Origin: Paenibacillus sp. SZ31
GTDB taxonomy: Bacteria; Bacillota; Bacilli; Paenibacillales; Paenibacillaceae
Direction: 5' to 3'
DNA: 64,000 nt
NCBI RefSeq assembly: GCF_012912005.1
Contig: NZ_JABBEA010000018.1
Location: forward strand, 1-64,000
Positions within the stretch are counted from its first letter, which is position 1, and each line of letters starts with the position of its first letter. The position numbers were made by a program, and so were the translations under genes. The notes beneath the pieces are model-generated. The model was given only the letters and a program-made list of their open reading frames with translations. It did not search any database and was not told the origin of the DNA. This document shows, piece by piece, positions 1 to 64,000 of the stretch.

Positions 1-27
1 ACGAAAATGCTTGGGTTGGAAGACCGC

Positions 28-420
28 TCACGAATCTTTCGCAGAAGAACTGTCGCACTTGGTTTGACAATCCGTCAAGATTATATAATCACCTTCGGGT
101 ATTCCACTAATCTTGTACTCACCTTTGCCATTCACTTTTGCATAATATATACCAACTGAACTAGCTTTTATCTTTTTGTCAGAAATATCAATCATCTGTT
201 GTGTAGTAATTGAAGCTTTCTTTTGTTTTTTTGGAATTAAGTAAACTACTGCTCCAACATCCGATTTAGTTCCAATAAACTTATTATATTGATATGTAAC
301 TGCCCCCTCTAATTTACCGACTACTAGTTTTTTTGTAGTCTTTGTGGCTGCATCAACACCTGATGAAAATAATGTAGTTAACATAAAGACTGTGATTACA
401 AGTAACATAACTTTACGCAT
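28..420 (-). CDS. small secreted protein, carboxypeptidase-regulatory-like fold
   Basis: 130 aa. Residues 1-24 form a signal peptide (basic start, hydrophobic core, cleavage probably after VDA). The mature part has a pattern seen in small prealbumin-like / carboxypeptidase regulatory-like beta-sandwiches: GKLEGAVTY near the start and GEYKISGIPEGDYII near the end. Two cysteines (CQTKC) lie near the C-terminus. It lies 31 bp behind the copper-amine-oxidase-N/NPCBM gene on the same strand and is probably its operon partner. No enzymatic motif is visible; the fold call is inference. Confidence 0.6.
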   Translation of the reverse strand: MRKVMLLVITVFMLTTLFSSGVDAATKTTKKLVVGKLEGAVTYQYNKFIGTKSDVGAVVYLIPKKQKKASITTQQMIDISDKKIKASSVGIYYAKVNGKGEYKISGIPEGDYIILTDCQTKCDSSSAKDS

Positions 421-451
421 GCTAAACCCCCGTTAATTTTATTTGACTTTA

Positions 452-1177
452 TTATTTAATTAACTTAGCTTCACCAAGAACAATATCGAGTTGTTCCCCT
501 TTATTCAAAGCTGCTTCAAAGAAAATTTGGAGTTTTAGCACACCTGTAACATCAACGTTAATTTTTTCAGGTACATCTCCGCCCTTCATTTCATCTTTTC
601 TAAATAATTCTTCGCCATCGCCTTTTATCACTAATGATCCTAAATTTTTAGAATTACGTGTGTAATCATCAATTCCGATAAATCCGGTTAGCTTTTTATA
701 TCCACCATTTAAGTTGTAATCTACAGATACTATTTCATCATCGTTGTAGAACGAATAACTATCTAGTATAGCACCAATCCCATGTAAATATTTTTGATTA
801 GCTATAGTAAATTTCAACCCATCAGGATGCTTCCAATTCTTAAAATATACATTATCTACTCTACCATCGATCCTAGCATAAGAGACCTCGTCCAAATACT
901 TAAATGTTCCAGCTTTAGTACCGAATGAGGCTGTTTTACTCTTTCCGTCATAAGTAAAAGATTCACCCATAGTTTGAGCTGCTGTTTTAGCAGGTACGTA
1001 CAAATTACCATTATAAACGATTGATTGGGTCGTGCTTTTATGTACTCCGTTGAACATCATCTTAACGTTCTCCATAACTACACTAATCTTAGTATTAGTT
1101 CCCGCAAAAGCTGTTGCTCCTGTTAATAATGAACCTATTAATACACCTATAACTAAACCTTTCACTTTGTCTTTCAT
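452..1177 (-). CDS. secreted protein with copper amine oxidase N-like domain and NPCBM-like domain
   Basis: 241 aa with a signal peptide (about residues 1-25, ending ATAFA). Residues 30-95 resemble the copper amine oxidase N-terminal 'stalk' domain common in Paenibacillus secreted proteins (VVMENVKMMFNG, NGNLYVPAKTAAQTMG). Residues 100-241 resemble an NPCBM/NEW2 carbohydrate-binding-like module (YLHGIGAILDS, FIGIDD, LKLQIFFEAA). The start has a strong AAAGGAGAG ribosome binding site. Probably a surface or extracellular ligand-binding protein; no catalytic residues are seen. Confidence 0.72.
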   Translation of the reverse strand: MKDKVKGLVIGVLIGSLLTGATAFAGTNTKISVVMENVKMMFNGVHKSTTQSIVYNGNLYVPAKTAAQTMGESFTYDGKSKTASFGTKAGTFKYLDEVSYARIDGRVDNVYFKNWKHPDGLKFTIANQKYLHGIGAILDSYSFYNDDEIVSVDYNLNGGYKKLTGFIGIDDYTRNSKNLGSLVIKGDGEELFRKDEMKGGDVPEKINVDVTGVLKLQIFFEAALNKGEQLDIVLGEAKLIK

Positions 1178-1190
1178 GTCTTCTCTCCTT

Positions 1191-1236
1191 TTTGGGTATT
1201 ATTGAATTCTTGATAAGCATTCCAATAATACCCAAA
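1191..1236 (-). repeat. 14-bp inverted repeat in the 5' leader
   Basis: Perfect arms TTTGGGTATTATTG (1191-1204) and its complement (1223-1236) separated by 18 nt. The hairpin ends 1-2 nt before the ribosome binding site of the gene starting at 1177. No U-tract follows on the minus strand, so it looks less like a terminator than a leader hairpin that could occlude or position the ribosome binding site. Confidence 0.6.
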
Positions 1237-1297
1237 ATGGTGGACGTTGTATATAGTATTGTTGTTAGATGAGACACTAGCTTTAATCGTTCTTCTA

Positions 1298-2098
1298 TTA
1301 TATCCCCTCCAACATCACCCGATACCGTCCAATCTGCTCCGCCGTCGCCTCTTCCCGCAATGATTCCAACAATGCCGTGCACCTTATAAAATACCGATCC
1401 ATCCCAAGCTTATCCGCTAACCGAATAGCCTGCAAAATGAACTCCAATGCCTCCTGTGGTCTTCCCATCCACTGTTCATACAAAGCCCGCTGATAACAGT
1501 ATTGGTACATATCATCGTTGTTTGAAGAATCTATTTCTCTGCCAACACCCTGTATCTGATCCTCAAACACCTGTAAAACCCGATCAATCTGCCACCTATG
1601 CCGCACTGCTGCTTCTGTAATCACTTTCAGACCCACCAACCATTCCTCCGGATGCTCAAGCAAAAAGTTCACAAACTCCTCCAGCAGTTGCACCTGCCCG
1701 GCTTCAATCTCAAGAACATACCGATTCACCTGTGCCTTATGCCTAAACTCCTGCATCACCTGCATACCTACCTCATCCAGATCCTCCATCCATCTCAGAT
1801 CTGCATATTGATCGATACATGCCCGCGCCTGATCTACCTGTCCCATCTTCTGGTGAGCCATACCCCGCATTAAGTGACTGAACCCGTAATAGTAGACCAA
1901 TGGGCGCTCGGTATGTATATACGGAGTAGGTATTCCCTTTGACTGATACTCCTGCCGCTCTTCATGGATAGACTGCACACATTGATATAACATGTCCGCC
2001 CTCTCCATCACCTTGTTCCAATTTTCAAAGGCCACAGCCATGTCCAACATTTCAACAATGATGTCCGGTTTGAGTGATTTTAGGATAGAAGATCGCAA
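1298..2098 (-). CDS. TPR-like helical repeat protein
   Basis: 266 aa, almost entirely alpha-helical with tetratricopeptide-like spacing (for example MRGMAHQKMGQVDQARACIDQYADL and the EALEFILQAIRLADKLG helix near the C-terminus). It resembles the C-terminal half of Paenibacillus XRE-TPR regulators but has no HTH of its own. The TTG start at 2098 is supported by AAGGAGG six nt upstream, so it is a genuine separate gene and not a truncated reading frame. Regulatory role is inference. Confidence 0.6.
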   Translation of the reverse strand: MRSSILKSLKPDIIVEMLDMAVAFENWNKVMERADMLYQCVQSIHEERQEYQSKGIPTPYIHTERPLVYYYGFSHLMRGMAHQKMGQVDQARACIDQYADLRWMEDLDEVGMQVMQEFRHKAQVNRYVLEIEAGQVQLLEEFVNFLLEHPEEWLVGLKVITEAAVRHRWQIDRVLQVFEDQIQGVGREIDSSNNDDMYQYCYQRALYEQWMGRPQEALEFILQAIRLADKLGMDRYFIRCTALLESLREEATAEQIGRYRVMLEGI

Positions 2099-2261
2099 AG
2101 ATATCCTCCTTAATTATCCATTTTCTTATAATTGTATAGATAAATCAAAAGAAGATCAACCTAAATTGTACTTATAAGTACTTTTATTCAACAATACAGT
2201 TTGCACATATTAGTCTGTAAGGATTCTATAACCTCTTCTAACCTTAAGTGGAGGTGATAAA

Positions 2262-2609
2262 ATGAGTTTACCAGAGGACGTAGGAAATCGGATACGTGAG
2301 TTAAGGAAGGCAAAAGGCTGGACTCAGGAACAACTGGCCGAAGCAGCAGGTCTTCATTACAGCTATATTGGTGGAGTTGAACGGGGAGATCGTAACATTT
2401 CTTTGGAGACTCTTGAGAAAATAATCAATGGATTGCAGGTCACTGCTGAACAAATCTTTAAATTCAAAGAAGAATCTGAGTACAAAAGAGCCTTGGACGA
2501 ACATATAACTTTAATAAGCAGCAAAAGTACAGATACAATCGTATCATTGACCAAAATTAGCAAAGAAGTTTTAAATGCTATCGAAAAATCACATAAAAAT
2601 TCCGATTAA
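2262..2609 (+). CDS. XRE-family HTH transcriptional regulator
   Basis: 115 aa. Residues 8-65 form a canonical Cro/C1-type HTH (IRELRKAKGWTQEQLAEAAG, then YIGGVERGDRNISLETL). The C-terminal 45 residues are polar and helical and may dimerise. Ribosome binding site GGAGGTG sits before the ATG. It is divergent from the TPR-like gene. Targets are unknown. Confidence 0.85.
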   Translation: MSLPEDVGNRIRELRKAKGWTQEQLAEAAGLHYSYIGGVERGDRNISLETLEKIINGLQVTAEQIFKFKEESEYKRALDEHITLISSKSTDTIVSLTKISKEVLNAIEKSHKNSD

Positions 2610-2640
2610 ATATATCTGCAACAAAATCATGCGCTAACAC

Positions 2641-2680
2641 CAAAAAGAGTGGATTAATTCCCCCACTCTTTTTGTTATTC
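2641..2680. terminator. bidirectional rho-independent terminator
   Basis: Stem AAAAAGAGTGG / CCACTCTTTTT between two convergent genes, with A and T tracts on either side so that it can serve both strands. Confidence 0.8.
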
Positions 2681-2684
2681 CTTA

Positions 2685-4379
2685 TCAAATAACTCCCCGC
2701 TCAAACTCCGCAAACTCAATCCGATTACGCCCATTCTGCTTCGCCTGATACAAGGCCTTATCCACCGCTGCGAATAACTGCGTCAAATACCCCTCCGGAT
2801 TCTCCGGCACATGCACAACTTCAAAGTCCTCAAAGGATAGAATCCCAATACTAATAGTAATGGACACCTGCATAATCTCGTGATCCACCATAATGTGGTT
2901 GGACTCCACAGCTGTTCTCACACGCTCCGCGATTTGGTTCGCCAAGTCATGCTCCGTATGCGGAAGATAGATCATGAACTCTTCCCCGCCATAACGCGTC
3001 AAGATATCGGTACTGCGAATCGATTGTTTGACCGCCTCCGCCGTGCGGACGAGCACCTCATCCCCGATGACATGCCCATAGCGATCATTGATCGCTTTGA
3101 AGTAGTCGATATCAAGCAGCAGGAGTGAGAATGGTGTTTTGTATTGAATATTGGTAATGACCTCGTGATTCAGATGTTGGGTCAGATAACGACGGTTGTA
3201 ACAGTTGGTTAAACTGTCCGTCAGCGCGAGTTCCTCCAGTTTGCGATTGGCCTCGGATAACTCCTGACGGATCAAGTCTAGCGCCTGATTCCGCTCCTGA
3301 AGCGTTACGTTCTGGCGATTCATCTCTTTCACATAGAAACGCTCCTGCGAGACATCCTGGAACGTGAGAATATGACCGATCGGCACAAGAGCCGAATCCA
3401 CAATCGGAGACGATTGCAGGATATAGTGCCGGATATTGTTGTCCCGCTCCACGATCACTTCAATGTGGGAGAGGGTATTTTCTTTTTTCTTATAGTGATT
3501 CACGAACTCCCGACAGCTGCCCACAACATGAACAGATTCCAGAAAGGCTTCCAGATCAAAAGAATCCCCCACATGCAGATCCATAAAGGATCGTGAGGCT
3601 TTGTTTGCTTCAACAATGACTTCATTCTCATCCAGTACCAGGATGCCATATGGAATGGTATTGATTACATCCTCATGGGCGATGGAGACCAGATCGAATA
3701 CATTGTATCTTTTGATCACATAGACGAAGAAGAGGTCCGACAGAAAGATCCCCAGCGAAGTCATTCCAGGAATGATCGGCAACCAGCGGGCTAGAACGAC
3801 ATTCAGAATCGCATCAATCGTTGCAAAAACAGCCAACACCAAGATGCCCCACAGAGTGATTCTCACCTGTTTTTTGATCATGGCAGACGTCTGCGAAGAA
3901 TACACCGCCCGGAACAGAATGACGAGGGAAGCCAAGAAATAGCTCACCAGAATAATCATCACAACCCAGAACCAAGGGCCGTAAGCCCGCTCGATATACC
4001 CTCCCTCCAGCGGGATGACGAACTCATTCCATGGATTTGCGACCACACCTATAGCCCCGATCACTGCAGGGACAAATAGCAGGAACGTTCCTTTTGCACT
4101 CAAACGCTCTGAATAGCCGGTAATGAATATCGTCAATAGAAGCCACCCGCTCCCAAGCAGAGAAACCGCGACGAAAGATAACGTAACGTAGAACAGCTGT
4201 AAGCCGGAATCATCCGTGAGCGTACTCGCAAATTGACAGAAAGGCCAGAGCATCATCAACCCGTGGAATAAAAAGTACACCTTATGTAAGTTCGTAATTC
4301 TAACCGTAGCAAACACATATACACCTACACCAAACAATAGGACAAATAAAAAGAGATCATACCATACTAATGGGTTCAC
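2685..4379 (-). CDS. membrane diguanylate cyclase (7TM-PAS-GGDEF)
   Basis: 564 aa from the GTG at 4379, which has AAGGAGA at correct spacing; an ATG at 4415 is in frame but has no good ribosome binding site. Residues 1-210 carry seven hydrophobic segments like the 7TM sensor region of Bacillales histidine kinases. A PAS-like domain (about 220-330) and a short coiled coil follow, then a GGDEF domain. The active-site motif is GGEEF (about residue 464) and an RSTD I-site lies exactly five residues before it, so c-di-GMP synthesis with product inhibition is expected. The nearby PilZ-containing glycosyltransferase (26.5-28.8 kb) is a possible target. Confidence 0.9.
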   Translation of the reverse strand: MNPLVWYDLFLFVLLFGVGVYVFATVRITNLHKVYFLFHGLMMLWPFCQFASTLTDDSGLQLFYVTLSFVAVSLLGSGWLLLTIFITGYSERLSAKGTFLLFVPAVIGAIGVVANPWNEFVIPLEGGYIERAYGPWFWVVMIILVSYFLASLVILFRAVYSSQTSAMIKKQVRITLWGILVLAVFATIDAILNVVLARWLPIIPGMTSLGIFLSDLFFVYVIKRYNVFDLVSIAHEDVINTIPYGILVLDENEVIVEANKASRSFMDLHVGDSFDLEAFLESVHVVGSCREFVNHYKKKENTLSHIEVIVERDNNIRHYILQSSPIVDSALVPIGHILTFQDVSQERFYVKEMNRQNVTLQERNQALDLIRQELSEANRKLEELALTDSLTNCYNRRYLTQHLNHEVITNIQYKTPFSLLLLDIDYFKAINDRYGHVIGDEVLVRTAEAVKQSIRSTDILTRYGGEEFMIYLPHTEHDLANQIAERVRTAVESNHIMVDHEIMQVSITISIGILSFEDFEVVHVPENPEGYLTQLFAAVDKALYQAKQNGRNRIEFAEFERGVI

Positions 4380-4920
4380 GAATCTTCTCCTTCTTAGATG
4401 CGACAATGACAACATGATCGTTCATATTTCTGAGTGACGCTTATGTAAAACTTCAATAAACACTTATATTCAATACTGCTATGCCAATTTTATTGGTTAA
4501 TTTAACCATATCTTATCACACCACCAAAAGGGTGAGTAGCCCATACACTGGAAGTCCGACCAACCTCTGATCGAAATGCTGATCTATTTTACTTCTTTTG
4601 TGATGGAATCTGACTGTTTAGGAATTGTTGTTTTATTGAGGACCATAGATCCAATTCCAATCCCGAAATCAGCTAAGGTTATCATCAGAGGTAATGCAGA
4701 GCGAAATTAAATGATTATTCAAATATTCAAATCACATAATATTATAATTCATTTCACACAACAGCTATAATATCCCACCAGATGTCATTTTTTTGTTTTT
4801 ACATATTTACAAAATCATTCCAATGGAATATTATTAATTTATTACATAAATATTTCTTTTTTTGATTGTTTTGCTGGCCAGCATTCAATATATCTATTTT
4901 ATACTAGGAGGAACAATATC
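4380..4920. other. intergenic, AT-rich, no gene seen
   Basis: No reading frame with a ribosome binding site was found. The last 60 bases contain a plausible plus-strand -10 (TATACT) and the AGGAGGA ribosome binding site of the gene at 4921. Confidence 0.6.
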
Positions 4921-5292
4921 ATGAATAAAAAGAAAATTGCTATTGTAACACTATTGGGTGTTCTTAGTATCGCATCAGCGGCTTACGCAGGTAGTGGAAA
5001 AGCTAGTAATGTATCTATCAGCTACTACCAAACATACTCTGAGGGTAATCTGGTTCCTATGTACGAAACAGTATCTGTATCTGGCTATGTGAATCCAACT
5101 CATTCAGATAACTCTGTTTGGTATGAACTCCATAAATCTAGTGGCAGCATCGTCCGCGAAGCTGAAGCACAAGTTGGATTCAGTGGTACTTTATTTAGTA
5201 CCGATGTTGCGACTGCAGATTATAGACTTGATCTTAACCCTGATGGACCGAACTATTATGGTGTAGTTGCAAACGGTAAAGCACAAAACTAA
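4921..5292 (+). CDS. small secreted protein preceding an ABC transporter
   Basis: 123 aa. Signal peptide residues 1-23 (MNKKK start, hydrophobic stretch, ASAAYA cleavage). The mature part (about 100 aa) is rich in S, Y, V and G and looks beta-rich (VSGYVNPTHSD, YRLDLNPDGPNYYG), with no cysteine. An AGGAGGA ribosome binding site precedes the ATG. A hairpin terminator lies between it and the ABC genes, which would let the peptide be made in excess of the transporter, as in bacteriocin operons. I do not recognise the family. It could be a secreted peptide or bacteriocin-like product, or a lipid-binding partner. Confidence 0.6.
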   Translation: MNKKKIAIVTLLGVLSIASAAYAGSGKASNVSISYYQTYSEGNLVPMYETVSVSGYVNPTHSDNSVWYELHKSSGSIVREAEAQVGFSGTLFSTDVATADYRLDLNPDGPNYYGVVANGKAQN

Positions 5293-5302
5293 AAGAATAG
5301 AC

Positions 5303-5340
5303 GAAGCTGCAGACTTAGTTCTCTCTGCAGCTTTGTTTTC
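5303..5340 (+). terminator. attenuating terminator between secreted protein and ABC genes
   Basis: Stem AAGCTGCAGA / TCTGCAGCTT followed by TTGTTTTC. The next gene starts 15 nt later, so read-through is presumably needed for transporter expression. Confidence 0.7.
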
Positions 5341-5354
5341 AATGAGGTGCATGT

Positions 5355-7412
5355 ATGTATAAGCTTATAGATAGTATAAAAAATGAATTACTTCTATTAC
5401 ATCGCAACAGATGGAGTTATCTAATCGTATTGAGTTCACTTTTATACTTTGGATACCGATCTCTAGACTCTATACGATCCTATCAGCCAGGTGAAGCGGT
5501 AAATGCCACTGCGTACATAATACAAGCAGCTATATTTATGTTCCTTATCTACGGAATCTTACTCGCAAGGCAAGAAACTACCGATGAATCTGAAGAATTA
5601 TTCCGGACTATCAATAACGCATATGAAATAAAATTGGTAGGAAAAGTAATACATCTTATTATTATCTCTTTAGCTTTTAGTTCATTGCATATACTAGTTT
5701 TATTTTCCTTATTTGCTTTATTTGGCGTTCCATCACAATTTTATTATGCGTCATTAATGTATTTTCTCTTATACTGGGTTCTTAGTTTTATTGTATGCGG
5801 TATTTTAGGCATTGTACTTGGTACAACAATTAGATCTAAACTAGTATTCCCAATAATGATTATTGCAGGGATATTTCTCGGTCCACTAAATCAGATTGTA
5901 TTCATTGCAGCAACTAAAACAATGCCTGTGTGGATGCAAAAATTAATGTTTTTAATAAACTTAGGCCAATCAGACCCTTTCAGGGTATACCATATCGTCT
6001 ATGGGTTCCCAGTGGAATCCTTTAGATTTATTTCAAAATTATTTATTTTTATAATGGCAATAATTTTAATTACATTCGTGATATTTAATTTGAATTCCCG
6101 GAAAAATAATAAAACAGTTAATACTGTTTTATTAACTGTTTTATTATTAAGTGCTGTAGGAAGTTGGAGTGCCATGTCCCCACATCTGGAGGAACTGACC
6201 TCCAAGCAGGCGATAAAATCAGATAATGACTATTACAAAAATTTGACTGTAAAAAAATACACCGAGGGCACCCAATTTATTGTTAAAAACTACAATATGG
6301 ATATTTCAATTAACAACGGTTTAAATAATAAATTAAGTATTCTTCTAGAACCAAAAGCAAACTTAAATCAACTTGTTTTTTCCTTATACCATAACTTCAA
6401 GGTAAACAGCATACGTTTTAATGGTGAAAATATTGAATTTAGCCAAGAGGTTGATTATCTTATTGTTCCATTGTCTCAACCTTTAAAACAAAGCGAGGAT
6501 TACGTTATTGAGATTGATTATAGTGGCTATGGTCCTCAACGATTCTTTTCTAATCAACAGGCAGTTATGTTACCTAGTTTTTTAGCTTGGTACCCCGTTC
6601 CAGGCAAACAACCTGTCGCAGAATTTATAGATAATTATATGACCATCTTCCATACCTACACACCTGAAGATCAGGCGAGCTTCTCTTTGAACTATTCAGG
6701 TCCAGAACCACTATATACAAACCTAATTTCACGATCAAACGGAAAATGGGAAGGGAACAGCTCTTCAGGAGTGACCTTGATTTCTGGTGACATGGAAGAA
6801 ATCCAATTTGATAATTTAAGAGTTGTACGTCCATTCGCCCTTTACAATATGTCTGATCATATTTATAGAGATATTTCAAATTTTATTGAAGTTTATAAGG
6901 ACATCAACCAACAATTCGAATTTACTCCAAATGAATTAAATACACTATTCTTCATTGAAACAAGAATGAATGAAGAAGCCATTTGGTTGGAAGATAACTA
7001 TGCCATCATAGACATTGATATTCTTTCCAACTCTAACAACGCTTTTCGTAATAGAGAAAGGATGATCCAACGTCTCTTAGTAGGAATAGTTAACAATTAC
7101 AAATGGGATACACAGGATAAGCTGTTAAAAGACCTCCTGACAAACAGCTATTCGTATTGGTATGAGCAATATATCTATGATGAAGATAAGACAACTACTT
7201 CACTTTCTCGCATTTATCCAGACTTAGTATCAAGCTACTATCCGACTCATAGCGAAGAATTTAATGAATTAGTGACTTTCCTAGACCGCTATATTAATAA
7301 CAAAGATCTGATCATTTCATTCTTTAAAGATTGGATTGCAGGTTTACAAAGCTCCGATAAATTCAGTTGGAATGAATTGCAGAAAATAATAATTAAATAT
7401 GAAAAGGATTGA
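5355..7412 (+). CDS. ABC permease with extracytoplasmic degenerate M1-peptidase-like domain
   Basis: 685 aa. The first ~280 residues contain about seven membrane segments of ABC-2 permease type. Residues about 300-685 are predicted outside and follow the order of an M1 aminopeptidase. First comes an N-terminal beta-domain (VNSIRFNGENIEF, then LKQSEDYVIEIDYSGYG). A helical region around LFFIETR and NYAIIDIDIL follows. Then comes the position where HEXXH would fall, here QRLLVGIVNN, followed by an NSYSYWYEQ helix where active enzymes have WLNEGFAEY. The zinc ligands are therefore missing. ATPase and second permease genes follow directly. Export or self-immunity for the product of the gene at 4921 is inference. 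Confidence 0.72.
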   Translation: MYKLIDSIKNELLLLHRNRWSYLIVLSSLLYFGYRSLDSIRSYQPGEAVNATAYIIQAAIFMFLIYGILLARQETTDESEELFRTINNAYEIKLVGKVIHLIIISLAFSSLHILVLFSLFALFGVPSQFYYASLMYFLLYWVLSFIVCGILGIVLGTTIRSKLVFPIMIIAGIFLGPLNQIVFIAATKTMPVWMQKLMFLINLGQSDPFRVYHIVYGFPVESFRFISKLFIFIMAIILITFVIFNLNSRKNNKTVNTVLLTVLLLSAVGSWSAMSPHLEELTSKQAIKSDNDYYKNLTVKKYTEGTQFIVKNYNMDISINNGLNNKLSILLEPKANLNQLVFSLYHNFKVNSIRFNGENIEFSQEVDYLIVPLSQPLKQSEDYVIEIDYSGYGPQRFFSNQQAVMLPSFLAWYPVPGKQPVAEFIDNYMTIFHTYTPEDQASFSLNYSGPEPLYTNLISRSNGKWEGNSSSGVTLISGDMEEIQFDNLRVVRPFALYNMSDHIYRDISNFIEVYKDINQQFEFTPNELNTLFFIETRMNEEAIWLEDNYAIIDIDILSNSNNAFRNRERMIQRLLVGIVNNYKWDTQDKLLKDLLTNSYSYWYEQYIYDEDKTTTSLSRIYPDLVSSYYPTHSEEFNELVTFLDRYINNKDLIISFFKDWIAGLQSSDKFSWNELQKIIIKYEKD

Positions 7413-7419
7413 TCGGAGA

Positions 7420-8286
7420 ATGACCAACCTAATAATCCAGAATATCTCCAAAATGTATGGTTCAAAAACTGTCCTGAATAACATCAATCTCGAAGTTCAA
7501 CCAGGAATCTTTGGTTTGCTAGGTCCAAATGGCGCAGGGAAATCTACTTTAATGAGAATACTAACAACAGTGGAATCCTATGATGATGGGACTATAGAAT
7601 TTGGAGTTCTGAACTGGAAGCAAAAGCAAAAAGTTAAGAATTTGATTGGATATCTTCCTCAAAACTTTTCATTATATAAACAGTTAACCGTTATAGAATG
7701 CTTGCTTCATATTGCTGGCTTAAAAGGTATCAGAAAAGATCGTGCTGCAAAAGTTTTGAAGGTACTGGAGCAAGTTAATTTATTAGAAGTGAAGGATTCC
7801 AAAATCTCTAAGCTATCAGGAGGCATGGTACGTCGTGTAGGGATTGCGCAAGCCATTTTAGGAGATCCAAAAATTATTATAGTAGATGAACCTACAGCTG
7901 GATTAGATCCTGAAGAACGAATTAGGTTCAGAAACATCTTGCATAAAATTGGTCAGAAAAATACGGTAGTTATATCCTCTCATATTGTTGAGGATATAGA
8001 AACACTATGTACCAAAGCTGCGATATTGCACAAAGGTTCGGTTCTAAGAAATGAAGAAATTAATGCTTTAAGAGAAAGTGTTAATAAATTGATTTGGTCA
8101 ACTGAGGTTGACCAAAAGGAACTGAATCTTATACAAGATGAATTAAAGGTAATACGTCAACAATCCATAGGAAATAGATTTAAGATCAGATTTCTATCGA
8201 AAGAACCGCCAGTAGATAGTGTAGTTGAAATCCCAACACTTGAAGACGCTTATTTTTATTATATGCAGAGGGATGAAGAAAATTGA
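7420..8286 (+). CDS. ABC transporter ATP-binding protein
   Basis: 288 aa. Walker A GPNGAGKST (about residue 38), signature LSGGM, Walker B IIIVDEPTAGLDP and the switch-histidine region (VISSHIVEDIE) are intact. A start at 7399 overlapping the upstream stop is possible, but the ATG at 7420 has an AAAAGG ribosome binding site and gives the usual family N-terminus. It pairs with the two adjacent permeases. The subfamily is that of ABC-2 exporters (bacteriocin, lantibiotic or drug efflux). Confidence 0.9.
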   Translation: MTNLIIQNISKMYGSKTVLNNINLEVQPGIFGLLGPNGAGKSTLMRILTTVESYDDGTIEFGVLNWKQKQKVKNLIGYLPQNFSLYKQLTVIECLLHIAGLKGIRKDRAAKVLKVLEQVNLLEVKDSKISKLSGGMVRRVGIAQAILGDPKIIIVDEPTAGLDPEERIRFRNILHKIGQKNTVVISSHIVEDIETLCTKAAILHKGSVLRNEEINALRESVNKLIWSTEVDQKELNLIQDELKVIRQQSIGNRFKIRFLSKEPPVDSVVEIPTLEDAYFYYMQRDEEN

Positions 8287-8924
8287 GAACACGTTCTCCT
8301 CTTATCTATACTTGGAAGGCAATGAGCTTTAATGCTTACATGCCTATCTTAACAACACTGCTACTAATTTTGATTCTTATATTTAATGATGGAGATCTAA
8401 CGCAAACTATGCCTGTTATCGAATTGATTTTCCCCTTATTTGGTAGCTGGTGGAGCATTTTCGTCTTACAAGATTTATTATCAGAACATGGTAATGAGCT
8501 GTTATTTTCCCTGCCAGTGAGTAGATTCAAAATCGGAATTTTTAACGTGCTCTTATTCTTTTTCTTGTATGTAATTCTCCTGACAATAATGCTAATTGTC
8601 TTAATGAAATGGATTAACTTGAACGCTGCTATCTCCTTGGTGCTTCAACTATCTGCTCAGGCTTTCTTTTATGCAGGGCTGGGATTCTTGGCTATGGTCT
8701 TGACCCGAAATACTGGATGGTCTTTGCTTGTTGTAACTTCTTACTTATCCTTTCAGTTACTAACCACCCAAACGAGTGTAGGTTTCATTAATATTTATTT
8801 GGGGAATTCAATCCCTATTCCCATTTCAGAACTGAAGTATTTCCTTCGTAAAATTTGGGTACTAAGCCTTATATTGTTTATAAATGCACAATATTGGCTA
8901 TCTACGACAACTAAGTTTAAGTGA
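8283..8924 (+). CDS. ABC-2 type permease
   Basis: 213 aa, about six membrane segments. TTG start overlapping the ATPase stop by four bases, with GAGGG upstream. LVVTSYLSFQLLTTQ and the general layout fit small ABC-2 permeases. Together with the 685-aa subunit it would give a heterodimeric pore. Confidence 0.8.
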   Translation: MRTRSPLIYTWKAMSFNAYMPILTTLLLILILIFNDGDLTQTMPVIELIFPLFGSWWSIFVLQDLLSEHGNELLFSLPVSRFKIGIFNVLLFFFLYVILLTIMLIVLMKWINLNAAISLVLQLSAQAFFYAGLGFLAMVLTRNTGWSLLVVTSYLSFQLLTTQTSVGFINIYLGNSIPIPISELKYFLRKIWVLSLILFINAQYWLSTTTKFK

Positions 8925-8941
8925 TTGTAGTGTAGAGGTTT

Positions 8942-8990
8942 TAAATATGTAAAGAGAAAGGAAATATTAGCTTCTCTCTTTACATATTTA
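8942..8990. terminator. bidirectional terminator hairpin
   Basis: Perfect 16-bp arms TAAATATGTAAAGAGA and complement with a 17-nt loop, between convergent genes. Confidence 0.7.
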
Positions 8991-9025
8991 CTTTCAGTAG
9001 ATGTCGCATTTCATATTACAATCCG

Positions 9026-9796
9026 TTATTCATATACATCATCCAAAGGCAAATTGTCTGAGAACAACTCCGAATTGTCCTTCAGCATCTCTGTAATTAC
9101 CTCTGCTGTCTTATTCGCATCACACACTCTAACAACCGCATCACCGAGTTGTCCTTTACGCATCGCACCTTCGCGAACCAGTACCTCGTCTACTTTCCAG
9201 AAATGCTCCGACCATGGCAACCCACAATGTCTGCGGGATGGTACTGAAATCTGGCTTCCATCTGGTAAAACCGTATACAGCATCTCATGCTCGTCCGTCA
9301 TTCTGCCAGGGATGTCCACCCACTCTTCGACCCCATGGATAAATGTATTCCGCTTCAAGTCAACGCCTACTAACAAGATCGTCACTTTCCGATCTAACAG
9401 TTTCCCCCATGCTGAGCCTCTCGCACACGGTGTATCGAAGAGATGATCGTCCTTCGTAAATGCCTCTGCGTCCCTTCCCAGTGCCGCTACCGAGTGCGTC
9501 GGGTGCCACGAACGAACGACGCCCGGACGTTTACGAAACAGTTCAGGCAGAATGCCCACGCAACAGGTAGAATTTTCCACGTGAAACAATGGGTTATCCG
9601 CATTAATGGTAGACCATGTATGGGTGGGAAGCACCAGCAATCCGTCCTTCATATAGTCGCTAAAGGCATCCAACACCGTGTCTGCTCCACCTTCAACCTC
9701 GCCTAAACTCTTCATTGAAGAGTGAATAAGCAACGTGCCATGCCTATCAACATTAAGCTGCTCTAATTGCTGCATTAAGCTTTCTTTTGTATACAT
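9026..9796 (-). CDS. aminoglycoside N(3)-acetyltransferase family (AAC(3)/YokD-like)
   Basis: 256 aa, close to the usual length. The family landmarks are visible: LLIHSSMKSLGEVEGGADTV near residue 25, LVLPTHTWS near 55, and VRSWHPTHSVAALG near 95. Then come a GSAWGKL segment and a C-terminal HCGLPW. The enzyme family uses acetyl-CoA to acetylate the 3-amino group of 2-deoxystreptamine aminoglycosides. Environmental members such as YokD need not confer resistance. Good GGAGGAGG ribosome binding site. Its upstream neighbour on the same strand is now the group II intron. Confidence 0.85.
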   Translation of the reverse strand: MYTKESLMQQLEQLNVDRHGTLLIHSSMKSLGEVEGGADTVLDAFSDYMKDGLLVLPTHTWSTINADNPLFHVENSTCCVGILPELFRKRPGVVRSWHPTHSVAALGRDAEAFTKDDHLFDTPCARGSAWGKLLDRKVTILLVGVDLKRNTFIHGVEEWVDIPGRMTDEHEMLYTVLPDGSQISVPSRRHCGLPWSEHFWKVDEVLVREGAMRKGQLGDAVVRVCDANKTAEVITEMLKDNSELFSDNLPLDDVYE

Positions 9797-9914
9797 ATCT
9801 ATCCTCCTCCATTTCTTATCCCATCTCTATGTAAAAGCAAATCCTTGCTCAGCTTCACATCATGCTTCTCAGCACTAGAGTAAAGGGCTGGATTCAAACC
9901 AGTCCCTCCTCATC

Positions 9915-9948
9915 AAACCGTACGTGAGGTTTTCCCTCATACGGCTTT
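9915..9948 (-). ncRNA. group II intron domain V
   Basis: Hairpin with AAAGCCGTATGAGG on the 5' side and CCTCACGTACGGTTT on the 3' side, the near-invariant catalytic domain of these ribozymes. Confidence 0.8.
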
Positions 9949-9979
9949 CCGATGTTCGTCATTCATGGGCATGCAGAGA

Positions 9980-11272
9980 CTACAATAGCGTTTTTAATCC
10001 ATACATATTGGCAATATACTTGACTTCCGATCGTGAACTCATCCAACTCCTACGTTGTCTCTTCTTCGCGTACCACCGTGTTAATCGTTGCAGAATATAC
10101 CAGTCCAACTTAGCTAATCTCTTTTGGCTGTAGCTCGTGTAGTAATAATTTCTCCATCCTTGAATCTTCGGATTGAGCCAGTTCACATGTTCCGCAAACG
10201 ATCTAGATCGCATACTCGGTGGAGACAATCGCTCTTTAATGACTCCACGAATACGTTCTTCCGCCTTTTTGGTTAGCCATTGCTGCGTGGTGTGATATAC
10301 CTTCCCTTGCGACGTTTCTGCTTTCGTTTTTCGGTGGTGCATTCCTAGGAAGTCGAATCCCTCGTCTCCTGTCCATAGACCTACAATGCGAGTTTTGATC
10401 GGGTGCAGGGTTAGCTCCAGACGTTCCATAATTTTGCCTATGAGTTCATACGCATGCTCGGCATCCTTTTTGGTTTTACAGATTACTACAAAGTCGTCTG
10501 CATACCTTGTCAGTTCTCCCAGACCTCTTCCATGTTTCTCCCATAGTCGGTCAAAATAGTTCAGATAGATATTCGCCAGAAGCGGTGAAATCACACCACC
10601 TTGCGGTGTTCCTAAATCGGAGCGCCTTTCGTTTCCTTCTTCCATCACTCCCGCCTGAAGCCACTTCCGTATTAATTTCAGTATCCGCCTGTCGTTGATG
10701 CGCATCTGCACCAATTTCATAAGCTTCTCTTGATTAATGTTATCGAAGTAACCTTGGATATCGACGTCGATTACCCAATTCCCTTTGCGGTTGCAGGCTT
10801 TCCGAATTCGTTCCAGCGCTCCTTTTGCACTTCGTTTCGGGCGAAATCCGAAGGATACGTCCTCAAAATCCGCTTCAAAGATAGGTTCAATCACCAGTTT
10901 CGTTGCCATCTGTATGACACGGTCGCGCACGGTGGGTATGCCCAGCGGTCTTTGCTTCCCATCTTTCTTGGGAATATAGTGCCGCCGTACAGGCTGCGGA
11001 TGGTAGGTGCCTTCTTTCAATGCTCGTTCGCAGTCCTCGAGGAAGTTCATTTCTCCTTGTTCCTCCACATCCGCAAGCGTCATGGCATCTACACCTGCCG
11101 CTCCCTTGTTCGCTTTCACTCGTCTCCAGGCTTCGCACAAGACATCCCACCGGTAGACTTTGTCGTACAAGGCATGGAATTTACGCTTGCTGTTCTCCTT
11201 GGCCACATGGCCTAGCTTTTCTTGGAGTTTTTGAACTTTTTCCTTTGGTGTTGTTAGCCGGTTGGCATTCAC
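9980..11272 (-). CDS. ltrA: group II intron reverse transcriptase/maturase
   Basis: 430 aa. RT blocks in order: [57 protein letters not shown], the catalytic [10 protein letters not shown] (about residue 280) and LHPIKTRIV. The maturase X region follows ([12 protein letters not shown]). No H-N-H endonuclease domain follows, which fits the short endonuclease-less classes. Intact and probably functional for splicing and retrohoming. Confidence 0.93.
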
Positions 11273-11816
11273 TCACTCGTACCTCCTCCAAAAGCATAAA
11301 CAAAGCAGGGCTCCTTCCCTCCCCAAGGTTATGTTGTCCTTGGGTTCTTCGGTACTATGAGCCCCTCGAACTCCCTTCCCACAGACGTTTCACTTCGTCT
11401 TTTGGACTTATAGAGCATCTCTTTACGGAATTCCTAAAAAAAAAAAATCCGTGTGGGGGAGGGTCTCCCCAGTTCACTGTATCATCTTTCAAGCCATGCC
11501 GTTCCCTTTACGCCGGAGGGTTCTTCACTGTTGTCCCAAGTTCTGCACAGCTTCCTTGGCCTTCGTCCATTGTCACAAGACTCGGCTCCCTCTTTTCCCC
11601 TTCGCAGGGCCCTTTTGACGACGCGGCAGGATTCACTTGATGTTGCGGCCTGGATTGTCGCTCGCCCGGTCTCTGACCGGTACTTTTGTCGATGCGCTTT
11701 TACACACAGATCTCGCCATGTGCAAGCATCCTAGCTACAAAGGTGGCTTGGCCCCTCCTTTGATTGGACTTTCACCAACTAGATAATGCGTGCCTCTGGG
11801 CACACTAACAAACAAA

Positions 11817-11839
11817 GGGCCGAGGGTTAACCCCCGGCC
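11817..11839 (-). terminator. araBDA operon terminator, target of the group II intron
   Basis: On the minus strand, GGCCGGGGGTTAACCCTCGG-type hairpin followed by CTTTGTTTGTTA, then the intron's GTGTG. The T-tract is where the intron entered. Confidence 0.78.
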
Positions 11840-11887
11840 GCAGAGAAAGAATTTGTATGAGTTCAGGCAGTAGCTGCCAATCCACTT

Positions 11888-13306
11888 TTACTTAATAATA
11901 ACGTACTCCAGGTTCACCAGCTTCGCATACGTCACGATCTGGTCTGTGGTCAGGTTCAAGGATACAACCGTATGGTGACCACCACCATTTTCGATCCATG
12001 CTTTCACTCCATCTTGGAAGTTCGGCTTAACGCTCCACAGAACACGCGCTACCGGCAGATTAGGTGCTGGGACGGTAGGCTCGAATGCAGAGACTTCATT
12101 GATCAGCAGTTTGTAATGTGTACCGAAGTCTGCCATGGATACCACGACACCTTCACCTGCTTTGCCATCGAACACAAGACGTGCCGGATCTTCACGATCG
12201 CCAATACCCAGTGGGGACACGATGATTCTTGGTTTCGTGCTAGCCAGTGTAGGATCTACTTCAAGCATGTGGGATTGTAGGATCGCCTCCTGTCCAGCAG
12301 CCATCTCGTAGGTGTAATCTTCCATGAAGCCTGTGTTCTCGTTATGAGCCATAATTTTCAGCAAACGATCCAGTGCAGCTGTTTTCCAGTCACCCTCACC
12401 GGCAAATCCGTACCCTTGCGCCATCAGGCGTTGCACGGCCAGACCCGGAAGCTGCTTCATGCCATGCAGATCTTCGAAGTTTGTAGTAAAGGCGCTGTAA
12501 CCACCTTCGTCCAGGAAACGTTTGATCGCAATTTCATAACTCGCTTGCACACGTACGCTAGCTTCCCAAGCTTCCTTGCTGTTCGTGCCATAATCGAATT
12601 CGTAGAGGTCTCCATACTGAGCGATCAAATCATCGATTTCCTGCTCTGTTACAGCGTTCACGTATTGCACGAGGTCGCCAATTCCAAAGTAATCAACGGT
12701 CCATCCGAATTGGATCTGTGCTTCCACTTTATCACCTTCGGTTACGCCCACGTTGCGCATGTTATCACCGAAGCGAGCTACTTTGATGTTAAAGCTTTCA
12801 TTATAAGCTACCGCTACGTCCATCCAGTCAGCAACCTGTTGTTGCACTTCTGGGCGCTCCCAGTAACCAACAACGATTTTATTTTGTTTTCTCAGACGGG
12901 CATTAATGAAGCCATATTCACGGTCACCGTGTGCCGCTTGGTTCAGGTTCATGAAGTCCATATCGATGGTTGTCCACGGAATGCTTTCATTAAATTGCGT
13001 CGCCAAGTGCAGCAAAGGTTTTTGTAGCAATTTCGTACCACGAATCCACATTTTCGCCGGGGAGAATGTATGCATCCATGTGATGACACCTGCTACTTCG
13101 TCACGATAGTTCACTTCTTTCATCGTGCTTGTGATTTTATCTGCGCTTACCGCCAAATCCTGCAATACGAGCGGGTACGGCAGTACGCCACTTGCATTAA
13201 GAGCATCCGTAATTTTCTGTGCGTTGGCTTTTACTTCGCCCAGTGCTTCTTCTCCGTACAAGTGCTGTGAACCGACCACAAACCAGAATTCTTTTGCTGC
13301 TGACAT
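11888..13306 (-). CDS. araA: L-arabinose isomerase
   Basis: 472 aa, normal length. Converts L-arabinose to L-ribulose in the cytoplasm. Landmarks: [12 protein letters not shown] at the start, [37 protein letters not shown], and the metal/active-site region [32 protein letters not shown] (split here by meaning: [20 protein letters not shown]). GGGHHTV is near the end. Third gene of araB-araD-araA, 274 bp behind araD, the gap holding a strong inverted repeat. Confidence 0.97.
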
Positions 13307-13580
13307 ATAATCATCCTCATTTCATTATTTTATAGTTGAATAAATGGGTTACACTGGATCACTGCGCAGCCAGAATAATCTTCCGATCACTGTTATCCCC
13401 AGATTTTTTTTGATTCCCTTTTCTAAAGGGAAAATCCGGGGATAAAGGTGAACGCTCCGCTTCTCCAGCTTTCTTCTGTCTTCTCCGTTATCGTGTAAAA
13501 GTTTTATACAACTTCGTTGGCAGTAGTAGCACAAGACCTATTCGATTGGATTAGTGTCATCCTATCGATACACAAACTAA
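13307..13580 (-). other. araD-araA intergenic region with nested inverted repeats
   Basis: Positions 13394-13446 hold an outer imperfect repeat (TATCCCCAGATTTT / AAAATCCGGGGATA, one mismatch). Inside it is a second hairpin, TCCCTTTT-CTAA-AGGGA. The rest has no reading frame. It may be an RNA processing or attenuation element inside the operon, or a small dispersed intergenic repeat; one copy is seen here. Confidence 0.6.
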
Positions 13581-14276
13581 TTACTTTTGTCCGTAATACG
13601 CGTCTTTTCCGTGTTTTCGCAGATAGTGTTTATCCAAAATGCCTTGCGGCAGTTCTTTAGCGAAGTTATTCAACTGCCGCGCGTACAGGTTCATTTTGCA
13701 TACTTCCTCCAGCACGACGCTGTTCACCACCGCAGACTTGGCATCTTTCCCCCACGTAAACGGTGCGTGACCATGGAGCAACACTGCCGGAACAGCCATA
13801 ACATCAATCCCACGCTGTTCAAACGTTTCAATAATGACGCGTCCCGTCTCCGCTTCGTATCCGCGATCAACCTCATCCTGGTTCAGGAAACGTGCACAAG
13901 GCACTGCTCCATAGAACGTGTCCGCATGTGTTGTTCCCATTACAGGTACGTCCAGTCCAGCTTGCGCCCAGATAGTCGCCCACGTGGAGTGTGTGTGCAC
14001 AATGCCACCAATCTCCGAGTAATGCTTATATAGTACGGCATGTGTTGCGGTATCCGAGGAAGGTCTCATCTCACCCTCCACCACGTTACCGTCCAGATCA
14101 ACCACAACCATGTCGCTTGCTTTCATCGTATCGTAGCTGACGCCACTTGGTTTGATCACGAACAGACCGCTTTCCCGATCGATTGCGCTGACGTTACCCC
14201 ATGTGAATTTTACAAGTCCGTGCTTCGGCAGTTCCAGATTCGCCTGGAATACCTCTTCTTTCAGTTGTTCTAACAT
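13581..14276 (-). CDS. araD: L-ribulose-5-phosphate 4-epimerase
   Basis: 231 aa, class II aldolase/AraD family. Zinc-binding histidines sit in GGIVHTHSTWATIW and the later LLHGHAPFTWG. SSDTATHAVLY and KPSGVSYDTM are the phosphate-binding segments. Makes D-xylulose 5-phosphate for the pentose phosphate pathway. Starts one base after the araB stop, with its ribosome binding site (GGGAGGGAA) inside araB, so translation is probably coupled. Confidence 0.96.
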   Translation of the reverse strand: MLEQLKEEVFQANLELPKHGLVKFTWGNVSAIDRESGLFVIKPSGVSYDTMKASDMVVVDLDGNVVEGEMRPSSDTATHAVLYKHYSEIGGIVHTHSTWATIWAQAGLDVPVMGTTHADTFYGAVPCARFLNQDEVDRGYEAETGRVIIETFEQRGIDVMAVPAVLLHGHAPFTWGKDAKSAVVNSVVLEEVCKMNLYARQLNNFAKELPQGILDKHYLRKHGKDAYYGQK

Positions 14277-14277
14277 G

Positions 14278-15900
14278 TTATTCCCTCCCGTTCTCTACCA
14301 GATGATCTACGGCTGATTGCTCAATTGTGAGTCCATTCCGATAGCGTTCGATAAATGCTTCAAACCCTTTTACATCCGATGCATCCGGTGCCACTTCGAC
14401 ACCCTCCACATCGTTAAAGACTTTCTGCTCCAGGAACACATCCAGGCTTTCCTCTTGATCCTTGTTGATCATGTACGAAGCCAGAAGCGCCATGCCCCAT
14501 GCGCCGCCTTCACCAGCGGTAGACATTACCGACACCGGTACGTTCATCGCAGCAGCTACAATACGTTGTCCGACGACAGGAGTCTTGAACAGGCCACCGT
14601 GAGCCAAAATGCTGTCAATGGCTACATTCTCTTCTTCCGTCAAAATGTCCATACCCAGCTTGAGTGCACCGAAGGCACTGAACAGATGTGTCCGCATGAA
14701 GTTTGCCAGATTGAAGTTGCTTTCCGGGGAGCGGACGAACAATGGACGGCCTTTCTCAAGTCCCGTAATGTTCTCACCCGAGTAGTAACCGTAGCTGAGC
14801 AAGCCACCACCATCAGAGTCTGCCTCCAAGGCCTTGTTAAACAACACGCTAAACAACTTGCCGTTATCCACTTCATATCCCATCGCTTGAGAGAATTCGC
14901 GGAACAATCCAACCCATGCGTTGATATCACTGGAACAGTTGTTGGCATGCACCATCCCTACTGGACTGCCATCCGGCGTGGTGACCATATCGATCTCGGG
15001 ATACACTTTGGATAATTCCTTCTCCAGTACGATCATCGCAAATACGGATGTTCCGACGGAGATGTTCCCCGTACGTTTTCTCACGCTATTCGTTGCCACC
15101 ATACCCGTTCCGGCATCGCCCTCTGGCGGGCAGAGCGGAATGCCTGCTTGCAGATCTTGCGAAGGGTCGAGCAACTTGGCTCCCGCTTCCGTCAACTCAC
15201 CTGCATTCTCACCCGCGAGATATACCTTGGGCAGAAGGTCCTCAACTTTCCACGGATAACCTTTGCCTGCGATCTGTTCGTCGAACTGTTGGATCATGGA
15301 TGGGTGATAGTTATGTGTAGACTCGTCAATTGGGAAAATCCCTGAAGCATCGCCGATCCCAATCGCCTTATTGCCTGTCAGCAACCAGTGGATGTATCCA
15401 GCCAAGGTTGTCAGGTGATCAATCTGTGGCACATGCACCTCTTCGTTCAAAATCGCTTGATACAAGTGGGCGATACTCCAACGTTCAGGAATATTGAATT
15501 GCAGAAGATCCGTTAGCTCTCTTGCAGCTGCTCCTGTAGTAGCATTACGCCAGGTGCGGAAAGGTACCAGCAGTTCGCCAGCGCTATCCAACGCAATGTA
15601 TCCGTGCATCATGGCCGAGAAACCGATAGAACCGACCGTGCGCAGCGTAATTCCGTATTTCTGTTCCACATCTTGCTTCATCTCACGATAAGCCGTTTGC
15701 AGACCTGTGATGATATCCTCCTGGTTGTACGTCCAATATCCATCTTTCAGGAGGTTCTCCCATTCATAACTGCCTGACGCGATGGTCTCAAAACGTTCGT
15801 CAATCAACACCGCTTTAATCCGCGTTGATCCAAATTCAATTCCAAGCGAAGTAGCGCCCTTGGTAATGGCTTCTTTCAAATCCAATTGACTCATAATCAC
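14278..15900 (-). CDS. araB: ribulokinase, FGGY family
   Basis: 540 aa from a GTG at 15900, chosen because GGAGAGGGG lies six bases upstream; an ATG two codons later is also possible. FGGY carbohydrate kinase: N-terminal phosphate loop [40 protein letters not shown], and the C-terminal ATP-binding [16 protein letters not shown] and [12 protein letters not shown]. Phosphorylates L-ribulose. First gene of the operon, behind a near-consensus promoter carrying an AraR site. Confidence 0.93.
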
Positions 15901-16049
15901 GTGTATCCCCTCTCCGGTCGCGATTTCACATCCCAAAGGATGTATATATAAATTGATGCTTCTACTCATGGCAGTGACTTATCACGAATTTTGTATAAAA
16001 GCTTCCTGTTGTGTTTTCAAAGAATGCGCTTTCCTTTTCTGACAGCCTT

Positions 16050-16078
16050 AGTATATTTTTTGTACGTACATTTGTCAA
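16050..16078 (-). promoter_or_regulatory. araBDA promoter with AraR operator in the spacer
   Basis: Minus-strand -35 TTGACA (16073-16078), 17-bp spacer, -10 TATACT (16050-16055). The spacer contains the palindrome TTTGTACGTACATTT-type site centred at 16065, matching the B. subtilis AraR consensus ATTTGTACGTACAAAT closely. Bound repressor would cover both hexamers. Confidence 0.87.
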
Positions 16079-16260
16079 TAATATATAATAGTTATACTTA
16101 CAAAGAGCACATATCGTGCTCTATTTGATCAATAAAAGGACTTAAATCGCTATAAATTGGCTATGCTGTAAGGTACACCTCTTTCTAAAAAGACCTGATA
16201 TGTACGGTTTATTTCAAAAATTGTGCTGTTTTATATGCATTCAAACTGAATCATGCTAAA

Positions 16261-16276
16261 ATATGTACGTACAACT
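16261..16276 (+). promoter_or_regulatory. AraR operator upstream of araR
   Basis: ATATGTACGTACAACT, sharing the TGTACGTACA core with the araB site, 35 bp before the araR start. A TAAAAT -10-like hexamer immediately precedes it. Suggests autoregulation and possible looping between the two sites about 200 bp apart. Confidence 0.8.
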
Positions 16277-16310
16277 ATTTGAACAACAACGTTGATATAG
16301 ATGAGTAACG

Positions 16311-17420
16311 ATGAAAGAAGTGGACTACGTGAAGCCAAAATACCAGGTCATCATTGATGATATAAAGAGTCATATCCTCTCGGGGACATATAGCATAGGT
16401 GAACAGATCCCTACGGAGTCGGCATTACAGGATAGCTACAACGTGAGTCGCCAGACGGTGCGGAAGGCTATTTTGGAGTTATCGAACGAAGGGTTTTTAC
16501 GAAGCGAAAAGGGTTCAGGAACCTACGTTAGCAATCAGTACCGATCACGCTCAGGCGGCCATACGTCGAAGAAAACGATCGGTGTGATCACGACATACAT
16601 CTCGGATTACATCTTTCCGTCCATTATCCGCGGTATCGAGAGTCGTCTGAATGAGGACAACTACTCGTTACTGCTGGCCAGCACCAATAATGATGTGGCA
16701 CAAGAGAAAAAAGCACTCGAAATGATGCTATCCTACGGCGTGGATGGCCTGATTGTCGAACCGACCAAAAGTAATCTCTACAATCCCAACATTGCGTACT
16801 ACCTGTCGTTCAAAGAGCAGGATGTGCCGTTTACGATGATTAATGCGTTCTATGAAGAGTTGGAGGTTCCGTTCTTCTGTCTGGATGACGTGCAATCCAG
16901 CTATCTTGCCACTCGGGAATTGATCGCCAAAGGCCACACCCAGATTGGCATAATTGCCAAAATGGATGACCTACAAGGCAAGTACCGTATGAAGGGGTAC
17001 ATCAAAGCACTGGGTGAAGCGAAGTTAAGGTTCCATCCTGAGCAAGTACTTTCCTTTGATACCGCATCGAAACAAGAACTTTCCTCCAATGTAGCAACGT
17101 ATCTGGACGAAAATAGGGATTCGCTCACCGCGATCGTCTGTTACAACGACGAGGTAGGACTGGAGGTTGTGCACGCCTGTAGGCATCTCGGCATCTCGAT
17201 CCCGGATGAGTTATCCATCATTGGACAAGACAATTCGTACATCGCCAAGAACGCCAACATAAGGCTAACAACACTAACCCACCCCCAAGAGCAAATGGGC
17301 CGCGATGCTGCTGACTGGGTAATCAAGAACCTGCAAGGCAAAAAGGATCTGCCAACGAACACCTACTATCAGCCCGTGCTGGTTGAGGGAGAGACGGTGA
17401 AGGAGATCGAAGTGGAATAA
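16311..17420 (+). CDS. araR: arabinose operon repressor AraR (GntR-LacI chimera)
   Basis: 369 aa. Residues 8-78 are a GntR-type winged helix (YSIGEQIPTESALQDSYNVS, RQTVRKAILELSNEGFLRSE, KGSGTYVS). Residues 90-369 are a LacI/periplasmic-binding-like effector domain (IGVITTYISDYIFPSIIRGI, DGLIVEPTKS, DELSIIGQDN, TTLTHPQEQMG). This composition defines AraR; L-arabinose relieves repression. Divergent from araBDA with two operators between. Confidence 0.95.
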   Translation: MKEVDYVKPKYQVIIDDIKSHILSGTYSIGEQIPTESALQDSYNVSRQTVRKAILELSNEGFLRSEKGSGTYVSNQYRSRSGGHTSKKTIGVITTYISDYIFPSIIRGIESRLNEDNYSLLLASTNNDVAQEKKALEMMLSYGVDGLIVEPTKSNLYNPNIAYYLSFKEQDVPFTMINAFYEELEVPFFCLDDVQSSYLATRELIAKGHTQIGIIAKMDDLQGKYRMKGYIKALGEAKLRFHPEQVLSFDTASKQELSSNVATYLDENRDSLTAIVCYNDEVGLEVVHACRHLGISIPDELSIIGQDNSYIAKNANIRLTTLTHPQEQMGRDAADWVIKNLQGKKDLPTNTYYQPVLVEGETVKEIEVE

Positions 17421-17477
17421 TATTGATGCGGAACTGGGCGATAAGGTGTTGCCACGCATTGCTTTCCAGCACATATA

Positions 17478-17514
17478 AATAAGGCCGTCAGAATATCTGC
17501 GGCCTTATTTGTTA
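17478..17514 (+). terminator. araR terminator
   Basis: AATAAGGCCG / CGGCCTTATT hairpin followed by TGTTATTG. Confidence 0.8.
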
Positions 17515-17744
17515 TTGTTCAATATAATGAGGAATTCGTACATAACATCTACTCTAATAGAAACTACTTAGTCTGATCCGCTTCATCACTCACCAAACTT
17601 ACAATGACGCCTTTCTTCCCCAAGTTTTTCCGTTAAGAACGGATATTAGAATACCTCCCTAACAAATGTGGCCCTAATATGATATGAACGTTTACAATTT
17701 TTTCATTGACACTGCCTTTGAAAAAAAGATATATTTATTGATGT

Positions 17745-17759
17745 TGATAATCATTATCA
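17745..17759 (+). promoter_or_regulatory. Fur box
   Basis: TGATAATCATTATCA is an exact 7-1-7 match to the Bacillus Fur consensus. It lies 110 bp upstream of the siderophore-binding protein start and overlaps a plausible TTGATG/ATATAT promoter. Iron repression is expected. Confidence 0.92.
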
Positions 17760-17870
17760 GATATATAAAACGTTTTATATATCTACTTTTTACATCCCAA
17801 TGGATGTAATTGTTCAACCAAGATGTTCAGCACTATCAAATACATTTTAAGATTCAGGAAGGGGAAACAC

Positions 17871-18935
17871 ATGAATACAAAGAGAAAGTTTCCATTAACA
17901 GCGTTACTGATTTCACTGATCTTTATCCTGGCATTGGTAGGTTGTGGCAACCAAACAGCTGAGCCAGCAGCAACTCCTGCTGCAAGTGATTCGGCCGCTC
18001 CAGCTACAGATGAGAATGCCGGATATCCAATTACAATTAAACATGCTTTGGGCGAAACGGTTATTGAGAAAAAACCTGAACGTGTAGCTACAGTACAATG
18101 GGCGAACCAAGATGTCGTTCTCGCGCTTGGACAAGTTCCTGTAGGCTTCTCGGCTGCTAACTTTGGTGTTCAGGATGACAGCGGACTGCTGCCTTGGACT
18201 GCGAAGAAACTCGATGAACTCGGTGTAACCGACCCGAACGTTTTCCAAGATACAGACGGACTTGATTTTGAAGCGATTTCCGATTCCAATCCGGATGTTA
18301 TTCTTGCAGCATACTCCGGTATCACTCAGGAAGACTACGATCTTCTTAGTGAAATTGCTCCGGTTGTAGCTTACCCAACGGCTCCATGGGCAACGACATG
18401 GCGCGAGCAGGTTACTTTCAATGCGAAGGGTATGGGTATGGAAGCAGAAGGCGAGCAACTGATCAAAGAGACTGAGGCTATGGTCAACGAGAAATTAGCC
18501 GCATATCCTCAGATCAAAGACAAAAAAGTAGTTTGGGTTAACTTCTCCGCTGAAGACATGTCCAAACTTCATATCTATACACCTGTAGATTCCCGTGTAT
18601 CTTTCCTGGGTGAGCTGGGATTGGTTATTCCAGATAGCATCACTAGCCAAATTACAGACCCTAACAGCTACTCCCTGAGCTTAAGTGCAGAGAATGCTGA
18701 AGCCCTTAATGATGCAGATATTATTGTTGGATACGGAAATGCCGAGTTGCTGAAAGCCATTCAGGCTGATCCGCTGCTAGGTAAAATCCCTGCGGTTAAA
18801 CGTGGTTCCGTAGCATTCATTGAAGCAGATACACCTTTGGTTGCTGCTGGAACGCCAAACCCACTTTCCATCTCTTATACTATTGATGATTACCTGAAAT
18901 TGATTAGTGGAGCAATCGACAAGATCAATGAATAG
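17871..18935 (+). CDS. iron-siderophore ABC transporter substrate-binding lipoprotein
   Basis: 354 aa from the ATG at 17871, preceded by AGGAAGGGG. Lipoprotein signal with lipobox LVGC (Cys about residue 24). An A/P/T/S-rich linker follows, then a FecB/class III binding fold: ITIKHALGETVI, KPERVATVQWANQDVVLALG, NPDVILAAYSG. Extracellular face; captures ferric siderophore (citrate, schizokinen or similar; the ligand cannot be read). First of four genes. Confidence 0.92.
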   Translation: MNTKRKFPLTALLISLIFILALVGCGNQTAEPAATPAASDSAAPATDENAGYPITIKHALGETVIEKKPERVATVQWANQDVVLALGQVPVGFSAANFGVQDDSGLLPWTAKKLDELGVTDPNVFQDTDGLDFEAISDSNPDVILAAYSGITQEDYDLLSEIAPVVAYPTAPWATTWREQVTFNAKGMGMEAEGEQLIKETEAMVNEKLAAYPQIKDKKVVWVNFSAEDMSKLHIYTPVDSRVSFLGELGLVIPDSITSQITDPNSYSLSLSAENAEALNDADIIVGYGNAELLKAIQADPLLGKIPAVKRGSVAFIEADTPLVAAGTPNPLSISYTIDDYLKLISGAIDKINE

Positions 18936-19968
18936 TACATCGCTTTCGAACGATAATCGAATACGAGCACATGTCCCCAAGAACTTCATCTTGGTGTTAG
19001 TCATTTGTTTTATTCTGCTCGGTGCAACTATGATTGCCTCACTGGTCTTTGGCTCTAGACCCGTGAGGTTTCATGAGTTAATCGACGGATTATTTCACCC
19101 GGAAGTAGACTCTTATGGGGCAAACATCGTGCGCAAACGGATCTCCCGAACAGTCTTCAGCTTGTTATGCGGGGTAGCACTCGGCGTATCAGGAGCACTT
19201 ATGCAAGCCGTTACCCGGAACCCACTTGCCGACCCAAGTATATTGGGTGTCAATACAGGGGCATCCCTATTTGTGGTGATCGGTATTGCATTCCTGAACA
19301 TCAGCAGTGCCAATCAATATATCTGGCTGGCACTGGCCGGGGCTGCAATAACAGCTGTGTTCGTATTCGGAATCGGCTCAATGGGGCGTGGCGGAGCCAC
19401 GCCCATTAAGCTTGTTTTGGCCGGAGCGGCCATCAGTGCCGCGCTCTCCTCACTCGTCACTGCCATTATGATCCCTCGCTCTTATGTCATGGACCAGTTC
19501 AGGTTCTGGCAAGTGGGCAGCGTAGGATCGGCAACCTGGAGTGGAATCAGTACTTTCATCCCGTTCCTGCTCATTGGCATACTCATTGCATTTCTTACGG
19601 CCCCGGCACTGAACGCCTTAGCTCTGGGTGACGATGTTGCAACAGGACTCGGTGTTCGAACAGGAACACTTCGATTCATCGCGGCTCTTGCAGGGGTTCT
19701 ATTGTGCGGTGCAGCTACTGCACTGGCTGGACCTATTGGTTTCATCGGATTGTTATCTACCCACGTCATACGCCTTATACTGGGCCCCGACTTACGTTTT
19801 GTCATACCCATGTCAGCCATAGCTGGAGCGATCATTCTAACGATATCCGATGTCGGTGGCAGACTCATCAGCAACCCTGGAGAGCTTGAAGTCGGCGTCG
19901 TTACCGCCTTTATAGGTGCTCCAATATTAATCATCCTCGCGATGCGATCGAAAGTGCGTTCATTATGA
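18928..19968 (+). CDS. FecCD-type iron-siderophore permease (1)
   Basis: 346 aa from the ATG at 18928, which overlaps the upstream stop. Ten-helix FecCD permease; ALGVSGALMQAVTRNPLADPSILG, AGAAISAALSSL and LAGPIGFIGLLSTHVIR (ATPase-coupling and family signature) are visible. Forms a heterodimer with the next product. Confidence 0.93.
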   Translation: MNSTSLSNDNRIRAHVPKNFILVLVICFILLGATMIASLVFGSRPVRFHELIDGLFHPEVDSYGANIVRKRISRTVFSLLCGVALGVSGALMQAVTRNPLADPSILGVNTGASLFVVIGIAFLNISSANQYIWLALAGAAITAVFVFGIGSMGRGGATPIKLVLAGAAISAALSSLVTAIMIPRSYVMDQFRFWQVGSVGSATWSGISTFIPFLLIGILIAFLTAPALNALALGDDVATGLGVRTGTLRFIAALAGVLLCGAATALAGPIGFIGLLSTHVIRLILGPDLRFVIPMSAIAGAIILTISDVGGRLISNPGELEVGVVTAFIGAPILIILAMRSKVRSL

Positions 19969-20996
19969 GAGATCAATCGATTGAATTTATTATGGCGGGC
20001 AGACGTCATCGACGTCGCCGCTGGATACTTGTCACCAGTCTCCTTGCCATACTTGCATGTGCTCTTTGCTGCGCCATGCTTTTGCTCGGCAACACAATCT
20101 ATCCGGTCAAAGATGTGATTAGCTCCCTTTCGGGAGAGAAGATCAAAGGTGTATCTTTTGCCGTGAATACGATACGTTTACCGAGAATGCTTACAGGTCT
20201 CTTTGCCGGATTTGCCTTCGGTATTGCAGGTTATACCTTCCAGACCATGTTGCGGAACCCGCTGGCGAATCCTAATGTTATCGGGATCACGTCAGGTTCA
20301 AGCGCTGCGGCTGTGTTTTGTATCGTCGTGCTTCATGCAAGCGGAGCCATTGTTTCCCTGGCTTCAGTGATTGCAGGTCTGGCTACGGTGTTGTTCATAT
20401 ATGTACTCTCCAGAGGAAAAGTGTTCTCCATCGGAAGGTTAATACTTATCGGGATCGGTATTCAAGCTATGCTTGATGCGGTCATCTCCTATCTCCTGCT
20501 GGTTAGTTCTGAAAAGGATATTCCTGCCGCAATCCGCTGGCTCACAGGTAGTCTGAACGGTTCTCAGATGAGTGCACTACCGCCTCTCGTGATTACCGTA
20601 CTCATCTGCTCACCCATCATCATGATGCTGGGCAAACACCTCAGTATATTGGAACTCGGAGAACAATCGGCATTTTCACTAGGTGTAGACACGGACAAGA
20701 CCAGAATTGCACTTATCGTGAGCTCGGTCTGCATGGTTGCCATTGCTACGGCGACTACAGGCCCGATTGCCTTTGTCTCCTTCCTTGCGGGACCTATTGC
20801 GAAGAGACTCGTAGGTGTTGGCTCTTCGAACATTCTCCCGGCAGGTCTGGTTGGCGTTAATCTGGTTCTTGCCTCAGATCTCATCGGACAGTTTGCTTTT
20901 GAGTACAGATTCCCCGTAGGCGTCATTACCGGATTACTCGGAGCACCGTATCTGATCTTCCTGTTAATCCGAATGAATCGTAAGGGGGAGTTATAA
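19965..20996 (+). CDS. FecCD-type iron-siderophore permease (2)
   Basis: 343 aa. Basic N-terminus (GRRHRRRRW) followed by ten helices. Signature segments IAGYTFQTMLRNPLANPNVIG and TGPIAFVSFLAGPIAKRLVG are present. Starts in a 4-base ATGA overlap with the first permease. Confidence 0.93.
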   Translation: MRDQSIEFIMAGRRHRRRRWILVTSLLAILACALCCAMLLLGNTIYPVKDVISSLSGEKIKGVSFAVNTIRLPRMLTGLFAGFAFGIAGYTFQTMLRNPLANPNVIGITSGSSAAAVFCIVVLHASGAIVSLASVIAGLATVLFIYVLSRGKVFSIGRLILIGIGIQAMLDAVISYLLLVSSEKDIPAAIRWLTGSLNGSQMSALPPLVITVLICSPIIMMLGKHLSILELGEQSAFSLGVDTDKTRIALIVSSVCMVAIATATTGPIAFVSFLAGPIAKRLVGVGSSNILPAGLVGVNLVLASDLIGQFAFEYRFPVGVITGLLGAPYLIFLLIRMNRKGEL

Positions 20997-21796
20997 TGAA
21001 ACCGACACATGTATTTGAAGCGAAACAACTCGTTGCCGGATATGAAAATAAAACCATTATCCACGGCGTGGATATCGTTATACCGAGCAACCAAATAAGC
21101 GTCATTATTGGCTCTAATGGCTGCGGTAAGTCTACCCTTTTGAAAACGATGGCCAGGCTCATTAAGCCTACATCTGGCAGCATTACGTTGGACGGCAAAG
21201 CCATTAGCAAGATCCCACCCAAGCAATTGGCTCGCGTGATCGGGTTACTGCCGCAGTCTCCCATTGTTCCGGAAGGCATTTCAGTAGCCGATCTGGTTGG
21301 CCGTGGAAGGTTTCCACACCAATCCTTGTTCAGTGGCTGGACCAAAAAGGATTACGAGGCCGTGGCCGAAGCCATGACCATTATGAACATCACCGAGTTT
21401 GCCAATCACAATATAGATGAGCTTTCAGGCGGACAACGTCAGCGTGTGTGGATTGCCATGGCGCTAGCGCAACAGACCGATATCCTTTTTCTCGATGAGC
21501 CGACGACTTTCTTGGATATTACGTATCAAGTTGAGATCCTGGACCTGCTTACCGAGCTGAATCGCAAACATGGAACGACCATTGTGATGGTACTGCACGA
21601 TATCAACTTATCGGCGCGATATGCGGATCATATCTTTGCACTTCACACCGGAAAACTTGTGGCTGAGGGTAAGCCCGCAGAGGTCATAACCGCACCACAG
21701 GTCAAAGACATTTTCGGATTGGAATGTACGGTCATTGAAGATCCCGTTTCAGGATCACCGATGGTGGTGCCCAAAGGGCGATATCATGCGAAATAG
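20996..21796 (+). CDS. iron-siderophore ABC transporter ATPase
   Basis: 266 aa. Walker A GSNGCGKST, Q-loop LLPQSPI, signature LSGGQRQRVWIAMALAQ, Walker B ILFLDEPTTFLD, switch VLHDINLSARYAD. FhuC/FecE type. Its ATG shares one base with the upstream stop (TAATG). Drives import through the two FecCD subunits. Confidence 0.95.
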   Translation: MKPTHVFEAKQLVAGYENKTIIHGVDIVIPSNQISVIIGSNGCGKSTLLKTMARLIKPTSGSITLDGKAISKIPPKQLARVIGLLPQSPIVPEGISVADLVGRGRFPHQSLFSGWTKKDYEAVAEAMTIMNITEFANHNIDELSGGQRQRVWIAMALAQQTDILFLDEPTTFLDITYQVEILDLLTELNRKHGTTIVMVLHDINLSARYADHIFALHTGKLVAEGKPAEVITAPQVKDIFGLECTVIEDPVSGSPMVVPKGRYHAK

Positions 21797-21800
21797 ACAA

Positions 21801-21852
21801 ATAGCGGCAGTTGCGACAAAGATCCTTTGTCCCGACTGTCGCTATCTTATTT
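21801..21852. terminator. convergent terminator
   Basis: Long imperfect hairpin (ATAGCGGCAGT... / ...ACTGTCGCTAT, loop GATC) followed by CTTATTTTTG. Ends the iron operon. Confidence 0.8.
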
Positions 21853-21857
21853 TTGAC

Positions 21858-23072
21858 CTAATCCGTTTTAGCTAAAAAACGAATAGTCACCGAGGTCCCC
21901 TGACCTTTGGCGCTGTGATATTCGATCGTTCCTTCATACTTTTCCACGATGTTATAACAGATCATTAATCCCAGTCCCGTCCCATTCGTTTTCAATGAAT
22001 AAAATGGAGTCCCTAGTGACTTTACCTCTTCCTCTGTCATGCCGCTTCCCTGATCCGTTATTCTCATCTCCACCCACTGCTTCACTCGCTTCGCTGTTAC
22101 TCTAACGGTTGTGCCCGCATCCGAAGCTTCCAGTGCATTTTTGATGAGATTGATCAGCAACTGCTTGAACTCAATCGTATTAATAAGAATTGTACAGCCC
22201 TCTTCCACCTGCATATCCATATGTTTGTCCGACAACATCGCATAGGAGCTGAGCAGACCTGTCACACCCTCTAGAACTTCCTTAACATCCACCTTCTCTG
22301 GTCTCAGTTCTCTATTAGGTTTGGCAAGGGTCAGAAATTGAGAGGTCACCTGTTCGACGGTATTCAACTCATCAATCATTAAAGCAAACTTATTTCTCAC
22401 CGGTTGCTCAAAAGAGGTGTCTTCTCGATACAGCTGCAAAAAACCTCGCACAACCGTCACTGGATTTCGAATTTCATGTGCAACGGCAGCCGTTAAATGG
22501 GCGATCATTTTCAAACGCTCTGATTGCTGCAATTGTTCAAAATACAGTTGTTGCTTCCTCATCCGAGAAAAGGTCAGGTGGAAAATAAGAAATAGAATGA
22601 TTTGGCTCGCCATAATATTGATAAAATTGCCGACCACATCCGTATGTATATATGCATACTCTTTCCCTTGGTTATACAGAAGATTGTAACCAAACGTAAT
22701 GAGGATCAAAATTCCGTTTAGAATCAACGAACAATAGAATAATTTCAGATCATAGAACAGGATCGCGAGGGCTGGAAGAAGACAAATGAGAATATAGGTT
22801 GTCCACGACTGGGGATATAGAAAAGCAAGCGTATAGAAGTATGCAAACCCGATCAGAATGATGCTTAATCTAAAGGAAAACGTCTCCACCTTTGGATACA
22901 GCAATAAACATACGGCCAGAACGGTTACGCATAGGCAATGGATCACATACCCCACCGTAATCCCGTTCAATTCAGTCGTGGACAGGATTAATCCCGATAA
23001 CATCAGAGCAATGATCGTAAGCATTGAGATGTAATACGTTTTCCGATTGATCTGATTGTGCAATTCTTTCAT
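21858..23072 (-). CDS. membrane sensor histidine kinase (sporulation-kinase-like)
   Basis: 404 aa. About six membrane segments in residues 12-170, then HisKA with H-box VAHEIRNPVTVVRG (about residue 200). HATPase boxes follow: LLINLIKNALEAS, ITDQGSGM and GTGLGLMICY. No response regulator is adjacent, so it is an orphan kinase. The short membrane sensor plus HEIRNP box is like KinB-type phosphorelay kinases, which is inference. Confidence 0.88.
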   Translation of the reverse strand: MKELHNQINRKTYYISMLTIIALMLSGLILSTTELNGITVGYVIHCLCVTVLAVCLLLYPKVETFSFRLSIILIGFAYFYTLAFLYPQSWTTYILICLLPALAILFYDLKLFYCSLILNGILILITFGYNLLYNQGKEYAYIHTDVVGNFINIMASQIILFLIFHLTFSRMRKQQLYFEQLQQSERLKMIAHLTAAVAHEIRNPVTVVRGFLQLYREDTSFEQPVRNKFALMIDELNTVEQVTSQFLTLAKPNRELRPEKVDVKEVLEGVTGLLSSYAMLSDKHMDMQVEEGCTILINTIEFKQLLINLIKNALEASDAGTTVRVTAKRVKQWVEMRITDQGSGMTEEEVKSLGTPFYSLKTNGTGLGLMICYNIVEKYEGTIEYHSAKGQGTSVTIRFLAKTD

Positions 23073-23340
23073 GAATTCACCACTTTTAGATGGATTTAGA
23101 CGCAGGTAGGCGACTTTGTTCTAAAATGTTGGAAATTCCTCTGGTATGCCGCTGTCCGCTTTCTACATTATTATTGTATCTTATTTAACAACCTGCATAC
23201 TACGGGCTCTGATTAAACATCCACTCATAAAAGCGGACTACACTAAAAAGCCATACGGATGATTGTCCGTACGGCTGAATTAACACTTTGTTTTTACTTA
23301 TGCATAACACATGCGTGATTGATGAATAACGGTACGAAGA

Positions 23341-24480
23341 TTACTTCCAGAGCTCTTCGGCAATTTCCTTAATGAACGCAATCTTGCGCCATTGCTGTTC
23401 CTCGGTCAGATGGTTACCTTCTTCCGTGGAAGCGAAGCCGCATTGCGGGCTCAGGCAGATTCGATCCAGATCAACATATTGTTTGGCTTCCTCGATCCGT
23501 TTCAGAATATCTTCCTTATTCTCCAGCTCTCCAAATTTGGAAGAGAAGAGGCCCAGCACGACCTGCTGATTGTCCTTCAGGAAACGAAGTGGCTTGAAGT
23601 CACCAGCCCGTTCTGTATCGAACTCCAGGTAAAAGCCAGAGTAGTTATCGATGCTCAGAAGTGTCTGCGCAATCGGCTCGTAACCGCCACCGACTCCTGC
23701 AAACGTTGAAACATAATTACCGCGGCAGACATGAGTGGTTACCACGAGGTCTTCCGGCAGGCCGGATACCACTTCTTCGTTCAGTTTTGCAAGTTCGTTT
23801 GCATACTCTTCCACATTGACGCCAATCTGCTCCATCACTGTGATGAACTGTTGGTCACATAGTGCGCCCCATGTGCAATCATCAATCTGAATGCTGCGGC
23901 AGCCGGCTTCATAGAAGGCCAAGATGGATACTTTGTATGCCTTAGCAATATCCGAAAGAAGCTCTTGGCGGTTCGGATAGACGGCCTGTGTACTTTCCTT
24001 ATTATCTGCCCGATCCAATTCGAATAGGAACTGTGCAGCCGCTGGGATGGATTGACGGGCAACAACGTCCTCGCCAGCCGTAGCTTTCAAGAAGGCATAA
24101 TGCGCTACAAATGGATGACTGCTGTAACTAATTTTACCGGTCAGACGAGCTGTTTCCGGTCTGGATGTCGCACCGTTGAATCGATAACCCTCATCAATAA
24201 TTGTCCGCTCTACACCATCCAGTCCCCAGAAGAAGTCCAGATGCCACCAAGAGCGGCGGAATTCGCCGTCGGTTACAGCTTGAAGGCCAACCTCTTTTTG
24301 TTTTTGTACGAGTTTCACAATCTCGGCGTTCTCTACTTCATTCAACTGTTCCGTGGTGATTTCGCCGTTCTGGTATTTTAATCTGGCATCTTTCAACGCA
24401 CTCGGGCGCAGGAAACTACCAACAATATCATAACGAAATGGAGTGACGGTTCGCTGTTTAGGTTCTGTTTGTGTGCTCAT
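23341..24480 (-). CDS. cobalamin-independent methionine synthase-like (MetE C-domain, YxjG/YxjH type)
   Basis: 379 aa. Single MetE C-terminal-type TIM barrel: VGSFLRPSALKDAR, AVTDGEFRRSWWHLDFFWGLDG, IQIDDCTWG, TTHVCRGNY and LSPQCGFASTEEGN supply the usual His/Cys zinc ligands. Lacks the MetE N-terminal half, as in YxjG/YxjH of B. subtilis. Expected to transfer methyl to homocysteine; donor uncertain. A paralogue is at 56219-57304. I see no S-box leader upstream. Confidence 0.88.
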   Translation of the reverse strand: MSTQTEPKQRTVTPFRYDIVGSFLRPSALKDARLKYQNGEITTEQLNEVENAEIVKLVQKQKEVGLQAVTDGEFRRSWWHLDFFWGLDGVERTIIDEGYRFNGATSRPETARLTGKISYSSHPFVAHYAFLKATAGEDVVARQSIPAAAQFLFELDRADNKESTQAVYPNRQELLSDIAKAYKVSILAFYEAGCRSIQIDDCTWGALCDQQFITVMEQIGVNVEEYANELAKLNEEVVSGLPEDLVVTTHVCRGNYVSTFAGVGGGYEPIAQTLLSIDNYSGFYLEFDTERAGDFKPLRFLKDNQQVVLGLFSSKFGELENKEDILKRIEEAKQYVDLDRICLSPQCGFASTEEGNHLTEEQQWRKIAFIKEIAEELWK

Positions 24481-24558
24481 ATAGGTTAATCTCCCCGTTT
24501 ATCATTATAGAATTAAATATAACATATCTGATCGGAATAACCGTTCTACGAAAGAGTT

Positions 24559-24593
24559 ATAGCCCGTTATAGTTATTAGCTATAACGGGCTAT
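24559..24593 (-). terminator. perfect 14-bp inverted repeat behind the polysaccharide operon
   Basis: ATAGCCCGTTATAG, 7-nt loop, perfect complement, between the end of the 617-aa membrane gene and the MetE-like start. No T-tract on the minus strand, so either a weak terminator or an operator for the MetE-like gene. Confidence 0.5.
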
Positions 24594-24680
24594 ATTTTAG
24601 GAGACTCTATATAATCATCAAGTATTCAATCTAATCTTACCTGACTCGATGTCCAGAACAGGATCTCAACACCTATGATC

Positions 24681-26534
24681 TCACGTCAACGTAAGAACGA
24701 TCTGATCCCCGGAACGGGTGATTTTGTAGATACCCTCCTGCATGTCGATGCCATAATGCTTTTTCAGCAACCACTTGGCGTTGAGATCCGTCTCCACGAC
24801 CACCAGATAATCATAGCCGCTCAGCAGGTTGTCCATATTGTCCTCATAGAACAACACAATCCCGTCTACATGTGGAGCATACAAGAAATACTTCCCGACA
24901 TATTGCATGTAATAGTTCGTGACCTGCTGGTCCCTGTCTGAGGCGTAGAAGAGATATCTGTTAGTATCCTCCTGCCCATTTGAGTACCACCGATCACCAG
25001 TAACCGCATGAATCTTGGAAGGGAGCGTTGTATCATAGCTTTGGGCGATAGAGATGATACCATTGTATTCAGACAAAAGAATGGTGGCCGCAACCGCCAT
25101 ACAGCCGATAATGCCTTTTTGATAATGCCCCTTCGTCTTGACCGTCTTAAAGGATTGATAATCAGGCACTTCACCAATCCGATAGTGGAATGAACGCTCC
25201 AGGTCGATCGCAGCACACAACACTAGCCCCCCGGCAAACAGCACCACGATACTCGATGCATACCGCTCAAATCCAGCCAGCACAATCGCTTCATCCAGTG
25301 GCATGGAGAAGAGATACAACGCCAGAATACCCGCATAGTACAGTAACAGTACAACGTCCAGCGCAATCAATGCTTTCCACAGGTTCCACTTCTTCTTGAG
25401 CACCACAACGGCAAATACCGAAGCTCCGATCGCGATAAGCTGGAAAATTACAATGCCGAGCACAGGCCTGGACGTGATATCTATGCTTGATTTCAGGAAC
25501 AGCATCAGAATTTCCCATTTCTGTTCCCCCGTCTTGCCCGCTTTGATCACCGAGGCTGTTCCCTCGAACTTGTTATCAATTCCTCGGAATACTGTCGCCA
25601 TTCGCCAGCTCCAGCCGAAATACGGAAGTAATGAACCACCAATGGTACCAAGCACAGCCAGTCCAACTTTCCAGTTCGAGCGCTGCCCATTTCTCAGCCA
25701 AGTGTACAACAGGAAGATCAGGCCGATCGCTGCGAAAATAATACCCGTACTTTTGATGATCATCAGCAATCCTGCCAGTGGAAGAACAACAATACATGCG
25801 TTTTTTATGTCATTACGATACTGGTAGATGACTGCCAAGATCGCAAGCGCATAAATTGGAAGCATGAAGTCCACGAGCAGATTGGTAATCCGAATCGTAA
25901 GGTTGAAGAACGATAGCGTAGATAACCCGAGTCCGAGAAAAGCATATAGCAGAAAGCGTTTCTTCTCCGATACGATGCCAAACATAGCATAGAAACAGGA
26001 AAAGATCAGCAGACCTTGTGCCAAGAGCATCACGGATTGGGAATGCCCCATAAAGCGACAGACATAATAAATGAAAGACGAAGTTCCCAACGGGTAATTT
26101 TTAAAATCAATCAGGGTGGAGTCTGCTGTCGGAAAGGCATTCGTACTCAGCATCTGTTTCAACACAATGGCCCAGTGCGAGAAGTTATCGTAGTGTGTCA
26201 ATTCATTTTGGAACAGAATCAGCAAAAAGATGAATGTTCCGCCCAGAAAAGAAAACTGAAATAACGAGAACAATAACTGCGGCTTTGTCCCTCGTCGGAC
26301 AGCTTGAACCAGCGTACTCCTAAACAGCACCAAGCCTACGATCAACACAACAATACTTCCTATAAAGAGCTGACCTGCCAAGCCGGCGAAATATACGATA
26401 CAGGCTATCGCAGAAAACACAAATACGGGGATGAACTCCCACCGTAGTGCAAGTGTCTTCCGAACAAACTGCATATAACCAACAAAGGAGAATATCAATA
26501 AAACTCCCATCACAAATTGAAGCACAATGAGCAT
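24681..26534 (-). CDS. large polytopic membrane protein of polysaccharide operon
   Basis: 617 aa with roughly 12-14 membrane segments and a C-terminal soluble tail of about 110 residues (SKIHAVTGDRWYSNGQEDTN, LSGYDYLVVVETD). A conserved-looking loop (NYPLGTSSFIYYVCRF) faces outside, the layout of GT-C type glycosyltransferases or O-antigen-ligase-like proteins. Third gene behind the cellulose-synthase-like protein with 11 bp spacing. Role in polymer assembly is inference. Confidence 0.65.
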   Translation of the reverse strand: MLIVLQFVMGVLLIFSFVGYMQFVRKTLALRWEFIPVFVFSAIACIVYFAGLAGQLFIGSIVVLIVGLVLFRSTLVQAVRRGTKPQLLFSLFQFSFLGGTFIFLLILFQNELTHYDNFSHWAIVLKQMLSTNAFPTADSTLIDFKNYPLGTSSFIYYVCRFMGHSQSVMLLAQGLLIFSCFYAMFGIVSEKKRFLLYAFLGLGLSTLSFFNLTIRITNLLVDFMLPIYALAILAVIYQYRNDIKNACIVVLPLAGLLMIIKSTGIIFAAIGLIFLLYTWLRNGQRSNWKVGLAVLGTIGGSLLPYFGWSWRMATVFRGIDNKFEGTASVIKAGKTGEQKWEILMLFLKSSIDITSRPVLGIVIFQLIAIGASVFAVVVLKKKWNLWKALIALDVVLLLYYAGILALYLFSMPLDEAIVLAGFERYASSIVVLFAGGLVLCAAIDLERSFHYRIGEVPDYQSFKTVKTKGHYQKGIIGCMAVAATILLSEYNGIISIAQSYDTTLPSKIHAVTGDRWYSNGQEDTNRYLFYASDRDQQVTNYYMQYVGKYFLYAPHVDGIVLFYEDNMDNLLSGYDYLVVVETDLNAKWLLKKHYGIDMQEGIYKITRSGDQIVLTLT

Positions 26535-26545
26535 CTTTATCTCTC

Positions 26546-28837
26546 CTAACCCTCTCTGGTGGAACGATCGGAATGTGGCTGAATCAAATCAGTCAGCAAT
26601 TGCTCGATCAGGCCCTTCTCCACAATATCATCGATATTCTCCACCGAGAGAAGCACTTCGCGCTCACGGGCTGTCGTTTTTCCCGTATGTTTCAAAATAA
26701 CTTCAATATTACTCTTCGTATAAAAAGTAACGACCGCTCCTGCCTCAATATCACCATGGAAACCCGTCGCGGAAAAGAAACGATAATTGAAGCTGCGCAG
26801 CGTACATCCAGCATCATTGGTGAAATGCACTGGAAGCTTAAGGGAAAGCCGCGGCATTTTCCGCTGATCCGATTTCGGTTGAACAATACGTTTTTTCACA
26901 TTGCGAAGCATATCGTCATAAGCCGTATCCCACAGATTCATCTGCTCTGGCAACGAGTGTTTACGATCGTAGATGATTTGCATATATTGGCGGTTATCAT
27001 TCTCATCAATTGGTTGAACCGTTGCGGAGTAACGCCAGCCCTCTCCATCCTGTTTCACATAAACGATGACTGCATCGAGGTTGGCCTCATACCGGTCGGT
27101 TTTGACGACCAGAGAGATGATTTTCTGTTCAGCCAAATAAATGGGATAAGGGACATAGAAGGCAATACCTTGTTCGGATACATCAACCGTTTTGGCCTGA
27201 TATCGCAGATTGTTGGCTTGGTCGTGGATTGTGACATCCTCCTGCGCTCGAATCCGTTCTGTCTCCCGATAAGCACGGCGACCGACCATGAAGAACAGGG
27301 CGTAACATAGCGCAATCATATTATGAATGAGCCAGAAAATAATGATACTGCTGAAAAATAGCGCAATGCCATACTTGCCATTTACATACCGAATCACGGC
27401 TGCGATGGAAAGCAACAGCAGGAAGATATGCGGTAGTGCATATAACAGCGCAGACATCCATTGTCGACCACTCGCTCTGCTTTTGTTGGTAACCTTGAAT
27501 TTTTTCTCTCGAATACCCAGCGTTTCAAGGAGAACCGGCCAGATCAGATAAGGCATAAATATGGTATCGATAACCTGACTCCAGCGCTGATTCCGAATAT
27601 TGCTGGACAGATATCGCATGGATACACTGTAGAAGAAATAGGATGGAAGCCAGAATATTAAGATTTGCCAGAAGGTTGTGTTCACAATCTGGAAGTCGAA
27701 TAACGCAAATAAAATAGGCGCCAAAATGAAAATCAACCGGTTAAAGAAGGACCACCAGTATAAGAAACTACTCAAGTAGGTCACTCTCGTCCAGAAAGGA
27801 AGCTTCCCGGATAAAGGTGCACGCGTATTCTGCAGGCTCTGAATGATACCCCTTGCCCAGCGAATCCGCTGCTTAATCATGCTCTTCACTGTTGTTGTCG
27901 TCTGCCCGGCAGCTTGAACCTCTTGAGTCGCATAGGTAATATAACCTTCCTGCTGCAAGCGGATGCTTGTCTCAAAGTCCTCGGTGATTGTATTGAGCGG
28001 AAAACCTCCGATGTCTTCCATACCTTGGCGGGAAATAATCGTATTGCTTCCTGTATAGGCTACCGCATTGGAGGCATTACGCAGGATGTTCACTTCTCTG
28101 GAGAAGAAATCCTGTTCATTCGGAATGCCTTGCTCTGCATACAGGTTAAACTGGAATAGATCCGGGTTGTAGAAGCTCTGCGGGGTCTGTACCAGACCAA
28201 GCTTGAACTTAGGGTCCATTTCATCCTGCCTACGAGGACGCCATTCTTCATTCTCCTTAATGAACGTGGAGAGCAGGAAATAAGGGACCGTTTTCATCAA
28301 AAAGGTATGCTGTGGAATCATATCTGCATCAAACGTTGCAATGAGCGGAGAAGAGCTTTTGCTCAGTGCATTGTTCAGATTACCAGACTTGGCATCTTTA
28401 TTCCCCGGAAACCCCAGATATCCGATACCAAACTGTCTGGCAAGTTCCTCCACCTCAGGCCTTGCTCCATCATCACAGATATAGATATGAACCTTCTGCT
28501 TGTCCGGATAATCCATGAACGTACAAGCATTAACGGTTTTATATAACAGGTCGACGGGCTCATTATGGGTAGCGATAAATACATCCACATCCGGATAATA
28601 CTCCGGCGGAACGGTTGGAAAGTCGAGCTGTGTACGTTCTTTTTGCATCTTTTGAAAGAATAATTCAAAGGTTGTCAGTACGGTGACCGTTTCAGCCACA
28701 ATCAGCAGCATACCGAAAATGACGTTTAGAACGCCTTCCCCCCATGGCAACGTAAAGAACGTACGCCAGACCAAATAAATCGACATCAGAATCATCGTGA
28801 TGACAAAAAAGATATTCTGCCTTTTTTCGTTTTGCAC
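26546..28837 (-). CDS. cellulose-synthase-like GT2 with C-terminal PilZ domains
   Basis: 763 aa from the GTG at 28837, whose AAGGAGG is 11 nt upstream and which shares one base with the preceding stop. GT2 motifs: FIATHNEP, ICDDGARPEV (D), TFDADMIP (DxD), TITEDFETSIRLQ (TED) and QRIRWARG (QxxRW), flanked by membrane helices as in BcsA. A PilZ domain follows (RETER as RxxxR, DVSEQG as DxSxxG), so c-di-GMP activation is expected. A second PilZ-like stretch begins RKMPRLSLKLPVHF but lacks a clean DxSxxG. The polymer is unknown. Confidence 0.9.
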   Translation of the reverse strand: MQNEKRQNIFFVITMILMSIYLVWRTFFTLPWGEGVLNVIFGMLLIVAETVTVLTTFELFFQKMQKERTQLDFPTVPPEYYPDVDVFIATHNEPVDLLYKTVNACTFMDYPDKQKVHIYICDDGARPEVEELARQFGIGYLGFPGNKDAKSGNLNNALSKSSSPLIATFDADMIPQHTFLMKTVPYFLLSTFIKENEEWRPRRQDEMDPKFKLGLVQTPQSFYNPDLFQFNLYAEQGIPNEQDFFSREVNILRNASNAVAYTGSNTIISRQGMEDIGGFPLNTITEDFETSIRLQQEGYITYATQEVQAAGQTTTTVKSMIKQRIRWARGIIQSLQNTRAPLSGKLPFWTRVTYLSSFLYWWSFFNRLIFILAPILFALFDFQIVNTTFWQILIFWLPSYFFYSVSMRYLSSNIRNQRWSQVIDTIFMPYLIWPVLLETLGIREKKFKVTNKSRASGRQWMSALLYALPHIFLLLLSIAAVIRYVNGKYGIALFFSSIIIFWLIHNMIALCYALFFMVGRRAYRETERIRAQEDVTIHDQANNLRYQAKTVDVSEQGIAFYVPYPIYLAEQKIISLVVKTDRYEANLDAVIVYVKQDGEGWRYSATVQPIDENDNRQYMQIIYDRKHSLPEQMNLWDTAYDDMLRNVKKRIVQPKSDQRKMPRLSLKLPVHFTNDAGCTLRSFNYRFFSATGFHGDIEAGAVVTFYTKSNIEVILKHTGKTTAREREVLLSVENIDDIVEKGLIEQLLTDLIQPHSDRSTREG

Positions 28838-29931
28838 TACAGCTGCTTCCTCCTTGCTGCAAATACCCATCTTCGCTGCAATTGGAAACTGAGCAGGAAC
28901 AGCAAGGCATCACAGACGAATTTCGCCAATTTCTCATCTACGAAGAGAACGGTATGGAATATATATACTCCGGTACTGGAAAGTAAGATTACCACTCCGC
29001 ATAATGTCAGATAGCGCCATAGACTGCCCTGGCTATCCTCCTTGCGGAATACAAAATGTCTGTTCAGTACATAGTTGACTACAATAGAAATAATTCTCGC
29101 AATCACGGTTGCGAGCAGAATTCTTAAATAGTGCTGTTCACCCAACACGGGCCGCAACGCGTCGATCAAAAACCAGGCGATACCCAAATCGACAACCGAA
29201 CTGGCCACCGACGATGAAATGAACCGCAGGAAATTGGAGAACAACACCCCCATGACCCGAGCACTATCCTGGATCGCTTTAAAATGAGTACCCGCATTGC
29301 CATTTTCATAAATGACTTGAATCGGCATCGTATGAATCGGTATGCCAGACTGAATGCACGAGATGAGCATTTGCAGCTCATATTCAAATCGAGTGCCGCG
29401 AACATCCTGCATAAACGCAAGTAACCCCGGACCGAAGGCACGAAGCCCAGTCTGGGTATCCGACAGCTTTTTACCATACAGCATGGCAAAAATAAAGGAG
29501 GTCATCCGATTGCCTAACAGGGACTTTGGAGGTATGTTCCCCTCGCTGAAATTCCTTACGCCGAGAACCAATGAGTCCGGATGAAGCCTGGCTTCTTGAG
29601 CAATCCGGTATACATCTTCCGCTGCGTGCTGTCCATCTGAATCAGCGGTTACGACGAAGGAAGATACATCGAATTGCTTTCCAATATACTCAAATCCGGT
29701 CTTGAGTGCTGCACCCTTCCCCTGATTTTCCGCATGCGTCAACAGAGCACAGCCGTTCTCACGGAGCTCCTCGAAAATCGACTGGTAAGCCTCACCAGAT
29801 CCGTCGTCCACAATAACAATATTCGTCAAGCCATACTCTCGCAATTGCCGTACATAGGCTGGAAGTCTCTCATCCGGTTCAAGCGATGGAATGAGGATGA
29901 TCGTTTCGCCGTTTTGTTTACCCTTAATCAT
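28837..29931 (-). CDS. GT2 (polyprenyl-phosphate sugar transferase type) fused to GtrA domain
   Basis: 364 aa from the ATG at 29931 (GAGG nine bases upstream; a TTG at 29946 is also in frame). Residues 10-225 are a DPM1-like GT2: VIVDDGSGEAY, HAENQGKGAALKTGF, VTADSDGQHAAEDV, GVRNFSEG. Residues 235-360 are a four-helix GtrA membrane domain (FLRFISSSVASSVVDLG, VVNYVLNRHFVF). Likely makes a lipid-linked sugar and helps flip it, feeding the polymer operon. Confidence 0.88.
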   Translation of the reverse strand: MIKGKQNGETIILIPSLEPDERLPAYVRQLREYGLTNIVIVDDGSGEAYQSIFEELRENGCALLTHAENQGKGAALKTGFEYIGKQFDVSSFVVTADSDGQHAAEDVYRIAQEARLHPDSLVLGVRNFSEGNIPPKSLLGNRMTSFIFAMLYGKKLSDTQTGLRAFGPGLLAFMQDVRGTRFEYELQMLISCIQSGIPIHTMPIQVIYENGNAGTHFKAIQDSARVMGVLFSNFLRFISSSVASSVVDLGIAWFLIDALRPVLGEQHYLRILLATVIARIISIVVNYVLNRHFVFRKEDSQGSLWRYLTLCGVVILLSSTGVYIFHTVLFVDEKLAKFVCDALLFLLSFQLQRRWVFAARRKQL

Positions 29932-30411
29932 CCTAATGAGCCTCAATTCGACATATTTTCACAAATTCTTTTGGAATATTGTGAGTATAACATCGAAAGG
30001 GGGGTCAGTAAACGAGCAAATTTGTAACCTACTGGTAAAAAAGTTGTATTATTATATGTCCTCATATATAGGTGAAAAATACTAGTCAAACGTTAGTCTA
30101 GCACTACTCAAATAACTGCATATTCGGCTCTCGTTTCAGCACATGTACCAGCATGGCATGCAGTTGTCCACGGTGGTGATAGAAGTGTGCCTGTGTGTCT
30201 AGGAGCCACTCGAAGCGTGAATGGATGCCTCCCCAGAATGCAGTTGTTTCTCGCTCGGTCTGATGCTCAGGTCTTCGTCACTCAGTGTACTCATCAGGTT
30301 GATAACCGATTGGACATGCTTGGACTTACAAATCTAGACGAATGGTAGGTTATGCGCATCACGAATTTGAATTAGAATTACCGTAGACGATTGAAAAAGG
30401 CTGTGATTCCA
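29932..30411. other. intergenic region with decayed gene
   Basis: The promoter region of the polysaccharide operon lies at the left, a DinB-type remnant in the middle (30104-30330, minus strand) and the leader of the YheC-like gene at the right. No other frame is supported. Confidence 0.55.
30104..30330 (-). pseudogene. DinB-family remnant
   Basis: The minus strand encodes about 35 C-terminal residues ending HFYHHRGQLHAMLVHVL and then a stop at 30104, typical of the metal-binding histidine helix of DinB/YfiT proteins. Upstream coding similarity (NLMSTLSDEDL) is in another frame and no start is left. Confidence 0.55.
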
Positions 30412-31134
30412 ATGTTATTCGAAAGAGACAAATGGTTGCAGTATGGCATTCTGCGCGATGAGCCCTCTCTCGTAGCACGGTTGCCAGAAACACAGTTGCT
30501 TGAGAAGGATACGTTAACGAAGATGCTTCTTCAATATCCCAGCGTTGTACTAAAGCCCCGCAATGGCAGTTACGGAAGGGATATCCTGTTCATTAGACGA
30601 GACGGTGCGAGCGCCTATCGTATTCAAAATGAAAATAACACAGTCACCATGAGAGACAATGATGAGTTACTCGAATGGATGGAACAGACCAACAAAAGTG
30701 ATGAATATATTGTCCAAAAGCGTCTGCAGCTTGCTCAAATTAAACACAGGCCGTTCGACATTCGGATCATGGTTCAGCGCAAAAAGGGCTCCTCGTCCAC
30801 TTGGAACGTGACAGGTTCCTATGCTAAAGTTGCGGCACAAGGATATCAAGTCACCAATGTGAATAACCGACCCATTCCAGTGCTTAAGGCACTGAGACTA
30901 GCTCGTATTGGAGGTCGGCGCTTACTTGTCAGAGCGGAACAAGTTGCACAATTAGCTGCTAAACGCTTGGGAGAGCATTACCCCATGCTTAGACAAGTCG
31001 GGTTCGATATAGCCGTCGATAAGAAACGGCGAATTTGGATCATCGAAGGCAATTATCAACCGGATGTGCGCCCTTTCCGGCTTATGAAAGACACCTCGAT
31101 GCACCGCAGAATATTATGGTACAAAGAACATTAA
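30412..31134 (+). CDS. YheC/YheD-family ATP-grasp protein (spore coat associated)
   Basis: 240 aa from the ATG at 30412 (a TTG at 30391 is in frame). ATP-grasp features: VVLKPRNGSYGRDILFI, QKRLQLAQIKHRPFDIRIMVQR, GSYAKVAAQGYQVTNVN, VGFDIAVDKKRRIWIIEGN. Family members are associated with the endospore coat in Bacillales; the reaction is unknown. Single gene with its own terminator. Confidence 0.85.
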   Translation: MLFERDKWLQYGILRDEPSLVARLPETQLLEKDTLTKMLLQYPSVVLKPRNGSYGRDILFIRRDGASAYRIQNENNTVTMRDNDELLEWMEQTNKSDEYIVQKRLQLAQIKHRPFDIRIMVQRKKGSSSTWNVTGSYAKVAAQGYQVTNVNNRPIPVLKALRLARIGGRRLLVRAEQVAQLAAKRLGEHYPMLRQVGFDIAVDKKRRIWIIEGNYQPDVRPFRLMKDTSMHRRILWYKEH

Positions 31135-31144
31135 AGCAAAAAAA

Positions 31145-31182
31145 GACGACCTGCCTTCTATCCCTGGCAAGTCGTCTCTTCA
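31145..31182 (+). terminator. terminator of YheC-like gene
   Basis: GACGACCTGCC / GGCAAGTCGTC stem followed by TCTTCATGTTT. Confidence 0.65.
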
Positions 31183-31218
31183 TGTTTGATAGCTAATCTC
31201 GATATTGACCCACTTGGG

Positions 31219-31560
31219 TTATTTCCGACAGTTTCTAGTCGCGCTTGTAACACGCGTCACTCGGAACTGATTTACCCCTACCTGTATAATGGCGAACTGG
31301 CTGTACGACGTACCTGAAGAGGTATACGGCTCGGCTTCAATATTTCCACTCGGTGTTCTAACCGTCGCGGTGATTCTAGTTACCAGGCACACACCACGGT
31401 CGGAAGATCTCCAAGTCTCGTCACGCTGAACACTATATCTATCGTTGCTACAAAAGATGGATGCATACTCCACTACTCCACTCGCATTAAACGAAGTAGA
31501 GTTATAGATCTGAACAGGGTCATAACCACCTCTAGGTGCTCCAGGTCTTCTATTTCCCAT
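31219..31560 (-). CDS. small protein of unknown function
   Basis: 113 aa from the ATG at 31560 (AAGGAGG eight bases upstream). Starts with a basic, Gly/Pro-rich segment (GNRRPGAPRGGYDP), then a beta-rich part with three cysteines (IFCSND, RGVCLVTRI, SATRNCRK). No signal peptide. Could be a spore-surface or structural protein; not recognised. Confidence 0.6.
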   Translation of the reverse strand: MGNRRPGAPRGGYDPVQIYNSTSFNASGVVEYASIFCSNDRYSVQRDETWRSSDRGVCLVTRITATVRTPSGNIEAEPYTSSGTSYSQFAIIQVGVNQFRVTRVTSATRNCRK

Positions 31561-31839
31561 TCTCAAAACCTCCTTATTATTGATAGTCTATTAAATGCAA
31601 ATTAATCGTTTTGGTAAGGTATAAATGTGGACAAGGCAGAAAAAGTGTGTTTGTACAGTGGTAGAGGGGCGAACTGGTAGCTTCTGATGTCGTAGCTCAA
31701 ACACGAAAAAGAACCCCCCTTTAATGTACAAAGGTGGTTCGGGAAATTGGATCGTCTTCTATATCTCTGATTCAGTAAGATTGTCGAGATTAAGTCGTAT
31801 GTACACCTTGCGAGCATCGTAGTAACGCTCCTGATGCCC

Positions 31840-32400
31840 TTATTCTGCCGCCTCCGCCAACCATGCTTGCATAGCAGGAGATCCCGCCTGATTCAAACGT
31901 AAAGCAATCTCGGTGTTAATCTTATCCGGCGGCATGACTTCAACAAGGACACATATGGACTCTCGCATTTGATTTAAGGCAAATATGCCTTCATCATCAA
32001 GCATTTTCATCGCCAGCTCCATGGCTTTCAGCCTCACATCCAACTCTCGATTCCAATCATCATGCTCCAGATCCGCAATGAAAGGGCGCTCGTTATATCG
32101 TTGTTTGACACCTTCAAAGTTATCATCCCCAAAACAACAATAGGGCGAATCCGCATACGACCACTTGATGAGTTCCGCAATCGTTGATACCGACGTGTCA
32201 CTTTCCTCTGCTTGCCTAGCCGATTCCAACGCCAAAGCTTCCCACGACCAGGCAGAGATGCTTGGCGCATGTCCTTCTCCAGTAGTGTATAGCGTACAAT
32301 AATAGTACCGTTCACCATTTTCAAAAAGAGTACAAAAAGACGTTCTGGCAGCAGCGGCGATCTCTATAGCCAGTGTCTCTATATCTTGTATTGGCTTCAT
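31840..32400 (-). CDS. DUF4303-like protein
   Basis: 186 aa from the ATG at 32400, which has AAAGGAGAA upstream. The segment YYYCTLYTTGEGHAPSISAW, then WEALALES, then IKWSYADSPYCCFG matches the pattern I associate with DUF4303 proteins, which often sit among polymorphic-toxin immunity genes. No toxin gene is adjacent here. Confidence 0.65.
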   Translation of the reverse strand: MKPIQDIETLAIEIAAAARTSFCTLFENGERYYYCTLYTTGEGHAPSISAWSWEALALESARQAEESDTSVSTIAELIKWSYADSPYCCFGDDNFEGVKQRYNERPFIADLEHDDWNRELDVRLKAMELAMKMLDDEGIFALNQMRESICVLVEVMPPDKINTEIALRLNQAGSPAMQAWLAEAAE

Positions 32401-32428
32401 GATTAGAGTTCTCCTTTCCATTCGTCGA

Positions 32429-32707
32429 TCATCGGCCACTTCGATATGAATTGGCTATTTGGACTAGGTACCAGACACCCGCACCCACCAGGGTAGCCAA
32501 CACCAGATTGATGAAGCCGAACACGATGAGTGACTTCGCTTGGCTTGGACCGATCCGGAAAGCGGTCGCGAGCTGGAAGACAGCGGGTAGTAGAAACGCC
32601 AGCCATGAGATCGTTATAAGCTTTTCTGTTCTGAAGCTCCACCATACTGCAGAACATGAGGCAGCCAGCAGTACCCAGGTACAGATAATCTTTAGGGCGA
32701 ACATCAT
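32429..32707 (-). CDS. small membrane protein
   Basis: 92 aa with three hydrophobic segments (about 5-25, 33-50, 62-85). AGGAGGGGG ribosome binding site before a double ATG. Lies between the DUF4303-like and the 205-aa genes, possibly one operon. Function not recognised. Confidence 0.6.
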   Translation of the reverse strand: MMFALKIICTWVLLAASCSAVWWSFRTEKLITISWLAFLLPAVFQLATAFRIGPSQAKSLIVFGFINLVLATLVGAGVWYLVQIANSYRSGR

Positions 32708-32719
32708 TTCGGCCCCCTC

Positions 32720-33337
32720 CTATTTGCCATGAATCACAAGTCCATATTTACTGAATATCCACGATTGGCTCAATTCGTTCATTGCATCCTGGCTTATACG
32801 CACAGAGGGCTTCTGTTCCTTCATCGCATCTGCATCATGGGCTGAGAAGCGAAGTAGCTTTGTTATTTTTTTGATAGAGTCTCTTATCTCATTGAAAAGT
32901 GCATAGGTCAGCGGCTTATGGTCCCGGATATCCTCATATATATAGTACTTCCCTTTTTCATCTTCCAAATCCACTTGAAAGCCTTTCGGAAATGAAAGCA
33001 TGATACACGGCAGTTCATCCTCTGCCCATTGTCCGTGATATGGAAAAGAAATATCTTCATTTCTCACAAAAAATCCTGAACTTTCTTCGTCTGACGCAAC
33101 AGAAATAGAGTATACAAAGAAGGGATGAACGTCATTTTTCTTTTCTCCTGCCACATAGTACTGATAAAACGTCTGATATGTCTCGTACACCTGATTATAA
33201 TCATGCTCTGTCCGGGCAGAATTGGTACGATAGAATTGCACTTGCCGATGCTCCAAAAGCTGCAAAAGGCTTTTAAACTCTTCAGGAGTGATGAAGAATC
33301 TCAGTTTATAGAATCCGCTGTTCTTTAATTTGTCCAT
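32720..33337 (-). CDS. cytosolic protein of unknown function
   Basis: 205 aa from MDKLKN at 33337 (GGTGAGCG upstream); a start eight codons earlier is possible. Acidic, mixed alpha/beta (FITPEEFKSLLQLL, FFVYSISVASDEE, IMLSFPKGFQVDL). No signal peptide or known motif. First gene of a likely three-gene unit running to 31840. Confidence 0.55.
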   Translation of the reverse strand: MDKLKNSGFYKLRFFITPEEFKSLLQLLEHRQVQFYRTNSARTEHDYNQVYETYQTFYQYYVAGEKKNDVHPFFVYSISVASDEESSGFFVRNEDISFPYHGQWAEDELPCIMLSFPKGFQVDLEDEKGKYYIYEDIRDHKPLTYALFNEIRDSIKKITKLLRFSAHDADAMKEQKPSVRISQDAMNELSQSWIFSKYGLVIHGK

Positions 33338-33838
33338 TTCTTTTCGCTCACCACACCTCATAGATTTCTGAGACTCATCGTGATCTGAGAGTTTCGTACA
33401 ATATCCGTTCTATATATGTATCTTATTTCCATTATAGTGTTTACTTTAGATGAGTCTACCTACTTTACACCTGAATTTCGAAAATGAAATTTACGCTATC
33501 AGCAAAATTGCTATAGCTTTCGCCCTATGTGACCATGAAAAAACACATCCTAAATCAGGATATGGCATTCTCCTGATTTAAGAGATACGCTCATTCACCC
33601 AATAGAGATTAAGAAGTTTTTGTATAGAAAATTATGGATTTTACATTTTTTAGTTGCTATAATGGAAAATAAAGTAACTCCATCTCTGAAGTGCCTTTTC
33701 CTACATGCATAAATCAAACTACATAATCTGTACCACGAGCATTTACATCATCTAACAAAGGAGGTCGCCTGAGAGGATTTTAACTCTACACTCCCGTTTT
33801 TAGCCTCAACCATTATAAGGAACATAGGAGCGTGTCCA
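33338..33838. other. intergenic, one hairpin
   Basis: A 10-bp perfect inverted repeat (TAAATCAGGA / TCCTGATTTA, 33551-33580) is the only structure seen. An unused AAAGGAGGTCG at about 33758 has no start codon behind it. The lectin gene's own ribosome binding site is TAGGAG. Confidence 0.5.
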
Positions 33839-34465
33839 ATGATCAAACAACTTTTCCCCAGATCTATTCGTATTTTTATGGCTTGCTTGTTGATTCTTGC
33901 ATTTGCCGTACCAGCGACGGCTTCCGCCGGCTATCTTGGAGATAAGCTCACAATCGGCCAAAGCATGGCGAAGGGTGACTATCTCACCTCCCAAGACGGT
34001 AGATTCTCAGCCATTTGGCAGAATGACGGGAATTTTGTCATCTATCAGAATGGTTCTTCTCTTTGGAGTAGCGGTACCAGTAACAGTGGGGCTCTTTCGT
34101 TCAAGTTTGAACCACAATACGGGAGACCTGTCATCTATAAATATGGCATGAAATATCAAGATGTTTACCAATATGGTTATCGCTTTGGATTCAACCATGC
34201 CACAGGTAAATTCGAATATTACACCGGTTGGGGATGGGATAAAGTTTTGATGATTGATACTTCTGTACAAACTGAGGCTTGGTCTGCCAATACCGCCGCT
34301 TGGATTCCAGGTCATCACGGGAGCAGCTTACCGGCTAGCACAACGGGTGACACACTGGTCATGCAAAGTGATGGTAATCTAGTTCTCTATAACACAACCC
34401 TGACCAATAGCAATTATCCGAATAGTTGGATTCCTGTCTGGGCTTCCAATACGGGCGGGCGCTAA
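33839..34465 (+). CDS. secreted tandem B-lectin (monocot mannose-binding-lectin fold)
   Basis: 208 aa. Signal peptide to about residue 30 (ATASA). Two mannose-binding signatures of QxDxNxVxY form: QNDGNFVIY (about residue 60) and QSDGNLVLY (about 175), in beta-prism repeats. Secreted tandem B-lectins of this size include the LlpA-like bacteriocins of Gram-negative bacteria; a carbohydrate-binding adhesin is the alternative. Stands alone with its own terminator. Confidence 0.82.
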   Translation: MIKQLFPRSIRIFMACLLILAFAVPATASAGYLGDKLTIGQSMAKGDYLTSQDGRFSAIWQNDGNFVIYQNGSSLWSSGTSNSGALSFKFEPQYGRPVIYKYGMKYQDVYQYGYRFGFNHATGKFEYYTGWGWDKVLMIDTSVQTEAWSANTAAWIPGHHGSSLPASTTGDTLVMQSDGNLVLYNTTLTNSNYPNSWIPVWASNTGGR

Positions 34466-34474
34466 AATCAGATG

Positions 34475-34507
34475 AAGAGCCGCGTGATGCGCGGCTCTTT
34501 TTTTGTT
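34475..34507 (+). terminator. lectin gene terminator
   Basis: AAGAGCCGCG / CGCGGCTCTT with a T8 tract. Confidence 0.9.
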
Positions 34508-34539
34508 TTCCGAGGAAGTTGATAGCTTCACCACTTATC

Positions 34540-34577
34540 CAAAAGAGGTCAGCCGGTAAAAATCGGCTGACCTCTTA
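34540..34577 (-). terminator. two-component operon terminator
   Basis: AGAGGTCAGCCG / CGGCTGACCTCT; on the minus strand it is followed by TTTTGG. Sits about 55 bp behind the response regulator stop. Confidence 0.75.
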
Positions 34578-34631
34578 AATATGACGGATCCGTTAGTGTT
34601 GTATGACAATTCCCAATGGTTGAGAAAGAGA

Positions 34632-35747
34632 TCATCGATATCTTTCATATAGCTGGTGAATAGACGATGAAGGCTGTAGTCCGAGTTCTTGAAGCAGAAA
34701 TTGCGTATATTGCTCATAGTAATTATGTAGTGATTGTCGATCTCCCATGGCTCCCAATATATTCAACAACAGCAGTGTCGACTCTTCATCAAACTCATTA
34801 CGCAGTATAATTCTTCTGGAAATGCGCGCGGCTTCATTGAATTGCTTCTGATCGAGCAACCATCTTGCAAGACGCTTGGCGTAAGAAACATATACCATCG
34901 ACAATCTCTCACGTTCCGCTGTCGCCCACTCAAAAGGTTTACCCTCAAACAACTCGCCTGCAAATTGTGTCTCCAATGCTATGGCTTCCGCTTCATTGGC
35001 TGTATTGATTTCGTTCAACTCCGACATAGCCTGTTCGAATCCAATAAAATCAACATCGACTTGATCCAAATCTACCCGATATTGCTCTTGCGCTGATAGG
35101 ATCATCTCTTTGAACCCATGCTCCGATAACACCTTCCTAAGCTGATAGACTATCGTATTCAAGTACGCTTCCGCTTGCTTAAGAGGCCTACCTGGGAAAA
35201 TATCCTCCATAATTCGGGATTTGGTTACACTTCGCCCCCGATGAACAAGCAGATAGGCAAATAGCTCCATGCTTTTCTTGGATCTCCATTTCACTGTACC
35301 CGCTTGCTTGCTGCTCGCCTCAAAGCAACTCAATCCATGAACCGTCAGCCGATCAGGTACAAGGTCATCAGCACGATTAGAAGAAGATCTGCGTCTGCTA
35401 GCTGCCTTGGTGAGCGTCTGAGCCAGTCGTATTCTGGAAATGGGTTTAACCATATAGTCCAATGGATAAACATCGTAAGCGTGAATCGCATATTCTGCAT
35501 GCGAAGTTGTAAACACAATGTCAAGATCATTACATACTGAGATCAAGCTGCGGGCAAGCTCTAATCCATTGTCCGCAGCGATCTGGATGTCCAGGAATGC
35601 GAGATCCACTTCCCTGTTCTTAACGAAATCGAGTGCCTCTGCCGTATTCTGAAAGCTTCCAACAATCTCCACGTCTTGCATATTCGACAGCATTCGCTTC
35701 ATTGCCAACAGCATGGCAGGCTCATCATCCACGATGAGAACTTTCAT
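34632..35747 (-). CDS. response regulator with SARP-type output (REC-wHTH-BTAD)
   Basis: 371 aa from the ATG at 35747, overlapping the kinase stop by four bases. REC domain 1-120: DD pair at residues 7-8, phospho-acceptor D53 (LAFLDIQ), T81, K101 (MVKPI). An OmpR-like winged helix follows at about 145-230 (KSRIMEDIFPGRPLKQAEAY, NTIVYQLRKVL), then a helical BTAD domain to the end. This layout is that of SARP regulators with an added receiver. SARPs bind direct repeats with an 11-bp period, which is what lies upstream of two nearby transcription units. Confidence 0.9.
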   Translation of the reverse strand: MKVLIVDDEPAMLLAMKRMLSNMQDVEIVGSFQNTAEALDFVKNREVDLAFLDIQIAADNGLELARSLISVCNDLDIVFTTSHAEYAIHAYDVYPLDYMVKPISRIRLAQTLTKAASRRRSSSNRADDLVPDRLTVHGLSCFEASSKQAGTVKWRSKKSMELFAYLLVHRGRSVTKSRIMEDIFPGRPLKQAEAYLNTIVYQLRKVLSEHGFKEMILSAQEQYRVDLDQVDVDFIGFEQAMSELNEINTANEAEAIALETQFAGELFEGKPFEWATAERERLSMVYVSYAKRLARWLLDQKQFNEAARISRRIILRNEFDEESTLLLLNILGAMGDRQSLHNYYEQYTQFLLQELGLQPSSSIHQLYERYR

Positions 35748-37474
35748 CTCTCTGTTCCGCCTCTCAAAGTGAAGTGAAATACGCTTCCTTGTCGCACTGT
35801 GCTTTCCGCCCACAAATTCCCACCACTTCGTTGTACGAACTGCCGACTTACGAGTAATCCAAGCCCTGCCCCTTTTTCCCCTAATGTGCCCGCCATGGAG
35901 TTGAGTTGCTTCTCGCCAAATAACTGACCAACTCGCTCCTCTTCCATGCCTACTCCGTTATCACGAACAGATACGATCACCATGTCTCCCGACAACTGAG
36001 CATACACTTCGATTAAACCACCCAATTCGGTGAATTTAATGGCGTTGGTTAACAAGTTACGAATAATTAAACCAACGGTTTCCCTGTCCGCATATACTTG
36101 GGTGCCTACAGCAATCTTATTTATCACACTAATATGTTTGCTCTCACTTTTGATGTGTAACATATGACAACATTCCTCAACCACGTCAGACAGCTCCAGT
36201 AATTCTGGACGAAGTGCCATGTCTTCAACTTGGCTACGAAACCACTCCAACAAGTTATTAGCCATTCCAAGTGTATTACGAATCTGGTCACCCAGTTGCT
36301 CAATGATCTCCTGATGATCAGCAGCGAACGACTGTCTGTCCGCCTCCAGTAACTCCACGAGTTGAAACTGCAGTGCCAGCGGACTGCGAATATCATGCGA
36401 TATGATTGTAAACAGCTGATCCTTCATCTGGTTCAACTGAGCCATCTGCTCCAGATGCCGTTGTTTCTCCGTAATATCGAAAATAAGAGAAATATTGCCC
36501 TGCGCTTTGCCCAGCGTATATAACGGATATACGTTTACACTATAGATTCTTCTTTCTCCATTCAGCCATTTATCAATCTCTACACTCCCTGCTTGCATAG
36601 ACTTGCTCAGCTTATACCATTCTGGCCAAAACGCTAGAATTTCCGATATATTTCGACCCGAAATAGCCCCATAACCCAATTCTGAGAACCACTGTGAAGC
36701 CCGGTTATTACTGTCGATGACCTTTCCTGAACTATTCACAATCACAATACTCTCCTGTAGCGTATCGAGCACAATATTCCTGGCAATCGGAACAGTAGAG
36801 AAGAACTTAATCCGCAGTATAATCACCAGCATGATGGTCCCTGTAGAACCGCAGTAAACCGTTAATGGCAGTAACCAGGATGACCACTCGGGATTCACAA
36901 ATTTGATAACCTCAAGGATAAAAGGTAACGTTGCCAGAAGGAGAACCCACATCCCCGGCTTCCGATAATCACTCCTGATGTTCCTTATATACTGAAACAA
37001 AAAATAAAGGCAAATAACGACTGCACTATAGCAAATGAGGCTGAATGCTCTGGAATAGAGGGTTTTCGTTGTAACTAGGTGCCCATTATAAAGCTCAATC
37101 GTCAGATATATAATATGAAGGTTTGGGTCAAGCCACATAAGCAACGACCACGATGCGAACACGGCAAACAATAGGGCCTTCCATCGGGTCTTCAGCAGCT
37201 TGTCTCGACCGACTAAGTGATAAACGAATAAGATCAAGAAAGGGACCATTACATTTTGCGTCGTATTCTGAATATTGCGAAAAATGAATTTAGTCATTAA
37301 TACATCGCTATGTCTCTCTAAAAGGATACTACTTGAGTACATCATTCGGCATATGATCAAACCGACGAGGTAAATGACTCCGCGCTCTCGTCTAAACCCG
37401 TATACCGTGAATAAAATGATACCCGTCATGATCAATGAAACAATCATAAGGATGAGTTCTACCGTGGAGTTCAT
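35744..37474 (-). CDS. 7TM-PAS sensor histidine kinase
   Basis: 576 aa. Residues 1-215 hold seven membrane helices of the histidine-kinase N-terminal 7TM type. PAS about 225-330 (ESIVIVNSSGKVIDSNNRAS). HisKA H-box FTIISHDIRSPLALQF, HATPase N-box IIRNLLTNAIKF, G1 VRDNGVGM, G2 GAGLGLLVS. Transcribed first, with the response regulator overlapping its end. Promoter TTGTAA-17-TATGAT at about 37.53 kb. Confidence 0.92.
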   Translation of the reverse strand: MNSTVELILMIVSLIMTGIILFTVYGFRRERGVIYLVGLIICRMMYSSSILLERHSDVLMTKFIFRNIQNTTQNVMVPFLILFVYHLVGRDKLLKTRWKALLFAVFASWSLLMWLDPNLHIIYLTIELYNGHLVTTKTLYSRAFSLICYSAVVICLYFLFQYIRNIRSDYRKPGMWVLLLATLPFILEVIKFVNPEWSSWLLPLTVYCGSTGTIMLVIILRIKFFSTVPIARNIVLDTLQESIVIVNSSGKVIDSNNRASQWFSELGYGAISGRNISEILAFWPEWYKLSKSMQAGSVEIDKWLNGERRIYSVNVYPLYTLGKAQGNISLIFDITEKQRHLEQMAQLNQMKDQLFTIISHDIRSPLALQFQLVELLEADRQSFAADHQEIIEQLGDQIRNTLGMANNLLEWFRSQVEDMALRPELLELSDVVEECCHMLHIKSESKHISVINKIAVGTQVYADRETVGLIIRNLLTNAIKFTELGGLIEVYAQLSGDMVIVSVRDNGVGMEEERVGQLFGEKQLNSMAGTLGEKGAGLGLLVSRQFVQRSGGNLWAESTVRQGSVFHFTLRGGTER

Positions 37475-37582
37475 ACATCAGGTCCCTTTACATTTGGCTT
37501 AAAAATAGGCATCTTGTGCCTTTTCTATCCATCATAGTAGAGGAAATTATGGATTACAAGCATATCTCCTATCAGACTTCAA

Positions 37583-37624
37583 TAAAAAAATGCCCCTGAT
37601 ATCATTCTAATGACATCGGGGCAT
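37583..37624 (-). terminator. terminator of the RCC1-SLH gene
   Basis: ATGCCCCTGATATCA / TGACATCGGGGCAT, T7 tract on the minus strand. Confidence 0.88.
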
Positions 37625-37637
37625 TCCTTGGTGTTGC

Positions 37638-40085
37638 TTATTGTATAGATTTCCAAAGTCGCAAGAGTACAACCGCTGCTTCAGCTCTTGTTGTTCGTCC
37701 ATCCGGGACAAATCGCTTACCTTCTTTTCCTTCCAAAAGTCCGTGCTCTCGAGCAGCTTCGACATAAGCTTTGGCCCATGTTGGAATGTGTGCATCATCA
37801 GAGAAGTAGGGGCTATCCGTACTGCCAACCTTCCATTCCATGGCCTTGGACACCATCGTAGCCATCTCTGCACGGCTTACCGTTTGCTTCGGTCTTAATG
37901 TTCCGTCGGGATATCCTTGCAGAACGCCCTCCGCCACGGCTGTCTGGATCGCCAGACGCGCCCATGCCGGAATGCTCTCTGCATCGCTGAAAGATACCTC
38001 ACTTGATTCGGTGCCTATCGGGATCTGAAGTGTCCGCATCAGCATAACAGCGAACTCCGTTCGTGTTACGTTGCCTCTTGGTACAAAGGTCTGGGCATCC
38101 ATCCCCTCCACAATACCCAATTCGGCTGCCTCGCATATATCTGATGTTGCCCAGTGATTCTCGATATCCGTGAACCGACATACCGGAGCTGAAGGAACAT
38201 GATGTTCATCATGGGTCATACGATTAATGGTGACGGTATACGTCTTGATTGTTCCGTCCTCAGCTTGAACCGTAAGGGTTAATACATTGGCACCCATCAC
38301 CAAAGGTACAGTCGTCATCTCACTTATCCGTTCTCCCAACAGCTTCACAACCGCCTTGGGATGGGCTGAAGCTACTTCCAGTTCAACCTGCGCAGCGTCT
38401 GTTTCTACTGTATACGTCGTAGTCCCCGACGTGAACTTAGGAGATAATTCTAATGTCTTTCCGGAATGATAAACATTTATTTTAGCTAAAGCTGCCTGGT
38501 TAGATCGGGATGGGGTTACCGAAGGCGCAACAGGTGAACTACCGCCTTGATCTATTGGGCTCGGTGCTGGTGCCGGCGTTGTGTTATCCAGTAGAAACGG
38601 ATTCGAAACAGCCTCCTTAACATTCCCTACTTTGTCTATTGCGCGAATGTGTAAGTACCATCTTCCATTCCCGCTAGTCTGACTCAACGTATCGCCGTCT
38701 CTAAAGGACAACCAGCCCATTGCCGGAACGGCCGTACTTTGCGTCCACACATATTGTAGTGAATGATCATCTATTCCGCTTTGTAGATCGCTGACCGTTA
38801 CGATGCTTGCTGCAGTTTTCGCTGCGACTACACCACCATTCGTACCAAACTGTACTTCCGGAGACGTTGAATCAATCGCCAGCGTAATGGTATACGTTTG
38901 ACCGGGTAGCATATAAGGCTTCACTTGAACAGGAATGACCGTATCTGTAGTTGCTCCCGCAAAGTTTATCGTCTTCGTGCTGCCAGACGGCAGAATCTCA
39001 CCGTTCACATACATAACTGTCTGGTCCGTGCTTGCCATTGTCGACGTTACATCTACACTGGACAGCGATCGACCGTCGTAATAATACGTATAGTCCATGA
39101 CTGAAGGATCAAAGGATTCTGTGAAATCCCCTTCCTGTAGCTTAAGATCGCTCAGATTGGCATTCCCAGGTACATTCATTTGTCCATCCTGATTATATCC
39201 CCAGGTAATTACGGTACCATCTGACTTTAAGGCAAGCGAATGAAAATGACCTGCAGCGACCGCTACTACTCCTTCTAAGTCGGCTGGTACATTGGTTTGA
39301 CCACTATTATTGTATCCCCAGGCAACTATGGTACCATCTGACTTTAGCGCTAATGAATGATATTCTCCTGCAACAATCGCCACTACTCCGTCTAAGCCCG
39401 CTGGCACATTGGTTTGACCGTCCTGATTAGATCCCCAGGCGACCACTGTGCCATCTGACCTTAGCGCTAGTGAATGAGTTTCTCCTGCAGCGATCGCCAC
39501 TACTCGGTCTAACCCTACGGGCACATTGGTTTGACCCCTATTGTTGCCTCCCCAAGCGACCACTGTGCCATCTGACTTCAGTGCAAGCGAGTGGACGTTT
39601 CCAGCAGAAATCGCCACTACCCCTTCTACAATCACTGGTACATTGGTTTGACCGTCGGTGTTGCCCCCCCAGCCGATAACCGTGCTGTCTGACTTCAATG
39701 CAAGCGAATGGCTGCTTCCTGTGGCGATTGCCACCACATCATTCAAGCCCACTGGCACATTTAGTTGACCAAAGCTATTGTCCCCCCAGCCGACCACCGT
39801 GCCATCTGATTTCAATGCAAGTATATGAAAATACCCAACATCAATTGCAGCAACTTCGCTGAGTCCTAAGGGGACGTTTAGTTGACCTGTCCCCCAGCTA
39901 ACCACGGTACCATCTGACTTTAACGCCATTGAAGCATTCCCTCCTGCGTCTATTTTCACCGCTTTAACAGGTGAAGAAGGGTCTGCAGCATATACTGATC
40001 GCACCTCGAACGGAACGATTGTGCTGAATAACAATACGAAGCTTATAACAAGATAAACCGTCTTTTTCCAATTAAACGATAACAA
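37638..40085 (-). CDS. surface protein: seven RCC1-like repeats, cadherin-like domains, three SLH domains
   Basis: 815 aa; TTG start with AAGGAGAGG upstream; signal peptide to about residue 33. Residues 36-315 contain six full 39-residue repeats plus one short first repeat, consensus VVAIAAGxxHSLALKSDGTVVAWGxNxxGQTNVP, which suits a closed seven-blade propeller. Two cadherin-like beta-sandwich segments follow (NLSDLKLQEGDF..., LAKINVYHSGKTLEL...) around a Pro/Ser linker. Three SLH motifs end the protein (FTDIENHWA, FSDAESIPAWA, FSDDAHIPTWA) and would anchor it to pyruvylated wall polymer. Preceded by the direct-repeat promoter shared with the 40-46 kb cassette. Confidence 0.9.
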   Translation of the reverse strand: MLSFNWKKTVYLVISFVLLFSTIVPFEVRSVYAADPSSPVKAVKIDAGGNASMALKSDGTVVSWGTGQLNVPLGLSEVAAIDVGYFHILALKSDGTVVGWGDNSFGQLNVPVGLNDVVAIATGSSHSLALKSDSTVIGWGGNTDGQTNVPVIVEGVVAISAGNVHSLALKSDGTVVAWGGNNRGQTNVPVGLDRVVAIAAGETHSLALRSDGTVVAWGSNQDGQTNVPAGLDGVVAIVAGEYHSLALKSDGTIVAWGYNNSGQTNVPADLEGVVAVAAGHFHSLALKSDGTVITWGYNQDGQMNVPGNANLSDLKLQEGDFTESFDPSVMDYTYYYDGRSLSSVDVTSTMASTDQTVMYVNGEILPSGSTKTINFAGATTDTVIPVQVKPYMLPGQTYTITLAIDSTSPEVQFGTNGGVVAAKTAASIVTVSDLQSGIDDHSLQYVWTQSTAVPAMGWLSFRDGDTLSQTSGNGRWYLHIRAIDKVGNVKEAVSNPFLLDNTTPAPAPSPIDQGGSSPVAPSVTPSRSNQAALAKINVYHSGKTLELSPKFTSGTTTYTVETDAAQVELEVASAHPKAVVKLLGERISEMTTVPLVMGANVLTLTVQAEDGTIKTYTVTINRMTHDEHHVPSAPVCRFTDIENHWATSDICEAAELGIVEGMDAQTFVPRGNVTRTEFAVMLMRTLQIPIGTESSEVSFSDAESIPAWARLAIQTAVAEGVLQGYPDGTLRPKQTVSRAEMATMVSKAMEWKVGSTDSPYFSDDAHIPTWAKAYVEAAREHGLLEGKEGKRFVPDGRTTRAEAAVVLLRLWKSIQ
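39140..39975 (-). repeat. 117-bp tandem coding repeats (RCC1-like blades)
   Basis: Six in-register 117-bp units and a partial one, encoding the propeller blades. The conserved core LALKSDGT is nearly identical in each unit at DNA level. Confidence 0.8.
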
Positions 40086-40214
40086 TATGTATCCTCTCCT
40101 TCATCCCTTTGACTAGGTGACTAATCCTTGATTATTTTCTATCGGCATATGTCAGAATGATAGCCTTGCTAGAGCATGCTTTTAACCCAGATCCGAGAAC
40201 CATCACTCCTATGG

Positions 40215-40250
40215 ATATTAACAGAGGGCTATGAAAGAATAATGAAAGAA
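40215..40250 (-). promoter_or_regulatory. direct-repeat promoter of the RCC1-SLH gene
   Basis: Read on the minus strand: TTCTTTCAT, TA, TTCTTTCAT (11-bp period, 40231-40250), then a -10-like TAATAT at 40215-40220. Positions 40219-40250 match 46451-46482 at 31 of 32 bases. The 5' leader to the TTG start is about 120 nt. Confidence 0.75.
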
Positions 40251-40338
40251 CGTAGCGATGATGGAACCACGATCCATCCCTACTTCTAACGTATACACTT
40301 GGCTCGAACCAAACTGATCCCCCAGGAAGCAGAAAAAA

Positions 40339-40378
40339 CCGATTAGAGACAACTTTACTTGCAGCTGTCTCTAATCGG
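40339..40378 (-). terminator. terminator of the six-gene cassette
   Basis: CCGATTAGAGACA / TGTCTCTAATCGG perfect 13-bp stem; T6 on the minus strand. Confidence 0.88.
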
Positions 40379-40401
40379 CTTCAACATTTCGCTCTATCAA
40401 A

Positions 40402-42099
40402 TCACTTCAATTCATAAACGAAATCACAATACTTTAGAGTTGATTCTCGATGAGATGCAATGATAACAGTCTGATTATTTAATCTAGACACTGCTCTCAT
40501 CACTTCCTCTTCAAGGCATTCGTCTAATGCGGATGTTCCCTCGTCCAACACCAAGATATCCGGAGAATCGTACACCGCCCTCGCTAGGCCTACGCGTTGG
40601 CACTGTCCCCCGGAAAGAAAGATTCCGTTCTCACCAAGATTGGTGTTTTCACCTTGACCTAACCCTGCAATCATATCTGCTATTTGAGCCACCGATATAG
40701 CATGCGTCATTTTTTCTTTATCATAGTCCCGATAGAAAACAATATTTTCCTTCAGGTTTGCATTCAACAAAAATACTTTTTGGGGAAGATATCCGAAACG
40801 AAGCTTTGCCTCGCTAAGTTGCTCCGTCGTTCCATCTCCATGCTCGATATCGAGTCTTCCGTCATTTGGCACAAGAAGACCCGTCAACAGATTTAACAGT
40901 GTACTTTTGCCTATTCCGGAGGGGCCCCTTAAACCGACAATAGCACCACAAGGAATCTCAACGCTTATTTTCTTCAACACTTCTTTTCCATTCTCATAGG
41001 AAAAAGACAGGTTACTACATACAATTTTGCTGCCCTGATTAAATCTGCCTGTAGTATGTGTATCTTTGTCTTGAACATCTGCGGCATGCGATTTGCTTTG
41101 TGTGTCTTCTTTTAATATCCCTTGAATCTTCTCGTAGAAACCTCCGTCCATTCGATCCAAAACCGAGGAGTTCGCATACAAAGAAGACAAATAACCATTT
41201 ATTCTGGTCACTCCTGGCATAACTCTAATTAAAATCAAGGCTAGAATGGCCATTTTCGACATGACGTCCTCGGATGAGCCATTCGTTACATAAACAGCAA
41301 GAAACGCCATCAACATACAAGCCACCGTAATCAATTCAATCAGATGTCTAGGCAATGTGGAATAGACAGTTTGCTTTACTTCTAAGGTTACATTTTCCTC
41401 GATGTACCCTTCATAGAGATGCTCCACTGCGTCTTTTGCATGATACAATTTCACTTCCTTGATACCATTTATGGCCTCTCTTGTGACGGCACTCATTCGG
41501 TCGAAGCTGTGATTGGAACGTTTTCCGGTCTCTCGCACTTTAGTATAAATAAACCGATGGAACAAGATCATGATAAGAACATACACCAGAATCAAAGCCG
41601 CTGAAATATTGACATTTAGGACGCACATGTAAGCCAAAAGCATGAGAATGACGACAGATTCTGCAATAAACTCCAGCATGCTCTGTATACTCAGGAAGAT
41701 GGAACCCGTGTATTTGTTAATATTATTAATAAGAGCCGACGAATCTTCATCAGTGAAAGATTGATAATCTTGATCCAGGTGCATGCGCAACAATGACTTG
41801 CTTGTATCCTTATATTGGTTAACGATATATTTGCGCTTTATAATTCCTAACCCATATACAAACACGTTTTTTACTAGAAAACATATAAAAACAATTCCCG
41901 CAAAAAAAGCAACTTTGCTAATACTCTCATGATCCCCTTCTAGAATAGTAGAAACAAAAGGAAAAATAAGTGAAATGCTTGCGGTCTCTAACACTGCACC
42001 GATCACATAGAAAAAGACAAGCACGCCAAATTGAATCTGTCGCTTTCGACCAAACAGATTCCATAATGTAAGTAAATTTACTCCGAGTGATTTATTCAA
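40402..42099 (-). CDS. ABC exporter, fused membrane and ATPase domains (PglK/MsbA-like)
   Basis: 565 aa. Six membrane segments in residues 20-310, then an ATPase with Walker A GLRGPSGIGKSTLL, Q-loop YLPQKVF, signature LSGGQCQRVGLARAV, Walker B ILVLDEGTSALD and switch IIASHRES. No C39 peptidase domain at the N-terminus, so it does not cleave a leader itself. The layout is that of lipid-linked oligosaccharide flippases (PglK) or peptide exporters. Last gene of the cassette. Confidence 0.88.
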   Translation of the reverse strand: MNKSLGVNLLTLWNLFGRKRQIQFGVLVFFYVIGAVLETASISLIFPFVSTILEGDHESISKVAFFAGIVFICFLVKNVFVYGLGIIKRKYIVNQYKDTSKSLLRMHLDQDYQSFTDEDSSALINNINKYTGSIFLSIQSMLEFIAESVVILMLLAYMCVLNVNISAALILVYVLIMILFHRFIYTKVRETGKRSNHSFDRMSAVTREAINGIKEVKLYHAKDAVEHLYEGYIEENVTLEVKQTVYSTLPRHLIELITVACMLMAFLAVYVTNGSSEDVMSKMAILALILIRVMPGVTRINGYLSSLYANSSVLDRMDGGFYEKIQGILKEDTQSKSHAADVQDKDTHTTGRFNQGSKIVCSNLSFSYENGKEVLKKISVEIPCGAIVGLRGPSGIGKSTLLNLLTGLLVPNDGRLDIEHGDGTTEQLSEAKLRFGYLPQKVFLLNANLKENIVFYRDYDKEKMTHAISVAQIADMIAGLGQGENTNLGENGIFLSGGQCQRVGLARAVYDSPDILVLDEGTSALDECLEEEVMRAVSRLNNQTVIIASHRESTLKYCDFVYELK

Positions 42100-42158
42100 G
42101 GCAAGTCGCCGCTTTCTTCGTATAGTCCATCAAAACTACTGCACAGTAATTTCAGTCT

Positions 42159-43010
42159 TCACTCGTTGCTCGTTCTATTTCTTGCTATCATGGCCGTAGT
42201 TTGCATTAAGGTCTTCTTAAATGCAGCAATCATATGTTCCACTTCTTTGTGATAATACTCTTGATCACATTCACAATAAGGCAAAATACTTAAATAAAGC
42301 TGCTTGATATCTTCTATCCGTTTCATAGTCTCCGTGAAACTACGCTTCGTACTAGAATGACCGCTACTTCTCCTGCAATATACATGCAGCTCCTCGTTTA
42401 GATAAGCACACTTGCTTCTGCTCGCGATTGGAAGTAGCAGCTGCGGATTCTGATCCACAGTGGATGCCGGAATCTGACGATTCGGATAACAGGAAAACAA
42501 GGCTTCTGTTCGCACCATAAATCGGCCCGCAAGTTCCAAGATACGTTCATGGAACAAATCATCAAATATATCGGACAAAAACGGCTGATTATTTTTTTCT
42601 CTATACATAATCGGATTCTCTGTCTCATCTTTGATTAATCCGTTGCTTCGCACCATATTAATATCAGGATGAGTTAGAAGACACTCTACCTTCTTTTCAA
42701 TACTGTCATCCGTCCAGTAGTCATCCGCATCGCACCAGGTTAATAGTTCGCCGTGGACACTCGGAAGTGCTAGATTTACAGCAGCCACCTGTCCTGCATG
42801 GTTTTGGGATAGAACTTTCACCGATATACCTTTTTCTTCCATTATAACTGCCCGCTCTGTAAGGACCGAGAGTGAATCATCGGTAGACCCGTCATCTACC
42901 AAAATAAGTTCTAACGGCGCATAGGTCTGGTTTTCTACAGAATCTAAGAAGGTGTTTAAATATGGCATGGCATTGTAGATTGGCGTTATGATGGATACTA
43001 ACGGTTTCAT
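42159..43010 (-). CDS. GT2 family glycosyltransferase (cassette)
   Basis: 283 aa. GT-A fold: VSIITPIYNAMPYLNTFLDS, LILVDDGSTDDSLSVL, AAVNLALPSVHGELLTWCDADDYW (DxD-like DADD). The C-terminal half differs from the second enzyme. Overlaps the upstream GT2 gene by four bases. Acceptor unknown. Confidence 0.88.
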   Translation of the reverse strand: MKPLVSIITPIYNAMPYLNTFLDSVENQTYAPLELILVDDGSTDDSLSVLTERAVIMEEKGISVKVLSQNHAGQVAAVNLALPSVHGELLTWCDADDYWTDDSIEKKVECLLTHPDINMVRSNGLIKDETENPIMYREKNNQPFLSDIFDDLFHERILELAGRFMVRTEALFSCYPNRQIPASTVDQNPQLLLPIASRSKCAYLNEELHVYCRRSSGHSSTKRSFTETMKRIEDIKQLYLSILPYCECDQEYYHKEVEHMIAAFKKTLMQTTAMIARNRTSNE

Positions 43011-43672
43011 TCTTTTGACATCCTTTTCCTTAAAATAGCTGCATAATTTTTCATTTCTTCTTCACGTTTTAAACGTCCTGTATTGGTCATATGAAGGCGT
43101 CGCCTTAACGTTACTTGATTGATTTCCCGAACCACGGCTCGTGTTTCCTTCAAACTCATCATCCAATCTACCGTTTCTCCACTTGAAAGATTTTCATCGA
43201 AGTATCCGTTCCGATCAAAGACTGATTTTTTGATAAGCGCGCAGCCCGGCAATACACCGCCATAACCGTTTTCTCTTGCCTTCAGTTTCATCCTTTGTTC
43301 ACTCGATAACTCCGGCGAAATAAAATCTTTTGCCTTTCCATATACAACAACACAGTTCGATTCATCTTCCATGGCAGTAAAAAGATTATCCAATGCATCC
43401 TGAGACAAAACATCATCTGCATCCAGAAATAATACATAATCCCCACAAGCCATCTTGAGTCCGACATTCCTTGCTTTTGCTGCACCACCATGTTCCACCG
43501 AGATCACACGATCACCTAATCTTTGGGCAGTCGCAAAGGATTGATCTTCTGATTGATCATCTACAATAATAATCTCCTTCTCGCCATTCCAGGTCTGGTT
43601 CGATATCGATTCCACTGCTTCTTCTAAATAATATCCCGCATTATATACAGGCATAATAATGGATAGCCTCAT
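43007..43672 (-). CDS. GT2 family glycosyltransferase, short (cassette)
   Basis: 221 aa. LSIIMPVYNAGYYLEEAVES, EIIIVDDQSEDQS, AKARNVGLKMACGDYVLFLDADD, then GCALIKKSVFDRNGYFDENL and GETVDWMMSL. Short GT2 of the kind used in peptide or small-glycan decoration. Four bases after the PqqD-like gene, so tightly coupled. Confidence 0.86.
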   Translation of the reverse strand: MRLSIIMPVYNAGYYLEEAVESISNQTWNGEKEIIIVDDQSEDQSFATAQRLGDRVISVEHGGAAKARNVGLKMACGDYVLFLDADDVLSQDALDNLFTAMEDESNCVVVYGKAKDFISPELSSEQRMKLKARENGYGGVLPGCALIKKSVFDRNGYFDENLSSGETVDWMMSLKETRAVVREINQVTLRRRLHMTNTGRLKREEEMKNYAAILRKRMSKE

Positions 43673-43676
43673 TGTA

Positions 43677-44096
43677 TTAATCCTCTTCTTTTAGCTTAGG
43701 CCATCCCATATCTGCTTCCACATCATGTACAGGGTCTGCCAACAGAAGATCTTGAACCTCCGCGAATTCATTCAACTCAAGGCTGTAATCTCCATGAACC
43801 ACGACAAAATCGCCCAATGATTCTTGGCTGTAAGGTTGATCATCTAAAATAAATATTTCCTTTTCCGTAAGCGCAGCAATAAACCGCTCTACACGCTGAT
43901 CAATATCCACTACACAGTCTTCATTATTTTTAATTGTATCGACAATCTGCTTCGGGTCCTTGCCTTGCATCAACGCATCTAAAACCATCGATCCAAGAGC
44001 ACTTGCTCCATAATACATTCCAGTAACAAAATTGATTATAATGGCTTGTCCGTCAGCAATATCATAAAACATCTTCTCATCATTTAATTTATACAT
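43677..44096 (-). CDS. PqqD-like protein (RiPP recognition element type)
   Basis: 139 aa. Residues 1-85 follow PqqD: YDIADGQAIIINFVTGMYYGASALGSMVLDAL, split as a beta-hairpin plus helix, then DPKQIVDTI and VERFIAALTEKEIFI. Longer than typical PqqD (about 90 aa): the extra C-terminal tail is acidic and ends around LADPVHDVEADMGWP. PqqD-type domains bind peptide leaders in RiPP pathways; in lasso pathways the stand-alone form is the B1 protein. One base after the HprK-like gene. Confidence 0.85.
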   Translation of the reverse strand: MYKLNDEKMFYDIADGQAIIINFVTGMYYGASALGSMVLDALMQGKDPKQIVDTIKNNEDCVVDIDQRVERFIAALTEKEIFILDDQPYSQESLGDFVVVHGDYSLELNEFAEVQDLLLADPVHDVEADMGWPKLKEED

Positions 44097-44097
44097 G

Positions 44098-45135
44098 TTA
44101 AAGTCCCTCCATAAAGTTTTGCAATACGATTACATTCTTCTTAAGGTCTTTACTTAAACGGAACTCATAAACGGGTAAATCCTTCAGTCTGTCCATCATT
44201 CTCTTAACCATTTCTGTATCTCTTCGTCCGCCAATCTGACTTACACTGGAATGAACCAATTTTACCAATACTGAACCTCGGTCCGTCGGCACAATCATTG
44301 GATCGCTTCCCTCTGTAACAGTTGGACACAAAATAGCTTTAATCGGTAATTCTTCCTGAAAAGGATAGGCGGATGCATCAAAGAACTTCTTCCCGTTTCG
44401 CTTTTCCTCCGTCTTGATAACAGGCATGTTCGGTTTCAAAATCTGATACATATCCGAATTCAATCCAACCATTGTATATAGTGGAAGTGCATTTCGTTCT
44501 CCCACTTCATGCATCATAACATAATCATCTGCCACAAAATCTAACCCCTCAAGCAAGCAACTCACCGATAAAGTTGACTTCCCAGCACCACCCCGCGCAC
44601 TTATCAATACACCCTTATGATTAAATCCGACTGCAGCGGAATGCAGAATCAATATGTTCTCCTGCTCTGCCCAAAAATAAAAACATCTTATAAGTGGATG
44701 TCCCAACATGCAATCATCATAATCAGTGCCTGCTTGTCTGCAGAAATAATAGGTCTTCCTGATGTAGTCGGCACCCTCCATCTCCGTACTTCTAGTAACC
44801 TTGATGCTTCCCGTTGCATCCTTTCCCTGATATACATCGGTTATTGCTCCTTCTGGCAGCGGCTTATCGCGAAACGAATCGGGAATATAGACATTAACAT
44901 CATCCGTATAGCACCAGATTACTGCATCCGGCACTACGTATTGCTCATTTGAAAGGACTCTTCCCAAAAGAGATGATCGTATTAATGAAACCTCTATCTC
45001 ATCCCAATATCGAATTTCGAGAACCTTACCTGCTAATCTGATTTGCATATTCTTATAGTACATCCCGTTTTTCTTCAAAATTCGCTTATTAACATCTTCG
45101 AAGAAAGTGGAAATTGTAGCTTTTTCATTATCCAT
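44098..45135 (-). CDS. HprK-related kinase (serine-kinase-like P-loop protein)
   Basis: 345 aa. The C-terminal half has an HPr-kinase-like P-loop, SARGGAGKSTLS (about residue 180), followed by FVADDYVMMHE, where HprK has its Asp pair. The N-terminal half is a family-specific domain. Such kinases accompany PqqD proteins in Bacillales lasso-peptide clusters (peptide-tail phosphorylation) and in other unassigned PqqD systems. It is not the carbon-catabolite HprK, which lacks this N-terminal region. Confidence 0.83.
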   Translation of the reverse strand: MDNEKATISTFFEDVNKRILKKNGMYYKNMQIRLAGKVLEIRYWDEIEVSLIRSSLLGRVLSNEQYVVPDAVIWCYTDDVNVYIPDSFRDKPLPEGAITDVYQGKDATGSIKVTRSTEMEGADYIRKTYYFCRQAGTDYDDCMLGHPLIRCFYFWAEQENILILHSAAVGFNHKGVLISARGGAGKSTLSVSCLLEGLDFVADDYVMMHEVGERNALPLYTMVGLNSDMYQILKPNMPVIKTEEKRNGKKFFDASAYPFQEELPIKAILCPTVTEGSDPMIVPTDRGSVLVKLVHSSVSQIGGRRDTEMVKRMMDRLKDLPVYEFRLSKDLKKNVIVLQNFMEGL

Positions 45136-45173
45136 CCATTATTCTCTCTTTTCTCGCATAGTATTTGTTCTAA

Positions 45174-46331
45174 TCAACGAAGTCTTAACCGTGAGAGAAA
45201 TTTCTGATACAATTTCACGGGTCTATTTAAGTGGTAAAGTTCGGCAACATATTTTGCAAAACACATACCAGATTCTACTTCCTTTAATTCATGAGAATAA
45301 TATCTATACTCCTTTCTGATAGGTTTATATTTTATTCTTAAATGTATTACCCGCAGCGTGATTGAACTATTTTCGTCCGCACGGCGTTCTTTCATATAAG
45401 GCACAATCGTCTCATAAAAATCCATTGCGTCTTTTAGCCATTTGCCATATCCACTATCCACTGCAAATAAAATTTCTGCATCCTCTAACGAAATGTCCTC
45501 TGGAAAACAGGTTGCAAATAATTTCATCATCAAGTGAACCCGATAACTACAATGCAGTTCACTCGCGCGCTTTGCTATTGCTGTCCAGTCCGTGTCAGGC
45601 ATCATTTTCAAGACCATTTTTGCATCAAATAACCACTTCATCCGTCGTTCCGGCATCTCATCAACAAATATGCATCTGGATTGCGAATCTAATATATGGA
45701 CAAACATGTCTAGCGGTGATAATACTCTGAATTTACAGCTATTCACCTCAACCTGTTCAACTCTCTCCCAAATATCACTGCCCTTTTCAAGATTGTTCTT
45801 AAATATGACATGATGAATATCAAACTCCGTCTTTCCCAACTTATATGTAATGGAATGCTTAGCTTCTACTATATACTCCGCACCCATATCTTGAAAAATC
45901 GAAACCGCTTCTTCATATTGTTCGCCCTCGAGCGCAAAGTCTAAATCAGCCATCATTCTAGATACTCCTGAGGCAAAATGTAGACGCATCGCGGCTCCCT
46001 TTAAAAGCAAAGGGTATATATTCTTTTCATTCAACTTCTGTGTACTCATAAAAAGTTTCTGTAGCATCAGGGCATTCTCCACCTGATAATAACGATAGAT
46101 GCCTTTTAATTGCGGGATGACATGCTTCGGAAATCCCATCCAATCGACGTTATACCCAAAATGAGCTAACATCAGCAGATAATTATGATTACCCGTATCC
46201 ATATTCAGACCCTGAAGCTGATCCTCTATTTCTTCTATATTCACGTGTTCCTTAAATAGGAGTGACAGTAATCTTTGCTCGCACGGAACAAGTAGCCGTT
46301 TTTGCAACTCTTTCTCTATCGCTATATTCAT
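45174..46331 (-). CDS. nucleotidyltransferase family protein (NTP_transf_5-like)
   Basis: 385 aa. Core LLLKGAAMRLHFASG followed by MMADLDFALEGEQYEEAV gives the KG and DxD motifs of the family. A second acidic residue comes in EFDIHHVIFK. The remainder is helical (VEVNSCKFRVLSPLDMFVHIL). GAAAGGATAAAAAG ribosome binding site. First gene of the cassette, with a leader of about 110 nt after the direct-repeat promoter. Members often occur with PqqD/HprK-like proteins; the substrate is unknown. Confidence 0.8.
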   Translation of the reverse strand: MNIAIEKELQKRLLVPCEQRLLSLLFKEHVNIEEIEDQLQGLNMDTGNHNYLLMLAHFGYNVDWMGFPKHVIPQLKGIYRYYQVENALMLQKLFMSTQKLNEKNIYPLLLKGAAMRLHFASGVSRMMADLDFALEGEQYEEAVSIFQDMGAEYIVEAKHSITYKLGKTEFDIHHVIFKNNLEKGSDIWERVEQVEVNSCKFRVLSPLDMFVHILDSQSRCIFVDEMPERRMKWLFDAKMVLKMMPDTDWTAIAKRASELHCSYRVHLMMKLFATCFPEDISLEDAEILFAVDSGYGKWLKDAMDFYETIVPYMKERRADENSSITLRVIHLRIKYKPIRKEYRYYSHELKEVESGMCFAKYVAELYHLNRPVKLYQKFLSRLRLR

Positions 46332-46446
46332 ATCTATTCTTTTTATCCTTTCATCTTTATTGGCTTTAATGTACAGTCAAAAACTTATTGAATTTCGTTT
46401 CATTTTTCCCAGCCGGTTTGTTCCATTTTGATTACTTATTTTTGAA

Positions 46447-46482
46447 ATTATAACAGAGTGCTATGAAAGAATAATGAAAGAA
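46447..46482 (-). promoter_or_regulatory. direct-repeat promoter of the six-gene cassette
   Basis: Minus strand: TTCTTTCAT, TA, TTCTTTCAT (46463-46482), 10 nt, then -10 TATAAT (46447-46452). The -35 position falls between the repeats and is non-consensus (ATTATT), as in activator-dependent promoters. Near-identical to 40215-40250. Confidence 0.78.
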
Positions 46483-46590
46483 ATAAACCTGTGGTTTGGT
46501 TCCTACTCATTGGGCAAGGCATCATTATTATTAATGGATGCAGTCAGGGAGGTCCATTAGTTCGAATCACATAGGGATTCGCAGGGGTAA

Positions 46591-47259
46591 CTAATTCTTA
46601 TTTCGTTTGTTAACTTCAATCGCAATGAATTCCGGCAAATAATTTGGAGTACAGCCCTTTGATACCATTTCACCTTTATAAAGGCACGTTATCTCACCTA
46701 GTTTGATACAACGTGCACGATACTTTTCATCAAAAATGCCTATCCAGGCTGCGGTGAAATTCATAGCCCATTGAACTTCCGGTTCCTCCTGCGTAATATT
46801 AGCTTCTATTGTAGATAGTAAGTCTTCGGTGTTATCAGGCGGCGTTTGCCCAGTCCATCTCAATCGCGCTTGATAATACCAGAAAACTCGCCTTTGAAGA
46901 ACAGAAGGGCTATTTTCCCATGACTCCATCAATGCAATTGTCTTCTTGTCTTTGGTGAGCTGATTAGCCATTAACCAATCCATCAAGTTATTTCGCTCAT
47001 CAAAAGTGTGCGTCTGCATATCCTCATCCAGCCTATTTAGCACTTCTTGTGAAAGAAGTTTTTTATCCATAATTAAGATTGCTAATAGTCTGGGTAAAAA
47101 CGCTTCGGTTGACCACAGTTCCATCGCTAGTTCGTGATCTTTTTTTATGTCCTTGGCGATTTTTCGTAAGTCGCCTAGCTTAGTTTTACTATTGAGCTGT
47201 TGTAGAATGTTTTCTGCGTTTGAAGAGAATTTCATTTCTGTACTTTTATTATTATTCAT
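46591..47259 (-). CDS. DNA alkylation repair-like (AlkD/HEAT-like) protein
   Basis: 222 aa, all-helical. NNLMDWLMANQLTKDKKTIALMESWENS, then QRRVFWYYQARLRWTG and EVQWAMNFTAAWIGIF resemble the HEAT-like repeats of the Pfam DNA alkylation repair family. Catalytic identity to AlkD is not certain: these small relatives are often annotated only by fold. Confidence 0.65.
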   Translation of the reverse strand: MNNNKSTEMKFSSNAENILQQLNSKTKLGDLRKIAKDIKKDHELAMELWSTEAFLPRLLAILIMDKKLLSQEVLNRLDEDMQTHTFDERNNLMDWLMANQLTKDKKTIALMESWENSPSVLQRRVFWYYQARLRWTGQTPPDNTEDLLSTIEANITQEEPEVQWAMNFTAAWIGIFDEKYRARCIKLGEITCLYKGEMVSKGCTPNYLPEFIAIEVNKRNKN

Positions 47260-47476
47260 TTGATACAGCTCCTTTATTAAAGCGCTATTTCATAATTGTT
47301 CTGGGTGCAATATATCAATAACTTAATTTCGTTATAAGTATTATTGCATCTATTCTCCCATACCAATCCTTCTCGCAGCAAGATAAGCTTATTTTCATAT
47401 ATTGACAATTAAATGTGTTAGACTACTAAAAGAAGAATTGCCGATCTATACTAAACGTCGTTAGAAAGGAAACCAC

Positions 47477-48451
47477 ATGAATAGTTCCTTGAAGCAACGA
47501 ATGAAATCATTATTAGCACCAGCGTTTCCCGGTGGAATCATAACCATTCTTATATTTTATCTTGATTACTTCCAATTCGAACTTGTTGAAAAGTTTCTAC
47601 TGTTTGCTTCTTTCGTCATTGTACCTCTTGTGATTTTACTTTTGAACTATGACGCAAAGAATAAATATCAACGAATGATTTATGTTGCTATTAAATGGCT
47701 TCAATTTCCTGCTGCGCTTCTTACCCTGGTCTCGGTAATGAGTAGTAGGATGTGGGGGTTAGAAAGTACGGCAATCCCAGGGATTCTGTCCCTTGGGTGG
47801 CTACTGTTCACACTGCTACTTGGCATCTATGGCTTGACCACGATTGTCATCTCTAAAGGAAAAGCAGCGGAAATAGCGATTGGTGCGGGGCTCGTTTATT
47901 TTTTTGTCGGGGGCATTTGGTTTACCTTATATCAATATCAATTGGACCTCTTCCAAGCTAATCCTGCAACGCACGCGTTAAGCTCGCTCCACTTTCATTT
48001 CTCATCTGCTATTGTTCCGATTTTTATTGGTGCACTGGGACGCATCATGACGAAGAAAAGCTGGTATCCTTGGGTTGTTGCCATCGATATCATCGGACCT
48101 ATATTGATTGCTATTGGTATGATTTTCTCCAAGCCAATTGAATATATCGGTGTCACTTTGTTCGCCTGTAATATTGTGGTTTACACCGCTTATCTCCTTA
48201 CTTACTTGAGAAAAAATGCTTTGGATATTAAGGCAACCATTTTTTTAGGCCTTTCTTGCCTAGCTTTCTACACGGTTGTTGTCATTTCCATCTTCTATCC
48301 GTTACTGAAAAATATGTACTCCTTAACCATACTCGATTTTATTCCCATTTACGGATCTCTGTATGCATTTGGTTTTGTCTTATGTGGACTGATTGGTTGG
48401 GTGTTTATGGTGGACTTCATTAAGGAAAAGGCTAGCCAATCGGCTTCATAG
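47477..48451 (+). CDS. YndJ-like integral membrane protein
   Basis: 324 aa with about ten membrane segments. The segment SSLHFHFSSAIVPIFIGALG and an early LLLNYDAKNKYQR loop recall B. subtilis YndJ, whose function is unknown. AGAAAGGAAA ribosome binding site. Followed by a HEAT-repeat gene about 90 bp away. Confidence 0.62.
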   Translation: MNSSLKQRMKSLLAPAFPGGIITILIFYLDYFQFELVEKFLLFASFVIVPLVILLLNYDAKNKYQRMIYVAIKWLQFPAALLTLVSVMSSRMWGLESTAIPGILSLGWLLFTLLLGIYGLTTIVISKGKAAEIAIGAGLVYFFVGGIWFTLYQYQLDLFQANPATHALSSLHFHFSSAIVPIFIGALGRIMTKKSWYPWVVAIDIIGPILIAIGMIFSKPIEYIGVTLFACNIVVYTAYLLTYLRKNALDIKATIFLGLSCLAFYTVVVISIFYPLLKNMYSLTILDFIPIYGSLYAFGFVLCGLIGWVFMVDFIKEKASQSAS

Positions 48452-48542
48452 GAGTAGTTTAGTCAGGTTCGTGCTATAATAGTGATCACATAAATAACAT
48501 TCATCATTCTGCCGAGATGGCGATGATTAAGGAGATTGAATT

Positions 48543-48995
48543 TTGACGAACAACCATGATGTTGGAGCAGTGAACGAACTACCGGAAAACTTTGAAGAGC
48601 TCAAAAGAGCGGCTAATCGGACGTCAAGCTGGAGAGACAGACTGAATGCGGTGAACGAATTGGGAAACTGGGATACAGCCCCTACCATTAAGTTGCTGCA
48701 GCATGTTTTGAAAAATGATCAAGTGTTTCAAGTACGTGAAGCTGCATATCTTAAGCTTAAGCAGTTGGATGAAGATGTACAAATGCCTGCCAAAAACAAA
48801 GGCGAGCTGTTTAAAGGTACTAACAAAATTTTGCTACGGATTAAAAAAAGCCTTCCTGAAGGTCACACATTTGAGCAATTTAAGGAAAAACTGCAAAAGA
48901 CACGTCTGGATATCTATGATACTTACGAGGGCGACAAAGATGCTGAGTTCGATTCCTGGCTCCATGGCATTTGGGAGACACTAGGCAGAAGATAA
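48543..48995 (+). CDS. HEAT-repeat-like protein
   Basis: 150 aa, TTG start with AAGGAG eight bases upstream. One clear HEAT pair (WRDRLNAVNELGNWDTAPTI, VREAAYLKLKQLDED) and a charged C-terminal helical part. Fold typical of small scaffold proteins. Not further recognised. Confidence 0.68.
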   Translation: MTNNHDVGAVNELPENFEELKRAANRTSSWRDRLNAVNELGNWDTAPTIKLLQHVLKNDQVFQVREAAYLKLKQLDEDVQMPAKNKGELFKGTNKILLRIKKSLPEGHTFEQFKEKLQKTRLDIYDTYEGDKDAEFDSWLHGIWETLGRR

Positions 48996-49026
48996 CCGCC
49001 GTTCACCGTATAATAGTTGAATACAA

Positions 49027-49058
49027 AGCCACTCCATCAATGGAGTGGCTTCTTTATT
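49027..49058 (+). terminator. terminator of the HEAT gene; breakpoint of the duplication
   Basis: AAGCCACTCCA / TGGAGTGGCTT then TCTTTATTT. The 1.63-kb duplicated block starts inside the 3' arm of this hairpin (49039). Confidence 0.75.
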
Positions 49059-50665
49059 TCTTCAGGCTCACCTCCATCAGATATGAGTTGTTTTTTTCTG
49101 AAAAGTTGCTGCGGTCAAACTTATCTGACAAAAAAACGCCCCGTCTACTGATTCTTAAAGATCAGTAAACAAAGCGCATAGTTAGAGCCTACCTTCAATT
49201 TCACATGTACATACCTCGTACGATGTCAAAGTTGTGTGCTATAAGATTTATTCGGGTATATAAGGAAGATCCAATGTCTTCGGAACGTTGATGACATGTT
49301 TTTCTGTATATGTGCGGATACCTTCCGCGCCATATTCACGGCCAATACCAGATTGCTTGAAGCCACCGAAAGGAAAGCGAACGTCGAGCCCCTGCACAGC
49401 AGCCGTATTGATCATTGTCGTTCCAGCTTCCAGTTGACGTGCGACGGAGATGGCATCCTCTTCTTTCCCCCACACAGAACTCGTCAATCCATATATGCTT
49501 TCATTGTGTAGATGAATAACCTGCTCTTCATCGTCAAATGGCAGAATCGGAACCGTAGGGCCAAACTGTTCCTCTACTACAATTGGATCATGAACATCAC
49601 AACCCAAAACAAGCGTAGGTTGTAAGTAGTAACCCTGGTCAAACAGCTTCTGATCCAGAATTTGCTCGAGAGGGATGACCTTAGCCCCGCGCTTTTGCGC
49701 ATCTTCCACCAAACCAAGCACATAATCTTTCTGCTTCAGGTTATTAACCGGGCCTACCGTCGTATTTGAATCAAATGGGTCACCAATTCGAATCCAGCGA
49801 TTTGCCGCCTCTATATATTTTTTCACAAACTCATCATAAATAGAACGGTGTACATACACACGTTTGGCGATCATACAGATCTGGCCTGCTGTCAAAAAAT
49901 TAGAAATGACAATCCGACGCATGGCTCGCTCATCATGAACATCAAAGCTTTCCAAGAAGATCGCCGCATCATTACCGCCAAGCTCAAGCGTCATATCCTT
50001 AATCGTTTCCGAAGCTGCTTTGATAATATGCTTAGCGGTCGCGGTGCCACCTGTGAAGGTGATCTTTGTGACATGACGATTGGTAGTCAGTTCAACGCCC
50101 ACATCCGCATCACCATGGACGACATTGATTACACCAGCCGGGAACTCACTCGCAATAATCTCTGCCACCTTCGCTGCCGCCAGTGGCGCATATGGGCTTG
50201 GTTTAAGCACAATGGTGTTGCCCGCAAGTAAGGCAGGAGCGATCTTAATCGTAGATAAAGCAATGGGATAGTTCCATGGACTAATCGCTGCCACCACACC
50301 AATTGGATCATAGGAAAGAATCGTTTTACCATTCTCATGCGCTTTGATCTCTTCCTGTAGAGCCGATTTGGCTTCATTACAAGCAAACTCCATCCACATT
50401 AACGAAACATAAATTTCACCGTGTGCATCATACAGGGGCTTGCCATGCTCTCTGGACAGCAAATGAACAATTTCATTCTCAGCTGCTCTAATCTTCTCGA
50501 TCGCCTTACGCATCATTATAATGCGTTCATCAATGGAGGTCTGCTTCCATGTTTTAAAAGCCTCTGCCGCCGCTTCAATCGCTTCAACGGCTTGTTCTTT
50601 CGTAGTGACAGGGAAATAGCCTACGATCTCAGTTGGGTTTGCCGGATTCTCTTTTGCTAACTGCG
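49039..50665. repeat. direct duplication, copy A
   Basis: Colinear without indels with 54491-56117 (offset 5,452, both 1,627 bp), with scattered substitutions giving perhaps 3-4% amino-acid differences. Contains most of an aldehyde dehydrogenase gene and its downstream region. Confidence 0.93.
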
Positions 50666-50780
50666 TCTCTATAAAACAACTCAACAATAAAGAGAGAACT
50701 TTACTGATTAAAACTTCCGCATCTGAAAAACGTTCATTTTTCAACAATGCACTGACTTCCGGAAGAATCTCCATAAGCAA
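49248..50780 (-). CDS. aldehyde dehydrogenase, chimeric N-terminus (copy A)
   Basis: 510 aa. Residues from LAKENPANPTEIVGYF onward are the aldehyde dehydrogenase: SPWNYP, FTGGTATAKH, catalytic Glu in LELGGND and catalytic Cys in TAGQICMIAKR. The first ~40 residues (MLMEILPEVSALL...LLSCFIETQ) are foreign and replace the native 26-residue N-terminus seen in copy B. They read as the end of another helical protein whose frame continues upstream to about 50840. No normal ribosome binding site context; probably a recombination product of doubtful function. Confidence 0.75.
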   Translation of the reverse strand: MLMEILPEVSALLKNERFSDAEVLISKVLSLLLSCFIETQLAKENPANPTEIVGYFPVTTKEQAVEAIEAAAEAFKTWKQTSIDERIIMMRKAIEKIRAAENEIVHLLSREHGKPLYDAHGEIYVSLMWMEFACNEAKSALQEEIKAHENGKTILSYDPIGVVAAISPWNYPIALSTIKIAPALLAGNTIVLKPSPYAPLAAAKVAEIIASEFPAGVINVVHGDADVGVELTTNRHVTKITFTGGTATAKHIIKAASETIKDMTLELGGNDAAIFLESFDVHDERAMRRIVISNFLTAGQICMIAKRVYVHRSIYDEFVKKYIEAANRWIRIGDPFDSNTTVGPVNNLKQKDYVLGLVEDAQKRGAKVIPLEQILDQKLFDQGYYLQPTLVLGCDVHDPIVVEEQFGPTVPILPFDDEEQVIHLHNESIYGLTSSVWGKEEDAISVARQLEAGTTMINTAAVQGLDVRFPFGGFKQSGIGREYGAEGIRTYTEKHVINVPKTLDLPYIPE

Positions 50781-50960
50781 TTGGTGAAGTAAACCATATG
50801 CTCTCTGATAACGATCTCCAGGTGACTTTGCCAGGACTTAAGAATTACCGTTTCAAGCGGCTCTTCTAGCTCAGATCGAATTTCAACCAAGGGATGAGGA
50901 GACTCTGAAATATGTACAGAGCCCCAATCATTCCCGTCTTCTATTTGAAAAGGGAGCTGA
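50660..50960 (-). pseudogene. regulator-like gene fragments fused to copy A
   Basis: Minus-strand reading before the fusion gives SPGDRYQRAYGLLHQLLMEI in one frame and DWGSVHISESPHPLVEI further upstream in another, each open but without a start. They look like a decayed ligand-binding regulator (AraC or TetR type cannot be decided). Confidence 0.4.
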
Positions 50961-51317
50961 CCCTTTCATAAAAAATAACGCCTAGTACAGAGATCACTGC
51001 GTTGATCTGGTGTGCGATTCATTCTCCCTGTTTGTTCAGGAGATTTATAAACAAAAGTTGACTCGACAATCCCACTTTACCAAACAAAGCAGTGTTTTCT
51101 ATGTGGGCAAGACCCTTACTAAAACGGACACATCTTAACCCCCGCTTGGAGTCAACTCGATTTTGACTCTGCGAAAGTTGAGATAATAACATCAACACGA
51201 AAGGAGTACGAAATTTATGTATGCATTTTTGCCTATTTCAATTAAGACTCATTATACTTCACTGTGTATATGCCGATATATATTCATATAATATTTTGTG
51301 AAAAGGAGTTAATTATT
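50781..51317. other. intergenic with remnants and a 24-codon ORF
   Basis: Left part: regulator remnants. 51155-51175 holds a GAGTCAA / TTGACTC inverted repeat. At 51217-51291 an ATG with AAAGGAG opens a 24-codon frame that ends just before the DUF1796-like gene; coding value doubtful. Confidence 0.4.
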
Positions 51318-52394
51318 TTGTACAACTCAGTAGTATCATTAGGATGGTTTTGTGCTACATCTGCATCTTTATCCAAAAATGGATTTAGAAGTTTTTCTGG
51401 ACCTTTTGATTGGTGTTTTTCTGAATACGAAAGCGTACTCCATTTTATTGAGAATGATTTTAAAGATTTTCTATCTATTGAAAATATTGAAACAATTGAT
51501 GACAAACCAAAGGAGTTTAAGGATTTCAAATATAGCATGATTTTTAATCATGATATTCATAACTCATTTGCAGAAGACTTTCCGACCATAAAGGAAAAGT
51601 ATATTCGAAGAATCCATCGATTCTTACAAGAAACTAAAAATGGAGTTTGTTTTATACGAGCTGTTAAACATCAACAAGAGCTAGATTACATTGCTTGTAA
51701 CCATAGTAAAATACACAAAATTATAACCAAAAATAACATTGATAATACTGTGATTTACCTTATTCCTAAATATCTATCTACACCAAAAAATTTCCATGAA
51801 AAAAACTATATATTAAACATCAACGTATATCAGGGAAATTTCCGCGAAGCGCTTAGAAGTCTTTTTGATACGATTCAAGATGATAGTTTGCTGTTACATT
51901 TGAAAAATAATTATCCAGAGACAATATATAAAGATAATCTCATCTTTGATTTACAATCCGAACTCAAGATAGCCCAAAGCGGAAATTCTTCTCATGTAAT
52001 ACAATTACAAGCTATTAGAGATGTGGATAATGCTTACCGTCAAATGAGTATAAATGAAACTAGATGGCAACGACTTATGAAATTACATCGCGCTAATTTC
52101 TGTCATCTAACACTACCTTCTTCCATTGCAATATATGGAGCTGGTGATATAGGAAAGGTCTTCTATGACAGAGCAAAAGATTTCACGAACATACAATGTT
52201 TTATAGACAAGAATCCATGTGAAAAAGAATACATGGGCGTCCCTATTATTAAATTAACAAATTATAAGCCAGAACCTGACACAACTATAATTGTCATCCC
52301 TACATATGCATATACAGAAATACGTAATGACCTAACCTCAATATGTAATGTAAAAATATCTTCTATAGTTGCGCTTGAAACAGTTTTTGATTAA
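51318..52394 (+). CDS. DUF1796 (papain-like cysteine peptidase-like) fused to Rossmann-like domain
   Basis: 358 aa from a TTG at 51318 with AAAAGGAG nine bases upstream. Residues 1-200 fit DUF1796: VVSLGWFCATSASL, SFSGPFDWCFSEYES, GVCFIRAVKHQQE. The C-terminal 90 residues begin IAIYGAGDIGKVFYDRA and continue CFIDKNP and GVPIIKL, the nucleotide-sugar sensing Rossmann domain found on sugar-modifying enzymes. AT-rich compared with its neighbours and enclosed by the duplication, suggesting acquisition. Confidence 0.75.
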   Translation: MYNSVVSLGWFCATSASLSKNGFRSFSGPFDWCFSEYESVLHFIENDFKDFLSIENIETIDDKPKEFKDFKYSMIFNHDIHNSFAEDFPTIKEKYIRRIHRFLQETKNGVCFIRAVKHQQELDYIACNHSKIHKIITKNNIDNTVIYLIPKYLSTPKNFHEKNYILNINVYQGNFREALRSLFDTIQDDSLLLHLKNNYPETIYKDNLIFDLQSELKIAQSGNSSHVIQLQAIRDVDNAYRQMSINETRWQRLMKLHRANFCHLTLPSSIAIYGAGDIGKVFYDRAKDFTNIQCFIDKNPCEKEYMGVPIIKLTNYKPEPDTTIIVIPTYAYTEIRNDLTSICNVKISSIVALETVFD

Positions 52395-53038
52395 TAAAAT
52401 CTTTTCTAACCGATCCATACTCAACTTTCGTAGCTCATGTCTTTAACAAACCTTTGATGTAGATATGCAACATATATATATTAATGTAAAAATAAAGAAT
52501 TTTTATTTGTTTTTTCCTGAGACATTTTTGTGGTGTAGCTAATCAGTTGGTCAAAAGAGCGTTCTTGATATTTCCTCGCTAGATGCGGTTGATGCCTTGC
52601 AGGCACTGGCCTTACTTGCAGGATCCAACATCGACTATAGCTTATGGAAGTGAGTCGTCAGCGTTGAGCTTGCATTCAACGAGGATAGCGAGAAGCATTT
52701 TTTAGCCTAGCCCCTTCTGCCAATAATAATATGGTGGGATGGGCTTTTCCTTTGCCTGGAAAAGTCTAAAAATCAGTTCAAAACCTCAACTTAATCATCT
52801 ATAAAAAAAACTATATTTTTCTATTTAACCATCATATTCTTATAGAGAGGTTGATATACATGACAGATGATTCGAATGATTTTAAAAAATTTAAGTAAAT
52901 CAAATCTTTGAGCTAGCAATGATAAACAGATTATCGATACATTTGAAACAAGTCTCATATTAGATGATGAAAAGAAAAGTTCCATTCCACTTTCCAAAGG
53001 AAAATATGATGAGTTAAAGGGGACCTTAGGTATTAAAA
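52395..53038 (+). other. decayed region without intact genes
   Basis: Contains a 36-codon plus-strand remnant (LDISSLDAVDALQALALLAG then stop near 52650) and another short one (DKQIIDTFETSLILDDEKK...) ending about 53055. A 12-codon ATG frame at 52860 has AGAGG upstream. No complete gene. Confidence 0.45.
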
Positions 53039-53198
53039 TGTACCCTATAAGATAGACACTTTAAAAAAGGTCATCTTGTAGGGTCTTTTTGTGTACAATG
53101 AATAAAAAAACGAGAGGTGGTCAAGCGAATGTAAAAAAAATACTTTACAACTCCAGAGCAAGATCAGTTAAGAAGAAATCTGGAGCTAGAATAAAAAG
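53039..53198 (+). mobile_element. left-end remnant of a second IS3-family element
   Basis: TGTACCCTATAAGATAGACA looks like a terminal repeat. It is followed by a stem (ACCCTATAAGAT / ATCTTGTAGGGT) and by ATG AATAAAAAAACG, the start of an orfA-like frame (MNKKTRGGQANVKK). Past an A8 run the other frame reads KYFTTPEQDQLRRN, so the gene is frameshifted. It is cut off at 53198 by the next IS. Confidence 0.5.
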
Positions 53199-53251
53199 TG
53201 GACACCCGTTAACGGACAGAAGGATAATAAGACTAACGAAGGTGTGTCCAC

Positions 53252-53569
53252 ATGGGAGAACAACGGCAACGATACAATGAAGAATTCAAAAAGCAAACGG
53301 TCAAGTTTATTCAAGAACAGACGAAGACACTCAGTGATTTGGTGGAAGAGCTTAACATCCCGAAAAGTACGTTACATCAATGGATGAGCCAATATCGCGA
53401 GCTCAAAAACGAACCCGCTGCCAGTATGGACCGAGTTAAGGAACTCGAAGCAGAGCTGAAAGAGATGCGTCGCATGCTCCAAGAAAAAGAACATCGACTT
53501 GCCGATACAGAAGAGGAACTGGCTATTGTCAAAAAAGCGGTGCACATCTTCAGCAAACCAAAGAACTGA
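53252..53569 (+). CDS. IS3-family transposase OrfA
   Basis: 105 aa. HTH of the transposase_8 type (YNEEFKKQTVKFIQEQ, LVEELNIPKSTLHQWMSQY) followed by a leucine-zipper-like coiled coil (VKELEAELKEMRRMLQEKE). Intact. Confidence 0.9.
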   Translation: MGEQRQRYNEEFKKQTVKFIQEQTKTLSDLVEELNIPKSTLHQWMSQYRELKNEPAASMDRVKELEAELKEMRRMLQEKEHRLADTEEELAIVKKAVHIFSKPKN

Positions 53570-54443
53570 GATTCCAGTTCGTGGAGAACCATTGCTCCGA
53601 GTTCCACTTGGAGAAGATGTGCGAAACCCTGCAGGTCTCACGGAGCGGGTACTACAAATGGCGAATGAACAAAACAAGCATGCAGCAGCTTCGGAAATCT
53701 CAGATCATGAAGCGAATTCAGTACCATTTTTCCGACCACAACAAGCGATATGGTAGCCCCAAAACCACCCGGTTGCTTCATCTGAAAGGGTTTAAGATTA
53801 CCGAACGTACGGTAAGTGTGTACATGCGCCAAATGAAGCTCCGCTCCGCCGTTAGCCGGATGTATCGTGTCCAGACCACAGACTCCAAACATAACCATCC
53901 GGTCGCACCCAACACGCTGAATCAACAGTTTAAAACGCTCAAACCGAACAGCGTCTGGGTTACAGATATCACATACATCCCGTGCCGAGGAGGACGCTTA
54001 TATCTCGCCAGTGTCCTGGATTTGTGCACGCGTGAAAATGTTGGTTGGCGTTTGTCGAATCATATGGAAACTAGTTTGGTGCTGGATGCTTTACAGGCTG
54101 CTTACACTGCCAAACGACCTGGTCAGGGTCTGCTCCATCATTTGGATCGCGGATCCCATAGACCTCCAAAGAGTATGTCGAGCAATTAAGTGCCTACGGT
54201 ATGGAATCGAGCATGAGTCGCCGGGGAAACTGTTACGATAACGCCTGTATCGAGTCTTGGCACAGTATTTTGAAGAAGGAACTCATTTACTGTAATCCAC
54301 GCTTTAAAGCACCGGAAGAGGCCTACACGGCCATCTATCAATACATTGAGTTTTATTACAACCGCAAGCGAATGCATGGCTCACTGGGGTACCTTTCCCC
54401 TGCCCGTTTTGCACAGCAATTTACCGGAAAATCCGTAGCGTAA
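53570..54443 (+). pseudogene. IS3-family transposase OrfB, frameshifted
   Basis: rve/DDE integrase: KMCETLQVSRSGYYKW, NSVWVTDITYIP (first D), ASVLDLCTREN, then LLHHLDRGSH where HSDRGSQY is usual. A one-base loss near 54160 ends the frame at 54189, and the rest (GNCYDNACIESWHSILKKEL with the catalytic E, then RKRMHGSLGYLSP) continues in another frame. Confidence 0.85.
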
Positions 54444-54490
54444 ATGTCTACTTTCTTGACAGAGGTCCATAAACAAAACACCCTATTACT

Positions 54491-56117
54491 AATGGAGTGG
54501 CTTCTTTATTTCTTCAGGCTCACCTCCATCAGATATGAGTTGTTTTTTTCTAAAAAGTTGCTGCGGTCAAACTTATCTGACAAAAAAACGCCCTGTCTAC
54601 TGATTCTTAAAGATCAGTAAACAAAGCGCAAAGTTAGAGCCTACATTCAACTTAACATGTACATTCCTCGTACGATGTGAAAGTTGTGTACTATAAGATT
54701 TATTCAGGTATATAAGGAAGATCCAGTGTCTTCGGAACGTTGATGACATGTTTTTCTGTATAAGTTCGGATACATTCCACGCCGTATTCACGGCCAATAC
54801 CGGATTGCTTAACCCCACCGAAAGGGAACCGAACGTCGAGCCCCTGCACAGCAGCTGTATTGATCATTGTCGTTCCAGCTTCGAGTTGACGTGCGACGGA
54901 GATAGCATCCTCTTCTTTCCCCCACACAGAACTCGTCAATCCATATATGCTTTCATTGTGTAGATGGATAACCTGCTCTTCATCGTCAAATGGCAGAATC
55001 GGAACCGTAGGACCGAACTGTTCCTCAACCACAATCGGATCATGAACATCGCAACCTAAAACAAGCGTAGGTTGTAGGTAGTAACCTTGATCAAACAGCT
55101 TTTGATCCAAAATTTGGCCGAGAGGGATGACCTTAGCCCCGCGATTTTGCGCATCTTCAACCAAACCAAGCACGACATTTTTCTGTTTCAAATTATTAAC
55201 CGGGCCTACTGTCGTATTTGAATCAAATGGATCACCAATTCGAATCCAGCGATTTGCCGCCTCTATATATTTTTCCACAAACTCATCATAAATAGAACGG
55301 TGTACATACACACGTTTGGCGATCATACAGATTTGACCTGCTGTCAAGAAATTAGAAATGACAATCCGGCGCATTGCTCGCTCATCATGAACATCAAAGC
55401 TTTCCAAGAAGATAGCCGCATCATTACCACCAAGCTCAAGCGTCATGTCCTTAATCGTTTCCGAAGCTGCTTTTATAATATGCTTAGCTGTTGCAGTTCC
55501 ACCTGTAAAGGCGATTTTAGTAACAAGAGGATTACTGGTCAGTTCAACGCCCACATCCGCATCACCATGAACGACATTGATTACCCCAGCCGGAAACTCA
55601 CTCGCAATAATCTCTGCCACCTTCGCTGCCGCCAGTGGCGCATATGGGCTTGGTTTAAGCACAATGGTGTTGCCCGCAAGTAAGGCAGGAGCGATCTTAA
55701 TCGTAGATAAAGCAATGGGATAGTTCCATGGACTAATCGCTGCCACCACACCAATTGGATCATAGGAAAGAATCGTTTTACCATTCTCATGCTCTTTGAT
55801 CTCTTCCTGTAGAGCCGATCCGGCTTCATTACAAGCAAACTCCATCCACATTAACGAAACATAAATTTCACCGTGTGCATCATACAGGGGCTTGCCATGC
55901 TCTCTAGACAGCAAATGTACAATTTCATTCTCAGCTGCTCTAATCTTCTCGATCGCCTTGCGCATCATCATAATGCGTTCATCAATGGAGGTCTGCTTCC
56001 ATGTTTTAAAAGCTGCCGCCGCCGCTTCAATCGCTTCAACGGCTTGTTCTTTCGTAGTGACAGGGAAATAGCCTACGATCTCAGTTGGGTTTGCCGGATT
56101 CTCTTTTGCTAACTGCG
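54491..56117. repeat. direct duplication, copy B
   Basis: Partner of 49039-50665. The left boundary lies just right of the IS3 element, the right boundary inside the aldehyde dehydrogenase 5' end. This copy retains the native gene start. Confidence 0.93.
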
Positions 56118-56190
56118 AAAGGGATTTTACATTCTGACCATTAATGAACGCTTCAACTATAATTGTCTCTTGGTCTGCTTGGATCGTCAT
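54700..56190 (-). CDS. NAD(P)-dependent aldehyde dehydrogenase (succinate-semialdehyde type)
   Basis: 496 aa, complete. Landmarks: SPWNYPIALS, GNTIVLKPSPYAPL, FTGGTATAKHI, LELGGNDAAIFL (Glu), FLTAGQICMIAKRV (Cys), EEQFGPTVPILPF, FPFGGVKQSGIGREYG. Substrate class by general resemblance only. Starts 28 bp behind a MetE-like gene on the same strand, so likely one operon. Intact parent of copy A. Confidence 0.88.
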   Translation of the reverse strand: MTIQADQETIIVEAFINGQNVKSLSQLAKENPANPTEIVGYFPVTTKEQAVEAIEAAAAAFKTWKQTSIDERIMMMRKAIEKIRAAENEIVHLLSREHGKPLYDAHGEIYVSLMWMEFACNEAGSALQEEIKEHENGKTILSYDPIGVVAAISPWNYPIALSTIKIAPALLAGNTIVLKPSPYAPLAAAKVAEIIASEFPAGVINVVHGDADVGVELTSNPLVTKIAFTGGTATAKHIIKAASETIKDMTLELGGNDAAIFLESFDVHDERAMRRIVISNFLTAGQICMIAKRVYVHRSIYDEFVEKYIEAANRWIRIGDPFDSNTTVGPVNNLKQKNVVLGLVEDAQNRGAKVIPLGQILDQKLFDQGYYLQPTLVLGCDVHDPIVVEEQFGPTVPILPFDDEEQVIHLHNESIYGLTSSVWGKEEDAISVARQLEAGTTMINTAAVQGLDVRFPFGGVKQSGIGREYGVECIRTYTEKHVINVPKTLDLPYIPE

Positions 56191-56218
56191 TTTGAATCCC
56201 CTCCGTTATTTAGATGGA

Positions 56219-57304
56219 TTAATTCCAAACTTCTTCTGCAATTTCCTTCACATAACGAAGTTTACGCCATTGTTGTTCTTCCGTTAAAATATTGCCTTCT
56301 TCTGTAGATGAAAAGCCACATTGTGGACTCAAACAAAGTTGCTCAAGTGGTACATAGGTTGCCGCCTCTGCAATCCGAGCTTTAATGTGTTCTTTATCCT
56401 CTAACTCGCCTGTTTTCGATGTAAGTAAACCCAGCACGATTTTCAAATCTTTTCGATTCACATATTTTAATGGCTCGAAACTACCTGAGCGCTCATCATC
56501 AAATTCTAAAAATAATCCATCTACGTTTAAGCCACCAAAAATAACTTCAGAAGCATAATCATAACCACCCGTTGAGAAATAGTTCGATTTATAGTTACCA
56601 CGACAAATATGCATCGTCACAACTAAATCTGCCGGTTTTTGAGACAAGGATTCATTAATCATGCGCTGCATTGTTTTCAACTCTTCCGCCGGTTCTAGAC
56701 CTTTAGCACGTAACTTATCGTGACCAGCTTCTGAGAATAGGTCTGCCCAAGCTGTATCATCTAATTGCAGATATCGACATCCTGCATCATAGAAAGCTTG
56801 AATGGCTTTTTGATACGCCGCAATCGTATCCTGAAGGAATTGCTCTCGGTCCGTATAGATATTAGCGTCATTTTCCAATCGATATAGAAGCATGTTGGGA
56901 CTTGGAATGGTCTGTTTCGCTACTGCGTCACCTGCATGCTTTTTCAAAAACTCAAAATCCTGAACAAAGGGATGACTCGAGAAATCAACTTTACCAACAA
57001 CACGAATCCCACCCTTGCGCGTTTGCATATTATGGAATTTCGGTCCGTCTATTTGCTCATACAACTCTACGCCATCCAAGCCACCCAGAAAATCAAAATG
57101 CCACCAGCTTCTGCGGAATTCACCATCCGTAACTGCAGATACACCATTCTCCTTCTGCTTTTCAATAATTCGAATAATCTCTTTATCTTCCACAGCTCTT
57201 AATTCTTCATATATGATGTTACCTGATTTATATTGTTCACGTGCCTGACTTAAATCTGCAGGACGTAGAAAGCTACCTACATGATCATTACGAAATGGTA
57301 TCAT
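56219..57304 (-). CDS. cobalamin-independent methionine synthase-like (YxjG/YxjH type), paralogue
   Basis: 361 aa. Same fold and ligands as the 23341-24480 protein: NDHVGSFLRPADLSQAR, VTDGEFRRSWWHFDFLGGLDG, LQLDDTAWADL, MHICRGNYKS, LSPQCGFSSTEEGN. The change from IDDCTW to LDDTAW removes one cysteine near the site. First gene of an operon with the aldehyde dehydrogenase, an unusual pairing. Confidence 0.87.
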   Translation of the reverse strand: MIPFRNDHVGSFLRPADLSQAREQYKSGNIIYEELRAVEDKEIIRIIEKQKENGVSAVTDGEFRRSWWHFDFLGGLDGVELYEQIDGPKFHNMQTRKGGIRVVGKVDFSSHPFVQDFEFLKKHAGDAVAKQTIPSPNMLLYRLENDANIYTDREQFLQDTIAAYQKAIQAFYDAGCRYLQLDDTAWADLFSEAGHDKLRAKGLEPAEELKTMQRMINESLSQKPADLVVTMHICRGNYKSNYFSTGGYDYASEVIFGGLNVDGLFLEFDDERSGSFEPLKYVNRKDLKIVLGLLTSKTGELEDKEHIKARIAEAATYVPLEQLCLSPQCGFSSTEEGNILTEEQQWRKLRYVKEIAEEVWN

Positions 57305-57574
57305 AACTATTTCTCCTTCTAACTTTTTAGTCTAATGAGTATAGCATGATGAAAAGGAATGCTTGTTATATGAAAAAAGCATGGCTAGTCATAGCTTTTA
57401 ACAATATCTAAAGTTTCGAAAAACAAAAAACCACAACCTCATAGGGTAATGATGTAGCTTACCTTATATCAGTATACCTTTAGCCCGACACCTGACTTCC
57501 TATCTCTCCCAATACATTTTTTCTAGTATAATAACGAGATACATCAAACATTTTTAAATAGAAGGAGAGTTGTT

Positions 57575-59600
57575 ATGGAATATCATGTATCCAACCATGG
57601 GAATGATCAAGGAAAAGGAACAGCAGATCAATCCCTTCGTACCATATCACGCGCTGCGGCTCATGCCATGGCTGGTGATACCGTTATTGTTCATGCGGGA
57701 GTATACAGGGAATGGGTTAACCCGGCGAATGGAGGAACAGCGGAGCATCGAATCGTATATCGATCCGCAGGAGACGGGGAAGTTGTGATTACAGGAGCTG
57801 AGCGAATTACCAACTGGAAGTCTGAAGGAGACCATGTTTGGAGCACAGAAGTGCTCAACTCTATCTTTTCCGTTCGTAATCCCTTTGAGGTGGAGCTCAG
57901 TGGAGACTGGTTGTTTGATGGGCCTTTCCCGGTTCATCTCGGCGATGTCTATCTGGATGGCAAATCATTAAATGAGTGCAATAGTGTTGAAAGCGCTCAC
58001 AATCCTGAAGTTTGGCCCGAAGCCAAGTATCCCAAGGATTCATTGTTAAAATGGTATGCCGAAGGTTGGTTCTACGACAACCAAAATCTGGCCCAACTTT
58101 GGTGGAAAAGACCCTCGTAAGGAAAATGTAGAAATTAATGTTCGTCCTTATTGCTTCTAGCCTGAGAAATCGGGAATCAATTATATAACCGTAAGTGGTT
58201 TCACACTTCGTCAAGCTTCTCCTCAATGGGCACCACCTACCGATTACCAGGAAGGTTTGATCGGACCTCACTGGAGTAAGGGCTGGATTATTGAAAACAA
58301 TATCATCAGTGAATCCAAGTGCGTTGGTATTAGCCTGGGTACCGAAATCGGTACAGGTCACAGCAAGTCTTTAGAGAAGCATAGTAAAGGCGGTACTCAA
58401 CGAGAGCAGGAGGTTATTTTACGAGCATTACGCTCCGGCTGGCATAAGGATAACGTCGGCAGTCACATCGTTCGAGATAATGTAATTCATGATTGTGAAC
58501 AGGCAGGCATTGTGGGTCATATGGGAGCAGTCTTCAGCCGCATTTATCAGAACCGTATTTATAATATTCACCATAAACGACTCAGACACGGTGCCGAAGT
58601 AGCAGGGATCAAACTGCATGCTGCACTAGATACTCAAATTAACGAAAATATCATCTATAGCTGTTACCGTGCGCTTTGGCTTGACTGGCAGGCACAGGGT
58701 ACCCGCATCAGTCGTAATGTATTTTTTGACAACATTTCAGAAGACCTCTTCGTCGAGGTGTGCCATGGTCCGTATATGGTCGATCACAACCTATTTCTCT
58801 CTCCGATGAATTTCAGAAATATGGCTCAGGGAGGGGCATTTGCTCATAATTTGTTTGCAGGCCGATTTGTCGTTCGTTCCGAAATTACCCGTGTTACACC
58901 ATATCACTTCCCTCACGAAACGGCCATGGCCGGATACTCCAATATCACTGGAGGCGATGACAGGTACTACAACAATATCTTCTTGGGTGATAACGATGCG
59001 AATAAAGAACCTGTTCCTATTATCTTCTTTGAGCATCTTCCCCTTAAACCAAGGGATGAAGTTGGAGAGGACGGGAAGACGGTCATGGACGGGGTTCCGG
59101 ATAATTCCATATGTTATCTGCATGCTGTTGGACTTGGCGGCTACGATCAACATCCTAATGTGAAAGATAAGAAATGGTGGGAATACACCAAAGAGGAGCT
59201 TATGGAGCTTGGCGATGCCGCAAAGGATTTCTTTATAGGCAATGCCGTACTTCCGGTAGCTATGGGTGGCAATGTATTTCTTAACCATGCAGTTCCAAGT
59301 ACTCATGAATCCGATGCGACTATAGTTGCACAGAAGGGCGTAAAAATTGAGATGAATCCTGCACTAGGCAAAGTGCACATTCAGATCCATGATCCCGAAT
59401 TACTTCGGGGAACCTCTGCAATGTTAGTTACCACGGATCTGCTTGGAAAGACTTATCACGCCAATATGAAGTTTGAGAAGCCGGACAGCAGTCCATATTA
59501 TTTTGACTCCGATTTCTTCGGAACAAAGAGACCGGATGCAGATGTTACATCTGGTCCGTTTGAAATAACCGAACAGGGTACGATTAATTTTGAAATTTAG
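57575..59600 (+). pseudogene. right-handed parallel beta-helix protein, broken
   Basis: The N-terminal part (57575-58120) begins MEYHVSNHGNDQGKG, then AGDTVIVHAGVYREWVNP and IVYRSAGDGEVVITGAE, typical of pectate-lyase-like beta-helices of the DUF1565 type. Near 58085 the frame shifts, and the next frame has an in-frame TAG at about 58159 after NVEINVRPY. Coding then continues through INYITVSGFTLRQASPQWAP to 59600 with HDCEQAGIVGHMG and helix rungs. Undamaged length would be about 675 aa; no signal peptide. Likely a carbohydrate-active protein once. Confidence 0.8.
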
Positions 59601-59612
59601 TTTATTCTTGAG

Positions 59613-59647
59613 GATCCAGTCATTTCAGGTGACTGGATCTTTTTTGT
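59613..59647 (+). terminator. terminator of beta-helix gene
   Basis: GATCCAGTCA / TGACTGGATC with T6. A second hairpin (AGCCTCTATTCCG / CGGGATAGAGGCT) follows at about 59655-59685. Confidence 0.88.
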
Positions 59648-60038
59648 GTGTAAAGCCTCTATTCCGCTAATCGGGATAGAGGCTTTTAATTGGTGAACGA
59701 TGCTCTGTTTTCTTTCGGGTGAGCTTTGTTTTATCAAAAGTATTCCGCTGTTACTTATGATACGGTTCACCGTATCACTTTAAAAGCGAATCATAGTTAT
59801 TTCAAATTTGTTCTTGGAGCACATTAAGAAAAGTTGGTAACAACTCATCTATAATCGTAAAAGGAGCATTTGCAATAAAACGTTAGCTGCGCATCTTATC
59901 GCAACAGGCATTCGATATAGGAAAGTAAAAGGTTGTCGGCTTTGTTCTCGACCGATAGCATGGCATGAACAGCCTCATCGATACAATGCTTCTAGTTGTC
60001 CTTATTCAATTAATGCTAAGATGGGGAGGATGTAGCTC

Positions 60039-60146
60039 ATGTTGGACTATCTTGTTCAAAATGGTTATGTGGTGACTCCCATTTTAAACGAAGTCGGCAT
60101 GGGTCTTTTTATTTCTGTTGTTATGCTTCATCATTACAATCCGTAA
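60039..60146 (+). CDS. possible 35-aa peptide
   Basis: ATG with GGGGAGG nine bases upstream; product MLDYLVQNGYVVTPILNEVG followed by a hydrophobic MGLFISVVML stretch and HHYNP. Convergent with the retron RT gene. It may be a remnant or a real small membrane peptide. Confidence 0.3.
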   Translation: MLDYLVQNGYVVTPILNEVGMGLFISVVMLHHYNP

Positions 60147-60208
60147 TTGTAAAATAAAACCACTTCCAATATAATACGAAGTGGCTAAGTTAATTTATAA
60201 TTTTTTAT

Positions 60209-61231
60209 TTAATCCCAATCTAAGTCCTTAATCATCTTTATAAACTTTGCACCCTTTACTGGATCAACCATATAAATAAATCGTGCTAATCCAATTAAAT
60301 ACCCCTTATAATTAGCAATAGTGATGAGCCCTTGATATTTTAGATGTCCATTAACTCCGAATTTACGACAATAATAAATTTCTTTATTGAGTCTACGAAT
60401 ATATTTTTGTGGAATCCTTACACCTTGTGAAGTAACAACTAAACCCGTTATAATTTTGGGATGTTTACCCTTCATTAATCGGGTTTTCGCTTCGTTGACT
60501 ATAAAATTATGTTTGCTTAGAACAGATGTCACAATTTGTTTTAACTTTTCAGAAAGTACAAGGTAACCCTTTTTTTGAACACCTGAAAAAGTAATGTCAT
60601 CTGCATATCTAGAATATCGAATATGGTACCGACTAGCTATTTGTTGAAATTCTTCATCTATATCTCGAAAAAAAAGGTTGGACAGCATCGGACTGGTAGG
60701 AAAACCCTGCGCTAACTTCCCATGAACAGTCGTTAACAAGCTAAGTGCCTCACTAACCTCGTTTGAATAGCCAATCCCCATAAAAATTCTCTTAACTTCG
60801 TGATACTTAATAGACGGAAAGAAATCTTTAATATCCATTGAAAACACCCAAAACTGTTCTTTATATTGATGGGTTTCGGCGTTCGTTAGAATGGACTTAG
60901 ATTTCACAAATCCGTGGGCACATTCTGACACTTTTATCTCATTTAAAATATTTTTCAGAATCCATTTTTGAATCGTCTTTAGTTTATAGTTTGGCTTCCA
61001 AACTTCTCTTAAATCACCATTTCGTTTTTTGATAGAATAATGATTCGTGTTTTCAGTCATGAATCTTTTTAGATCATGATCCTGTAACTCAAATAACTTC
61101 ATTAAATGTTGATTGTCGAAAATAACTGGACATTGCTTAAAATATAAATTTTCAGCATAGTAAATGAGATCCTTCTTCTCTTGTTCAGGTAAATCGCTTA
61201 ACTGAATATTAAATATAACTTGCTTTATCAT
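60209..61231 (-). CDS. retron reverse transcriptase
   Basis: 340 aa, usual retron RT length. NTNHY in the N-terminal region gives the retron NxxH motif (NHYSIKKRNGDLREVWKP). RT blocks: FSMDIKDFFPSI, GKLAQGFPTSPMLSNLFF, catalytic RYSRYADDITFSG (about residue 215), NEAKTRLM. The VTG-type region follows as IITGLVVTSQGVRIP. Copies msd DNA from the msr-msd RNA encoded directly upstream. Third protein gene of a defence-type operon. The start has no strong ribosome binding site; GGTGAGG lies within the a2 arm region. Confidence 0.93.
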   Translation of the reverse strand: MIKQVIFNIQLSDLPEQEKKDLIYYAENLYFKQCPVIFDNQHLMKLFELQDHDLKRFMTENTNHYSIKKRNGDLREVWKPNYKLKTIQKWILKNILNEIKVSECAHGFVKSKSILTNAETHQYKEQFWVFSMDIKDFFPSIKYHEVKRIFMGIGYSNEVSEALSLLTTVHGKLAQGFPTSPMLSNLFFRDIDEEFQQIASRYHIRYSRYADDITFSGVQKKGYLVLSEKLKQIVTSVLSKHNFIVNEAKTRLMKGKHPKIITGLVVTSQGVRIPQKYIRRLNKEIYYCRKFGVNGHLKYQGLITIANYKGYLIGLARFIYMVDPVKGAKFIKMIKDLDWD

Positions 61232-61239
61232 ATTCTATA

Positions 61240-61413
61240 TGTTTAGTGACTACCTCACCTTTAAATTAAGGAGACTGCTAGATTTTAGTTCTTAATTTAA
61301 AGGTGATGATGATTCTGCGGTTTTTGCAGAATTATCATTATGGTTTGAAGTAAGAAATAAAATAGATACTTACTTCGATTAGCACTTGCTAAAAGTCTAG
61401 TCACAGCTAAACA
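61240..61413 (-). ncRNA. retron msr-msd RNA
   Basis: 174 nt on the minus strand, bounded by a1 (61398-61413, TGTTTAGCTGTGACTA) and a2 (61240-61252, TAGTCACTAAACA). These pair as TGTTTAG/CTAAACA and TGACTA/TAGTCA with a CTG bulge. Inside, in order: TTAGC-AAGT-GCTAA hairpin; GAAGTAAG/CTTACTTC hairpin with a 14-nt loop (msr); ATTCTGC/GCAGAAT stem extended by TGAT/ATCA; then a perfect 15-bp stem CACCTTTAAATTAAG/CTTAATTTAAAGGTG with a 20-nt loop (msd). A G directly follows a1 and is the likely branch point. Ends 8 nt before the RT start. Confidence 0.85.
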
Positions 61414-61424
61414 TTATACCTCCT

Positions 61425-61730
61425 TTAAAGCTTTTTTGGAACATAATTTCCCAATACACTTTCATCGACTACATACTTTAATTCATTCATCCCCTCAAAC
61501 GAAATTGAATCAAGATTTGAATGTTCTAATTTGCTGGTACCCTCCAACGTTATTATTAGTCTACCTTCTTTAAAATCAACCCATTTCGAAGCAATAAGAT
61601 AATCAATACTATGAAACACTTGCTCTGTTGTAATATTTAAATACTCCTTTATCGTATCTATAATCAGATCCATATCATAGTCTCTTATAATTATTAACAA
61701 AATGTCCCTTTTTAAAGAAGAAAACTTCAT
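61425..61730 (-). CDS. retron-associated small winged-helix protein
   Basis: 101 aa. Helical N-terminus followed by a winged-helix-like order (DTIKEYLNITTEQVFHSIDYL, then ASKWVDFKEGRLIITLEG as the wing). GGGAGG ribosome binding site. 16 bp behind the PRTase gene and 11 bp before the retron RNA. In PRTase-type retrons a small DNA-binding partner is expected; the role in toxicity or control is inference. Confidence 0.72.
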   Translation of the reverse strand: MKFSSLKRDILLIIIRDYDMDLIIDTIKEYLNITTEQVFHSIDYLIASKWVDFKEGRLIITLEGTSKLEHSNLDSISFEGMNELKYVVDESVLGNYVPKKL

Positions 61731-61746
61731 ATGGTACCTCCCCCCC

Positions 61747-62841
61747 TTACTCCCGTAAATACTGATAAGTATCTCTCATATCTTTGATACTCACTTCTCT
61801 TTCGACCTTATTCCTTTTGGTTCTAAGAAACAGAGCTTTCCAAGTTGGACTTTCCTCTGAAAGTAAGGTTAAGTTGTTATTTGGTGCATTTACAAACGAA
61901 GCAATGGCATGATTCTTACAATACGGACTTGGTTTCAGTCGATTTTGTTTATTTACTTTTTCTATGAGTGCTTTTACTTCCTCTATATTGTCTCTGGAAA
62001 ATATTATATCTCCCGCTAATACATCTATTGTTTTCTTGTAGAAACTAATATGAATCTCAATTTCTAATTCTTTTACTGTATCTTCGATTGCTTCCATTCC
62101 TGACTCACTTGCTTCGATCACCCACAAAAATAAGTTAATAGTAATTTTACTTTCTCTTATAGTTTTATCTAATTTTTTTAAAAATTGGACTACAGAGTCA
62201 CCTGTCCCAATAAAGTCGTCAATGATAATCAGATTTTTAATTGAATAATAGTTTTGATGAAACTCTTTAATTGATTTATCTATACGTTCTTTTTTTCTAG
62301 CTTTAATTGCTTGTAACTTGCTAATCTGTTTTTCTATTGAAGAACGTATCTTTCGGTTTGCTCTATAGGCTTCTAACTTAGTTTGTAAACCGTGAATTGA
62401 AACTTCCCCTTTAACCACTTCTTGATCAAATTCTTTAATAGCTTTGCTGTTAAATTCTTTACTTGCTTTATACTTTTCTAGATAGTCTACTGCACCATTT
62501 ACATGAGTCTTATTAGCATCTATTCGATTAGCTAATCTAAAGATTGAAAACATATCTACAGATGATTCAATTCTTTCTTTCCTTCTTAAGGGTAGAAACA
62601 AAGATTGTTCAAAAAATGGTGTTTCACTGTTGTTTTTATTAAAAATATCTTTATACGCCAAAGATGTTACACCCTCGGAATAATAAATAAAATTACTACA
62701 TATCTCTAGTATTGTTTTAAAGTCATCCTTCCCAAGCTTAGTCTCCCACATATTTAAAATTTCTAGTTTTTCATCTCTTTGTACTTGGTTTAAATCCCAA
62801 TTGTTTACAATTCTAATGCTATCTTTAGTTTGATTTACCAT
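61747..62841 (-). CDS. retron-associated phosphoribosyltransferase-like effector (PRTase)
   Basis: 364 aa. The PRPP-binding motif is clear: LIIIDDFIGTGDSVVQFL (about residues 205-222). It is preceded by a helical N-terminal region with a basic coiled stretch (SKLQAIKARKKERIDKS) and followed by a C-terminal extension (SPYCKNHAIASFVNAPNNNLTLLSEESPTWKALF) of the PRTase-CE type. First gene of the operon wHTH-ncRNA-RT. Expected to be the toxic effector held by the RT-msDNA complex, by analogy with other retrons. Confidence 0.82.
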   Translation of the reverse strand: MVNQTKDSIRIVNNWDLNQVQRDEKLEILNMWETKLGKDDFKTILEICSNFIYYSEGVTSLAYKDIFNKNNSETPFFEQSLFLPLRRKERIESSVDMFSIFRLANRIDANKTHVNGAVDYLEKYKASKEFNSKAIKEFDQEVVKGEVSIHGLQTKLEAYRANRKIRSSIEKQISKLQAIKARKKERIDKSIKEFHQNYYSIKNLIIIDDFIGTGDSVVQFLKKLDKTIRESKITINLFLWVIEASESGMEAIEDTVKELEIEIHISFYKKTIDVLAGDIIFSRDNIEEVKALIEKVNKQNRLKPSPYCKNHAIASFVNAPNNNLTLLSEESPTWKALFLRTKRNKVEREVSIKDMRDTYQYLRE

Positions 62842-62951
62842 ATTGTTATTCCTCGGAACACGCTATCACTACCTCCTTATTATTTTAAAGCATCACTAAA
62901 CAAAAGTGAAAGAATGCCCTGTTAGCAAACCCATAGTTAACATATTCTGTT

Positions 62952-63001
62952 GAGAGAGGTATTAAAGAAATTAAGCTAATCTTATCTTTAATACCTCTCT
63001 C
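62952..63001. repeat. perfect 17-bp inverted repeat upstream of the retron operon
   Basis: GAGAGAGGTATTAAAGA and its complement with a 16-nt loop. No T-tract on either side. It lies in the promoter/leader of the PRTase gene, about 110 bp before its start. Confidence 0.6.
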
Positions 63002-63091
63002 AATAATGATAACTTTAATGTTTGCTTGTGGTACCGTTTACCGCACTCTCTGTAACGGCAAGTTTAGTGAATTCTACTTATAATACCTGCA

Positions 63092-63124
63092 AAACACAAA
63101 CTAGACCACATATGAGTGATCTAA
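63092..63124 (-). terminator. terminator of the right-edge gene
   Basis: TAGATCAC / GTGGTCTA stem, then GTTTGTGTTTTG on the minus strand. Confidence 0.6.
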
Positions 63125-63129
63125 TTTTG

Positions 63130-64000
63130 TTATTTATTTTCTTTAATATTTAGCAGTGAATAGGTGACTTTTTCTTCACTTGTTGTTGGATTTATCTCCA
63201 GAGTCTCCTCAATTTCTGCAATAACATTATATGTAGGGACTTTAAAGAAAACACCGCTGTCCACTTGGCCTAACAAATCATCAGATAAAGTACCTTTGTA
63301 AGTCTCTCCTTCAATTGATACGAATTCAAAACTGGAACGCTTCTTATTTTTATTTGTCTGAACACCTATTAAGCGTAGATCACCCATCAATTCTAACTTT
63401 TGAACAGTGTCCTCTCCCTCTAAGTCCATAATGCCTATAGCTGAACGAATATCCTGTATTGACAAGCTCGCTACTCTTTTCTCCCTAAATGGCGAACCCC
63501 ACTCTGCTTTGAAAGAGATGTTTGCTTGTTCAAGCGCTTGTAGGAAAAAACGATATCGTGCGATGGATCTACTTTGCAATTTCTTTAATATTGCTAATAG
63601 ATCTTCCTTACTAGCACCAGCTTCTATTAGGTCCATTAATGTACTCAATGCATCGTGTACAGAAGTAGGAATCAATCCATTGTGTTTTGCCTCTAGCCTT
63701 ATGCCAACAGATGCTGCAAAATTACCAGCATAGTACATGGTAACTTCTTCCTTTGTAGATGCTGGAATTCTTCCTCTTGTTGCAGCATCCTTATGGGCTA
63801 ATGTCTCTAGCATACCTTGAGAACGAAGTAGTATAAGACCTAAATCATTTGCCGGAATTGTTTGAGAGTGATGACCATCATTTAGGTAGAGCAAGAAAAC
63901 ATCTCTAAAGGTTTGTTCTGCATCTCTAGCTGCATCCAAATCTAAGACAGGAAGGCGTCTTTCAGGAAGATTTAAAAATACATCCTTTGCTGGTAAATCA
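63130..64000 (-). CDS. protein of unknown function, partial (N-terminus beyond window)
   Basis: The frame is open to the right edge: LPAKDVFLNLPERRLPVLDL precedes LDAARDAEQTFRDVFLLYLN, so this is the C-terminal ~289 residues of a longer protein. Helical middle (DALSTLMDLIEAGASKEDLLAILKKL) and a beta-rich end (RLIGVQTNKNKKRSSFEFVSIEGETYKG, SGVFFKVPTYNVIAEIEE). Not recognised. Placed next to the retron, it may belong to the same defence region. Confidence 0.6.
   Translation of the reverse strand, partial: DLPAKDVFLNLPERRLPVLDLDAARDAEQTFRDVFLLYLNDGHHSQTIPANDLGLILLRSQGMLETLAHKDAATRGRIPASTKEEVTMYYAGNFAASVGIRLEAKHNGLIPTSVHDALSTLMDLIEAGASKEDLLAILKKLQSRSIARYRFFLQALEQANISFKAEWGSPFREKRVASLSIQDIRSAIGIMDLEGEDTVQKLELMGDLRLIGVQTNKNKKRSSFEFVSIEGETYKGTLSDDLLGQVDSGVFFKVPTYNVIAEIEETLEINPTTSEEKVTYSLLNIKENK

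Follow-up and report, generated by a model that had tools for sequence, protein, structure and literature searches.

A predicted regulon of S-layer-anchored proteins under a REC-SARP regulator in Paenibacillus, joined by a horizontally spread cassette

Genes and promoters at the locus

The window, that is, the whole stretch of 64,000 nucleotides that was analysed, carries on its minus strand a two-component system, a surface-protein gene and a six-gene cassette. The response regulator (34632..35747) consists of a receiver, an OmpR-type winged helix and a BTAD domain (Pfam matches Trans_reg_C, 3e-7, and BTAD, 1e-8), which is the SARP architecture; the receiver residues D7, D8, D53, T81, and K101 are invariant in 27 sequences and a kinase gene is adjacent, as expected of a response regulator. 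The best Foldseek matches of its AlphaFold model (mean pLDDT 87.5) are the AfsR initiation complexes 8k60 and 8hvr (TM 0.77–0.78 by target), followed by EmbR. The source genome holds six matches to this regulator at E ≤ 1e-40, the query itself among them. Its partner is a sensor histidine kinase (35744..37474) with HisKA_7TM, PAS, HisKA, and HATPase domains. A terminator-like hairpin with a T-run (37590..37628, minus strand; GCCCC...GGGGCATTTTTTT) separates the kinase gene from the gene for a secreted surface protein with RCC1-like repeats, a cadherin-like region and three SLH domains (37638..40085), so the two-component genes probably have a promoter of their own. The cassette begins with an NTP_transf_5 nucleotidyltransferase-like protein (45174..46331) and continues with an HprK-like kinase with an intact P-loop (GGAGKST; 44098..45135), a PqqD-like protein (43677..44096), two family-2 glycosyltransferases (GT2; 43007..43672 and 42159..43010), and an exporter-type ABC transporter (40402..42099) whose best NCBIfam match, PglK, falls below the cut-off. 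A strong terminator-like hairpin at the end of the cassette operon (40335..40382, minus strand) lies between the cassette and the promoter of the surface-protein gene.

The preliminary description of this DNA reported two near-identical 32-bp minus-strand repeats, each before an operon and each with a −10-like hexamer at the same offset. Both observations hold: the repeats at 40250–40219 and 46482–46451 are identical at 31 of 32 bases, and the hexamers TAATAT (40220–40215) and TATAAT (46452–46447) lie at equal offsets from them. Each copy reads TTCTTTCAT-TA-TTCTTTCAT, then 10 bp and an extended −10 element (TGnTAnnnT); the extensions (TGTTAATAT and TGTTATAAT) had been missed by that description. 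Including the −10 element, the control element common to the two operons spans 36 bases. The first predicted SARP operator/promoter (40215..40250, minus strand; TTCTTTCATTA-TTCTTTCATAG-CCCTCTGT-TAATAT) lies upstream of the start of the SLH/RCC1 gene, and the second (46447..46482, minus strand; TTCTTTCATTA-TTCTTTCATAG-CACTCTGT-TATAAT) upstream of the start of the NTP_transf_5 gene, each on the same strand as its gene. Transcription would be expected to start at 40207 and 46439 (minus strand), judged by an offset at which most related sites have a purine (see below).

At 0 mismatches the pattern TTCTTTCATNNTTCTTTCAT has exactly two matches in the 6.48-Mb genome. The scan returned 22 matches in total, 20 of them with 3 mismatches, as compared with 14 for the reversed-pattern control, and 0.17 matches at ≤3 mismatches were expected from shuffles of the window. 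A relaxed motif search of the same genome (G000) left the remaining matches at control level, and when the −10 element was added to the search, again just the two window sites were convincing. The genome scan proposed in the preliminary description has thus been run, and the genome contains two good copies.

The repeat, its probable regulator, and its downstream genes in Paenibacillaceae

The motif and the regulator were sought in 396 genomes of the family Paenibacillaceae, the motif as CTTTCATNNTTCTTTCATNGNNNNNTGNTANNNT with ≤2 mismatches and a close SARP regulator as a match at E ≤ 1e-100. The motif was found in 47 genomes, as compared with 2 matches in total for the reversed pattern, and a close regulator in 33 of the 396. 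At ≤1 mismatch, 28 genomes have both, 3 the motif only, 5 the regulator only, and 360 neither (Fisher 1.5e-34, a value that overstates independence because the genomes are related, although the genomes concerned are scattered patchily over six genera). The preliminary description had raised persistence of the repeat in strains lacking the two-component system as evidence that would speak against its proposal of this regulator as the binder. The regulator is present in every one of the 19 genomes in which the motif is perfect, and only 3 of the 363 that lack a close SARP relative contain the motif at ≤1 mismatch. The source genus contributes two of its 75 genomes for the motif and two for the regulator. 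One of the five genomes with the regulator only (G362) has no site even at ≤2 mismatches. Conversely, a more distant SARP relative (E ≤ 1e-55) is present in 12 of the 15 genomes that have the motif at ≤2 mismatches but no close regulator; in four of these (G165, G168, G357, and G358) a 2-mismatch motif lies directly beside that more distant SARP gene (35–41%). A widespread house-keeping motif is ruled out by the two-copy genome scan together with this patchy occurrence.

Alignment of 65 non-redundant sites gave a PWM with the consensus TTCTTTCATWATTCTTTCATWGSNNTNTGNTANNNT and sharp borders. The direct repeats, CTTTCAT-N4-CTTTCAT, are spaced by 11 bp; those of SARP target promoters have a spacing of 11 (or 22) bp. 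Conservation extends to positions that the search left unconstrained, namely T (75% and 92%) before the first C, a W-A spacer (W, then A at 70%), and further W, S, and T (70%) positions. A purine is found at offset +41, the expected transcription start, in 89% of the 65 sites, and ORFs start at a median of 55 bp from the −10 element. A few sites (in G094 and G360) have extra upstream 11-bp units, making three or more in all, as do some SARP boxes. Position 8 of the operator is G in 8 of 15 sites near regulators of the ~43–50% clade, as compared with 1 of 24 near those of the ≥55% clade (p = 0.0008); this variant tracks the regulator clade, an association whose independence is weakened by shared site ancestry. 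One match, in G013, lies within an ORF and was set aside as chance. Related but different 11-bp repeat classes are also present in Cohnella, and the ORFs downstream of a second class there (CTTTCATNNNCCTTCATNTTCGGCGGTTACAAT) include no recognisable phosphate genes.

The motif recurs in dozens of related species before large surface-anchored proteins. At 49 of 55 distinct sites at ≤1 mismatch, the first gene downstream codes for an SLH protein, as compared with 57 of 999 other ORFs at the same loci; the six remaining cases are two interrupted-looking RCC1-like genes, a contig-end fragment, a secreted protein in which no SLH domain was detected, and two cassettes. Among 39 downstream proteins that were scanned, 38 have Pfam SLH domains and 26 cadherin-like domains, and their N-terminal parts vary (RCC1, Glug, FG-GAP, LRR_5). 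Occurrence at many unrelated promoters, the other sign against the proposal named in the preliminary description, is therefore not what is seen: there are two sites in this genome, and elsewhere the motif almost always precedes SLH-anchored proteins. In G040, labelled as the same species, the position of the cassette is taken by a tandem second RCC1-SLH gene and an SLH-containing 5′-nucleotidase, and each of the two RCC1-SLH genes is preceded by the motif.

In named reference genomes the motif is also physically linked to regulator genes, in several fixed layouts. In one, it shares the strand of the regulator and lies 4.5–6.4 kb ahead of the regulator start, in the order motif, SLH gene, kinase, regulator; in another, mainly in the clade of ~49% identity, it is divergent and ~1.9 kb upstream of the regulator. 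P. luteus and P. paridis have it 255–270 bp ahead of the regulator gene, an arrangement suggestive of autoregulation, and in Lysinibacillus piscis and Bacillus ndiopicus it is found downstream at the SARP locus. A site at ≤2 mismatches is present within the flanks covered at 26 of 39 SARP loci at ≥55% identity, whereas only 2 of 14 loci at <43% have one. At the loci of SARP paralogues of ~42% identity in the same genus (L061–L067), the nearest sites have at least 3 mismatches in the repeat and none has a −10 element, so the operator is not used by all SARP relatives.

Two genomes of the same genus (G002 and G003) provide a natural exchange of the output domain. Both have the module of SLH protein, 7TM/PAS kinase, and a receiver 74% identical to that of the window, and in both the output domain of the regulator is a GerE/LuxR helix-turn-helix in place of the SARP domain. 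No motif was found genome-wide in either, nor any such repeat upstream of the SLH gene of the module; with the same kinase, receiver, and SLH gene retained, the operator thus follows the SARP domain and not the kinase or the SLH gene.

A search of the 396 genomes found the HprK protein of the cassette at 92–94% identity in four others, three labelled Paenibacillus and one Cohnella, which belong to two genera other than that of the window and correspond to P. luteus R-3, P. sinopodophylli, P. endophyticus, and Cohnella sp. WQ 127256. All four have kept the motif upstream of the cassette, where it stands out as identical sequence (TTYTTTCATTATTCTTTCATARCANTCTGTTATAATTNCAA) amid diverging flanks and 5′ leaders of different lengths, and all four have a 63–71% identical orthologue of the SARP regulator, so that the cassette is found only in genomes bearing the regulator (5 of 5). 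Within the genus of the window it occurs in 1 of 75 genomes and is absent from G040. Its near-identity across genera, the retained motif, and the presence of the regulator in every host point to horizontal spread, together with the operator, into regulator-bearing hosts.

Relation to known systems and alternative readings

SARP regulators are activators of antibiotic genes in actinomycetes. Two protomers of AfsR bind side by side to two 11-bp repeats, of which the upstream one overlaps the −35 region, and contact σ region 4; in SARP sites the 3′ repeat lies 8 bp from the −10 element (PMC10936776). The repeats described here resemble Streptomyces SARP boxes of the AfsR/afs box, ActII-ORF4, and DnrI type in that a pair of direct 11-bp repeats stands where a −35 element would be, and in their spacing, since TTCTTTCATAG is followed by 8 nt and TAATAT or TATAAT when the 11-nt unit TTCTTTCATNN is counted. 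The heptamer CTTTCAT differs mainly in one base from the AfsR half-site CGTT(T/C)AT (PMC10972967), and the modelled fold of the regulator, with its winged helix and BTAD, is closest to that of AfsR. Unlike Streptomyces SARPs, however, the regulator of the window includes a receiver domain and has a histidine kinase as its partner, its hosts are Paenibacillaceae and some other Bacillales, and the −10 element at its putative sites is extended; the motif targets, SLH proteins (49 of 55) and one export cassette, are likewise not the antibiotic or other secondary-metabolite clusters typical of SARPs. A search of the literature, mostly outside subscription journals, on SARP-type regulators in Paenibacillus or Firmicutes and on SLH-gene regulation returned no report of such a regulator or operator.

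The target proteins resemble SlhA of Paenibacillus alvei, a large secreted SLH-anchored protein present besides the S-layer protein proper; they differ from SlhA-type proteins in their RCC1, Glug, or FG-GAP N-termini, and the part of that report drawn on here describes no dedicated regulator for SlhA (PMC3776848). The cassette pairs an HprK-like kinase with a nucleotidyltransferase-like protein, as do the tailoring genes of the lasso peptides paeninodin and pseudomycoidin (PMC9266682), and has in addition a PqqD-like protein and an ABC exporter. A lasso-peptide cluster was nevertheless rejected, as the six genes include two glycosyltransferases and no precursor peptide, B2 leader protease, or Asn-synthetase-like C protein (the macrolactam synthetase, or cyclase). 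We would guess that its product is an exported phosphorylated or glycosylated peptide or glycan acting at the cell surface.

The recurrence of the motif before surface proteins and its near-restriction to genomes with this regulator or a close relative make it very probably the binding site of the regulator. The main alternative is that the repeats are read by another OmpR/PhoB-family regulator of the PhoP/WalR type, or by a SARP paralogue, and that the linkage is incidental. The heptamer CTTTCAT is similar to the boxes of other OmpR-family regulators, such as CTGTCAT for E. coli PhoB, and Pho boxes of the PhoB/PhoP type likewise consist of heptamers spaced by 11 bp at the place of the −35 element and are read by OmpR-type winged helices. 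Sites common to AfsR and PhoP have been reported in Streptomyces (PMC10972967). Other SARP-type regulators are encoded in the source genome, and in one genome a CGTTCAT repeat precedes a gene for an OmpR-type regulator (L105). Regulators of the PhoP/WalR type are, however, expected in nearly all of the Paenibacillaceae genomes sampled, whereas 73 of 75 genomes of the same genus are without the motif, which tracks this SARP clade. This distribution and the surface-protein targets set the repeats apart from Pho boxes and a PhoP regulon, and the linkage to SARP genes in several arrangements, as well as the absence of the motif where the output domain has been exchanged but kinase and receiver are retained, make another reader unlikely.

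The repeat might instead be an inherited promoter of the SLH family that was duplicated with its genes, the cassette having captured it by recombination in replacing a second RCC1-SLH copy, with no dedicated regulator involved. The second RCC1-SLH gene of G040, with the same promoter at the position of the cassette, would fit this history, which we nonetheless judge very improbable: RCC1-SLH promoters are mutually alike over hundreds of bases, but the cassette promoter shares only a ~33-bp core with them and differs in its flanks, and thus is not simply a duplicated segment; a shared stretch of this length has the look of a functional site rather than of a duplicated block. Moreover, the cassette already has the motif in four other genomes, the N-terminal repeats of the downstream proteins are unrelated, the motif also precedes the regulator gene itself, and in G002 and G003 the SLH gene of the equivalent module is without it. 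A further reading, in which the 32-bp repeats have no regulatory role and mark the ends at which the 6.2-kb cassette recombined or inserted, is hardly credible. They do flank the cassette as direct repeats, and its mobility is clear, but the four other cassette genomes have a motif copy at the promoter end only and, elsewhere, the motif is placed before SLH genes as a promoter would be; core-only sharing and the single-end motif led us to reject both a duplicated segment and a recombination boundary.

The proposed regulon and its significance

The repeats are thus, with high probability, two copies of a binding site for the SARP-type regulator at 34632–35747, the candidate named in the preliminary description; co-occurrence, fixed linkage, and absence of the motif where the output is exchanged all favour this regulator as their reader. 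In the mechanism that we infer from sequence comparison, the 7TM/PAS kinase (35744–37474) would sense a signal and phosphorylate the regulator, two molecules of which, by analogy with AfsR, would bind side by side to the 11-bp repeat CTTTCAT-N4-CTTTCAT. This repeat would take the place of a −35 element 8 bp (counting the 11-nt unit) upstream of the extended −10 element, and the bound regulator would recruit RNA polymerase; phosphorylation-dependent activation, rather than repression, is the predicted mode of action. The regulon in this soil bacterium would comprise two promoters, those of the SLH-anchored RCC1-like protein and of the six-gene cassette, and across Paenibacillaceae the same regulator family would control a strain-variable set of large SLH-anchored proteins, the cassette having spread horizontally together with its operator. 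More broadly, and with less assurance, we lean toward the view that a kinase-coupled SARP clade in Paenibacillaceae and other Bacillales is a dedicated switch for a variable SLH repertoire, which mobile operons join by carrying the operator and which some lineages have rewired to a LuxR-type output.

For about 30 genomes the motif already defines a regulon open to testing, and the export cassette gains an assigned, if predicted, regulator and a probable common function at the cell surface. In many soil- and plant-associated species of Paenibacillus and Cohnella, it appears to be a SARP DNA-binding design, joined to a histidine kinase, that controls which giant surface proteins are displayed.

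Output domains of response regulators

The response regulators of G002 and G003, same-genus genomes in which the predicted SARP operator is absent, share 74% receiver identity with the SARP regulator of the window, are encoded with a kinase orthologous to the window's and, likewise, an SLH neighbor, and carry GerE/LuxR as their output domain (L392:2746-3471 and L393:2748-3473, respectively). Judged from sequence, they constitute an output-domain swap occurring in nature.

Surface genes and their neighbors

In the conspecific strain (L028:10744-16228), the place that the cassette takes up in the window (40392-46582) is occupied by an RCC1-SLH paralogue in tandem, together with a 5'-nucleotidase that contains SLH; on this comparison, it is a variable surface-gene locus. 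L028:18685-19901 aligns to the window twice (49248-50780 and 54491-55708) and, because it fits both stretches, these are suggested to be a pair of aldehyde-dehydrogenase-like paralogues. RCC1-like surface genes downstream of the operator in two other loci (L189:5979-6413 and L191:465-1769) seem to be truncated by stops or frameshifts, possibly reflecting phase variation, decay or assembly error.

Additional repeat classes

Another 11-bp direct-repeat class, CTTTCATNNNCCTTCATNTTCGGCGGTTACAAT, is kept in several Cohnella-group genomes (position 1501 of L097, L104, L109, L112, L115, and L117). The CTTTYATTATTCTTTTATTG variant (L200, L204, L232, L233, and L238), located upstream of ~435-aa proteins (MPKTTEARKGEESS...) or surface proteins of >1800 aa, may be the operator for a different SARP paralogue.
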